35,977 nt of DNA. It comes from a virus. Both the position numbers and the translations under genes were made by a program. Below are positions 1 through 35,977 of this stretch, one piece after another (position 1 is the stretch's first letter; the number at the start of each line of letters is the position of its first letter). Location: positions 1 to 35,977 of the IMG/VR virus record IMGVR_UViG_3300005828_000108; one strand, given 5' to 3'. Under the pieces are notes generated by a model. That model ran no database searches. It had not been told where the DNA came from and saw only the letters and a list, made by a program, of their open reading frames with translations.

Positions 1-1
1 G

Positions 2-3000
2 CCGACGAAGGGCACGTTCGATTGGGAGTACTCGAGCTCGTTCGTGACACGCAACGTGCAGAAGGCGCACGAGTTGTATTCGGTGGCGCGGGGTAGGGAT
101 CCGTTCCTGCTGACCGGGAAGCGGATGCAGCGGCGCTTGGACAAGGACAGCCGTATGTACATCGGGCGGCTCGGTGCAGCTGCTCGGGCCTCGGCCGATC
201 TGGCGATGCGTGACCTGCTGAGAGCGGAGCGGGGGGCGCTGCGGGCCGCTCAGCGCGAGAGGATTCAGGCGGCGTTGGTGCTACGGGCGGAGGGAACGGT
301 TCGGAAGGGAACGGAGATCGCTGACCTCAAGGCGGCTCGCAAGGAGTTGCGTCGGCGGATGAAGGCGGGTGAGGTGGAGGACCTGGCGGCGGCGGAGAAC
401 TCGCTGCGGTTGATGGACGAGCTGATCAAGGATCCGAAGTTGTTGTTCACGTCGAAGCTCGACAAGGCCATCGAGGCGGCGAAGGCGGTGCAGAAGGAAA
501 CCGAGGCGGAGTTGCAGCGGATGACGTACATCACGGGCGAGCAGGCGGCGTGGCGGTCGCTGGTGCAGGGTGCGCTGACGCGCGGGCAGATTCGGGAGCT
601 ACGGCCGGGTGAGAAGGCGCTGTACGACAAGAAGGGCAAGCTGATCGCGACGGGGAAGGGGATTGGTGAGATTCCCGAGGGAGCGACGGTGAGGCAGGCG
701 CCGAAGGATCGGAACCTTTGGGTGCGGATGGAGTTGACCGAGGACGGTCGTCACGTGTTCGCTGTGCGGGACGCGAAGGACGCCGACAAGGGCGCGATGT
801 ACGTGGACCCGATGGCGGTTTCACGTGAAACGCACAACAACAAGTACTTGGGGTTGGAGTTCGACGAGGCGGGGGTTTTCTCGCGTGGTGAGGGCTACTT
901 TGAGCGGGACCTGGGGCGGCGTCACGTTGAGACGTCGATGCAGTACAGGCAGCGGGCAGCGAGCTGGCGCCGGATGCAAGAGCACCTTCACTCTCTCAGC
1001 CTTGAGGGTGCGGCCCTGTCGCCGAAGGTGTGGAAGGCAGAGCGAAAGCGTCGTGCGGATGCTGGTGAGAAGTGGGATGCCGTGTCTGTCACAGAGGGCG
1101 GGACGGGCAAGCCGCTGGGGGACTCGGCTCTGCGGCTGGCGGCGGACGATGAGCCGGCGTTGCTGATTCCGCACAAGGTGACGAAGAACCTCGAGCGGCA
1201 CTTTCAGACGCCGAAGGGAGCGTCGGGCTACATGCAATGGGTCCAGCGGCAGTACATCGCAGCTGCTCTGCCGTTCAGCGTGAGTTGGCATGCCGGCAAT
1301 CAGGTGGACCTTGCGGTGCGGTCGGCGATTGCGGGCGTGAACATGATCGATGATCCGCAGCTGGCGAGGGAGTTCCACGCGAATCTGGTGGATGAGCTGG
1401 GTAAGAGCGAGGCGGACAGGGTGTTCGCAAACCAGGCTCACTTTGGGTCGCAAGCGAGGACGACGCGGGGGATCACGCTGCAGCAGGTGAGCGAGAAGTC
1501 GCGGTTGGCGTTCGTGCGTGAGGCGGGCCGGTTCCTCACGGAGACGAAGGAGAAGACGCCGGGGATGAAGCGGGCTGGCGCCGTGAAGGAAGGCGCGCTC
1601 GACTTTGCCACGGTGATGGAGAACCCGTGGACGAACGCGATGAGCGGGTACGCGGTTCGTACGCTGGCGCGGCACCTGGGCCTCTACATGGAGGATCACG
1701 CGAAGCTGGCTCAGGTGATGGCGAGGCAGGTCAAGATGGACCCGTCGCTTGTCAACGAGTTCGCGCGCCGGACGGTCGAGGTGCTTGGCGACTATTCATC
1801 CTCCCCGCTCATGCGGCGAGTGGTGCAGCCCGTGTTTCCGTTCTACCGCTGGATGGCAGAGTCGGCGAAGTTGCTCTACTACACGCTGCCGACGAAGCAT
1901 CCGCTCAAGTCGGCGATTGCGCTGCTGGCGATAGAGCTGGGCGCAGAGCAGGCAGAGCGGCTCGGGCTCGAGGGGTACTTGAACGACACGGGCATCCTGG
2001 GGTTGAAGCTGGGGGGATCGGGATCGCTGATCGGATCGATCCCGCTGGGGTACGGGTGGTATTTGCCGACCGCCCCGTTTACGTCCTGGGGGGAAGCGGC
2101 CTTGATGTTGGAGAGTCCCTGGGAGTACTTGCCCGGTAAGGCGTTTCCGTACCTGCAGGGGATTGGGTCATCGCTTTTGGGATACGGGCGCTGGACAAAG
2201 GCGGGTGAGGTCGGATTCAGTCAGATCGAGGAGCATTTGCCTGAGTGGGTGCCGGACCTGCCGGGCTACAACAAGAACAAGATGTTCTACAAGGGGCCGT
2301 CGAGCGGCAAGGCGGGCGTCGATTCGTTTCTGAGCTCGTTTGTGCCCGGCTACCAGCAGGCGAAGGGCATTGCGCTGGGCGGTGGTTTTGATCTGACCGG
2401 GACGGGCAAGCCGGAGCCGGGCACGACACCGCCGTGGTACGGCAATCGGATGATCAACCCGTTCGGGCCTCAGCGCGACCTTTCTCAGATCCCTGATGAC
2501 ATGAAGCCTGTGGAAGCGGGAGGGCGCTCTGACCCGGCGTCTTCTGGGAGAGGAAAAGCCGGTGGCGGGGCCGCCTCTAAGCAGGGCTGGTTCCCGGAGG
2601 TCACAGGCGGGGTGAGGGAGTTGGAGAAGGGGCTGATCTTTGGAGTGATGGCCGCTGGCAAGAAGCGCGGGGCGACGAGGCGGCAGATGGCCGAGGCGAT
2701 CGCGCGGGGCCGGAAGATGCGCAACGAGAAGCAGACGTTCGACGTTCCGAGCGGTGTCCCGCAGGAGTACCGCAAGGCGATAGCCAAGTGGGGACCGAAG
2801 CTGGACGACATCGCCAAGCAGTACGGGATCGACGGTGCCACGCTGATGGCGAAGACCTTCCAGGGCGAAAGCACATGGGGTGCGGGTGGTGTTTCTGACG
2901 CCGGCGCGAAGGGCGGTGCTCAGTTCATCGAGAGTTCGAGGCAGGCGATCATCGACCAGGGCGGGCCTGACCCGTGGTCGGGTGATCCGATGGACGAGGC

Positions 3001-3811
3001 CGAGGCGATGTACATGCACATGAGCGGGAAGTTCGGCTTCAATCCGGGCCTGGACGGCTACAACCCGTTGAACGGTGGTCCGAACCCCGAGTACGTCGAG
3101 TACATCTTGGGTCAGGACGTTGGCAGCAAGTCGGTCGGCGTCGAGGTGAACCCTGCGAAGGGGCTGGGTGGGGAGAAGAACCCATCGGCGAAGCGTGTCG
3201 TGCAGCTGCTCGTCGGCTCGAAGGTCCGAGGGGACCGCGAGACAGGCCACACGCCGGATGGTGATCACGATCCGAAGTGGGGCGACGAGTATGCCTACGC
3301 GCAGGACATCAACTCGATGGCGAGCATGGAGCATGAGCGCGAGCCCGAGTACAACCAGGAGACGCTGGACAACATCGTCAAGAACATCAAGAAGCAGGGC
3401 TACGAAGGGCCGGACCCCACGGGCCTGAAGATCGGGGAGAACTGGTCGGGTGCGGTGCTCGGCAAGCGGATCCAGCTGCTGACGAACGAGGGTGGGAAGG
3501 TGAACCACATTCACCTGGGAGCGCGCGACATGGGTGACGGCGCGGCCGTGACCGCCTCAGGAGCCGTCTCACCGGCGAATGTGTCGTCAGGTGAGGCGCT
3601 ACTGGGGTCGAGCGCGCCCGTGAGCTCCAGCGAAGTCTCCTCGGCTGAGAGGGCTATGGGCGGGGTGGTGATGCGATCGGTCAAGCGCGATCTGAACCTC
3701 GAGCGGCTGAACTTGGCGATGGCGCTGATCAAGGGGCTTCTGACGCCGACCGAGTTCGCGGCGCAGTACCGGAGTCTCGAGCAGGAGTTGCTCGGAACCT
3801 TGTCCGGTTGA
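2..3811 (+). CDS. Large virion protein with SLT transglycosylase and M15-like peptidase domains (5' partial)
   Basis: The frame is open from base 2; the first internal GTG (44) has no ribosome site, so the real start lies upstream. Residues are counted from that GTG. The protein probably enters the cell wall during infection and cuts peptidoglycan. About residues 600-635 form a hydrophobic stretch, a possible membrane segment. Residues ~905-1010 look like a soluble lytic transglycosylase (lysozyme fold): catalytic Glu in FQGESTWG (E942) followed by GAKGGAQF. Residues ~1075-1160 carry AYAQDINS (D1088) and NHIHLGA (H1155, H1157), the Asp and His-x-His pattern of M15-type peptidase modules at phage virion-protein C-termini. 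The N-terminal third is charged and helical. It sits just upstream of the lysis genes. Its length and internal hydrophobic segment suit an internal or ejection protein; a tail protein is the alternative. Confidence 0.75.
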   Translation, partial: PTKGTFDWEYSSSFVTRNVQKAHELYSVARGRDPFLLTGKRMQRRLDKDSRMYIGRLGAAARASADLAMRDLLRAERGALRAAQRERIQAALVLRAEGTVRKGTEIADLKAARKELRRRMKAGEVEDLAAAENSLRLMDELIKDPKLLFTSKLDKAIEAAKAVQKETEAELQRMTYITGEQAAWRSLVQGALTRGQIRELRPGEKALYDKKGKLIATGKGIGEIPEGATVRQAPKDRNLWVRMELTEDGRHVFAVRDAKDADKGAMYVDPMAVSRETHNNKYLGLEFDEAGVFSRGEGYFERDLGRRHVETSMQYRQRAASWRRMQEHLHSLSLEGAALSPKVWKAERKRRADAGEKWDAVSVTEGGTGKPLGDSALRLAADDEPALLIPHKVTKNLERHFQTPKGASGYMQWVQRQYIAAALPFSVSWHAGNQVDLAVRSAIAGVNMIDDPQLAREFHANLVDELGKSEADRVFANQAHFGSQARTTRGITLQQVSEKSRLAFVREAGRFLTETKEKTPGMKRAGAVKEGALDFATVMENPWTNAMSGYAVRTLARHLGLYMEDHAKLAQVMARQVKMDPSLVNEFARRTVEVLGDYSSSPLMRRVVQPVFPFYRWMAESAKLLYYTLPTKHPLKSAIALLAIELGAEQAERLGLEGYLNDTGILGLKLGGSGSLIGSIPLGYGWYLPTAPFTSWGEAALMLESPWEYLPGKAFPYLQGIGSSLLGYGRWTKAGEVGFSQIEEHLPEWVPDLPGYNKNKMFYKGPSSGKAGVDSFLSSFVPGYQQAKGIALGGGFDLTGTGKPEPGTTPPWYGNRMINPFGPQRDLSQIPDDMKPVEAGGRSDPASSGRGKAGGGAASKQGWFPEVTGGVRELEKGLIFGVMAAGKKRGATRRQMAEAIARGRKMRNEKQTFDVPSGVPQEYRKAIAKWGPKLDDIAKQYGIDGATLMAKTFQGESTWGAGGVSDAGAKGGAQFIESSRQAIIDQGGPDPWSGDPMDEAEAMYMHMSGKFGFNPGLDGYNPLNGGPNPEYVEYILGQDVGSKSVGVEVNPAKGLGGEKNPSAKRVVQLLVGSKVRGDRETGHTPDGDHDPKWGDEYAYAQDINSMASMEHEREPEYNQETLDNIVKNIKKQGYEGPDPTGLKIGENWSGAVLGKRIQLLTNEGGKVNHIHLGARDMGDGAAVTASGAVSPANVSSGEALLGSSAPVSSSEVSSAERAMGGVVMRSVKRDLNLERLNLAMALIKGLLTPTEFAAQYRSLEQELLGTLSG

Positions 3812-3829
3812 GCGGGGAAGATTCAAGTC
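3802..3829 (+). promoter_or_regulatory. GTCCGG element with leaderless-type -10 before the endolysin
   Basis: One of three copies of a 23-bp motif (3802-3824) that starts GTCCGG and ends TTC; the others are at 24572 and 33342. Its last part holds AAGATT (3818-3823), followed by exactly 6 nt and then the endolysin ATG. The purine-rich middle (GAGCGGGGA) could also serve as a weak ribosome site, so promoter and translation signal are not separable by eye. Confidence 0.4.
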
Positions 3830-4534
3830 ATGGCGAAGTTGAAACAAGTACGTAGCGGGAAGAAGCGTCGACAGGCCGAGTTGGCTGAGAAGGTGGAGCA
3901 GCTGCGCGACCGGAAGCGTGATCTGGACACGAAGATCCACGCGAAGCGCGAGAAGCGAGGAGACGCGAAGACCGATGAACGCGCTGATGAGCTTGCTGAC
4001 GAGATCGATGTTCTTCGGGGGCAGGTCAAGCGCCTGGAGGCACGGATTGAGGAGCTTCGTAAGGTGCGGGTCCGTCTTGGTCGCCAGATCAGACGGCTCA
4101 CTCACCGCATCCAGGCGAAGGTGGCTCGTAATCGCTATTACGCCTCTGAGCACTTCCGCTATGACGAGTTCGACTGCCACGATGGCCGGAAGGTTCCGAA
4201 GGAGGCGTACGAGGCGCTCAGGGCCTGGTGTCGAGATGTGGGAGAGCCAGCCCGGCTGCGTTACGGCGCGGTATACGTTCTCAGCGGATACCGACCGGCC
4301 GATTACAACGAGAGGATTGGCGGGGCTGAGAACTCGGTCCACATTTACGATTACCCAGGTCGGATGGGACACGCAGTAGCGGTCGATTGGGCGGCGGAGA
4401 AGGGTGGGCCGCGGGACTGGTTCGATTTCACACAGGGGCGCGCCGACGGCCGGGGGTTCTACCCGACGTCGGGGTTCCACCACGCAGACAACCGAAACAG
4501 GATCGGGTGGCCGGACGCCGCTTGGTCCGGATAG
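3830..4534 (+). CDS. Endolysin, M15 peptidase with coiled-coil N-terminus
   Basis: 234 residues. Residues 1-105 are a highly charged heptad-like helix (long runs of K, R, E, L), a probable coiled coil. From about residue 110 comes a peptidase M15 (D-Ala-D-Ala carboxypeptidase/endopeptidase) domain: HFRYDEFDC, then an LSGYRPADYN block, then SVH followed by GHAVAVDWA (zinc His and Asp region), then FHHADNR near the C-terminus for the last zinc ligand. It should cleave peptide stems in the cell wall to release progeny. No signal peptide is visible, so export would need the holin-like proteins encoded immediately downstream. The coiled coil in place of a wall-binding domain is unusual. Start chosen at ATG 3830, which follows the GTCCGG/-10 element by 6 nt. 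Confidence 0.85.
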   Translation: MAKLKQVRSGKKRRQAELAEKVEQLRDRKRDLDTKIHAKREKRGDAKTDERADELADEIDVLRGQVKRLEARIEELRKVRVRLGRQIRRLTHRIQAKVARNRYYASEHFRYDEFDCHDGRKVPKEAYEALRAWCRDVGEPARLRYGAVYVLSGYRPADYNERIGGAENSVHIYDYPGRMGHAVAVDWAAEKGGPRDWFDFTQGRADGRGFYPTSGFHHADNRNRIGWPDAAWSG

Positions 4535-4540
4535 GCAAGG

Positions 4541-4699
4541 ATGAGAAACTACGAGAAGCTCGCAGCGGCATTGGTCGGCGCGGTTGTCACGGTGATTGCC
4601 GTGGCAGGGATCGACGCGGATCCGGAGATCGTCGCAGCGGTCACTACCCTGCTCACCGCGGTTCTGGTCTGGTGGAGGCCCGGGCCTACTGATCAGTAA
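4541..4699 (+). CDS. Small two-helix membrane protein, holin candidate
   Basis: 52 residues, starting 6 nt after the endolysin stop with an AAGG ribosome site. It has a short polar N-terminus, one hydrophobic helix (LAAALVGAVVTVIAVAG), a polar DADPE turn, a second hydrophobic helix (VAAVTTLLTAVLVWW) and a short RPGPTDQ tail. Two helices with an acidic turn next to an endolysin fit small class II-type holins, which form membrane lesions that let the endolysin out. The call rests on topology and position, not on a recognised family signature. Confidence 0.6.
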   Translation: MRNYEKLAAALVGAVVTVIAVAGIDADPEIVAAVTTLLTAVLVWWRPGPTDQ

Positions 4700-4725
4700 T
4701 CGAAGGGTCGGAGACGAGAGAGTGC

Positions 4726-4917
4726 GTGAATGAAGGGCGGCAATGGCCAACAGTCCGGCGGGTGCTCGGTGTCGTTGGGTTCGTGTATCTCCTCGTCATC
4801 GAGGCCACGACGAAGGTGGAGCTTCCTCTACCGCTCTACGGACTCATCGGCGGTCTACTTGGGCTGGACTGGATACTTGATCTGCGAAGGGAGGGCGCGT
4901 CGGATGAGAGGGAGTGA
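4726..4917 (+). CDS. Small membrane protein in the lysis cassette
   Basis: 63 residues from a GTG start at 4726, preceded by a GAGAGAG purine tract. The N-terminal polar segment is followed by two hydrophobic stretches (VLGVVGFVYLLVIEA and LPLYGLIGGLLGLDWIL) and a charged tail. It lies between the holin candidate and another tiny membrane protein and may be a second holin or a holin regulator. No family is recognised. An overlapping frame beginning at ATG 4730 is less convincing except at its 3' end, where the next gene lies. Confidence 0.6.
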   Translation: MNEGRQWPTVRRVLGVVGFVYLLVIEATTKVELPLPLYGLIGGLLGLDWILDLRREGASDERE

Positions 4918-4999
4918 TTTCCTCTGGCGACACATGCTTGGTCTGTATCTGGTGGCCTGGTTCGCCGTGATGTTGGTTTTGACGGTTGAGTGGCTATGA
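4904..4999 (+). CDS. 31-residue single-helix membrane peptide
   Basis: Begins at ATG 4904 inside the end of the preceding gene (14-nt overlap) with GGGAGGG-type purines upstream, and ends in TGA at 4997-4999, which overlaps the next ATG (ATGA). The product is a short basic N-terminus and one long hydrophobic helix (MLGLYLVAWFAVMLVLTVEWL). The overlaps at both ends suggest translational coupling within a lysis or membrane cassette. Function unknown; very short, so it could be spurious, but the ATGA junction supports it. Confidence 0.45.
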   Translation: MRGSDFLWRHMLGLYLVAWFAVMLVLTVEWL

Positions 5000-5334
5000 A
5001 CGCAGTCGAGCGCAGAGCGATCATCATCAGTTACGTGGCGCTGTTCGGAGTGCTGCTGATTGGGTTGGTCATTGCCGGCGAGCGGTTGAGGGAAAACCAG
5101 TTGCGGGGTTGCGAGCGTGGCAACGACATCAAGCGCGAGTACAACTCGTGGGCGGAGCCGCTGAACGATCAGGCTGAAGCCATCGAGCAGGTTTTGAGGC
5201 AGGTGGCGGAGAACCCCGACAACGCAGATAATTCCGCAATCAAGCGGGGGATCGTTGTGACGAGCGAAACGTCTTTTGAGGAGGTTCCGTTGGTCGATTG
5301 TGAGACGATCATCCGCGAGTGGTACATACCGTGA
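4996..5334 (+). CDS. Membrane-anchored small protein (N-in single helix)
   Basis: 112 residues from ATG 4996 (an in-frame GTG lies 6 nt upstream). The ATG overlaps the preceding TGA as ATGA. Residues 8-28 form a transmembrane helix (IIISYVALFGVLLIGLVIAG). The remainder is a polar, helical domain with a conserved-looking Cys near residue 38 (GCERGND) and another near the C-terminus (VDCETIIREW), which could form a disulfide outside the cell. Spanin subunits of Gram-negative phages have a similar layout, but a Gram-positive host would not need one. Family not recognised. Confidence 0.65.
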   Translation: MNAVERRAIIISYVALFGVLLIGLVIAGERLRENQLRGCERGNDIKREYNSWAEPLNDQAEAIEQVLRQVAENPDNADNSAIKRGIVVTSETSFEEVPLVDCETIIREWYIP

Positions 5335-5347
5335 AAGGAAGGGTCAG

Positions 5348-5686
5348 ATGAAGTTCTTCGATGGACAGACAGGAGAGATCCTGGATTCCGAGGTTCACCG
5401 CGACAAACTGGTGAACCTGATCGACATGCCGCACAGGCTGTGCAAGCTCTCAGACGACGCCGAGGGAGTCATCAAGGGCGAGTTCGGCGGCAAGCGCGAT
5501 CCCGAGAAGCGCCAGCGCGCTCATCGCAACATGGAGGCGCGACAGGCTGCGCTAGCCGCGGAACGGGAGAATGCGCTGAGGGAGCTCGAGGAGGCAGAGG
5601 CCGAGGAGTACGAGGAGGACGACTTCGATGAGCTTCCCGATGAGGAAGCTTTCGCAGCTGCTCCCGCGTCCGGGGAAGCAGAGTAG
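5348..5686 (+). CDS. Acidic protein of unknown function
   Basis: 112 residues from ATG 5348 with a good AAAGGAAGGG ribosome site. The first half has ordinary composition (KFFDGQTGEILDSEVHRDKL...). From about residue 60 it becomes a charged helix and then a strongly acidic run (EEAEAEEYEEDDFDE) ending in an Ala/Pro/Glu tail. Last gene of the left plus-strand unit and followed directly by a strong terminator. The acidic tail could be a protein-interaction or DNA-mimicking element, but there is nothing specific. Function unknown. Confidence 0.65.
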   Translation: MKFFDGQTGEILDSEVHRDKLVNLIDMPHRLCKLSDDAEGVIKGEFGGKRDPEKRQRAHRNMEARQAALAAERENALRELEEAEAEEYEEDDFDELPDEEAFAAAPASGEAE

Positions 5687-5693
5687 TCAGCGG

Positions 5694-5721
5694 GGGGGCG
5701 GGCTTGGCTCGGCCCGCCCCC
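5694..5721. terminator. Bidirectional terminator hairpin between convergent genes
   Basis: Perfect 10-bp GC stem, GGGGGCGGGC (5694-5703) with GCCCGCCCCC (5712-5721), and an 8-nt loop. It lies 8 nt after one stop codon and 9 nt before the other, so it can serve transcripts from both sides. There is no U tract, as is usual in high-GC hosts. Confidence 0.75.
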
Positions 5722-5729
5722 ATCGCGGC

Positions 5730-6299
5730 TCAGATGCGGTCCTTGGCGAACAGGCCGATGAAGAACGCGTCGATCTGATCCTGGCTGAGGGTCGGGTCGG
5801 GACCGAAGCCGTTGATCCAGGCTTGCCGGATGAGGGCCTTGTTGGCGTTGCCCGGGAGGCCTGCGGCGTTTTTCCATTCGTTGGGCTGGGGAGTGAGTAC
5901 GGGCGGGAGCGATCCGCAGACGGCGGTCACGCCCTGGCCGACGCCCGCCATGTAAGCGCCGACGAACGGCAGCAGCTTGTTCGCACCGGTGCCGAACGGC
6001 AACTCGATGGCGATCACGCCGGGGGTGTATGCGAAGGCCAGCATGGAGCCGAGCCGGTAGGCAGCGGCGAAGGCGCTGGTCAGGCGCTCGCCGGCGTTGT
6101 GGCGAGGCCCGAGCTGCTGGCTGGCGGAGAAGTACTCAGGGATCCCAGAACCCGGCAGCGTGGCGAGGGCGATCTCGCTCACGCTGAGGTCGATCCCCCA
6201 CGCCCATAGGTCGTTCTTGGTGAGGTAGGGGTTCGGGATCTCGGCAAGCCCGTAGACGTCGGGCAGCGAGTCCTTCTGATCCTGCGACTTTGATGGCAC
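5730..6299 (-). CDS. RuvC-like Holliday junction resolvase
   Basis: 189 residues from a GTG at 6299, preceded by AGGAG at good spacing. The RNase H-like fold is visible: GIDLS (D37) at the end of strand 1, IAIELPFG (E99), then a long helix region, EWKNAAGLPGNANKALI, and the C-terminal SQDQIDAFFIGLFA with D174 and D177. These are the acidic residues expected of a two-metal RuvC-type nuclease that cuts branched recombination or replication intermediates before packaging. It is the last gene of the minus-strand recombination unit (ERF, exonuclease, HNH, RuvC). It overlaps the upstream HNH gene by 164 nt in another frame, which is unusually long. Confidence 0.8.
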   Translation of the reverse strand: MPSKSQDQKDSLPDVYGLAEIPNPYLTKNDLWAWGIDLSVSEIALATLPGSGIPEYFSASQQLGPRHNAGERLTSAFAAAYRLGSMLAFAYTPGVIAIELPFGTGANKLLPFVGAYMAGVGQGVTAVCGSLPPVLTPQPNEWKNAAGLPGNANKALIRQAWINGFGPDPTLSQDQIDAFFIGLFAKDRI

Positions 6300-6531
6300 G
6301 GTTGATCTTCTCCTGTGAGAGGTAGGGAACAATGTCAAGGCGGGGGTACTGGCGGCCGTCGTAGCGGTCGTGGTGCAGCTGGCAGAGGGCGATGATGTCG
6401 AGGGGATTGACTTCCTTTTCGTCGTGGATGCGACCGATCGTGTGCGCCCATTGGGCCGGCTCGCCGCAGATCACGCACCACCGGGGGACGGTGGATTGGA
6501 CTAGGGTCCAGTCTCGCCTTTTGGAAGCCAT
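6136..6531 (-). CDS. HNH endonuclease
   Basis: 131 residues. A CVICGEPAQWAH segment supplies one Cys pair and the first His; then come NPLDIIALCQLHHDRYDGR, with the LCxxHH core of the HNH fold, and a helix ending in GSEGLAARRL. HNH nucleases of this size nick or cut DNA using one metal ion and are common in phage replication or packaging modules. From about residue 78 the frame overlaps RuvC, and the last 35 residues are Arg/Pro-rich, so the functional domain may end before the overlap becomes deep. No well-spaced ribosome site; CAGACT lies exactly 6 nt before the ATG, so it may be leaderless. Confidence 0.75.
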   Translation of the reverse strand: MASKRRDWTLVQSTVPRWCVICGEPAQWAHTIGRIHDEKEVNPLDIIALCQLHHDRYDGRQYPRLDIVPYLSQEKINRAIKVAGSEGLAARRLRACRDPEPLPHQERPMGVGDRPQRERDRPRHAAGFWDP

Positions 6532-6577
6532 CCGAGTAGTCTGAGATTCTCCTGTTGCGGGTGGACGCCCCGCAGAA

Positions 6578-6787
6578 ATGAGGGTCAGGGTGAACTATTC
6601 GATGGTCGAGCTGGTTGAGCAGCGACTCCGTGCGGAGCGCGCGCTACAGAACATGCGCTTCCTGCAGGAGCGCTACCCGGAGGATCCGAGGCTCCGCGGC
6701 ATCGTGGGACGCATCGAGGATGCGATCCACACGATTGGCGCGAAGATGCTGGATCAGGCGATCAGGGAAGTCGAGCTGAGCTCGTGA
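6578..6787 (+). CDS. Small helical protein, plus-strand gene inside the minus-strand block
   Basis: 69 residues (ATG 6578; ATG 6602, giving MVELVEQRLR, is an alternative start). All-helical, charged sequence with a central ERYPEDPRLRGIVGRI turn. It is transcribed away from HNH (46-nt gap) and overlaps the end of the next minus-strand gene by 34 nt. The reading frame has plausible composition, but no clear ribosome site or leaderless -10 is seen, so expression is uncertain. Function unknown. Confidence 0.45.
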   Translation: MRVRVNYSMVELVEQRLRAERALQNMRFLQERYPEDPRLRGIVGRIEDAIHTIGAKMLDQAIREVELSS

Positions 6788-7089
6788 ATGAACGGCTCGA
6801 GGTAGGGGGTGGCGTCTGCGACCGTGGTCTGGACGCTGACGTCGTGCAGGACGAACAGGGCCATGATTCGTTCGCAGAGGTCCTGATCGCACTCGTCTGC
6901 GCGATTGCAGGCGCACCAGACGGTCAGGACCTCGATCAGGGGCCGGCGCTGGGCTGCGTCGTGCGTGAGCACGTTCTGCAGTAGCGGTCGGTCCCGGCGA
7001 ATCGCCTCAAGCAGAATCTGCCATGAGCCTGTCGTAGGGGGTACGTCCGTTGCTGTCCTCGTTGTCGACGAGCGTTGCGTAGATGGCAA
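6754..7089 (-). CDS. Unknown small protein, start uncertain
   Basis: Up to 111 residues. The convincing part begins near ILLEAIRRDRPLLQNVL and continues to the stop (WCACNRADECDQDLCERIM has three Cys; then ALFVLHDVSVQTTVADATPYLEPF). The ATG at 7089 would overlap the upstream gene by 83 nt and adds a Ser/Thr-rich stretch that looks non-coding. An ATT at 7017 would give a natural 11-nt overlap with the upstream stop. Function not recognised. Confidence 0.55.
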   Translation of the reverse strand: MPSTQRSSTTRTATDVPPTTGSWQILLEAIRRDRPLLQNVLTHDAAQRRPLIEVLTVWCACNRADECDQDLCERIMALFVLHDVSVQTTVADATPYLEPFIHELSSTSLIA

Positions 7090-7246
7090 GGTCGTGACCG
7101 TCGACGGTTGGAACGGATCGTTCTGGGTGGAGATAGCTGATCCTTTGGTCGGGGGTTACGCGGTGGCCCGAGGGATAGTATTCGGTTCCGTCAGGACCGA
7201 CAATGGGGCCATCGTCAAACAGCGGTGTTTGGGTTCTTCGCGCCAT
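7007..7246 (-). CDS. Unknown 79-residue protein
   Basis: Starts at ATG 7246 with GGAGTAAACG upstream, 3 nt after the preceding stop, so it belongs to the same transcript. A polar protein with a FDDGPIVGPDGTEYYPSGHRVTPDQRISYLHP core. The PDGTEYY segment resembles short phage proteins in actinobacterial genomes that share a DGTEY or DGSVYYA strand; compare RPDGTDFYSG and RPDGSVYYAT in the genes ending at 14052 and 14854. Function unknown. Confidence 0.7.
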   Translation of the reverse strand: MARRTQTPLFDDGPIVGPDGTEYYPSGHRVTPDQRISYLHPERSVPTVDGHDLAIYATLVDNEDSNGRTPYDRLMADSA

Positions 7247-7249
7247 CGT

Positions 7250-7546
7250 TTACTCCTCCTCTCGTCTTTGCGAGTGCTGTCTTTGCAGTTCGGCCTCGAC
7301 CCGGTTGCTCTCCTCGAGGTCGTCTTGTGGCGGCGTCCACTCGGTACGTAGCCGCGCAATCTCATTCTCCAACTCGCGGACCCGCGCCTCGTATTGGTCC
7401 AGGGCGGTGAGAGCGGCGCGGAGTGCCAAGCGGTCCCGCGTGCAGTCCTTACAAGAGCAGGCGGGGTCCCAGCTCACCCAGGCGCTGTCCTCTTGCCCCT
7501 GCAGCCGTTCCAACCGCTCCCGCTGCTCTTTGGTGATACCAGTCAT
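7250..7546 (-). CDS. Small coiled-coil protein with MTGITK module (paralogue of 13542-14024)
   Basis: 98 residues. Starts at ATG 7546 after GAGGAGGAACG. N-terminus MTGITKEQRERLERL, then a Cys cluster (CSCKDC, residues ~30-35), then RAALTALDQYEARVRELENEIARL, a coiled coil, and a charged C-terminus. The N-terminal module, its upstream leader and the RAALTALDQYE segment are duplicated almost base for base in the gene ending at 13542. The ATG overlaps the stop of the preceding gene (ATGA). Function unknown; the Cys cluster could bind zinc. Confidence 0.75.
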   Translation of the reverse strand: MTGITKEQRERLERLQGQEDSAWVSWDPACSCKDCTRDRLALRAALTALDQYEARVRELENEIARLRTEWTPPQDDLEESNRVEAELQRQHSQRREEE

Positions 7547-7899
7547 CGTTCCTCCTCTATGTTGGGTCTAGCCTTCGCCGGCTTGCCCAGTACGACCTCG
7601 GGCTGGATCGTGATGGTGATGATGTAGTTAGACCCTTCGCGCAGGGCCTCTATCACCTCTGGGCTGGTTTCAAGGTGAGTAACCATGTCCTGATATGCCC
7701 CCTCCGTTTCCGTCGTGTAGACATGACGGAGACGGCGCTTGATGGCCGGGTCCAGCGGGTAATTGGTCGCTCGCCGGCGGGACCAGGGTGACGCGAAGGC
7801 TTTGGCCATCCCGTCAACGAGTGCCTGCAGTGGGGTTGCCTGGGCTCCGGCAGCTGGCTCTGCCAACCGCTCCCTGGCCCATCGCGTGAACTCAGCCAT
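7543..7899 (-). CDS. Unknown 118-residue protein
   Basis: Start set at ATG 7899, which has AGGAGTGGTAACG immediately upstream; a longer frame exists but lacks support. Begins MAEFTRWARERLAEPAAG and contains ALVDGMAKAFASPWSRR, IKRRLRHVYTTETEGAYQDMV and a strand-rich SNYIITITIQPEVVLG segment before a charged tail. Stop overlaps the next ATG by 4 nt (ATGA). No family recognised. Confidence 0.65.
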   Translation of the reverse strand: MAEFTRWARERLAEPAAGAQATPLQALVDGMAKAFASPWSRRRATNYPLDPAIKRRLRHVYTTETEGAYQDMVTHLETSPEVIEALREGSNYIITITIQPEVVLGKPAKARPNIEEER

Positions 7900-7901
7900 C
7901 G

Positions 7902-8081
7902 TTACCACTCCTGGGGATCGTTTTGGTCGTAGGCGCGGTTCCACATTTGCTCTAGCTCGTCGGTGAGCATGTCGCCGCGGGGCAGGTGGTCGAGAATGAA
8001 CCGCAACTCGTCGATGTCAAGATCAAGGCGACAGACGGGCTTGGTCCCGGTCCATGTATTGCCTGGGAGCATCTCAGCCAT
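7902..8081 (-). CDS. Small acidic protein, 59 residues
   Basis: Starts at ATG 8081 (or the ATG three codons later, better placed relative to GGAAGG). Sequence MAEMLPGNTWTGTKPVCRLDLDIDELRFILDHLPRG and an acidic helical tail. It overlaps the upstream gene by 8 nt and stops 2 nt before the next ATG region, so it fits the operon. Function unknown. Confidence 0.6.
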   Translation of the reverse strand: MAEMLPGNTWTGTKPVCRLDLDIDELRFILDHLPRGDMLTDELEQMWNRAYDQNDPQEW

Positions 8082-8460
8082 CCTTCCCGGCCTGACCCTG
8101 GGTTTGACCGAACTCGGTTTCCCGGTAGAGCTTGAGTATCGACTGGCCGATGGACCGGCGCGTGTCGAGGTAGTCGAACATCTGCTCGAGCGTCTCGTAC
8201 TCCTGCAGGGCTGTCTTGAATCCGATGTACTCGTCGGACTTGTAGAGCTTGCCGATGGCGATTGCCTCGGCCTTGTTGGCGGCCAGCTTGCCGTCGGCCT
8301 CCATGAGGGTGGACTGCTCGAAGGCGATTCGCTTCTTGAGGGCATCGGCGCCGGCCTTGCACAGACCGGCGAGTTCTGAGTGACGCTGCTGGTTGAGGGC
8401 CAGCTGGTCGTCTATCTCGCCGAGCGCCTGGACGACGCTCATTGGGTTGTCGGACTTCAT
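8074..8460 (-). CDS. Unknown helical protein downstream of the exonuclease
   Basis: 128 residues from ATG 8460, coupled to the nuclease gene by an ATGA overlap. Almost entirely helical with many K, E, Q and A residues (ALGEIDDQLALNQQRHSEL ... ADALKKRIAFEQSTLMEADGKL). The middle (NKAEAIAIGKLYKSDEYIGFKTAL) and C-terminal LETLEQMF-like helices suggest a coiled-coil dimer. Its fixed place between exonuclease and small genes suggests a recombination accessory role, but nothing in the sequence proves it. Confidence 0.65.
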   Translation of the reverse strand: MKSDNPMSVVQALGEIDDQLALNQQRHSELAGLCKAGADALKKRIAFEQSTLMEADGKLAANKAEAIAIGKLYKSDEYIGFKTALQEYETLEQMFDYLDTRRSIGQSILKLYRETEFGQTQGQAGKDG

Positions 8461-9281
8461 CGGCCCCACTCCTTCGGCATGAGCACGCGATCTGCTTCGC
8501 GGGCGTGGTAGAGCTGCACGGCGGCGAGTGCGGTGTCTTCGCTGGTGAAGCAGTCGAAGATTTGGTACTTGCCGTCGGGCCGCAGGTGGACTATTGCGAG
8601 CCGGTCGAATGGATCGGACTCGGGGACTGTCTCGGTGTATGCGACCTCGTAGAGGCGCAGCTGCTCGGACATCGATGGGTAGATGCCCTTGCTGGTCTTG
8701 TAGTCGAGCAGGCATCGCTGCCCGTCGATCTGTGCCACGAGGTCGAAGCGCCCGGCGTATCGGTGGATGGCCGATCCGACGATGGACTCCTGCTCGATGA
8801 TCATCGGGTCCTGGTCGAGCCAGAACGCGGCGAACGCCTGCAGGTAGGGGCGCACGTCGGGTGCGTAGTCGTCGAGGTTCGGGAGCTTCTCCGTGACGCC
8901 CACGGTTTCGAGGGCGGAGTGGATCAGCGTGCCGAGGTCGCCCTTCGCGTCCCTGATGTGGTTGGTCGAGAGCTTGTTCTCGATCGCCAGGGCCTCGAGG
9001 GGCGTCTTGGTCTTCTTGCCGCGCCTGACGCCCTGGTCGGGGCGGTTGGTCGGCTGGCCTGAGAGGTGGTCGTCGGCGTCGAACTGCGAGAGCAGCATCG
9101 AGTTGAGCTTGTCCTGCTGGATCAGCTGCAGGATGCCGTAGTAGCCGACGCGCATCCCCCACCAGGCGAGAGCGGCGCTTTTGTCTGTAACCGCGTCGAG
9201 GATCTGGGTTACTGACGGGACAGGATCACCGTCGACGGTGTATGCGTGTTTCTGGTCGTCGTAGGTGATCTTCACGGTCAT
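8457..9281 (-). CDS. PD-(D/E)XK exonuclease, RecB/Cas4 type
   Basis: 274 residues from ATG 9281. N-terminus has YDDQKHAYTVDGDPVPSVTQIL, as in phage RecB-like nucleases. Motifs in order: LGTLIHSALE (H121), GRFD (D180), LLDYKTSK (D193, K195) and SEQLRLYEVAY for the trailing Gln/Tyr helix. Together they form the PD-(D/E)XK catalytic core that resects double-stranded DNA 5' to 3'. It lies one gene downstream of the ERF annealing protein, the usual exonuclease plus annealase pair for phage homologous recombination. Overlaps neighbours by ATGA junctions on both sides. Confidence 0.85.
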   Translation of the reverse strand: MTVKITYDDQKHAYTVDGDPVPSVTQILDAVTDKSAALAWWGMRVGYYGILQLIQQDKLNSMLLSQFDADDHLSGQPTNRPDQGVRRGKKTKTPLEALAIENKLSTNHIRDAKGDLGTLIHSALETVGVTEKLPNLDDYAPDVRPYLQAFAAFWLDQDPMIIEQESIVGSAIHRYAGRFDLVAQIDGQRCLLDYKTSKGIYPSMSEQLRLYEVAYTETVPESDPFDRLAIVHLRPDGKYQIFDCFTSEDTALAAVQLYHAREADRVLMPKEWGR

Positions 9282-9526
9282 TCCTCCGTTGGTCTGTTGG
9301 AATCTTTCAGCGTCTCGCTCAGCGCGAATGTGACGAGGCCGGTGGCCTCCCATGTTCTGAGCCGGCGCGAGGCGCCATCGGTCGTGGTCTGCACGAAGGC
9401 CCGGGTGCCTTGCGGTGTGGCGATCTCCGCCACGATCAGCACCTTGCGCAGGGTGCCCTGAGCGAAGTCAGGACGCTCCTGCGCGAAGGTGCGGGTGATC
9501 GCGTCGTGCAACTCGGTGAAGTCCAC
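9278..9526 (-). CDS. Unknown 82-residue protein between ERF and exonuclease
   Basis: Start chosen at GTG 9526, whose G is the last base of the ERF stop (TAGTG). Begins with VDFTELHDAITRTFAQERPDF, then a strand-rich KVLIVAEIATPQGTRAFVQTTTDG and a polar C-terminus. Sandwiched by overlaps between the annealase and the nuclease, so it is translated with them and may help recombination. Family not recognised. Confidence 0.65.
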   Translation of the reverse strand: MDFTELHDAITRTFAQERPDFAQGTLRKVLIVAEIATPQGTRAFVQTTTDGASRRLRTWEATGLVTFALSETLKDSNRPTEE

Positions 9527-10239
9527 TAGGCGGACTGCTCCTCGATCCACTGATCCAGCTGGTCGAGCTGGGCGACCGTGAGCTCAGCGACGGTCTGCTT
9601 GCCGTAGCTGGACTGGATCTTTGCGACGACCTTGTTGGCGTCGAAGCCGTCGGACACGAGCTTGGAGGCCTTCTGGATCACGGCCTCGACCCGTGCGGCC
9701 TTGCGGCCGTTTCCGGGCCCCGAGGCCGACTTGGGCGTGTTGTGCGACTCGTCGGAGCCCTCGACGTCATCGATCTTCTCGGTGGGGACCTGGAAGAACT
9801 TCTGCAACGCGTACTTGTTGCCGTTCGTCAGAGCCTTGTTGGTGGCCTTGTCCGAGGAGTCGATGGCCTCGGTCGGGTACTGAGCGGAGATGGAGAACTC
9901 GGGGTTCTCGACCCGCTTCTTGACCCACAGGGCCTTGCCCTCGTGCTCGACCTGGTGGTCGTTGACCTCGATGAATCGATCCTGGTCGGTGTCGATCAGG
10001 GTGAGGAAGCACGTGGCGGCGAGGTGGTTGCCTTCGCGCTTGACGTCGCGGACGTCGAAGACGATCGCGCAGGCGTACTTCTTGAGCAGGGGCTTGAGGA
10101 CCTGCAGGAGGCCGTGCTCCTGGAAGTGCTTGTAGCGGGTGCCCTTGAAGGCGACCTCGCCCGTCTTCTCGACGTCGTGGATCTCGGACTGGATGGCGGA
10201 CAGCTTGGCTGCCGCGCCCTTCGGCTTGACTTCGGCCAT
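9526..10239 (-). CDS. erf: ERF-family single-strand annealing protein
   Basis: 237 residues from ATG 10239 with AAGGAGA at ideal spacing. Residues 10-155 carry the ERF pattern: KLSAIQSEIHDVEKTG, then YKHFQEHGLLQVLKPLLKKY, a strand-rich FLTLIDTDQDRFIEV region, and DSSDKATNKALTNGNKYAL leading to FFQVPTEK. After an acidic linker the C-terminal domain (~180-237) is helical. ERF proteins form rings that anneal complementary single strands during phage recombination and circularisation. First gene of the ERF-exonuclease-HNH-RuvC unit, preceded by a 263-nt intergenic region with two large inverted repeats. Confidence 0.85.
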   Translation of the reverse strand: MAEVKPKGAAAKLSAIQSEIHDVEKTGEVAFKGTRYKHFQEHGLLQVLKPLLKKYACAIVFDVRDVKREGNHLAATCFLTLIDTDQDRFIEVNDHQVEHEGKALWVKKRVENPEFSISAQYPTEAIDSSDKATNKALTNGNKYALQKFFQVPTEKIDDVEGSDESHNTPKSASGPGNGRKAARVEAVIQKASKLVSDGFDANKVVAKIQSSYGKQTVAELTVAQLDQLDQWIEEQSA

Positions 10240-10276
10240 TGGTGGTTCTCCTTGTTTCGGGGCTTTTGGAAGTTCT

Positions 10277-10345
10277 CGCATGAGCGCCCCTCCACCGCAG
10301 GCCGGCCTTTTACGAGGCTCACGGATTCTCAGGGGCGCTCATGCG
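10277..10345. repeat. 15-bp perfect inverted repeat upstream of erf
   Basis: CGCATGAGCGCCCCT (10277-10291) is exactly complementary to 10331-10345, with a 39-nt interior that contains the palindrome AGGCCGGCCT (10299-10308). It lies 38 nt upstream of the erf start, so it is in the leader or promoter region of the recombination operon. It could be an operator, an attenuator or a ParB/replication site. Confidence 0.7.
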
Positions 10346-10399
10346 CTTGCGGCCAAGCCATTGCCGGAGCTACCGGTTGAGAGTGGCGGCAAGTTAGGT

Positions 10400-10441
10400 G
10401 CCCCGCGCTCAACCCTACGGGAGGTGAGGGGAGCGCGGGGC
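10400..10441 (-). terminator. Hairpin downstream of the ParB gene
   Basis: An 11-bp stem, GCCCCGCGCTC (10400-10410) with 10431-10441, continues after a 2-nt bulge with CCCT/AGGG. It stands about 60 nt after the ParB-protein stop and before erf, in the position of a terminator for the upstream unit. No U tract is visible. Confidence 0.6.
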
Positions 10442-10502
10442 GCTGGGGCCGTTCAACCCCCAGCCTGCACCGGGCACGGGCAGGTGACCCGGCACAGGTT
10501 TG

Positions 10503-12074
10503 TTACGCGCTCTGGTAGGACTCCTTCCTACGGGCGCGGTAGTTGGACTCGGCCTTCTTCTGCATGGCCGGCGTGAGCTTCTTGAGCCCCATGTCAGCCA
10601 CGGGCGAATCGCCGGTGATGTCGTAGCCCTTGCGGTTGGTCCGCGCCAGGCAACGGTCGTCGGCATAGCGAGCCGCCGTGACCAGCTGCATGTAGCGGGC
10701 CAGGCAGTCCTCGACGGAGACGGACGACTCGATGAACTTGACGACCTTCCCGTGGGCGTCGTTCTCGAGGTAGACCTTCTTGGTCTTGTCGCCCTCGCCG
10801 GTCGTGGTGATCCAGCCGGGGTGCAGGTAGCGCAGGCCCTTGAGCAACCACTGGTGTCCGTGGTCGGCGCAGGCCTGCAGCACGATCGCCTCGATCAGCT
10901 GCTTGGTCGGCTTGATGTCGGCGATGCGCTCGAACACCTGGGTCGAGAGTTCGGCGTTGTACGCCTCGCCCTGGACCTGGTCCTCGAGGCGCTTGCGGCG
11001 CTCCTCCTTGCGCTGGTCGGACGCTGCCTTCTTCTCCTCCTCGGTGGGCTCGCGGTCGTCCCGCTGCCACGGCTTCGGAGGCTGGATGGCACCGTCGATG
11101 TCCGGCGCGTTCTCGTCGTCGGACTCGGCCTGCTCCTTGTTCTTGGCGTAGGTCTTGGCCCACGCCTGGAGCGCGTCGATGGCGAGGACAGAGGCCAACT
11201 CCGGATCGAAGAACGCTGCCGTCGATTCGTCGTAGTGCTCGGTGGCGTCCGGATCCTTGTACCGGTAGACGGCACCGCGAGTCTCGGCCTGCTCGATGAT
11301 GTCGTCGGTGACGACGAACGTCGGGCGGGTGTTGGTGGCCTCGGTGTACTCGCGGACGAGCATCATGCCCTCGTCGTCGCCGATGATGTCCTCGCAGTAG
11401 TAGCTGCGGTCGAGCTCGAACGTCGGGACGAAGCCCGGCTCGTTCGGGATCTGGTCGCGCAGACCGTGGAGCGGGTTCTTGCCGATCACACGGCCGGAGT
11501 GCGGGTTGCGCTTGAGCCAGCGCAAGACGACCTGGGCGGCCTCCTTGTGGACCTTCGACAGCTGGGCGATGAGCCGGAAGGTGTCCGGGGACACTCCGTG
11601 CTCCTCGACCAATTCGAGGGCGAGGTCGCCGAGCTCGAGCATGTCGTACGCCTGCTTGACGGCGTTCGGCTTGATCGCGAGCTTCTCGGCGATGGCCTTC
11701 TGCGACGAGTAGCCGGACTCGCGCATACGGCCGACGCCGCGCACGATCTCAGCGGTGGTCAGGTCGCTGCGGTGCAGGTTCTCGACCAGGGCGGCGGGGA
11801 GGTCGTCCTCGACCGAGGAGTACTTCTCCTCGCGGATCATGATCGTGATGTCGGTGAGTCCAGCCTTCTTGGCGGCGAGCAGGCGCCGGTGGCCGGCGAT
11901 CAGCTTGTAGCCCTCAGTGCCGTTTGTGCGGACGGTCAGCGGGGTCAGGAGCCCGTTCTGCTCGATGGACTTGGACAGGGAGTTGATGCGCTCGTCATCG
12001 ATGTGACGGCGGGGGTTGAAGTCCTCCTCGACGTGGATCTGGTCAATCGGGACTGTCATCGTGCGGGGTGGCAT
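10503..12074 (-). CDS. ParB-domain protein with long C-terminal extension
   Basis: 523 residues from ATG 12074 (AAAGGAACAC upstream). Residues 5-105 match the ParB N-terminal fold: VPIDQIHVEEDFNPRR, IEQNGLLTPLTVR, YKLIAGHRRLLAAKKAG (GHRR at 61-64, the nucleotide-binding box) and ENLHRSDLT. Residues ~115-145 are a helix-turn-helix (YSSQKAIAEKLAIKPNAVKQAYDML). The remaining ~350 residues are a polar extension with a Glu/Lys-rich linker (~345-380) and a helical C-terminus; this part is not recognised. ParB proteins bind parS-like sites and slide using CTP. No ParA is present in the window, so it is an orphan, perhaps for replication control, transcription or counter-defence. Confidence 0.8.
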   Translation of the reverse strand: MPPRTMTVPIDQIHVEEDFNPRRHIDDERINSLSKSIEQNGLLTPLTVRTNGTEGYKLIAGHRRLLAAKKAGLTDITIMIREEKYSSVEDDLPAALVENLHRSDLTTAEIVRGVGRMRESGYSSQKAIAEKLAIKPNAVKQAYDMLELGDLALELVEEHGVSPDTFRLIAQLSKVHKEAAQVVLRWLKRNPHSGRVIGKNPLHGLRDQIPNEPGFVPTFELDRSYYCEDIIGDDEGMMLVREYTEATNTRPTFVVTDDIIEQAETRGAVYRYKDPDATEHYDESTAAFFDPELASVLAIDALQAWAKTYAKNKEQAESDDENAPDIDGAIQPPKPWQRDDREPTEEEKKAASDQRKEERRKRLEDQVQGEAYNAELSTQVFERIADIKPTKQLIEAIVLQACADHGHQWLLKGLRYLHPGWITTTGEGDKTKKVYLENDAHGKVVKFIESSVSVEDCLARYMQLVTAARYADDRCLARTNRKGYDITGDSPVADMGLKKLTPAMQKKAESNYRARRKESYQSA

Positions 12075-12342
12075 GTGTTCCTTTCGGCTCGTATTGCGGA
12101 TACCGCCCGTCGCGGTAATCCTCGATGAAATGAAGAACGACGGGCGGGGGGGAGATGAAGTTGATGCGACCGAGGTCGGAGATTCGCAGTGTGCCCAAGA
12201 CGACGCTGGCGTTGAGGGCTACCTCCACCGGGGAGCGGGGCCAGGAGTCGGTCCAGCGGCCCCTGGGGAGGCTGGTGAGGGGTTCGAGGGAGCGTCGGGC
12301 GCGGACCTGGTTGACGAACTGGAGAACGGCTGTTTCCGACAC
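12043..12342 (-). CDS. Unknown 99-residue protein, leaderless start
   Basis: Starts at GTG 12342. There is no ribosome site, but TACCTT lies exactly 6 nt upstream (12349-12354), so the mRNA is probably leaderless. Sequence FVNQVRARRSLEPLTSLP, then VALNASVVLGTLRISDLGRINFISPPPVVLHFIEDYRDGRYP. It overlaps the ParB-protein start by 32 nt and would be the first gene of that unit. Function unknown. Confidence 0.65.
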   Translation of the reverse strand: MSETAVLQFVNQVRARRSLEPLTSLPRGRWTDSWPRSPVEVALNASVVLGTLRISDLGRINFISPPPVVLHFIEDYRDGRYPQYEPKGTHATPHDDSPD

Positions 12343-12348
12343 CGTCCG

Positions 12349-12358
12349 AAGGTAACGT
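12349..12358. promoter_or_regulatory. Interleaved divergent -10 elements
   Basis: Plus strand TAACGT (12353-12358) lies 6 nt before ATG 12365; minus strand TACCTT (12354 to 12349) lies 6 nt before GTG 12342. Both fit TANNNT and they share the two bases 12353-12354, so RNA polymerase could occupy only one at a time. The two start codons are 22 nt apart. Confidence 0.55.
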
Positions 12359-12364
12359 GTCGGT

Positions 12365-12985
12365 ATGACGACCGACTTGGCACAGCGGGGGGCTGACGGG
12401 AAGAAGCTGGGCGCCAGGAGCCCGTACAGCGCGGAGCTGATCGACTACGCGCTGTGGATGGTGGCGATCGAGGGCGGGTCGGCCTCGAGAGCGCACAACC
12501 GGATGATCGCCGAGCACGAGGAGAACCCCAAGCACGAGATGTACAAGGCCGGGGTGCCGACACGGCAGGTCATGACGAAGTGGTCGCGGATCACCTACAA
12601 GAACCGTTACACGGAGCTGCTGAACCTGCGGCACAGGGAGATGGACGAGGCCATCGCCTCAGAAGCTCAGGTGATCGCCCAGCAGATCGCCAGCGCTGAG
12701 GTCGCTGCAATCAAGCAGACCCAGGCTGGGATCGCCGGCGCCAATGGAGTAGAGGCTTCACAGATACTGCGGAACCTGTCGCAGAGCAAACAGGTGCAGC
12801 TGCAACAGGCTGGCCTGATCCGTGAGCGGCCATTGGTCGAGCGACAGGCAGACGACATTCACTCGATTGCCCGATCCCTGAATGATCTGGCGGGAGGGCA
12901 CGTAGTGGAGGTCGTGACGGCTGAGGACGTTCGGGACGCCGAGGTCGTGGAGGACGCTATGGAAGCGGAGGAAACGTCTTCTTGA
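12365..12985 (+). CDS. Helix-turn-helix protein, candidate terminase small subunit
   Basis: 206 residues. Residues ~20-75 contain a helix-turn-helix-like domain (YSAELIDYALWMVAIEGGSASRAHNRMIAEHE ... in two helices, then PTRQVMTKWSR). Residues 80-165 are a long Ala/Gln-rich helix suited to oligomerisation, followed by a polar acidic tail. This layout (DNA-binding N-terminus, central assembly helices, acidic C-terminus) fits small terminases, which recognise phage DNA for packaging. However, the gene is isolated on the plus strand, 10.7 kb from the large subunit, so a replication or transcription regulator is the alternative. Leaderless-type start (TAACGT, 6 nt, ATG). Its end overlaps the convergent gene by 29 nt. 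Confidence 0.55.
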   Translation: MTTDLAQRGADGKKLGARSPYSAELIDYALWMVAIEGGSASRAHNRMIAEHEENPKHEMYKAGVPTRQVMTKWSRITYKNRYTELLNLRHREMDEAIASEAQVIAQQIASAEVAAIKQTQAGIAGANGVEASQILRNLSQSKQVQLQQAGLIRERPLVERQADDIHSIARSLNDLAGGHVVEVVTAEDVRDAEVVEDAMEAEETSS

Positions 12986-13196
12986 CATCGTTGCCGTGGT
13001 AGTCGAGGACGAACATCTCGGCCTGGGCCGGGTTGTGTTCGGCGACGACTAGGTAGAAACCGGCGTGGTCGGTGCCGGGGTCGGTGGTTTGGGTGTACTG
13101 GTCGATGGCCTGGTCAGCCGTCTCGGCGGCGATGTACTCGCGGAAGGTGTGCTGGTGGTAGATGGGCTGGAGTTCGTGGATGCACCAGTTGATGAT
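12957..13196 (-). CDS. Unknown 79-residue protein with apparent ATC start
   Basis: The coding part begins INWCIHELQPIYHQHTF and runs to KKTFPPLP. No ATG, GTG or TTG is available: an AAAGGAG ribosome site is followed 5 nt later by ATC ATC (13196-13191), exactly where the SSB gene, with the same AAAGGAGCC leader, has its ATG. Upstream in frame the sequence becomes Arg/Pro-rich and non-coding in character. The product is a small alpha/beta protein (ETADQAIDQYTQTTDPG, GFYLVVAEHNPAQAEMFVLDYHG). Function unknown. Confidence 0.6.
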   Translation of the reverse strand: MINWCIHELQPIYHQHTFREYIAAETADQAIDQYTQTTDPGTDHAGFYLVVAEHNPAQAEMFVLDYHGNDVKKTFPPLP

Positions 13197-13207
13197 GGTG
13201 GCTCCTT

Positions 13208-13549
13208 TCAGTTGGGCCAGGGGGTCTTGATGGGCGGTGTTCCGCCGTTGCGGGCGCGGCGTCTGAGGACAACGGTGCAGATGCTGCACGCGGGGGCGTA
13301 TTGGCCGCCTCGGAGTCGGATGGGCGCGTAGTCGAGTTCCTCGAGCTTGTGGGCTCGGGAACCGCAGAGGCAGCACCGGGTGTAGTCGGTTCGCTGGGTC
13401 ATGCGTCGAGGCGCCTCAGTGGTATCGGGGGTGTCAGGCACAACGTCTGTGAATCCCGATGGGCCTCCGGTGTTCTGGCAGGGAGTGAACGCAGCGTGGA
13501 TCAAGCCGCAGACTCCGCAGAGAGTGGGCTCTTGTGCAGTGTCAGCCAT
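13208..13549 (-). CDS. Cys-rich protein, probable zinc ribbon
   Basis: 113 residues from ATG 13549. Three Cys groups: CGVCGLIH near residue 11, CCLCGSRAH near 59 and CSICTVV near 88. The CxxC pairs suggest at least one structural zinc site. A Thr/Pro-rich linker joins them. It overlaps the upstream gene by 8 nt, which is also Cys-rich. Such small zinc proteins in actinophage accessory blocks usually have unknown roles; none is recognised here. Confidence 0.7.
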   Translation of the reverse strand: MADTAQEPTLCGVCGLIHAAFTPCQNTGGPSGFTDVVPDTPDTTEAPRRMTQRTDYTRCCLCGSRAHKLEELDYAPIRLRGGQYAPACSICTVVLRRRARNGGTPPIKTPWPN

Positions 13550-14024
13550 TGGGGTCCTGCTTGGTTGGGGTGAGCAGGGTCATCTCGTTGTAGTCGGAAC
13601 CGCAACCTGCGCCACACCAGTTGCGGGAGCTTTCGGGATGGGGTCCGCAGTGAGAGCAGGACCATTGGCCGTTGTTGGTTCGGGTGAGGGCGGCACGGGC
13701 GTTGCAAGGGTCGCACCTGTCGCACGCCGGAACGTGTTCAGCGTCGAGGCAGTCGAGGAAGTCCGACCACGCCGCTTCACAGCCGCGAGCAGCAATGCGT
13801 GCCAGCGTCGCCTCGTATTGTTCTAGGGCGAATTCACGGTTCGTGTGAAGTTCACCTAGCAGCTGGTTCTCAGCTTGCGCCTCAGCGATGATGCGTTGCC
13901 ATTCTCTGCGCTCTCCTTCGTATTGGTCCAGGGCGGTGAGGGCGGCGCGGATGCTCTCGCCGATGTAGACGTTGTTTCGGACCTTTTCGAGCCGCTCCCG
14001 CTGCCGTTTGGTGATACCAGTCAT
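13542..14024 (-). CDS. MTGITK-module protein with zinc-finger C-terminus
   Basis: 160 residues from ATG 14024 (GAGGAGGACTG upstream). MTGITKRQRERLEKV plus RAALTALDQYE at the N-terminus duplicates the gene at 7250-7546, and a second LEQYEATLARIA copy follows near residue 67. Then comes a Cys-rich region: CEAAWSDFLDC, VPACDRCDPCN, WSCSHCGPH and NWCGAGCG, enough for two zinc sites. Probably a DNA- or protein-binding accessory factor; no family recognised. Confidence 0.7.
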   Translation of the reverse strand: MTGITKRQRERLEKVRNNVYIGESIRAALTALDQYEGERREWQRIIAEAQAENQLLGELHTNREFALEQYEATLARIAARGCEAAWSDFLDCLDAEHVPACDRCDPCNARAALTRTNNGQWSCSHCGPHPESSRNWCGAGCGSDYNEMTLLTPTKQDPNG

Positions 14025-14051
14025 CAGTCCTCCTCTATGTTGGCGGGCGTG

Positions 14052-14669
14052 TCATTTGATGGCCTTCTTCCAGGGGCCGTAGAGAGTGTTGAAGTGTTCT
14101 TGACTGATGAGGTCTTGCACAACAACGGCCCTCGCCGCAGCCCTCGCCGCAGCCCTCGTCGCATCTTTCCCCGCACCCTTCGCCGCACACATGGCCGCAG
14201 CCCATGCCGCATCCCTCCCCGTAGTGCTCGCCGCATTTCTCGCCGCAGCCCACGCCGCAGCCCCCGCCGCATCTCTCGCCGCAGCCCACGCCGCATGCAG
14301 GCCTTGAACCTCCTCACGGGTCAGTGTCTCGCACCGCTTCAATAGAACAACCACCTCTGGCCCCTGCGGACCAAGTGCTTCATGTGCTGGTCGCTCCTCG
14401 ATTACGCGAAGTGCCTTGCAGCAACGCTTGTTGGGAAGGCTGTCGTTGCGGAAAGCGCGGCCCACGAGCTCAACGACGAACAAGCGGCAGGGCCAGTTCA
14501 TCCCGGTACAGTCGGTTGGGGATGTGGCTACCGAGAAGTAGGTCTCGGGGTCGTTGCGGCGGAACTTCTCCGGGTGGCGCAGGGTCTCCCCCGACCTCAA
14601 TGCTGCGGCGTAGTCAACTTCGCCAGAGTAGAAGTCCGTGCCATCAGGACGGGTGGCCTTGTAACTCAT
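14052..14669 (-). CDS. Actinophage-type protein with Ala-rich four-residue repeats
   Basis: 205 residues from ATG 14669, overlapping the upstream stop (ATGA). Residues 1-115 form a globular domain: MSYKATRPDGTDFYSGEVDY, ETYFSVATSPTDCTGMNWPC and RLFVVELVGR. I recall this domain from many actinobacteriophage genomes, without known function. Residues ~124-180 are an Ala-rich repeat of about four residues (AAWAAARDAA, AAWAAARNAA, RAAARAAARA) that would form a long amphipathic helix with Arg and Trp on one face. A short C-terminus follows (LISQEHFNTLYGPWKKAIK). Confidence 0.75.
   Translation of the reverse strand: MSYKATRPDGTDFYSGEVDYAAALRSGETLRHPEKFRRNDPETYFSVATSPTDCTGMNWPCRLFVVELVGRAFRNDSLPNKRCCKALRVIEERPAHEALGPQGPEVVVLLKRCETLTREEVQGLHAAWAAARDAAGAAAWAAARNAASTTGRDAAWAAAMCAAKGAGKDATRAAARAAARAVVVQDLISQEHFNTLYGPWKKAIK
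14131..14298 (-). repeat. 12-nt tandem repeat coding the Ala-rich helix
   Basis: Imperfect repeats of about 12 nt (plus-strand units such as CCGCAGCCCACG and CCGCATCTCTCG), about 14 copies. Every frame stays open and reads as a tetrapeptide repeat: AARx in the real gene, CGxG-like or AALA-like in others. Tandem growth and shrinkage by 12 nt would keep the helix in phase. Confidence 0.7.
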
Positions 14670-14857
14670 GCGGTTACTTCTCCTTCTTCGTCAATGACGA
14701 TGATCTTCGGCCGGCCCTTAGCGGCGCCGATCTCGAATACGGACAGTCGGGGTGAATCCCAGGGAGCCTTCGCAAGCTCTCGGACGTCGTTTTCCTCGAC
14801 GCGGAGGCGAGCCATTGTCTGTTTGAGCGCCTCCTCGGCCATTGGTGAGAGACTCAT
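14666..14857 (-). CDS. Unknown 63-residue protein
   Basis: ATG 14857 overlaps the upstream stop (ATGA), and its own stop overlaps the next ATG the same way. MSLSPMAEEALKQTMARLRVEENDVRELAKAP is helical; the C-terminus is strand-like (LSVFEIGAAKGRPKIIVIDEEGEVTA). A second in-frame ATG (MAEEALKQ) lies within the sequence ACCAATGGCC that recurs elsewhere. Function unknown. Confidence 0.65.
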   Translation of the reverse strand: MSLSPMAEEALKQTMARLRVEENDVRELAKAPWDSPRLSVFEIGAAKGRPKIIVIDEEGEVTA

Positions 14858-15174
14858 GCGAGGGTTCTTCCTGCGTTGAGCTCGAGGAGACGGTCGGCAC
14901 TGACGGCAACGCCTGGTTCGTCGGAGACGACGGGCGTGGCGTAGTAGACGCTGCCGTCTGGTCGCACGTGGCCCGTGAACAGGGTGGCGTCGCCGCTGGG
15001 GTCCACGACGAGGTACTGGCGAACGGCGACGTGTATGGTCGTGTCGAGGTAGAACAGCAGGGCGTTGGAGTGGTTGGTGCGCTCAGGCATGCTGGGCTTC
15101 GATTCGCGGAGCAGGTGCAGCTGGTCGCCGGAGATGCCGTACAGCCAGTAGCGGTCGATGTTTCGGTCGGTCAT
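14854..15174 (-). CDS. Unknown 106-residue protein
   Basis: ATG 15174 with GGAGG upstream. Contains RYWLYGISGDQLHLLRES, a strand-rich LLFYLDTTIHVAVRQYLVVDPSGDATLF segment, and GHVRPDGSVYYATPVV, a DGSVYY strand like those in the proteins starting at 7246 and 14669. Part of the continuous minus-strand accessory operon. Function unknown. Confidence 0.65.
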   Translation of the reverse strand: MTDRNIDRYWLYGISGDQLHLLRESKPSMPERTNHSNALLFYLDTTIHVAVRQYLVVDPSGDATLFTGHVRPDGSVYYATPVVSDEPGVAVSADRLLELNAGRTLA

Positions 15175-15177
15175 TGG

Positions 15178-15456
15178 TTAGAGCCTCCTGGCGTGGTCGT
15201 GTTGGGCGATTCGGTTGGTGATCAGCTGGCGGTTGAAGTCGTTGACGGTCGAGCGGTGGATCCAGGCGGCCTCGGAGATCGGGATGGGACGATCCAGTTG
15301 GGGGTCGATTCGCCAGTCGTAGGGACGGGCGCGGTGGTCGGCGAAGTCGGGCCAGTGGAACTCGATGCCGTCGAGGGCCATGCGCATCTCGGCCATGGCG
15401 ATGGCGCCGTGGCTCCAGACGTTGCGGAGGATCTGGTTCAGCCGGACGAGGTTCAT
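15178..15456 (-). CDS. Unknown 92-residue protein
   Basis: Start set at ATG 15456, whose bases overlap the TGA of the small membrane gene upstream (ATGA); longer frames lack a ribosome site. Sequence MNLVRLNQILRNVWSHGAIAMAEMRMALDG, FHWPDFADHRARPYDWRIDPQLDRPIPISE and a helical C-terminus. Many His, Arg and Trp. Not recognised. Confidence 0.6.
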   Translation of the reverse strand: MNLVRLNQILRNVWSHGAIAMAEMRMALDGIEFHWPDFADHRARPYDWRIDPQLDRPIPISEAAWIHRSTVNDFNRQLITNRIAQHDHARRL

Positions 15457-15560
15457 GATGCGATCCAGTAGACGACGCCGAAGACGACGCAGAACACGGC
15501 GAGCAGGTACGTCAGCCAGAAGGCGACGACGGGCCAGTCGATCTTGCGTTTGGGATACAT
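15453..15560 (-). CDS. 35-residue single-helix membrane protein
   Basis: ATG 15560 is preceded by AAAGGAACGGCC. MYPKRKIDWP is followed by one hydrophobic helix (VVAFWLTYLLAVFCVVFGVV) ending YWIAS. Stop overlaps the next ATG. The frame can be extended 22 codons upstream to ATG 15626, but that would run through a stem-loop and lacks a ribosome site. Function unknown; positive N-terminus predicts N-in topology. Confidence 0.65.
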   Translation of the reverse strand: MYPKRKIDWPVVAFWLTYLLAVFCVVFGVVYWIAS

Positions 15561-15590
15561 GGCCGTTCCTTTCGGTTGGTGGAAGCGCAA

Positions 15591-15837
15591 GCCCCGCCGG
15601 CGCACCATGAACGCCGACGGGGCCATTGGTCATTCCGGGGAAGCAGCCGGAATGCCCGGGGCCATTGGTTTGGCCCCAAGTGGAAGTGAAGCGGAGGGAC
15701 TCGGGGGCAGGGCCGGGATGGCCCTGTTGTGTGTGGCGCGCGGATGCGCGCTCTCCGTTTGAGGGATTCTGGCGGGCGAATGCCCGCTGGCTGTTGCCAG
15801 GGAGAAGGCGGGGGCGCCGGCGGATGCCGACGCCCCC
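15591..15837 (-). other. Array of eight stem-loops downstream of SSB
   Basis: No convincing gene lies between 15561 and 15848. Instead there are consecutive hairpins: 15591-15623 (12 bp, one mismatch), 15631-15654 (8 bp), 15658-15677 (7 bp), 15708-15726 (7 bp), 15736-15751 (6 bp, 4-nt loop), 15772-15787 (6 bp, 4-nt loop), 15787-15800 (5 bp) and 15810-15837 (12 bp, one mismatch, 4-nt loop). The last, nearest to SSB, is a good terminator for it. A 13-nt direct repeat (CGGGGCCATTGGT, 15618 and 15657) is embedded. Confidence 0.65.
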
Positions 15838-15848
15838 GAGAGGAGATC

Positions 15849-16265
15849 CTAGAACGGGATGTCCTCGACCTGCTCACTGGCCGCGACCGGGGTCGCGTCC
15901 TCGACGGGCTCGGACGGGGAGTCCCCGTTGGAGCGCTGCACCCGGTCGTAGACGCGGATGTCGTCGCCGATGATGGACACGGACTGGCGGTCGTTGCCGT
16001 CCTTGTCCTTGTACTCGGACCAGTCCAGCCGACCGGTCACGACGACGGGAGCGCCCTTCGCGCACCGCTTCGAGACGGCCTCGGCGAGGCCTCCGAAGAT
16101 GGTGACGTCGAAGAAGTTCGGCTTGGTGCCGGACTCGCTCCGCTTGGAGTAGCTGTTCGACGCCAGCCTGAGGTTCAGGCGGGGCGTCTGCGACCCGTTG
16201 TGCAGTTCGCCATCGCGGGTGAGGTTCCCACCGACGACGCACTTGTTGATGTCCTGGAGAGCCAT
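15849..16265 (-). CDS. ssb: Single-stranded DNA-binding protein
   Basis: 138 residues from ATG 16265 with AAAGGAGCCGTC upstream. OB-fold sequence: MALQDINKCVVGGNLTRDGEL, NLRLASNSY, KPNFFDVTIFGGLAEAVSKRCAKGAPVVVTGRLDW, and the SVSIIGDDIRVYD strand. After a short linker rich in S, P and E it ends SEQVEDIPF, the acidic D-x-P-F tip through which bacterial-type SSBs recruit partner proteins. It coats single strands during replication and recombination, working with ERF and the exonuclease encoded downstream. Confidence 0.9.
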   Translation of the reverse strand: MALQDINKCVVGGNLTRDGELHNGSQTPRLNLRLASNSYSKRSESGTKPNFFDVTIFGGLAEAVSKRCAKGAPVVVTGRLDWSEYKDKDGNDRQSVSIIGDDIRVYDRVQRSNGDSPSEPVEDATPVAASEQVEDIPF

Positions 16266-16392
16266 GACGGCTCCTTTCGCTTGGGCTGACACTTAGGCCA
16301 GCGCGTTTGGTTCGGGCTGGATCGCCCGGTTCAACATCGCGTCCGACAGTCTGAGCCTGGGTGGCCTACGGTCGGTCCTACACGATGCTGAA

Positions 16393-16409
16393 CCCGGCGA
16401 ACCGCCGGG
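16393..16409 (-). terminator. Short hairpin upstream of SSB
   Basis: CCCGGCG (16393-16399) pairs with CGCCGGG (16403-16409) across a 3-nt loop, just after the stop of the 58-residue gene. The 125 nt between this and SSB must hold the SSB leader; I see no clear -35/-10 pair there. Confidence 0.5.
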
Positions 16410-16414
16410 TGGGG

Positions 16415-16591
16415 CTAGAGGTCCAGAGAACCGCTAGTCCCGAGGATGCCGTCAAGGGTGACTTCCTCTCGCACCTGGAGAGAGGAGTCTTCCCTCGGTT
16501 CGTGGATCTCCACGAGTCCGGCTTCCGCAATGATCGGATCGAGGTCGATTGCCTCGTCTCCGAAATCGATTGTCACGACGACAGGCGCCAT
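16415..16591 (-). CDS. Small acidic protein, 58 residues
   Basis: ATG 16591 with an ideal GGAGGTGAATC leader. Product begins MAPVVVTIDFGDEAIDLDPIIAEAGLVEIH and ends GILGTSGSLDL. Strongly acidic (about 14 D/E). The good ribosome site and fit between two hairpins support it as a real gene. Function unknown. Confidence 0.6.
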   Translation of the reverse strand: MAPVVVTIDFGDEAIDLDPIIAEAGLVEIHEPREDSSLQVREEVTLDGILGTSGSLDL

Positions 16592-16607
16592 GATTCACCT
16601 CCGTCCA

Positions 16608-16639
16608 GGGTGGGGGGGATTCCACAAATCCCCCCACCC
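16608..16639. terminator. G/C-run hairpin
   Basis: GGGT, a G run and ATT (16608-16621) pair with AAT, a C run and ACCC (16627-16639), with a single G bulge and a 5-nt loop. Lies immediately after the stop of the 36-residue membrane gene. A terminator or attenuator between the two small genes. Confidence 0.6.
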
Positions 16640-16642
16640 CAC

Positions 16643-16753
16643 CTAGAGATGGGCCAGGAGGACTGAGACAGCCCCGAGTATCAGCAGCCACACGGCTGCG
16701 TAGGCGATGAGGAGCGCGCTGTCCAAGCAGTCGCGCCCCCACGGTTTCTTCAC
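16643..16753 (-). CDS. 36-residue membrane protein
   Basis: GTG 16753 overlaps the TGA of a six-codon leader ORF (GTGA). Product: a basic start (MKKPWGRDCLDS), one hydrophobic helix (ALLIAYAAVWLLILGAVSVLL) and AHL. The start depends on coupling to the leader because the only strong ribosome site (AAAGGAAAACC) precedes the leader ATG. Function unknown. Confidence 0.55.
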   Translation of the reverse strand: MKKPWGRDCLDSALLIAYAAVWLLILGAVSVLLAHL

Positions 16754-16770
16754 AGGGTGAAGGGGTGCAT
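16750..16770 (-). CDS. Six-codon leader peptide MHPFTL
   Basis: ATG 16770 follows an excellent AAAGGAAAACC site and stops after six codons, with TGA overlapping the GTG of the membrane gene. It looks like a translational-coupling leader. Alternatively a one-base deletion split a once longer gene, since the ribosome site matches those of full genes nearby. Confidence 0.4.
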   Translation of the reverse strand: MHPFTL

Positions 16771-16783
16771 GGTTTTCCTTTCG

Positions 16784-17251
16784 TTAGAGGACTCGGAGTT
16801 CGGGATGCAGCGGCGGCATGTAATGGCGCTGCGTGGGGCCGGTGGGGCTGTGAAGCTCCAGCGGCGAGCAGTTGAGGTAGGCCCGCTCGGCAACGTGCCG
16901 CGCGTGGCCGTCTCGACTGATGTTCACGGCGAAGACGAGAACGAGATCGGGCGGGGGAAAGAACATCTCGTGGAGCAGCCGCTCCCGCGAGAAGCCTTCG
17001 GGGTAGAAGGTCTTGTGTTCGAGCCCCGGCGTCTTGGTCGTGATGTGGTCGACCATCTCGGTGAGGTCGGTCGTGTAGCGGCTGACGAGCCTGCCTGGGG
17101 GCAGGCGACGGAGCCGCATGGCGACGGGTGCGTAGAGGGCGCGAGGCCAGTTGGGATCGAGCCCGAGAACGACGATTGGGCGGGCGATGGTGTCCACCTC
17201 CGATGGGATAATGGTGCCGTTGGCCGGGGCGAAGTCCTCGCCCCGAACCAA
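16784..17251 (-). CDS. Unknown alpha/beta protein next to NADAR
   Basis: 155 residues if started at TTG 17251, which has no ribosome site. A GGAGG sequence 8 nt before ATC 17188 would instead give a 134-residue protein starting (M)ARPIVVLGLDP. The fold looks Rossmann-like: PIVVLGLDPNWPRAL at the first strand, YTTDLTEMVDHITTK helix, DLVLVFAVNISRDGHARHVAERA near the C-terminus. The last element faintly resembles nucleotide-binding SLOG or deoxyribosyltransferase-like proteins, which would suit a neighbour of NADAR, but this is a guess. Starts 17 nt after the NADAR stop. Confidence 0.55.
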   Translation of the reverse strand: MVRGEDFAPANGTIIPSEVDTIARPIVVLGLDPNWPRALYAPVAMRLRRLPPGRLVSRYTTDLTEMVDHITTKTPGLEHKTFYPEGFSRERLLHEMFFPPPDLVLVFAVNISRDGHARHVAERAYLNCSPLELHSPTGPTQRHYMPPLHPELRVL

Positions 17252-17268
17252 CAGCGATGATTGACAAC

Positions 17269-17733
17269 TCAGCGGCGTACGAGAGCTTCGAGAGCGAAGA
17301 AGTCAGAGGCGACTTCATCACCTTCGAGCAAAGCGCGAACGCGCTGCAGCTGCGGGGACAGCAGTTCCCACTCAGCGGCTGCGAGAGACTCCCTGAGCGT
17401 AGGCTCGGGGAGGTTCTGCCAGCAGGTAGCGGCGAAGTCACCGGGGGGCTGAGAAGCGCCGACGATGAACTTCTGCTCCAGCAGGTATTCCTCGACGCGG
17501 CGCTTGTAGACCGGCCAGTCGGGCCGCAGGGCGACGCGCCGGCCACGGTGCAGAGCCTCGAAGCCGTTCGGGGCCGACAGGACCCAACGCTTCTCACCGA
17601 GGCTCTCGGTCTTGCACGCGTGCCAAGCGTGCTCGACCGAGTGAGCGTCGGGTAGGCCCAGGCGTGAGGGGATCACGCAGGGGAACATGTTCGAGAGGAA
17701 GAAGTTTTCCCCTCGGTATCGCGGGTCTTTCAT
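17269..17733 (-). CDS. NADAR-family protein (YbiA-like)
   Basis: 154 residues from ATG 17733 with GGGAGTTGTC upstream. Family features in order: FFLSNMFPCVI (residues 11-21), HSVEHAWHACK (31-41, with the Glu of the SVEHA box), VLSAPNGFEALHRGRRVALRPDWPVYKRRVEEYLLEQKF (51-89), then a Trp-containing PGDFAATCWQNLPEPTL. NADAR proteins are N-glycosidase-like; some remove ADP-ribose from guanine in DNA, countering DarT1-type toxins, and others act on riboflavin intermediates. The C-terminal D..WG segment of typical members is not seen, so this is a divergent member. Coupled by ATGA to a small membrane gene. Role in counter-defence is inferred. Confidence 0.65.
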   Translation of the reverse strand: MKDPRYRGENFFLSNMFPCVIPSRLGLPDAHSVEHAWHACKTESLGEKRWVLSAPNGFEALHRGRRVALRPDWPVYKRRVEEYLLEQKFIVGASQPPGDFAATCWQNLPEPTLRESLAAAEWELLSPQLQRVRALLEGDEVASDFFALEALVRR

Positions 17734-17894
17734 GACAACTCCCTGATGTGAGCGGCGAGCGCTGCGATGAAGCAGAGCAGCGCCACGGCGGCGAGGATCG
17801 GGGCGCTAACCCGATCGTCGTTGAGGACCTCCATGACGGCGACGACCTCGCAAGCGAGGCCGACGCCGAGGAACGAGTCGGAGATGGTTTGCAT
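17730..17894 (-). CDS. 54-residue membrane protein upstream of NADAR
   Basis: ATG 17894 with GGAAGGAAGCACC upstream; stop overlaps the NADAR ATG (ATGA). MQTISDSFLGVGLACEVVAVMEVLNDDR is moderately hydrophobic; APILAAVALLCFIAALAAHI is a clear transmembrane helix. Two helices around NDDR are possible. Function unknown. Confidence 0.6.
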   Translation of the reverse strand: MQTISDSFLGVGLACEVVAVMEVLNDDRVSAPILAAVALLCFIAALAAHIRELS

Positions 17895-17912
17895 GGTGCT
17901 TCCTTCCTGTGG

Positions 17913-18116
17913 TTAGTGGTAGACGATCGCCCTGGCGTCGAACTCGCGACGGGGCACGACGTAGGTTCTGCCGTCGTGCTCCCCGGAGTCCAAGAGGACC
18001 TGGCCATGGCTTTCGCGACGGATCCTGAAAGATCCGGTGACGAAGGCCCGGGCGTCTATGAGGGCGCCCTGGTAGAAGGCCAGGGCAGGCCCGGAGTATG
18101 AGACTGCGAGGGTCAT
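17913..18116 (-). CDS. Unknown 67-residue protein
   Basis: Start at ATG 18116 preceded by GAGGAGGACATCGC and overlapping the upstream stop (ATGA). MTLAVSYSGPALAFYQGALIDARAFVTG, then a basic strand-rich part (FRIRRESHGQVLLDSGEHDGRTYVVPRREFDARAIVYH). Looks like a small beta-rich protein. Not recognised. Confidence 0.65.
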   Translation of the reverse strand: MTLAVSYSGPALAFYQGALIDARAFVTGSFRIRRESHGQVLLDSGEHDGRTYVVPRREFDARAIVYH

Positions 18117-18418
18117 GCGATGTCCTCCTCGGGGATGCGGCGTGCGATCTCGCCGATCAGGCTGATGAGTCGTCCGACCGTCTCGGTCTTGGGGGCGCTG
18201 ACGGCAGCGCGTGAAACGCGCTTGGTGCAGCGCCATGCGGCCTCGTTGAGAACCTCGTGGACGAGCTCCTTGCGCTCGTCACGAGCAACCTGCTGACGTT
18301 GCAGGTTGGAGGCGTACAGCTGGATCCGCTTCGCGACCTTGATGAGCGCGGGGATCGAGCTGATGACGCCAACGCCGATGATGGCGTCGTGCTGGTCGGC
18401 GATGATTTGGTTCTGCAT
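18113..18418 (-). CDS. Unknown helical protein, 101 residues
   Basis: ATG 18418 with AAAGGAAGCATC upstream. Mostly helical with a hydrophobic first third (AIIGVGVISSIPALIKVAKRIQLYASNL) that may touch the membrane, then basic helices (RDERKELVHEVLNEAAWRCTKRVSRAAV) and VGRLISLIGEIARRIPEEDIA. No family recognised. Confidence 0.65.
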   Translation of the reverse strand: MQNQIIADQHDAIIGVGVISSIPALIKVAKRIQLYASNLQRQQVARDERKELVHEVLNEAAWRCTKRVSRAAVSAPKTETVGRLISLIGEIARRIPEEDIA

Positions 18419-18433
18419 GATGCTTCCTTTCCA

Positions 18434-18464
18434 GAGTGGGCCTGTTCGATAGACAGGCCCACTC
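18434..18464. terminator. Perfect 12-bp hairpin between small genes
   Basis: GAGTGGGCCTGT (18434-18445) pairs with 18453-18464, 7-nt loop. A second hairpin, TCTGGTTCT with AGAACCAGA (18485-18507), overlaps the stop codon of the upstream 68-residue gene. They separate two genes that each have their own AAAGGAAGC ribosome site. Confidence 0.7.
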
Positions 18465-18496
18465 GGTTCGGTTGGAGGCGCGACTCTGGTTCTCTC

Positions 18497-18703
18497 CTAG
18501 AACCAGATGGCGCTCGGGATCTCGGGTCGGTTACGGGGAACGACGCCGAGAGTCGCGGGTGCGACCTCGACAACGACGACGTCGGGACCGACGTGCTCGG
18601 CCTCGAACAGGTTGTCGATGGCGTCGTAGGTGTCGTCGAAGGGGCCGCCCGCGGCCTCGATCTCGGCGAGATGAGCGTCAGCGGCCTTGAGGATGTGGAA
18701 CAT
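18497..18703 (-). CDS. Unknown acidic protein, 68 residues
   Basis: ATG 18703 with GAAAGGAAGCAC upstream. MFHILKAADAHLAEIEAAGGPFDDTYDAIDNLFEAEHVGPDVVVVEV then a Pro-rich end (VPRNRPEIPSAIWF). Helical acidic first half with a short beta strand. Isolated between stem-loop-rich gaps. Function unknown. Confidence 0.6.
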   Translation of the reverse strand: MFHILKAADAHLAEIEAAGGPFDDTYDAIDNLFEAEHVGPDVVVVEVAPATLGVVPRNRPEIPSAIWF

Positions 18704-18730
18704 GTGCTTCCTTTCAATAGAGCGCAGACG

Positions 18731-19028
18731 GCTTCAGGGAGCGCCTGAGCATGGTTTGCGAGTGAGCGGGACAGCGAATCGAGCGAACCGTTGCCCCACG
18801 GGTAAAGCTGAACCCTCTCGATAGGAGGGTCAGCTATCTGGACTCCCTGAGTCCCTACATAGAGGGGAAGCCTCTACATGGGGCAGAGAGGGTGTGAGAG
18901 AGAGGCGGCGATCAGGCATCCGTGCCTGGACCGCCGTTCGAGTGGAGCTGCATGGGCAAAGCGCTGGCTGTGGCTAAGCATGGAGCAGCGCTTGCCTATG
19001 CAACGCGAGCGCCTACGCGAGGTAGGCG
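18731..19028 (-). other. Second stem-loop array in a 309-nt non-coding gap
   Basis: No supported gene between 18704 and 19012. Hairpins in order: 18731-18749 (7 bp, bulge), 18806-18835 (AGCTGA plus CCCTC stems), 18840-18854 (6 bp, 3-nt loop), 18860-18876 (6 bp), 18904-18935 (5-bp outer and 6-bp inner CAGGCA/TGCCTG stem with TCCG loop), 18950-19001 (16 bp with one bulge and one G-T pair), 19010-19028 (7 bp, covering the stop of the next gene). About half of the gap can pair. Confidence 0.6.
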
Positions 19029-20575
19029 AACTGCCGACCCAACGCGATGGCGTTGAGATCGGCGTAGTCGGGGGCGGCCTTTCGGTTCCACAGCGACCTC
19101 CGATTCGTGCCTGAGAGGCACTTTTCACTTGTCTCCGGTAGTGAGCCAAGCTCCTCGCGGAACTTGGCCCGGAGGAGGCCGAGGCTGAGGGAGTAATCCG
19201 CGACTGCGTCGGGATGCTCCTCGACCAGCACCGAGCGCCACAGCGGCGACTCGACGTCGGCGGCAGCGAGGCGGAACTTCGCTCGACCCACCGGGTCGTG
19301 ACGAAGGTAGCCCTCGCGGAGCATCAGCAGCTGCGTCTGCAGCGCGTTCACTTCGCGCATCCAGACCGAACGCCGTTCGCTCCACGGACGGAGCGACGGC
19401 TTCGGCTCGCGCGGGGTGACTTCACCCCGGAGGGGGTTCCACCACCATGCGAGCCAGCCGGTCGGGACTCTCAGGACCGAGTAGGTCTGAGTGCCCGGAC
19501 GCTCGAACCCTCTCGGGACGAGCTGGTGCTCGACCGAGAGCGAGTCGCCGGAGACGAACACGCGGCCCGAAGCCCAGCCATGCTGGATCGGGCCGTGGCC
19601 GACGCAGACTGCCGTCTCAAGGCCGGACAGCGCCGTGTCGGTGTACGACTCGGCAAGGTCCACCTGGAACTCGAAGTTCCAGACCTTGCGAGGCATGAAC
19701 TCCATGCGGTGGAGCCGCATCTCGTGGAGTTCGCCCTCGTCCCAGACCTCGGGAGGCTCGGCCTTGCGGCGAGCAGCGGGAACGAGATACGGCTCGGGAG
19801 CCGGATCCGTTTCGCTGTGCTGGGAGAGTGGGATGGACGGCTCGACGTAGCCGGTGGGAGAAGTCTCCACTTCTCCCCCGGTGCGAGCCCTCGCCAACTG
19901 CGACTCGATATCGAGCAGCGCGTCCCGTGTAGCTGACCAGAAGCCCCACGCATGGCCGTTCCCTGTGTAGGGAGCTTCGATCATGCCTACGTCCTCGTAG
20001 TCATGAGCTTGCGTATGGCCGAGAACGTCGTTGATCGGCGTGCCGAACTCATCGACGGTCTTGGTCGCGGGCATCACATGCTCGCGAAGCTGGGCGCGCT
20101 TCTCATCGGCCTTGTAGCCGATGCCGCCCATCTCCTCGTAATCCGGGATCTCCTCATCCGGGTCGTACTCCTGGATGGGAGTGCGATCGAGGAACTCGAT
20201 GTCGTGCGCCGTCTCGTCCTTGCGAGGCAAGGCGCGAGTCACCGACTTGGTGACTCGGTGGTACGGAGCGCCCTGGGGCGTGTAGGACACCGCGACCTCG
20301 TAGGCCAGCGGCATCGTGGAATGGCGCTGAATCTTCCGAGGCTTCGGAAGATCAACGTCCATGTAGTGGACGGTGGTGCCCTTCGCGGTATCGAGAACGT
20401 CTAGCTCGATGGAGCGTAGTTCGTCGCGAATCGCGAGGAGCTGGGCTGGGGCATCGGCAGATTCCTCGACGATGCCGAGGGCTGAAGCCTCTGAGGGTTC
20501 GTCCTGAACCATCAGGCGGCTGATCTCATCCTGCCGTTCGAGCAGCCCTGCGGCTGCAGATTCGAATACGTTCAT
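19013..20575 (-). CDS. Large protein of unknown function
   Basis: 520 residues from ATG 20575 (GGAAGGAAGCACACC upstream). The N-terminal ~75 residues are helical and acidic (LLERQDEISRLMVQDEPSE). A middle part holds beta-like strands (LAYEVAVSYTPQGAPYHRVTKSVTRAL, DIEFLDRTPIQEYDPDEEIPDYEEMGG). Around 290-400 lies a well-structured region rich in W and F (FMPRKVWNFEFQVDLAESYTD, VPTGWLAWWWNPLRGEV). The C-terminus is helical and basic (LRPWSERRSVWMREVNALQTQLLMLREGYL). No catalytic motif recognised. It is the biggest unassigned gene of the accessory block and stands alone between two stem-loop-rich gaps. Confidence 0.75.
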   Translation of the reverse strand: MNVFESAAAGLLERQDEISRLMVQDEPSEASALGIVEESADAPAQLLAIRDELRSIELDVLDTAKGTTVHYMDVDLPKPRKIQRHSTMPLAYEVAVSYTPQGAPYHRVTKSVTRALPRKDETAHDIEFLDRTPIQEYDPDEEIPDYEEMGGIGYKADEKRAQLREHVMPATKTVDEFGTPINDVLGHTQAHDYEDVGMIEAPYTGNGHAWGFWSATRDALLDIESQLARARTGGEVETSPTGYVEPSIPLSQHSETDPAPEPYLVPAARRKAEPPEVWDEGELHEMRLHRMEFMPRKVWNFEFQVDLAESYTDTALSGLETAVCVGHGPIQHGWASGRVFVSGDSLSVEHQLVPRGFERPGTQTYSVLRVPTGWLAWWWNPLRGEVTPREPKPSLRPWSERRSVWMREVNALQTQLLMLREGYLRHDPVGRAKFRLAAADVESPLWRSVLVEEHPDAVADYSLSLGLLRAKFREELGSLPETSEKCLSGTNRRSLWNRKAAPDYADLNAIALGRQFAYLA

Positions 20576-20594
20576 GGTGTGCTTCCTTCCGTAA

Positions 20595-20626
20595 GCGTGG
20601 GGCAGGTCCACAACCCTGCCCCACGC
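20595..20626 (-). other. 12-bp hairpin in the leader of the 520-residue gene
   Basis: GCGTGGGGCAGG (20595-20606) pairs with 20615-20626 over an 8-nt loop. It ends 20 nt before the ATG at 20575, just upstream of the ribosome site, so in RNA it could gate translation or protect the 5' end. Confidence 0.65.
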
Positions 20627-20940
20627 GGTTCATGGTGCGTTGCGCGCGCCGTTCGCACACAACAGTTGTGGATCAATCCCTCGCCGGTCCTGTTAGTCAA
20701 AGGCGACGGCCCCCGGCCGGCGCCGTGCTCGATCCGAACAATCACCCCTACTCGGCGGTAAGCCGAGAATGTATGTCTATCCATCTGGTTTTTGTTCGGA
20801 TCGGGCTTGACGAACTGGCGTTCAATCCCACCCTGGCCTTGCCAGGGAATGTGGGTTTATCCATGTTGGGATGAACGAGGCGTGGGATGATTCACCACCT
20901 GTTGTGTGCCCTACGCCGTCTGCCCTATCTACCTATGTAG

Positions 20941-20962
20941 GCGAGTGCCTGCACTCGCATGT
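20941..20962. repeat. 22-bp dyad repeat, copy 1
   Basis: Begins GCGAGTGC, then CT, then GCACTCGC, then ATGT. The first 18 bases form a palindrome. Identical to 21014-21035 (73 bp apart, about seven helical turns). Confidence 0.75.
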
Positions 20963-21013
20963 ATCCAGGCACGTAGCTGTCGTGCTTCTAGGTAGTGAGG
21001 CCTTGTGCCGAAC

Positions 21014-21035
21014 GCGAGTGCCTGCACTCGCATGT
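21014..21035. repeat. 22-bp dyad repeat, copy 2
   Basis: Exact second copy of the element at 20941. CTACC(T)A-type sequences flank both copies (20930, 20990, 21038), which suggests binding sites for a dimeric protein. Confidence 0.75.
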
Positions 21036-21069
21036 CCTCTACCTACGACAGGTGCGTGACGCAGACCAA

Positions 21070-21102
21070 GCGAGAGGGGGTGTTCACCAATCCCCCTCTC
21101 GC
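21070..21102. other. 11-bp perfect hairpin
   Basis: GCGAGAGGGGG (21070-21080) pairs with CCCCCTCTCGC (21092-21102), 11-nt loop. Lies 137 nt beyond the stop of the 43-residue zinc protein, so it may end transcripts of the operon that starts at 21891. Confidence 0.6.
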
Positions 21103-21238
21103 GCTGCTAGGACTGACGATGCCTTCTGGGTCGCACCTTGTCTGGTTCAAGGGGGGGAGGGGAGAGTCCCTCCGCTGCGCTTCCATTTGCCGTTCCCCCC
21201 TCAGCGTCTGACAAAAACCCCCCCGCACGCGAGAAAAA

Positions 21239-21370
21239 TCAGCCCTTCGGCGGTCGCTTCTCCCCCACGGCTCGCCGGGCGAAGATCGCGACATGTTCTT
21301 TGCAGAGAGGGATGCGCCGCCAGCTGTGGGTCGCCTTGCGCTTGCAGCCGGCGACGTGGCACCTAATCAC
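21239..21370 (-). CDS. 43-residue zinc-finger-like protein
   Basis: GTG 21370 overlaps the upstream stop by 8 nt. Product (M)IRCHVAGCKRKATHSWRR then IPLCKEHVAIFARRAVGEKRPPKG. C-x4-C followed by C-x2-H is a compact zinc site found in tiny phage proteins that sense or bind nucleic acids. Basic C-terminus. Function unknown. Confidence 0.6.
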   Translation of the reverse strand: MIRCHVAGCKRKATHSWRRIPLCKEHVAIFARRAVGEKRPPKG

Positions 21371-21623
21371 GGGGGAAGGTGTCGCGGAGCCACTCGGAGT
21401 ACAGCTCGTCCCGGTCGGAGAGCTCGGCGTTGCGTCGACGCAGGATGCTGTTTGCCTCGACTGTGGCCTCGTAGGCGGAGCGCATGCGCTCGACGGCTCC
21501 ACGCTCGCAGGGAGAGAGGGGCCAGGCGCGGTCGATCAGGTCGGCGATGATGCCGGTGGTGTACTCGTCAAGGCATTGGGGCTGGTTTTCGGGATGGGTT
21601 GCGGGCAGGTCCGGGAATCTCAT
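21363..21623 (-). CDS. Unknown 86-residue protein
   Basis: ATG 21623 with AAGGAGATAGCCG upstream; overlaps the preceding gene by 56 nt. MRFPDLPATHPENQPQCLDEYTTGIIADL, then helices (ERGAVERMRSAYEATVEANSILRRRNAELSDRDELY). Helical C-terminus could dimerise. Not recognised. Confidence 0.65.
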   Translation of the reverse strand: MRFPDLPATHPENQPQCLDEYTTGIIADLIDRAWPLSPCERGAVERMRSAYEATVEANSILRRRNAELSDRDELYSEWLRDTFPRD

Positions 21624-21891
21624 CGGCTATCTCCTTGAGTAGGGGCAGGTAGGGCCTGGTGACATCGGGGGGGAGTCCGCGAAGGATTGCGAGGAGCTCG
21701 TCGCGAGCAGCTGCAGCGGCCTCTGCGCGGCGCAGGTAGAAGGCGAGGTCGGAGTAGACCTGCTCGAGGCGGGAGGCTGAGACGACCGCCCTGAACTCGA
21801 CAGGGGCATGACAGTCGGGACAGATTAGGTTGGGGCCGTTTGGGAGCCAGGTGCGGCACTCGCATGTGGCCCCGTCGATGATTCGGTCCAT
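21568..21891 (-). CDS. Cys-containing protein at the head of the operon
   Basis: 107 residues from ATG 21891 with AAGGAGCATC upstream. Begins MDRIIDGATCECRTWLPNGPNLICPDCHAPVEF: a CxC and CxxC pair that should bind zinc, followed by a long helix (LEQVYSDLAFYLRRAEAAAAARDELLAIL) and a Pro-rich tail. First gene of the minus-strand operon, divergent from the small plus-strand gene at 21913. Confidence 0.65.
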   Translation of the reverse strand: MDRIIDGATCECRTWLPNGPNLICPDCHAPVEFRAVVSASRLEQVYSDLAFYLRRAEAAAAARDELLAILRGLPPDVTRPYLPLLKEIADEIPGPARNPSRKPAPMP

Positions 21892-21900
21892 GATGCTCCT

Positions 21901-21912
21901 TAGAGTTGGGGT
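21901..21912 (+). promoter_or_regulatory. Leaderless-type -10 for the gene at 21913
   Basis: TAGAGT (21901-21906) fits TANNNT and is followed by exactly 6 nt and GTG. No purine ribosome site is present. No clear -35 hexamer is seen. Confidence 0.45.
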
Positions 21913-22137
21913 GTGGCGCTGCCTCTCCCGCATCGTAGGCCGAAGGACTTCGACGAGCTGGCCCGGGCGCTCGAGCGGATCTCGAGCGATCTGGGCAAGG
22001 CGCTGTTGGTGCAGCCGGATGGGACCGTGGAGCTGCGGGTGGCGGGGGCCGGGATGATTCTGACGTCGCCGGATGGGAACACGCGGGCGCTGGTGTCGAT
22101 CAACAACGCCGGCGCGGTGATCTCGACCACGCTGTAA
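21913..22137 (+). CDS. 74-residue protein, leaderless plus-strand gene
   Basis: Starts at GTG 21913 directly after the -10/6-nt spacer. (M)ALPLPHRRPKDFDELARALERISSDLGK is helical; VQPDGTVELRVAGAGMILTSPDG and TRALVSINNAGAVISTTL form beta strands, a small alpha/beta protein. Convergent with ArdC, separated by a strong terminator. Function unknown. Confidence 0.6.
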   Translation: MALPLPHRRPKDFDELARALERISSDLGKALLVQPDGTVELRVAGAGMILTSPDGNTRALVSINNAGAVISTTL

Positions 22138-22144
22138 GAGTCAA

Positions 22145-22189
22145 CCCCCGGCCCGCTATCGCAACTCTGGGTTACGGACGGGCCGGGGG
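22145..22189. terminator. Bidirectional terminator
   Basis: CCCCCGGCCCG (22145-22155) pairs perfectly with 22179-22189; the 23-nt loop can form a short CG-AAC/GTT-CG inner stem. Lies between convergent stops at 22137 and 22197. Confidence 0.75.
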
Positions 22190-22196
22190 GACCGAG

Positions 22197-23039
22197 TCAG
22201 GCGAGCGCCTCCACACGCTCGGTGGCCTGCTCTGTGGGGGAGTCTTCGATCAGGTTCATGATTTGGCTGGAGAAGTGGACAGCCTGCTCGGCTGCCTCGG
22301 CGACGATGGCGTCGTCCTCGTTCGACCAGGTGGTGACGTAGGAGATCGTCTCCTCGCTGACGTCCAGTCCGATGAGGTTGCCGACGATGTAGGTGGTCGA
22401 GTCGCATATGCACTCGGCCTCCTCCCGGCTGAACTTCTCGTAGTCCACACCGAGGGCGTGAGTCATCTCGTGGATGAGGATGCGCAGCTGACGGTTGGGC
22501 TCGAGGCCACGCTGGATCACGATCTCGTCGTCTTTCGTATGGAAGCCCAGGACGCCGGGCTGGTTGATGTCCTCGAACGTCAGGGGCCAGCCCATCCGAT
22601 CGCAGGCCTCGACGCAGCGGACGAGGTAGGCGTTGTGGGAGTCGCCGCCCACGATTGAGCCGGGCGGGTCGAGCTCGATCACGTTGTCTGGGTCGTTGGG
22701 CTCGGTCTGGGACACGTCGAAAACCTTCACTCCCTTGAAGAACAGCTTGGTGCGCTCGGGGTCGTCCCGGTCCTTGACTTTCATCGGTGCGAGGATCCAG
22801 ATGGCTGTCGAGCCCTTCTTGATGTGGCGGTCGAACTCGCGGCGCCACTTGCCCGCGCCGGCGACCCTGGTGGCCTCGGGGTACTGGCAGGCGATCAGGA
22901 TGGTGTTGCGGAACGAGTAGCGGTGGAACTTGGTGCGGACCTTGAGCCAGCGGAGCCAGCCCTCCGATGTGCGGAGGTTGGCAACGGCCTCGGTCATGCG
23001 CTCCTTCGACTTTTGCATGGCGTATTCGCGCTTGGTCAT
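22197..23039 (-). CDS. ArdC-like antirestriction protein with HExxH metallopeptidase domain
   Basis: 280 residues from ATG 23039 (AAAGGACCACCC upstream). Residues 1-90 match the ArdC N-terminal single-strand-DNA-binding domain: RTSEGWLRWLKVRTKFHRYSF, NTILIACQYPEATRVAGAGKW, IKKGSTAIWILAPM. After a region with VFDVSQTEP comes a zinc metallopeptidase domain: RILIHEMTHALG (HEMTH at 190-194) and SREEAECICDSTTYIV for the third ligand. ArdC of conjugative plasmids shields incoming single-stranded DNA from type I restriction. Here it is alone, divergent from terL, and could act early after entry. Peptidase activity is inferred from the motif. Confidence 0.8.
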   Translation of the reverse strand: MTKREYAMQKSKERMTEAVANLRTSEGWLRWLKVRTKFHRYSFRNTILIACQYPEATRVAGAGKWRREFDRHIKKGSTAIWILAPMKVKDRDDPERTKLFFKGVKVFDVSQTEPNDPDNVIELDPPGSIVGGDSHNAYLVRCVEACDRMGWPLTFEDINQPGVLGFHTKDDEIVIQRGLEPNRQLRILIHEMTHALGVDYEKFSREEAECICDSTTYIVGNLIGLDVSEETISYVTTWSNEDDAIVAEAAEQAVHFSSQIMNLIEDSPTEQATERVEALA

Positions 23040-23053
23040 GGGTGGTCCTTTCT

Positions 23054-23085
23054 GCGGCGGCGGGGTCCTATCCCCCCGCCGCCGC
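23054..23085. promoter_or_regulatory. 12-bp inverted repeat between ardC-like gene and terL
   Basis: GCGGCGGCGGGG (23054-23065) pairs perfectly with 23074-23085. It occupies most of the 67-nt divergent gap. It may be an operator that controls both genes or part of the ardC leader. Confidence 0.55.
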
Positions 23086-23106
23086 TAGTACAGCAACACT
23101 TCCTTC

Positions 23107-24570
23107 ATGCGGATCAAGATCGATGTCGAGCAGCTGCAGGGCCTGCCGCCCGTAGAGAGGGATGCTGCACTCAAGAAGCTGCAGTCGATCAGGGCCAAGC
23201 TCAAGCGCAATCCCCTGCTGGGTTACAACCCCTGGTCGGCGCAATGGAGCTTCCAGACGCATTCTCAGCGTCTGAGAGCGTTCCTGGGAGGCAACCGGGC
23301 CGGCAAGACGACGGTGGGCATCGCAGACGATGTGATCCAGGTCACGCCGCGGGAGATGGTGCCGCAGGAGTTGTGGCCGGTGAAGCGGTACGACTGCCCG
23401 TGCTTCGTGAGGATCATTAACCCGTCGGCAAAGCTGAGTCGCTCGATCATCATCCCGAAGCTGAGGGAGTGGCTGCCGGTTGCGCTGCTGAAGGACGAGC
23501 GGTGGGCCAAGAGCTACTCGAGCCAGGACGGTTCGCTGTATCTGGCGTGTGGCTGCAGGATCGATCTGATGAGTTACGAGATGGAGCTCGACAAGTTCGG
23601 CGGCGATGCGTTGCACCGGGTTCACTACGACGAGGAGCCGCCGCAGGAGATTCGGGACGAGAGCTGGGCCAGAACGCTCGACTACGACGGCGACGAGATT
23701 TTCACGATGACGCCGCTCAAGGGCCTGACATGGATGTACGAGGAGATTGTGCTGGCTGCTGAGGAGAAGCAGGAGGAGATTCACATCGAGAGCGCCTCGA
23801 TGCTCGACAACCCGTACCTGCCGTCGAACGTGCGGGACCGCGTGTGGAGCATGTGGGGCGATTCGCCCGATGCGCAGGCGCGCGTTCACGGCGACTTCGT
23901 TCACAAGGCCGGGCTGGTCTATCCCGACTTTCACGGCCAGGGCCGGACGGGCTACACGCGCGAGTGGGTCAAGTCGGTGGCGGAGGACATCTACGTCGGG
24001 ATCGATCCTGGGGTGCAGTACACGGGCCTGATCTGGGCGGTGTTCGATCAGGGGAACGCCCTGCACGTGATCGATGCGGTGAAGATGCAGGACGTAAACG
24101 TCGACGGGGTGGCTTCACGGATCAGGGAGCGGAACGATTACTGGCAGATTCGCGATCCGCAGTTTGTGATCGATCCGGCTGTTGGACACCGGGAGCACTC
24201 GCGGGGGCAGAGATTGGAGGTCGAGTACCAGAAGGAGGGGATCTACGCGATCTGGGGAGACAACGACCGGGAGGTCGGTGTCTCGACGCTCAGGCGGCGG
24301 ATGGCGAACGACGCGTTCTTCTTCAACGAGGATCGCTGTCAGGATTTGGTGCGGGAGGCGCGGAACTACCGGATCCTCGAGCGGGAGGACGGGAAGTTCG
24401 ATGTGGTCAAGGTCCACGATCACCTGATGGACGCGCTGCGCTACGTGGCGATGATGCGCGTGTTCGACCCGCCGATGAAGAAGGCGCCGGGCGGGCACCG
24501 GAATCCCGAGCTTGCCTGGGCGCCTCCGAAGAAGCAGCCGAAGCACTCGGTCATGGGGATCGGCGCGTAG
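23107..24570 (+). CDS. terL: Terminase large subunit
   Basis: 487 residues from ATG 23107, which has no ribosome site but AACACT exactly 6 nt upstream. ATPase: Walker A GGNRAGKTT (61-69), Walker B region HRVHYDEEPP (D175-E177), coupling motif TMTPLKGLTWMYEE (~200). RNase H-like nuclease: YVGIDPGVQYTG (D300), FVIDPAVGHRE (~355) and HDHLMDALRY near residue 452, giving the three acidic residues. It translocates and cuts DNA during head filling. It sits at the start of the right structural arm, without an adjacent small subunit. Confidence 0.95.
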   Translation: MRIKIDVEQLQGLPPVERDAALKKLQSIRAKLKRNPLLGYNPWSAQWSFQTHSQRLRAFLGGNRAGKTTVGIADDVIQVTPREMVPQELWPVKRYDCPCFVRIINPSAKLSRSIIIPKLREWLPVALLKDERWAKSYSSQDGSLYLACGCRIDLMSYEMELDKFGGDALHRVHYDEEPPQEIRDESWARTLDYDGDEIFTMTPLKGLTWMYEEIVLAAEEKQEEIHIESASMLDNPYLPSNVRDRVWSMWGDSPDAQARVHGDFVHKAGLVYPDFHGQGRTGYTREWVKSVAEDIYVGIDPGVQYTGLIWAVFDQGNALHVIDAVKMQDVNVDGVASRIRERNDYWQIRDPQFVIDPAVGHREHSRGQRLEVEYQKEGIYAIWGDNDREVGVSTLRRRMANDAFFFNEDRCQDLVREARNYRILEREDGKFDVVKVHDHLMDALRYVAMMRVFDPPMKKAPGGHRNPELAWAPPKKQPKHSVMGIGA

Positions 24571-24571
24571 C

Positions 24572-24599
24572 GTCCGGCAGAGGGTGAAAGATTCGGCCT
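24572..24599 (+). promoter_or_regulatory. GTCCGG element before the gene at 24600
   Basis: 23-bp copy (24572-24594) sharing 18 of 23 bases with the copy at 3802. AAGATT at 24588-24593 is 6 nt from GTG 24600, the same spacing as at the endolysin. Confidence 0.4.
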
Positions 24600-24995
24600 G
24601 TGGAGATCGTTGAGGTAGCAGAGCTCTTTCCGGGCCAATGCATGATCACGCACACCAGCGACGGCCCGTTCATCGACTTCGGCAACGAGAACGCAGCTGG
24701 TGAGCGCCAGTACGTCTCGGTGCAGGTGATTCTGGACGCGGGGGCGAAGATCGGGATGCTGCCCCCGCAGGCGAAGGCGGCCTACGAGGAGCGGCTCCAG
24801 GAGCTCGAGCGCACGCTGAGCCACATGAGAGGCATCGAGCAGGCGCTGGACGAGCTTCGCTGGGCGGTGAACAAGACGCTGACGGCCGGCGCGGTGGAGA
24901 TCAGAGACGGCGGCAGAGAGCTTTATCGCCTGCGGCCGAAGCACCCAGGGGCGAAGCGCGTGGATGTCGGCGTCGAGGCCGAGAAGGTTCCGTGA
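24600..24995 (+). CDS. Unknown protein of the tail or head module
   Basis: 131 residues from GTG 24600. Strand-rich start (EIVEVAELFPGQCMITHTSDGPFIDFG), then a helix pair (AAYEERLQELERTLSHMRGIEQALDELRWAV) and a basic C-terminus. Follows terL and overlaps the next gene by GTGA. Role unknown; position suggests a structural or assembly protein. Confidence 0.65.
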   Translation: MEIVEVAELFPGQCMITHTSDGPFIDFGNENAAGERQYVSVQVILDAGAKIGMLPPQAKAAYEERLQELERTLSHMRGIEQALDELRWAVNKTLTAGAVEIRDGGRELYRLRPKHPGAKRVDVGVEAEKVP

Positions 24996-25300
24996 CCCTC
25001 CTCTCAAACCCCGGGAGCCACATCTTCACGGGGCGCAAGCAGGTAGCAGCTGCGGGGACGGCCGAGGCGTTGGTGAGCTTGCCGGAGAGCATTTCCTCGG
25101 TGGCGGTGCAGGGCTTCACGACGAACACGGGCGAGGTCTGCATAGGCGACGCGAACATCGTCGCGGCGGATGGCTCGGAGCGGGGCATGTTCCTTGGGGC
25201 GGGCGAGTCCACGACGATTGCGATCGATGATCTGTCGAAGCTCTACGTGGACGCGAAGGTGTCCGGCGAGGGTGTCACCTTTACCTACGTCACAGTCTGA
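24992..25300 (+). CDS. Small beta-rich structural protein
   Basis: 102 residues from GTG 24992 (GTGA overlap). All-beta composition: SISSVAVQGFTTNTGEVCIGDANIV, GMFLGAGESTTIAIDDLSKLYVDAK, GVTFTYVTV. Such proteins in virion gene clusters are often decoration or tail-adaptor subunits. Overlaps the next ATG by one base (TGATG). Family not recognised. Confidence 0.6.
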   Translation: MTLLSNPGSHIFTGRKQVAAAGTAEALVSLPESISSVAVQGFTTNTGEVCIGDANIVAADGSERGMFLGAGESTTIAIDDLSKLYVDAKVSGEGVTFTYVTV

Positions 25301-25761
25301 TGGCCAACTTCGTATTCAACATCGCTAAGGGCCGCGTGAGCGAGCTGGTGAGGCGCGTCGACGAGAACGATCCTTCGACCTCGAGGATCCGGATCATCCC
25401 GCTGTCGGCTTCCGATACCGAAGCGAACGCGCAGGACGCAGACACGGTTACGGCCGCGCTGGCGACAGCGATGACGGAGCTGACGACGGGTTCGTGGGCG
25501 CGGGTGAACATCACCGACGCGGAGTTCGCCACGACGGACTACGACCCCAATGACAGTGACAACCGTGGCGATGTGTCGATCCCGTCGACGAGCATGGGCT
25601 CACCGACAGCCGGAACGACATCGGGTCTGCTGTTTGCCTATGACGATTCTGGGTCGGACGCGGACTCGGTGCTGATTCCGCTGGTGCACTTGGACTTCGT
25701 CGTGGTGGCTGACTCATCCGAAGTCGTCATCAACCCGGGCGACATCTTCCGCGCAAGCTAG
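25300..25761 (+). CDS. Putative structural protein
   Basis: 153 residues. NFVFNIAKGRVSELVRRV then polar, D/T/S-rich strands (IIPLSASDTEANAQDADTV, SGLLFAYDDSGSDADSVLIPLVHLDFVVVADSSEVVINPG). The phrase FNIAKGRV at the start is common in phage proteins placed near tail or capsid genes. Encoded between two beta-rich proteins with minimal spacing, so part of one transcript. Function inferred from context only. Confidence 0.6.
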   Translation: MANFVFNIAKGRVSELVRRVDENDPSTSRIRIIPLSASDTEANAQDADTVTAALATAMTELTTGSWARVNITDAEFATTDYDPNDSDNRGDVSIPSTSMGSPTAGTTSGLLFAYDDSGSDADSVLIPLVHLDFVVVADSSEVVINPGDIFRAS

Positions 25762-25775
25762 TCAGGTAGGGCCGG

Positions 25776-27260
25776 ATGGCTGCCCCGACAGTGGTTGCCT
25801 ACGGCACCCACGACGAAACGGACCCGACTAACAGCGCGACGGTCACGCTGCCGACGACGCAGAGTGGCGATCTGATCCTTGTCGGTTTCACGGCGCGTGC
25901 GGGTACGGGCGGCACGGGAAACCTAGACGTTGAAACGCTGAACTGGACGCCGGACGGGACGCTGATCGAGGAGCTCAGCAGCACTCCGGATACTTGGTTC
26001 TACTACGGATGGGCGACCGGGGATCACTCCGGAGAGTATGTGTATGTGGAGGAGAGCGCCGCTGGGTCAATGTGCGGCGTGTATCTGGTCATTCGCGGGG
26101 CAATCGGCAGCGGTGATCCGACAGACGGCTATGCGTCGGAGAGGACTGGCGCTAACACGGACCTTACGCTGACCGGCGGGATCACCACTACTTACGACGA
26201 CAGTCTGGTGATCTACGTAATGGCCTGCCGGAACGATGCGACGGTCACGGCTGCCTCGATGGACGGTACTTCGATGCCGATCTACGCAGATGCGATTAGC
26301 TTGGGAGGGAGTGATTCGTCGCTGACGACCGCGGCGCTGGCGCAGGGAACAGCGGGCTCTACCGGTGACTTGGCTTTCACCAGCGGTGTGAACACGTTCA
26401 AGTGGCTGATTGGAATCGGTATTCGGGCGGCCGCGGCGCCCTCGGGGGTAGACCTGACTCCCGCGACGGAGAGCGAGGCGGCGCAGGCGGTTACTCGCAA
26501 GAAGCTGAAGGGCGCGACGCCCGCAACGGAGGGCAACGCGGCACAGGCGTTGTCGTCGCAAAAGCGCAAGGGAATCACGGCGGCGACGGAGGCGGACGCC
26601 GCACAGTCGATCACGCACAAGAGACTGGCGACACTGACGCCGGCCACGGAAGCTGATGTCGCACAGGGGCTGACGCAGAAGAAGCTGGCAACGCTGTTGG
26701 TGGCGACGGAGACGGATCTGGCAATCCCGGTGACACGGGCGGCGGTGGCGAACTACGTCGACCTGACACCGGCGGCGGAGAGCGACCTGGCAGTGGCGCT
26801 GTCAGCGCAGAAGGTGAAGACGCTGGGTGTCGCGCTCGAGACGGACACGGCGGCGGCGCTCAGTCACCTGCGGAGGGTGACGGCTGGGACCGCGACTGAA
26901 TCTGATGCGGCGGTGGCGCCGACGGTGCGAAAGCACGGTTCTGTTCTCCCAGCAGCGGAGAGCGACGTGGCATTTGGAATCAGCGCCAGTCTGAGGCGAA
27001 GCCTGACAGCGGCTACAGAGACAGATGGGGCAGTTGGGCTGTCGGCGTCGAAGCGCGTGAGCCTGAGCCCTGCAACAGAGGCCGACAGCGCAGTAGGCAT
27101 TTCGCACTATCACCGCGTGTACCTGGTCCCAGCCGAGGAGACTGACAACGCGGTTCCGATCAGTAGAGAGGGCGTCGAGGTGGCGCCGGGTCAAGGCAAG
27201 CACCCGATTGGTCGACACGGCCTGATCGAGCGCAAGCCGCTTATCGAGGAGGACAGATGA
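25776..27260 (+). CDS. Repeat-containing virion protein, probable fibre or decoration
   Basis: 494 residues. Residues 1-222 are a beta-sandwich-like domain (VTLPTTQSGDLILVGFTARAG, GVYLVIRGAI, DDSLVIYVMACRND) that recurs in the protein at 28170. Residues 228-465 are twelve repeats of exactly 20 residues, each centred on A-T/A-E-T/S-D (ATE at 230, 250, 270, 290, 310, then 334 to 454), with one 4-residue insertion after the fifth. The last 30 residues are basic. Repeats this regular suggest an elongated fibrous rod. Ribosome site AGGTAGGG precedes ATG 25776. Ends in an ATGA overlap. Confidence 0.7.
   Translation: MAAPTVVAYGTHDETDPTNSATVTLPTTQSGDLILVGFTARAGTGGTGNLDVETLNWTPDGTLIEELSSTPDTWFYYGWATGDHSGEYVYVEESAAGSMCGVYLVIRGAIGSGDPTDGYASERTGANTDLTLTGGITTTYDDSLVIYVMACRNDATVTAASMDGTSMPIYADAISLGGSDSSLTTAALAQGTAGSTGDLAFTSGVNTFKWLIGIGIRAAAAPSGVDLTPATESEAAQAVTRKKLKGATPATEGNAAQALSSQKRKGITAATEADAAQSITHKRLATLTPATEADVAQGLTQKKLATLLVATETDLAIPVTRAAVANYVDLTPAAESDLAVALSAQKVKTLGVALETDTAAALSHLRRVTAGTATESDAAVAPTVRKHGSVLPAAESDVAFGISASLRRSLTAATETDGAVGLSASKRVSLSPATEADSAVGISHYHRVYLVPAEETDNAVPISREGVEVAPGQGKHPIGRHGLIERKPLIEEDR
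26457..27170 (+). repeat. Twelve 60-nt coding repeats
   Basis: Protein-level period of 20 residues with consensus L-x-P-A-T-E-x-D-x-A-x-x-L-T-x-x-K. DNA identity between units is modest, so the array is old rather than freshly expanded. Confidence 0.75.
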
Positions 27261-27667
27261 TCTGGGTTGTGATCGCGGGCCTGGTGCTCGTGTTGATTTG
27301 GGTTGCATGGGTACTGCATAAGCAGAGGGTGGTGGTGCCCGAGGTAACGTCGGCGATTCTGCTGGAGCGTCTTGCGGCGGTGAGCGAGTTTCCTGATTGC
27401 GTGTTGGAAGTGGATCCCGATGTGGATGCGGCGCGGTTGGTGGTGACGACACCGAAGGTGCGCGATGTGGCGAAGCTGGCGAACGAGTTCTTCGACATCG
27501 AGGTCAAGCCGTACGACAAGCTGAACGACACGAGGCGTTTTTACGCCGGTGACGGCCGGTTCGAGCTGCGGATGAAGATGCGCAAGGGCAAGGCTACGCA
27601 CGAGGGCGTAGCGGTCCACAAAGCCCGCAAACGGACACTTGCGGTGGAAGTCGAGCGGCTCCGCTAA
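27257..27667 (+). CDS. N-terminally anchored membrane protein
   Basis: 136 residues. Starts in an ATGA overlap. Residues 2-21 are a transmembrane helix (IWVVIAGLVLVLIWVAWVLH), followed by alternating strands and helices (VPEVTSAILLERLAAVSEF, ARLVVTTPKVRDVAKLANEFFDIEVKPYDK) and a very basic end. Its place among tail genes is odd for a membrane protein; it could act in entry or superinfection control, or be a virion protein with a signal anchor. Not recognised. Confidence 0.6.
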   Translation: MIWVVIAGLVLVLIWVAWVLHKQRVVVPEVTSAILLERLAAVSEFPDCVLEVDPDVDAARLVVTTPKVRDVAKLANEFFDIEVKPYDKLNDTRRFYAGDGRFELRMKMRKGKATHEGVAVHKARKRTLAVEVERLR

Positions 27668-27697
27668 GGCGACCGGGCCTGGTGGCACAATCGCTGC

Positions 27698-28177
27698 ATG
27701 ACGTATGGCATCGACCCGGTTCCGGGCCAGGACGCGGCATCGGGCACAGGAAGTTACGCCACCCAGGCTGACCTGGACGCGCTAGAGGCGCGTATGGATG
27801 CGATCGAGGCCGTTGATGTAGGCACCGACTACACGGACGAGCAGATAGAGCTGCTGCGGAACGAGGGGCAGGCGGTGTCGACGCTGATCACGGGTGCGAC
27901 GTACACGGTGCTCGGGTCTGACATTTGGTCGGTGTTGCAATGCTCGAGCGGCTCGCAGCAGACGATCACGATCCCGCCCGATGTGTTTGACACGGGTCAG
28001 GCGATTACGGTGCTCCGGCTGGGCGCTGGCGCGGTGGATTTCGTGGCGGGCAGCGGCGTGGATATCAAGTCTGTCGCTGCGGACCCGTGGGCAGTCGGGG
28101 CGCAGAACGCGGGGGTGCAGGTGCAATGCATCGACGCGGATACGAACACGTTCTGGATCAGCGGCCAGCTTGCCTAA
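27698..28177 (+). CDS. Small fibre-like structural protein
   Basis: 159 residues from ATG 27698; CACAAT lies 6 nt before the ATG and there is no ribosome site, so a leaderless start is likely. Residues 20-55 form a helix (YATQADLDALEARMDAIEAV) typical of trimeric fibre heads; then a beta region (STLITGATYTVLGSDIWSVLQCSSGSQQTITIPPDVF, QAITVLRLGAGAVDFVAGSGVDI), a layout seen in phage tail-fibre tips. Overlaps the next gene's TTG by 8 nt. Confidence 0.6.
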   Translation: MTYGIDPVPGQDAASGTGSYATQADLDALEARMDAIEAVDVGTDYTDEQIELLRNEGQAVSTLITGATYTVLGSDIWSVLQCSSGSQQTITIPPDVFDTGQAITVLRLGAGAVDFVAGSGVDIKSVAADPWAVGAQNAGVQVQCIDADTNTFWISGQLA

Positions 28178-30827
28178 GCCCGCTCATAAGGTTCGGCAGC
28201 TAGGGGAGTACGACGAGCCTCTGCCGGCGGGTCCGCCGCTGAGCTACCTGAAGGGGACTGCGGATACGGTGTTCGGGAGCGGCGCGCTGGCGGCGAACCC
28301 AGTTGATCCGATCGGTTTGACGAACGCGGACGCGCGCCTGGTGGTGGGATACGTCAATCGCGCGGGTGGAGTTCCGCAGGTGGTGGGTACTGCGACCGAT
28401 GAGGAGAAGGTGGGCGACACGACGGTGACGTTGCCCTCGACGCAGGTTGACGACCTGATTTTGGTGGGCGCTGTCTCGAGGGGCACGGGCTCGGCGATTG
28501 CGACGAACGGTGGAACTTTCGACGGGGGATCGCTGACGGAGATTGCGGTCGATCCTGATTCCGGGTTGCCGATGGCGAAGATGTGGTGGGTGCGGGCGAC
28601 GAAGGATCACGGTGGGCAGACGCTTTCGTTCACTGGTGGGGTGTTGGCGATGTGCAGTTCGCTGTGTGTCGTTCGGTACGCGCTGTCGTCGGGGGATCCG
28701 ATCGAGCAGCTGGTGACGTTCCACACGGCGTCTGACAACACCGGCGACTTGGGTGAGCTCAGCGCGGTGACAGCGGGGAGCTTGATTTTCTACGGAGTTG
28801 CGACACGCCGGACGACGTACTGGACAGGGGCGGCGCCGACAATGAACGGTGTTGGGATGAGCGAGGTCGTCTTGGCTGAATCGAACGGCGGTGACGCGGG
28901 CACAAGCGACGAGTGTTCGCTGATGCTGGCGTCGGCGCCGGCCGTGAGCACCGGGGGTACCGGGGCGTTTGATTGTGAGACGGGAGCCAGCACGATCAAG
29001 GAGTTGTTCGCCTTCAGCGTCAAGGCGGAGAGCGCCAGCGGACCGTCGATCACGACGCCGGCGGGATACACGGAGATTTGCAACGACGCCGGTACGGGCG
29101 GCGGGCTGATGGTTGCGTGGAAGGCGGTTGTGAGCGATTCGGCACCAGCGGTGACGTTCAACAACATGGGGTCGGGCGATGTGGGCTACGCGACGGTGGG
29201 GGGGATCCGTGGAGGGGATCTGGCCGACTTCCTCGATCAGGTCGGTGCGGTGTCGCACAATGCGGCGGCGCAGGACGTTGGGCCGGTCGCCGGGATTACG
29301 CCTGCGGATGCGGACACGATGGTGTTGGTCGTGTTCGCGAAGGCGTACAACTACGTGTCGAGCGACATCCTGGCGGGCGATGGTCTGCAGTGGCAGCGGG
29401 CGTTCGGGCATTCGTCCGCGGTGGGCAACCGGGCGATGATCGTGGCACAGTTCGCAATCGAAAGCGGCACCGTCGCGGTGACAGGGAAGACGCTGGTCGT
29501 GCAGGGAGGTGTGGCCGACGTTGGGGTTGGGGTGATGTTCAACGTGAATCCAGATGCGACGACGCCACCACCGTCGGCGCAGTATGGGCTGGACGTCGCG
29601 ACAACCGGATTGGGCTCAGGTGTGGTGACAGGGCCGGGGATTTCGTGTCCGACGCAGACGGACGGGGACTGCGAGGAGATTTATCCCTCAGGGCAGAGCG
29701 TGACGCTGACAGCCCAGCCGAACGCGGGGTCGGTGTTTGTTGGGTGGACGGGCGATGTGACCTCGAGCTCGCCGCAGATCATCCTGACGATGAACGCGGC
29801 TAAGAACCTGGTGGCCGAGTTCGGCCTGGCTGCGCCTCCTGGGGGTAGTGGAATCGTCAGCGTGATCCCAGGGTCGGGCGCTCCGGTCAGTCAGGACCTG
29901 TTCGCTCGGTCGGACTCCTACGAAACGGGCGCGACGGGGCTCGAGGAGAACTGGGAGTACTCGGATCCATGGCGGTACTCGAACCGCACAGCGGACTCGA
30001 ACAGCCCACCGGGGGATCCGTACATCAAGAAGTGGTCGGCGAATACGTCGCCGTTTCAGGTGCCGGGGCAGTCGTTCGTCTCGACGCAGTCGGTGAGGCT
30101 GACGGCGGGGGAATTGCTCGTTCCGGATATTCATGGGCACACGCGACAGCAACAGGCTGAGTCGATGTCGCCGCGCGAGGACTCGATCATGCTGGCCAGC
30201 GGGCGGCACGATTGGTCGATCTACGACGAGTTCATCAGCGGCAACTCGCATACGAGGACGGGGTTGTACAAGGGTCACAAGTACCTGAACGGCGAGCGGA
30301 GCGTCACGTATTTGGACGTATTCATGCAGGCGAACCGGGCGAGCGTGTTCCCGTACAACCTGGGAACCGGCGGGGGCAACACGAACTTCTCGCAGCTGCT
30401 CCAGTTGAAGACCTGGGGCGGGCATGCGTTTCTTGCGATCTCTCAGGCGAAGAACGGGATCAAGACGTCGCTGGCGAAGGCGGTTTCGACGAGTAAGGAG
30501 TTGCTGCTTCCGTGTCCCGCCGGTCAATGGATACGCATTGCGATCGAGGCGTACTGGAAGACGAATAGCTCGTCGCCGAACACGGGTCAGAACGGGGGCT
30601 GGTTCCGACTGTGGGCGGACTTCGATCAGAACGGGATGAAGTGCATTACGCTCCCCAGTTACGTCGGGTCGGTCGCTGGGTCGGACGGGAAGATTCCGCA
30701 GGACTTGCTCAGCCCATCGGCGGGGACCTGGGTCTGCTTCGGTCCCTACCACCGGTTCGAGCACTTCACGAACGGGTCGGTGATCACGGACTACGCGAAT
30801 GTGTCTGTCTGCCAGGTGGCCGCATAG
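28170..30827 (+). CDS. Putative receptor-binding/depolymerase tail protein
   Basis: 885 residues if started at TTG 28170, the only in-frame start at the end of the preceding gene. Residues ~60-280 and ~290-460 are two beta-sandwich domains; the first shares TVTLPSTQVDDLILVGAVSRG with the protein at 25776. Residues ~475-550 match an InlB-type B repeat (GSGVVTGPGISC, YPSGQSVTLTAQPNAGSVFVGWTGDVTS, NAAKNLVAEF), usually found in bacterial surface proteins. The C-terminal ~300 residues look like a polysaccharide-lyase or lectin jelly roll (ENWEYSDPWRYS, PREDSIMLASGRHDWSIYDEF, GQWIRIAIEAYW, GGWFRLWADFDQNG). Likely binds or trims host surface glycan; the lyase idea is unproven. Confidence 0.65.
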   Translation: MPKPAHKVRQLGEYDEPLPAGPPLSYLKGTADTVFGSGALAANPVDPIGLTNADARLVVGYVNRAGGVPQVVGTATDEEKVGDTTVTLPSTQVDDLILVGAVSRGTGSAIATNGGTFDGGSLTEIAVDPDSGLPMAKMWWVRATKDHGGQTLSFTGGVLAMCSSLCVVRYALSSGDPIEQLVTFHTASDNTGDLGELSAVTAGSLIFYGVATRRTTYWTGAAPTMNGVGMSEVVLAESNGGDAGTSDECSLMLASAPAVSTGGTGAFDCETGASTIKELFAFSVKAESASGPSITTPAGYTEICNDAGTGGGLMVAWKAVVSDSAPAVTFNNMGSGDVGYATVGGIRGGDLADFLDQVGAVSHNAAAQDVGPVAGITPADADTMVLVVFAKAYNYVSSDILAGDGLQWQRAFGHSSAVGNRAMIVAQFAIESGTVAVTGKTLVVQGGVADVGVGVMFNVNPDATTPPPSAQYGLDVATTGLGSGVVTGPGISCPTQTDGDCEEIYPSGQSVTLTAQPNAGSVFVGWTGDVTSSSPQIILTMNAAKNLVAEFGLAAPPGGSGIVSVIPGSGAPVSQDLFARSDSYETGATGLEENWEYSDPWRYSNRTADSNSPPGDPYIKKWSANTSPFQVPGQSFVSTQSVRLTAGELLVPDIHGHTRQQQAESMSPREDSIMLASGRHDWSIYDEFISGNSHTRTGLYKGHKYLNGERSVTYLDVFMQANRASVFPYNLGTGGGNTNFSQLLQLKTWGGHAFLAISQAKNGIKTSLAKAVSTSKELLLPCPAGQWIRIAIEAYWKTNSSSPNTGQNGGWFRLWADFDQNGMKCITLPSYVGSVAGSDGKIPQDLLSPSAGTWVCFGPYHRFEHFTNGSVITDYANVSVCQVAA

Positions 30828-30829
30828 CG

Positions 30830-31093
30830 ATGGAGGTAGCGGCGATCATCCTCGCAACGGGCCTTGCCGTGAGTGCGGTGGTATTGAGTGTCACGCGGCT
30901 GCTTGCTCAGGTCAGTGCGGCGCAGGAGCGGCTGGTGATGTTCAAGGAGGAGCCGGCGGCCATGACTGGCAACTACCTCGCGCAGAACACCGAGAGGCGG
31001 GCGCCGCGGACGCTTCCGGTTGAGCCGACAGCGGCCACGCAGAAGCTGGCGTTGAGGATCGATGAGGAGCTGGCGAAGCGTGATCGTTCGTGA
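30830..31093 (+). CDS. Small membrane-anchored protein
   Basis: 87 residues from ATG 30830, which directly follows the previous stop (TAGCGATG). MEVAAIILATGLAVSAVVLSVTRLLAQV is one transmembrane helix, followed by a polar helical tail (AAQERLVMFKEEPAAM ... ATQKLALRIDEELAKRDRS). Overlaps the HNH frame at its end. Function unknown. Confidence 0.6.
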   Translation: MEVAAIILATGLAVSAVVLSVTRLLAQVSAAQERLVMFKEEPAAMTGNYLAQNTERRAPRTLPVEPTAATQKLALRIDEELAKRDRS

Positions 31094-31406
31094 AGGGGGA
31101 GCGCAGCACAGGTACAAGCAGACCCGAGCCCGCAAGCTCAAGGGGTACTCGGCTGGCCGGCGTGCCTACGACCGACGGCGCCGCGCAACCCCACTCGATG
31201 CACTGGGACGCCAGTTCAAGGTCATCGTTCAGAACGACCCGTGCGCGCTATGCGGCAAGCCTGCCCCCGTGGATGCGGACCACATAGACCCGCTGAAGCA
31301 TGGGGGCGAGAACCGCTGGGAGAACCTCGGCGGCGTCTGCCATGCCTGCAACGCTTCGAAGGGCAACCGGAAGCTACTGATGGTCCTCCATGAACAGAAA
31401 CGGTGA
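31062..31406 (+). CDS. HNH endonuclease upstream of portal
   Basis: Up to 114 residues (ATG 31062; GTG 31080 is an alternative). Basic N-terminus (KQTRARKLKGYSAGRRAYDRRRR), then the HNH core: CALCGKPAPVDADHIDPLKHGGENRWENLGGVCHACNASKG. The two CxxC pairs hold a structural zinc, while DH and the N/H residues form the nuclease centre. HNH proteins next to terminase and portal genes often work with terminase in DNA cleavage and packaging; here the portal start overlaps it by 17 nt. A homing nuclease is the alternative. Confidence 0.8.
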   Translation: MRSWRSVIVREGGAQHRYKQTRARKLKGYSAGRRAYDRRRRATPLDALGRQFKVIVQNDPCALCGKPAPVDADHIDPLKHGGENRWENLGGVCHACNASKGNRKLLMVLHEQKR

Positions 31407-33336
31407 CATCAACGGCGCGATCCGCATCGCGATCGAAGAAGCTGAGAAGGCCATCGTCGGTGAGGAGCCTTCGTGGCATGAGGCGCTCGCGTTCTTTGGC
31501 AACGACCAGTGGGTCGAGCAGAACGCGCTGACGGGGCAGCTGGACCGTCTCGAGGTCCGGGAGGGCGGGAGCAAGCAGCGGTGGCAGGCGCGGCTGACAC
31601 GCAACCGGATGACGGCGAAGGTCATGGGCGAGGTGTCGATGCTGACGAGCCGCGTACCCGACTACGACCTGGACCCGGCGTCAGGCGATCCTGCAGCCGA
31701 CAATCAGGCCCAGGAGGGCGAGGTCGTTTTGCGGGCGCTGCACGAGCAGCTGGAGATGGAGAACGTCGCGATCAAGACGCTGATCTACGCGATCCTGACG
31801 GGGGCGGGATTCACCTACCCGTTCTGGAACCCGAGGTTGGGCGAGACGGTCAGCGAGGACGAGAACGGCCCGCTCCGCGAGGGCGACATCGATATCGGGA
31901 TTCTGCATCAGGGGGAGGTCCTGTGGGATCCCGACTGCACGTTCGAGGAGTCGCAGTACGTGATCATCCGCAAGGCGAAGTCGCTGGAGCGGATCAAGCA
32001 GATGGCCGAGATCAACGTCGAGAACATCACGGCCGACGCTCAGTCGGGGCTGTGGGAGCGACCGGGGTCTGAGAGGTCGAAGCTCGGGTTCGTCTATGAC
32101 TACATGCGGAAGCCGGGCAAGGAAGCGGGCATTTGGCTGACGATCCACAACGGGCACAACATCAAGAACCCGCGTCCGTTCCCCCGCAAGAACGGGGAGT
32201 TCCCGCTGCACAAGATGGCGTGGGTGCCACGGCCGGACAAGCACCGCGACGTCGGCGCCGGGCCGATGCTGGTGGATTGCCAGCGCGGGTACAACCGGAC
32301 GCACAACCAGATCACGGACTGGAAGAACCACATTCTGACGCCGCAGTTGATGGCGCCGGAGGGAAGCCTGCAGGTCGATTTGACGAACGAGCCGGGGGCA
32401 GAGATCACCTACCGGGTGATCGGCGGCCAGAAGCCGGAGTGGCGGATTACGCCTGACATCCCCATCTCACTCTTTCAGAGCCTCGACAGGGCGCTGGACG
32501 ACATGGATGACATTCTCGGGTCACACGACCTCCCACCGGGAGTCGAGAGTGGTTCTGCGATTCAGGAGGTGAACGAGCGCGACCAGGGCCGGCGCGGGAT
32601 GGTCATTCGCCAGCTGGCCCGCTGGTACGCGTCGAACGGAGAGCATTTCCTCGAGATTGCACAGGCGCGCTACAGGGAGCGCCGCCTGATTGAGGCGCAG
32701 GGCATGTTCGGCGTCGACACGATCCCTGATTTCCTGGGACGCCGACTGAGCGGTCTGGGAGCGCCGAGGGTGAGCCCGGCGAGCATCCAGCCGCGCACAC
32801 GCGAGTACGCGGAGGCGACGGTGCGCCAGTACGCGGAGCTGGGCTGGATTCAGCCGCATGAGGCGATGAAGGCGATCAAGAGCGGCAACATGGACATCGT
32901 GATCAACGACATCGAGCTCGATGAGGCCAAGCAGCAGCGGGAGATTCGCAGGATGGTGACGCTGCAGATGCGTGTCGAGCCATCGGTGGTGGACAGCCCC
33001 TCGGAGGTCGCGGCGGAGGATCAGCTGGCGCTCGAGGAGGCCGGGACGCTGGAGGCCGATCCGGCCGAGTTCCCGATGCCGGCGCTGGGCGACGGACACG
33101 CGGTTCACAGGGCGTTGCTGAATCGCTGGATGAAGACGAGGGACTTCGAGCGGCAGCACCCGATGGTGCAGGAGTGGGCGCGCGATCACGAGGAGGCGCA
33201 TCGCATGTACGAGGACTTGGAGATGGAGGCCGAGATGGCGCGACAGGCGCAGAAGGCCGAGCAGCTGGGCAATGCGAACGCCGCGAGACAGCCCTCGATG
33301 GGGCGCCCGTCAAGGCCTGCCGGGGAGCCCGCATAG
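31390..33336 (+). CDS. Portal protein
   Basis: 648 residues from ATG 31390. Pattern typical of portal proteins: N-terminal helices with QLDRLEVREGGSKQRWQARLTRNRMTAKVMGEVSML, then LIYAILTGAGFTYPFWNP, GEVLWDPDCTFEESQYVIIRKAKS, a mixed beta wing, FPLHKMAWVPRPDKHRDVGAGPMLVDCQRGYNRTHNQITDWKNHI, and a helical crown with SLDRALDDMDDIL. The last ~100 residues are Glu- and Met-rich helices. Portals form the dodecameric DNA gate at the head vertex. It is followed by scaffold and capsid genes in the classical order. The size is at the upper end and close to podovirus-type portals. Confidence 0.9.
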   Translation: MNRNGDINGAIRIAIEEAEKAIVGEEPSWHEALAFFGNDQWVEQNALTGQLDRLEVREGGSKQRWQARLTRNRMTAKVMGEVSMLTSRVPDYDLDPASGDPAADNQAQEGEVVLRALHEQLEMENVAIKTLIYAILTGAGFTYPFWNPRLGETVSEDENGPLREGDIDIGILHQGEVLWDPDCTFEESQYVIIRKAKSLERIKQMAEINVENITADAQSGLWERPGSERSKLGFVYDYMRKPGKEAGIWLTIHNGHNIKNPRPFPRKNGEFPLHKMAWVPRPDKHRDVGAGPMLVDCQRGYNRTHNQITDWKNHILTPQLMAPEGSLQVDLTNEPGAEITYRVIGGQKPEWRITPDIPISLFQSLDRALDDMDDILGSHDLPPGVESGSAIQEVNERDQGRRGMVIRQLARWYASNGEHFLEIAQARYRERRLIEAQGMFGVDTIPDFLGRRLSGLGAPRVSPASIQPRTREYAEATVRQYAELGWIQPHEAMKAIKSGNMDIVINDIELDEAKQQREIRRMVTLQMRVEPSVVDSPSEVAAEDQLALEEAGTLEADPAEFPMPALGDGHAVHRALLNRWMKTRDFERQHPMVQEWARDHEEAHRMYEDLEMEAEMARQAQKAEQLGNANAARQPSMGRPSRPAGEPA

Positions 33337-33341
33337 GTTCC

Positions 33342-33364
33342 GTCCGGCGAAGGGAGAATGCTTC
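33342..33364 (+). promoter_or_regulatory. GTCCGG element between portal and scaffold
   Basis: Third copy of the 23-bp motif; 18 of 23 bases match the 24572 copy. Its 3' half overlaps a 7-bp hairpin (GGCGAAG 33346-33352 with CTTCGCC 33361-33367). AATGCT (33357-33362) is 6 nt from the ATG of a 15-codon leader ORF. Confidence 0.4.
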
Positions 33365-33368
33365 GCCT

Positions 33369-33416
33369 ATGTCCATGACCCCCACGTTCACGTGTCGGAG
33401 GCCCCATCGTGTCTGA
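33369..33416 (+). CDS. 15-codon leader ORF overlapping scaffold start
   Basis: ATG 33369 reads MSMTPTFTCRRPHRV and stops at 33414-33416, overlapping the scaffold GTG by 8 nt. Follows a -10-like hexamer by 6 nt. It may raise ribosome density at the scaffold start or be chance. Confidence 0.3.
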   Translation: MSMTPTFTCRRPHRV

Positions 33417-34221
33417 GGACGCGGTGGACCAGCCCGAGGTCGCGGAGGACGCGGCCGCCCCCAGCGAAGCTGGACCAGGCGAGGAGAACAGCGTTGCGAA
33501 TGGCGACGGACCAGCCCTCGAGGCCCCGTTCGACATCAACGAGGTTCCACAGGAGGTCAGGGAGCACGTCGAGAAGTACAACCGCCAGCTGCAGGGCGAG
33601 TTCACGCGCAAGACGCAGGAACTTGCTGAGTCCCGCAAGGGCGAGCCGGTGGACGTTGCTTCTGAACTGCTGTCTGAGCTCGAGGAAGATGCCAGGCTAG
33701 AGGCGCTCAACGCTCTCGCCGACCGACTCGGTTTCGAGCCGGCGGATGAGGGCGAGGACGCCGAAGAACCTGAGTCGGAAGCGACTGACACCCCGGAGAT
33801 CGAGGGGATTCCACCCGAGGCAGCGGAGCTCATCAAGAGCCTGCAGACGAAGGTGGACGAGCTCGAGAGCGGCTTCAAGGGTGAGCAGGAACAGAAGACC
33901 CAGGCGGCCATTCGGGATCACATCGTCGATGGCTTGGACGCCTACGCCGCGAAACTGGACGTCGAGCAGCTGCCGCAGCCGTTCGTCCGACAGATCATGG
34001 TGCTGGCGCTCAACGGCCCTCGCAAGGATGGGATGCCGGATATGGATAAGGCGATCTCCGCATGGGAGGAGGCCGAGCAGGAAGTCATCGACTTCCACAA
34101 GGCTTCCAAGCAGGTGGATGAGCCGGACCTGACGGGATCTTCGGGTGTCGCGGATTTCGAGTATGCCGACAGGGCACAGCGGTTGGCGAGAGCCGAAGCC
34201 GTGGCCTCCCGGCATAGCTGA
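33409..34221 (+). CDS. Capsid scaffolding protein
   Basis: 270 residues from GTG 33409 with GGAGG 7 nt upstream. Highly acidic and helical: the N-terminal 40 residues are disordered and E/D/A/P-rich; then PFDINEVPQEVREHVEKYNRQLQGEFTRKTQELAES, a helix with coiled-coil character; a second acidic linker (EDAEEPESEATDTPE); and helices LIKSLQTKVDELESGFKGEQEQ. The basic C-terminal segment (DRAQRLARAEAVASRHS) could bind the capsid protein. Composition, length and its place between portal and major capsid gene identify it. Confidence 0.85.
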   Translation: MSEDAVDQPEVAEDAAAPSEAGPGEENSVANGDGPALEAPFDINEVPQEVREHVEKYNRQLQGEFTRKTQELAESRKGEPVDVASELLSELEEDARLEALNALADRLGFEPADEGEDAEEPESEATDTPEIEGIPPEAAELIKSLQTKVDELESGFKGEQEQKTQAAIRDHIVDGLDAYAAKLDVEQLPQPFVRQIMVLALNGPRKDGMPDMDKAISAWEEAEQEVIDFHKASKQVDEPDLTGSSGVADFEYADRAQRLARAEAVASRHS

Positions 34222-34249
34222 GATCAACGACAACTAGGAGGCAACACAA

Positions 34250-35509
34250 ATGGCAACCGAGACGCCTGTCGCAACCGCGGCAGACATCGCGGCGGTCGAA
34301 GATGTCCTCAAAGAGGTCTACGTCGCCAACGATCTGGAGTCCCAGACACGCGACGATGTGACCATCCTCGACTGGTTCGGGGAGACGACCGAGTACACCG
34401 ACTCGAACGGCTCCAAGGCGGTAGTCCCGCTGAAGGTCGGACGCACTGGTGGTATCGGCGCACGAGACATCAACGATCCGCTGCCCAAGGCTGACCGCCA
34501 GAAGGTCGGCCGGGCGGAGTACGAGTACAAGCACCTCTACCTGACCGTGAAGGTTCACGGCCCGGTGGTCGCGCGTATGCGTACCAACCGCCAGTCGGCG
34601 ATCCGCGAGATCGACACCGAGATCAATGGAGGAGTCGAGGACTTCAAGCGGGACATGTGCAGGCAGCTGCACACGTTCGGCGATGCCTCGCTGCTCCTGA
34701 CGGCTCTGCCGGGTAACACCTCGGCTACGACCATCCCCCTCGGGGCGGGTAACTACCCGATCCTCGAGCGAGGCTGGATCTACGAGGGCCAGCGGATCGA
34801 GGTGGGCTCGCTCGCAAACCCGGACGCTTCGGCGGCGGGGATGCAGATCATCGACATCGACGACACGCCCGCGGCGCCGACCATCGAGGTCAGCACCGCT
34901 ACGGCGACCACGGCCGGCCACTTCCTGTTCCTGTACGGGAACCGGGGGGACGGCTACAGCAAGGAGATCAACGGCCTCGGCAACATCGTGGCCGACGACT
35001 CCACGCTCGGCGCCATCGATCCGACAGCGGCTGGCAACGGCTACTGGAAGTCGTACGTCGACGACAACGGAGGCACACCTCGTGCCCTCTCGCTGTCGCT
35101 GATGAACACGGTGAACCGCAAGGTTCGCCAGCGCGGTGCGATGGTGTCGGACGTCCTCGGTTCCCTGGGGATGCAGCAGAAGTACTACGAGCTGCTCCAG
35201 TCCCAGGTGCGTTTCGCAGGCGATCAGTCGCTCGGCGGAGGCAAGACCGAAGGCCCGCAGTTCAACAACGTCACCTTCGCGGGTGACGCTGACGCCCTTC
35301 CGGGGAGGATTTACTTCCTCGCCAAGAAGGCGCTTCAGATGTACTCGGCGGGACCGCTGTCCTGGCAGAACCAGACCACGGGTGGCAACATCCTGGCCTG
35401 GGATCAGGACTACGATGCATTCGTCGCACGTGCAGCGAAGTACGTCGAGACGGGAACGGATCGTCGCCGCAGCCTCGCGCTGCTGGACGACATCACCGAG
35501 CCCAGCTAG
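34250..35509 (+). CDS. Major capsid protein
   Basis: 419 residues with the strongest ribosome site in the window (TAGGAGG, 9 nt before ATG). N-terminal helix AAVEDVLKEVYVANDLESQ, then an E-loop-like region (SNGSKAVVPLKVGRTGGIGARDINDPLPKADRQ), a spine helix (IREIDTEINGGVEDFKRDMCRQLHTFG), a beta region (TIEVSTATATTAGHFLFLYGNRGDG) and a C-terminal helix/strand part (LGSLGMQQKYYELLQSQVRFAGD, LPGRIYFLAKKALQMYS). Layout and gene order fit an HK97-type capsid protein, though sequence alone does not prove the fold. Confidence 0.85.
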   Translation: MATETPVATAADIAAVEDVLKEVYVANDLESQTRDDVTILDWFGETTEYTDSNGSKAVVPLKVGRTGGIGARDINDPLPKADRQKVGRAEYEYKHLYLTVKVHGPVVARMRTNRQSAIREIDTEINGGVEDFKRDMCRQLHTFGDASLLLTALPGNTSATTIPLGAGNYPILERGWIYEGQRIEVGSLANPDASAAGMQIIDIDDTPAAPTIEVSTATATTAGHFLFLYGNRGDGYSKEINGLGNIVADDSTLGAIDPTAAGNGYWKSYVDDNGGTPRALSLSLMNTVNRKVRQRGAMVSDVLGSLGMQQKYYELLQSQVRFAGDQSLGGGKTEGPQFNNVTFAGDADALPGRIYFLAKKALQMYSAGPLSWQNQTTGGNILAWDQDYDAFVARAAKYVETGTDRRRSLALLDDITEPS

Positions 35510-35522
35510 GCGGTCGGAGAGC

Positions 35523-35556
35523 GGGGGGCGGCGCGAGAACGGCGCGTCGTCCCCCC
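35523..35556 (+). terminator. Terminator after the major capsid gene
   Basis: GGGGGG then CGGCGCG (35523-35535) pairs with CGCGTCG then CCCCCC (35543-35556), with one bulged T and one G-T pair. Starts 14 nt after the capsid stop. The next gene has its own leaderless-type start, so transcription restarts there. Confidence 0.7.
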
Positions 35557-35564
35557 TCACCGGC

Positions 35565-35575
35565 ATACTTGAGTC
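35565..35575 (+). promoter_or_regulatory. Leaderless-type -10 before the last gene
   Basis: CATACT (about 35564-35569) resembles TATAAT at four of six bases and is followed by 6 nt and ATG 35576, directly after the terminator. Confidence 0.45.
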
Positions 35576-35977
35576 ATGTCTGACCTGATCCTTCCGGAGA
35601 ACGTTCTCGACGCCACGGAGGAGTACGTGGCGGCGGATGCAGCGCACGATGTAGGCATGGCCATTGCGTTCCAGGCGGAGCTGAAGAAGCGCGACAGCCG
35701 ACTGACGTTGATCTTCGTGAAGGAGGGAGCGGAGACGTTCCCGAAGTCACCGCGCTGGTACGTAGTTCGCCGCAACGAGGAGACGGTTGATACGTATTGG
35801 GTGATCGAGGACGAGCATGGCGAGTACTCGGAGCCGCGTCCGATTCATCTCGAGCGTCTGGACCAGCTGGACACGACAACGGGCGGGCGCGACCCTCTGC
35901 GCGAGCTTGCCGAGAAGCACATGCGGAAGAAGTTGGAGTCGGAGAAGAAGAAGGCCGACAAGTCGGCGGAGTTCCGC
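35576..35977 (+). CDS. Head or head-tail protein of unknown function (3' partial)
   Basis: 134 codons from ATG 35576 to the window end, still open. MSDLILPENVLDATEEYVAADAAHDVGMAIAFQAELKKRDSRLTLIFV and KSPRWYVVRRNEETVDTYWVIEDEHGEYSEP suggest an alpha/beta domain, then a charged helix (LAEKHMRKKLESEKKKADK). Its place after the major capsid gene suggests a head-completion or connector role, but no family is recognised. Confidence 0.65.
   Translation, partial: MSDLILPENVLDATEEYVAADAAHDVGMAIAFQAELKKRDSRLTLIFVKEGAETFPKSPRWYVVRRNEETVDTYWVIEDEHGEYSEPRPIHLERLDQLDTTTGGRDPLRELAEKHMRKKLESEKKKADKSAEFR

Follow-up and report, generated by a model that had tools for sequence, protein, structure and literature searches.

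A predicted bidirectional leaderless promoter with a shared –10 element between divergent operons of a probable actinobacteriophage

The window, by which we mean the whole stretch of DNA analysed here, is an IMG/VR virus record of 35,977 bases with a G+C content of about 64%. Its large terminase and major capsid proteins have distant kin in Microbacterium phage Shocker, Cellulosimicrobium phage DS1 and Arthrobacter phages, which makes an actinobacterial host likely. No close relative of the phage was found, the region 10400–13100 had no DNA similarity to any of 50,697 known phages, and no Rfam family matched the window. Gene starts were assigned with a codon model and by reading the sequence, not with a trained gene finder. 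A leftward block, which extends from 12342 to 5730, includes genes of the ParB_N, Erf-like annealing, exonuclease and RuvC-like types, and the rightward structural genes start at 23107 with the large terminase gene (23107–24570). In the interval 12342–12985, back to back with the leftward block, lies one rightward gene. The features of this locus are as follows.

10503–12074, minus strand: gene with a ParB_N domain (PF02195, E=3.7e-19), second in the leftward operon, preceded by the Shine-Dalgarno-like sequence AAAGGAA
12043–12342, minus strand: open reading frame of 99 aa with a GTG start, overlapping the start of the ParB gene by 32 nt
12336–12363, no strand assigned: perfect 7-bp inverted repeat CCGACAC-N14-GTGTCGG, touching both start regions, a possible operator
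12349–12358, no strand assigned: putative shared bidirectional –10 element AAGGTAACGT (pattern ANNNTANNNT), identified by reading the sequence; one of four such sites in the window
12349–12354, minus strand (complement of 12354–12349): leftward –10 hexamer TACCTT, at –12 to –7 of GTG 12342
12353–12354, no strand assigned: shared TA step, in which each base pair is –12 of one promoter and –11 of the other
12353–12358, plus strand: rightward –10 hexamer TAACGT, at –12 to –7 of ATG 12365
12365–12985, plus strand: gene for a 206-aa protein with a predicted HTH (residues ~20–80) and a long helical hairpin, a candidate small terminase

Positions 12340–12367 read CACCGTCCGAAGGTAACGTGTCGGTATG, and with the left arm of the inverted repeat included, positions 12336–12367 read CCGACACCGTCCGAAGGTAACGTGTCGGTATG. 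The first-pass annotation had placed start codons at 12342 on the minus strand and 12365 on the plus strand, 22 nt apart, and had described TACCTT and TAACGT as two TANNNT hexamers that share two bases and each end 6 nt before their start codon; this geometry is exact in the sequence. The start codons are GTG 12342–12340 and ATG 12365, and the two spacers occupy 12348–12343 on the minus strand and 12359–12364 on the plus strand. The –10 elements thus overlap on opposite strands at 12349–12358, as in described bidirectional promoters, and on each strand TANNNT stands at –12 to –7 of a start codon, as in actinobacterial leaderless promoters. Besides the shared TA, the only distinct requirements are the two –7 T residues, provided by T12358 rightward and by A12349 leftward. 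TACCTT is preceded by CGT, which matches the CGN preference reported for M. tuberculosis. Both hexamers fit TANNNT alone and not the fuller TATAAT, and no sigma-70-like –35/–10 pair was found on either strand in 11900–12800. Neither start has a Shine-Dalgarno sequence at normal spacing (an AAGG ends 12 nt before ATG 12365), unlike many other genes of the window, which carry AGGAG or GGAGG sites. The TAA within the rightward –10 is an in-frame stop, so the rightward gene cannot start earlier. If both mRNAs are leaderless, their start sites would lie 23 bp apart.

Our data demonstrate that TANNNT is rare in this genome. The window holds 33 copies on the plus strand and 24 on the minus strand (57 in all), compared with about 104 and 101 (about 205) in dinucleotide shuffles, and ANNNTANNNT occurs 4 times for about 18.5 expected in the same shuffles. 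The depletion is concentrated in coding DNA: genes contain 18 copies where synonymous-codon shuffles contain 80 (z –8), the purge extends to their antisense strand (21 versus 97), and TANNNT is about 2.5-fold denser between genes than in coding DNA. The control motifs TANNT, TANNNNT, TANNNC and TANNNG remain at 0.83–0.95 of expectation in the synonymous-codon shuffles. Since the motif has been removed from coding DNA and is denser between genes, the surviving intergenic copies are likely functional. That spurious –10 motifs are selected against is already known (PMC1939733); what is notable is the strength of the purge from the coding DNA of this window. The purge, specific to this genome, suggests that TANNNT is the functional signal for the uncultured host of this phage, and it offers a means of recognising the phage's own promoters. 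For comparison, TANNNT stands at 0.48 of expectation in Shocker and at about 0.9 in DS1 and Jasmine.

At the observed density, 0.04 occurrences of TANNNT at exactly –12 to –7 are expected for the 49 predicted genes. The starts so placed are 12365 and 21913, both called by the gene finder, together with GTG 12342; none of the other called gene starts in the window has the motif there. A –10 pair at two divergent starts is therefore unlikely to be due to chance in a genome purged of TANNNT. The interleaving itself adds little to this argument because TA is self-complementary and, given a plus-strand –10, the minus-strand –10 requires only A12349; the extra A that creates such a mirror –10 is present in 4 of the 33 plus-strand copies. 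Two boxes sharing two bases thus amount to one coincidence plus about 3 bits, not to two independent ones. The argument gains its strength from the exact register of the two start codons, which lifts the site above chance.

The layout also recurs outside the phage. We counted CAYN6-ANNNTANNNT-N6RTG in 60 actinobacterial genomes, with N9 spacers, N4 spacers and the reversed pattern as controls. The N6 layout occurs at 106 sites in 47 of the 60 genomes, compared with 61 sites in 25 genomes for the N9 control, 81 sites in 32 genomes for the N4 control, and 80 sites in 32 genomes for the reversed pattern. The genome-paired excess is significant, discordant genomes splitting 24:2 against N9 and 21:6 against N4. 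Two of the 20 sites that were read lie between recognisable gene pairs starting exactly at those codons: L172 (1000–1028), between genes for a RadA-type ATPase and a HAD hydrolase, and L175 (1000–1028), between CoaE and UPF0029 genes. Two long open frames were missing at most of the remaining sites inspected, which means that many single matches are due to chance. Taken as a whole, the counts suggest that an interleaved leaderless layout is real and recurrent in actinobacterial hosts. The L172 and L175 pairs resemble the phage site in having the same layout between two genes, in their case Pfam-recognisable ones, and differ from it in that the host genes are unrelated to the phage pair; the two sites are likewise predicted promoters. 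Cultivable relatives carrying pairs of this type would lend themselves to testing more readily than the phage.

Bidirectional promoters that share a –10 element have been described by the Grainger group; the distance between their divergent start sites is 10, 18 or 23 bp (PMC12825309), the 18-bp class being explained in a separate study (PMC10268837). As in those promoters, the –10 elements of the phage site overlap on opposite strands, giving one polymerase site with two orientations, and its predicted spacing of 23 bp corresponds to one of their three common classes. Two differences stand out: one product of the published promoters is often antisense or non-coding, whereas both starts predicted here are start codons of divergent ORFs; and the phage site belongs to a phage of a GC-rich host. 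In M. tuberculosis, TANNNT lies 7–12 bp upstream of start sites without a –35, and about a quarter of the genes with a primary start site are leaderless (PMC3898074). The phage site has the same hexamer in the same range, no –35, and predicted start sites at the start codons; the M. tuberculosis promoters are described singly, whereas here two share a TA step. The nearest precedent in a phage is the PL1/PR2 pair of Cluster O mycobacteriophages, which serves divergent operons of an actinophage and in which both promoters are predicted to be leaderless (PMC4351075). In Firecracker and Dylan, the annotated genes at the PL1/PR2 gap are about 500 bp apart, so the –10 elements of that pair cannot interleave. 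Interleaving sets the phage site apart from PL1/PR2, yet it belongs to the known 23-bp class. We thus regard it as a putative new example of an already described kind of bidirectional promoter, one that combines the leaderless TANNNT pattern with the 23-bp shared –10 pattern.

A unifying model based on these data, to which we assign a probability of about 0.68, is that 12349–12358 is a bidirectional leaderless promoter for a sigma-A-like host RNA polymerase, its two directions being probably only weakly coupled. A housekeeping-type (sigma-A-like) host polymerase would bind these 10 bp in either orientation, the self-complementary TA at 12353–12354 providing –12 and –11 both ways and T12358 and A12349 the respective –7 T. 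In the rightward orientation, transcription would start at A12365 and yield a leaderless mRNA for the 206-aa HTH protein. In the leftward orientation, it would start at 12342, yield a leaderless mRNA for the 99-aa ORF, and read through into ParB and the leftward recombination genes. The two orientations could not be occupied at once, and at ordinary firing rates each direction would probably have little effect on the other, switch behaviour being expected only if one direction were strongly activated. If confirmed, this would be a very compact actinophage divergent control region, serving two operons from 22 bp and with no untranslated leaders. A stronger version, in which this 10-bp element within 22 bp in all partitions a replication/recombination operon from a candidate packaging gene by polymerase orientation alone, without leaders, a –35 or a dedicated regulator, seems to us highly improbable. 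Because A12349 and T12358 each serve one direction and lie outside the other hexamer, the site, if confirmed, would be a clean system in which to ask when steric exclusion becomes regulatory.

How strongly the two directions affect each other bears directly on the first-pass annotation, which had proposed that polymerase binding must be mutually exclusive and that this makes a simple switch. The exclusivity holds up as an expectation: the hexamers overlap within a shared 10 bp, and published bidirectional promoters are described in terms of such steric exclusion (PMC12825309). The switch, in which exclusive binding alone would set the choice between two transcription programmes during infection, fares less well. 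In E. coli the basal firing of all five bidirectional promoters tested was too low for polymerases to interfere; the other direction was repressed only once one direction was strongly activated (PMC12825309). Competition is thus a demonstrated possibility under strong one-sided activation, but low occupancy is to be expected at the phage site since neither hexamer is near consensus and no –35 was seen. Sub-consensus hexamers, the lack of a –35 and weak basal firing in E. coli together make weak coupling the default expectation, and a true toggle appears very unlikely. The inverted repeat may bind a dimeric regulator, either the HTH protein or ParB, which would cover the shared –10 and shut off or bias both directions. 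Its perfect 7-bp arms, 21 bp from centre to centre, flank the –10 and touch both start regions, and each flanking operon codes for a protein that binds DNA or is predicted to do so. However, a repeat as good is found in 8% of random 60-bp stretches of the window, and GTGTCGG is not enriched there (6 copies for about 9.8 expected), so we consider operator control quite unlikely.

Two other readings dispense with one or both of the leaderless starts. The rightward leaderless promoter alone may be real, the leftward –10 being an accidental mirror, the 99-aa ORF no gene and ParB expressed from elsewhere. The cheapness of the mirror hexamer, the weak coding signal of the ORF with its lack of homologues, and the Shine-Dalgarno-like sequence belonging to the ParB start itself are all consistent with this. 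On the other hand, a GTG in exact register on the leftward side as well has odds of about 4% by base composition, and lower odds still when it must open a 99-codon frame; the stretch from 12342 to the ParB start holds no further leftward-pointing TANNNT; and the layout is enriched in actinobacterial genomes. We therefore hold a one-way promoter to be unlikely, though credible. Alternatively, transcription of both genes could start further upstream from ordinary leadered promoters, the TANNNT pair being incidental and the AAGG 12 nt before ATG 12365 acting as a weak ribosome site. The spacing of that AAGG is unfavourable for a Shine-Dalgarno interaction, the 4.7 kb upstream of 12365 contain no other plus-strand TANNNT, and the stretch 11900–12800 offers no sigma-70-like site, all of which makes this reading distinctly improbable. 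The bidirectional leaderless promoter remains our preferred reading.

On the leftward side of this promoter, the flanking operon is only partly secure. The coding score per codon is 0.046 for the 99-aa ORF, compared with 0.39 for the 206-aa protein and 0.56 for ParB. No homologue of the ORF was found; it gave weak matches in 396 actinobacterial genomes, but those inspected lay in unrelated or implausible frames and were taken as chance. With its weak coding score and no homologue, the ORF leaves the leftward start codon insecure, and should it prove not to be a gene, leftward transcription would instead yield a ParB mRNA carrying a leader of about 270 nt. Of the ParB-side operon named in the first-pass annotation, the ParB_N gene itself is well founded, while the first leftward gene is this unplaced ORF. 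The gene finder picked a competing rightward ORF at 12130–12396, whose end runs into the 206-aa gene; we did not prefer it, as its score is similarly weak and no homologue turned up.

The rightward gene had been put forward as a candidate small terminase. Searches with both flanking proteins against viral contigs, genomes, phages and plasmids gave no significant match except via relatives of the large terminase, through which four distant homologues of the 206-aa protein were reached in related virus records; they share a K..L...RPTQI-like stretch. Neither the protein nor its homologues had a significant match among PHROG, Pfam or PDB sequences. An alignment-based fold predicts an N-terminal HTH followed by a helical hairpin (pLDDT about 93 for residues 21–90). 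Foldseek gave no significant match to it in the PDB and VIA-align none with Z ≥ 5; the phage protein phBC6A51 (2ao9) was a weak structural match (Z 3.5) that did not rise above unrelated rows. A single-sequence fold was poor and gave no match. In all four related records the homologue genes lie on the large terminase strand without being adjacent to the large terminase, and in the window the 206-aa gene lies about 10 kb from it, short of the adjacency looked for in a small terminase gene. The assignment is thus plausible on the predicted fold and on the strand shared with the terminase in relatives, and lacks both a profile match and proximity to the large terminase. The homologues sit among co-directional ORFs in 4 of 4 records, with no divergent pair, and a ParB_N search of nine related records, fragments among them, was negative; the divergent arrangement is therefore not conserved.

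Other promoter-like sites are present in the window. TANNNT is absent from the other clear divergent pair (23039–23107), to which the large terminase start belongs; the late operon therefore probably relies on another signal. At 7175–7181, an intergenic ATAGTAT forms TANNNT on both strands, offset by one base, and is a candidate for an overlapping divergent –10. The start at 21913, a GTG opening a 74-aa ORF, is the third in exact leaderless register in the window (21901–21915), preceded by TAGAGT and 6 nt. Finally, a second intergenic ANNNTANNNT (AGATTAGGTT) lies at 21822–21831, flanked by a leftward gene with its start at 21623 and by the rightward ORF of 21913, and is possibly another bidirectional promoter of the 23-bp class, in this case with leaders.
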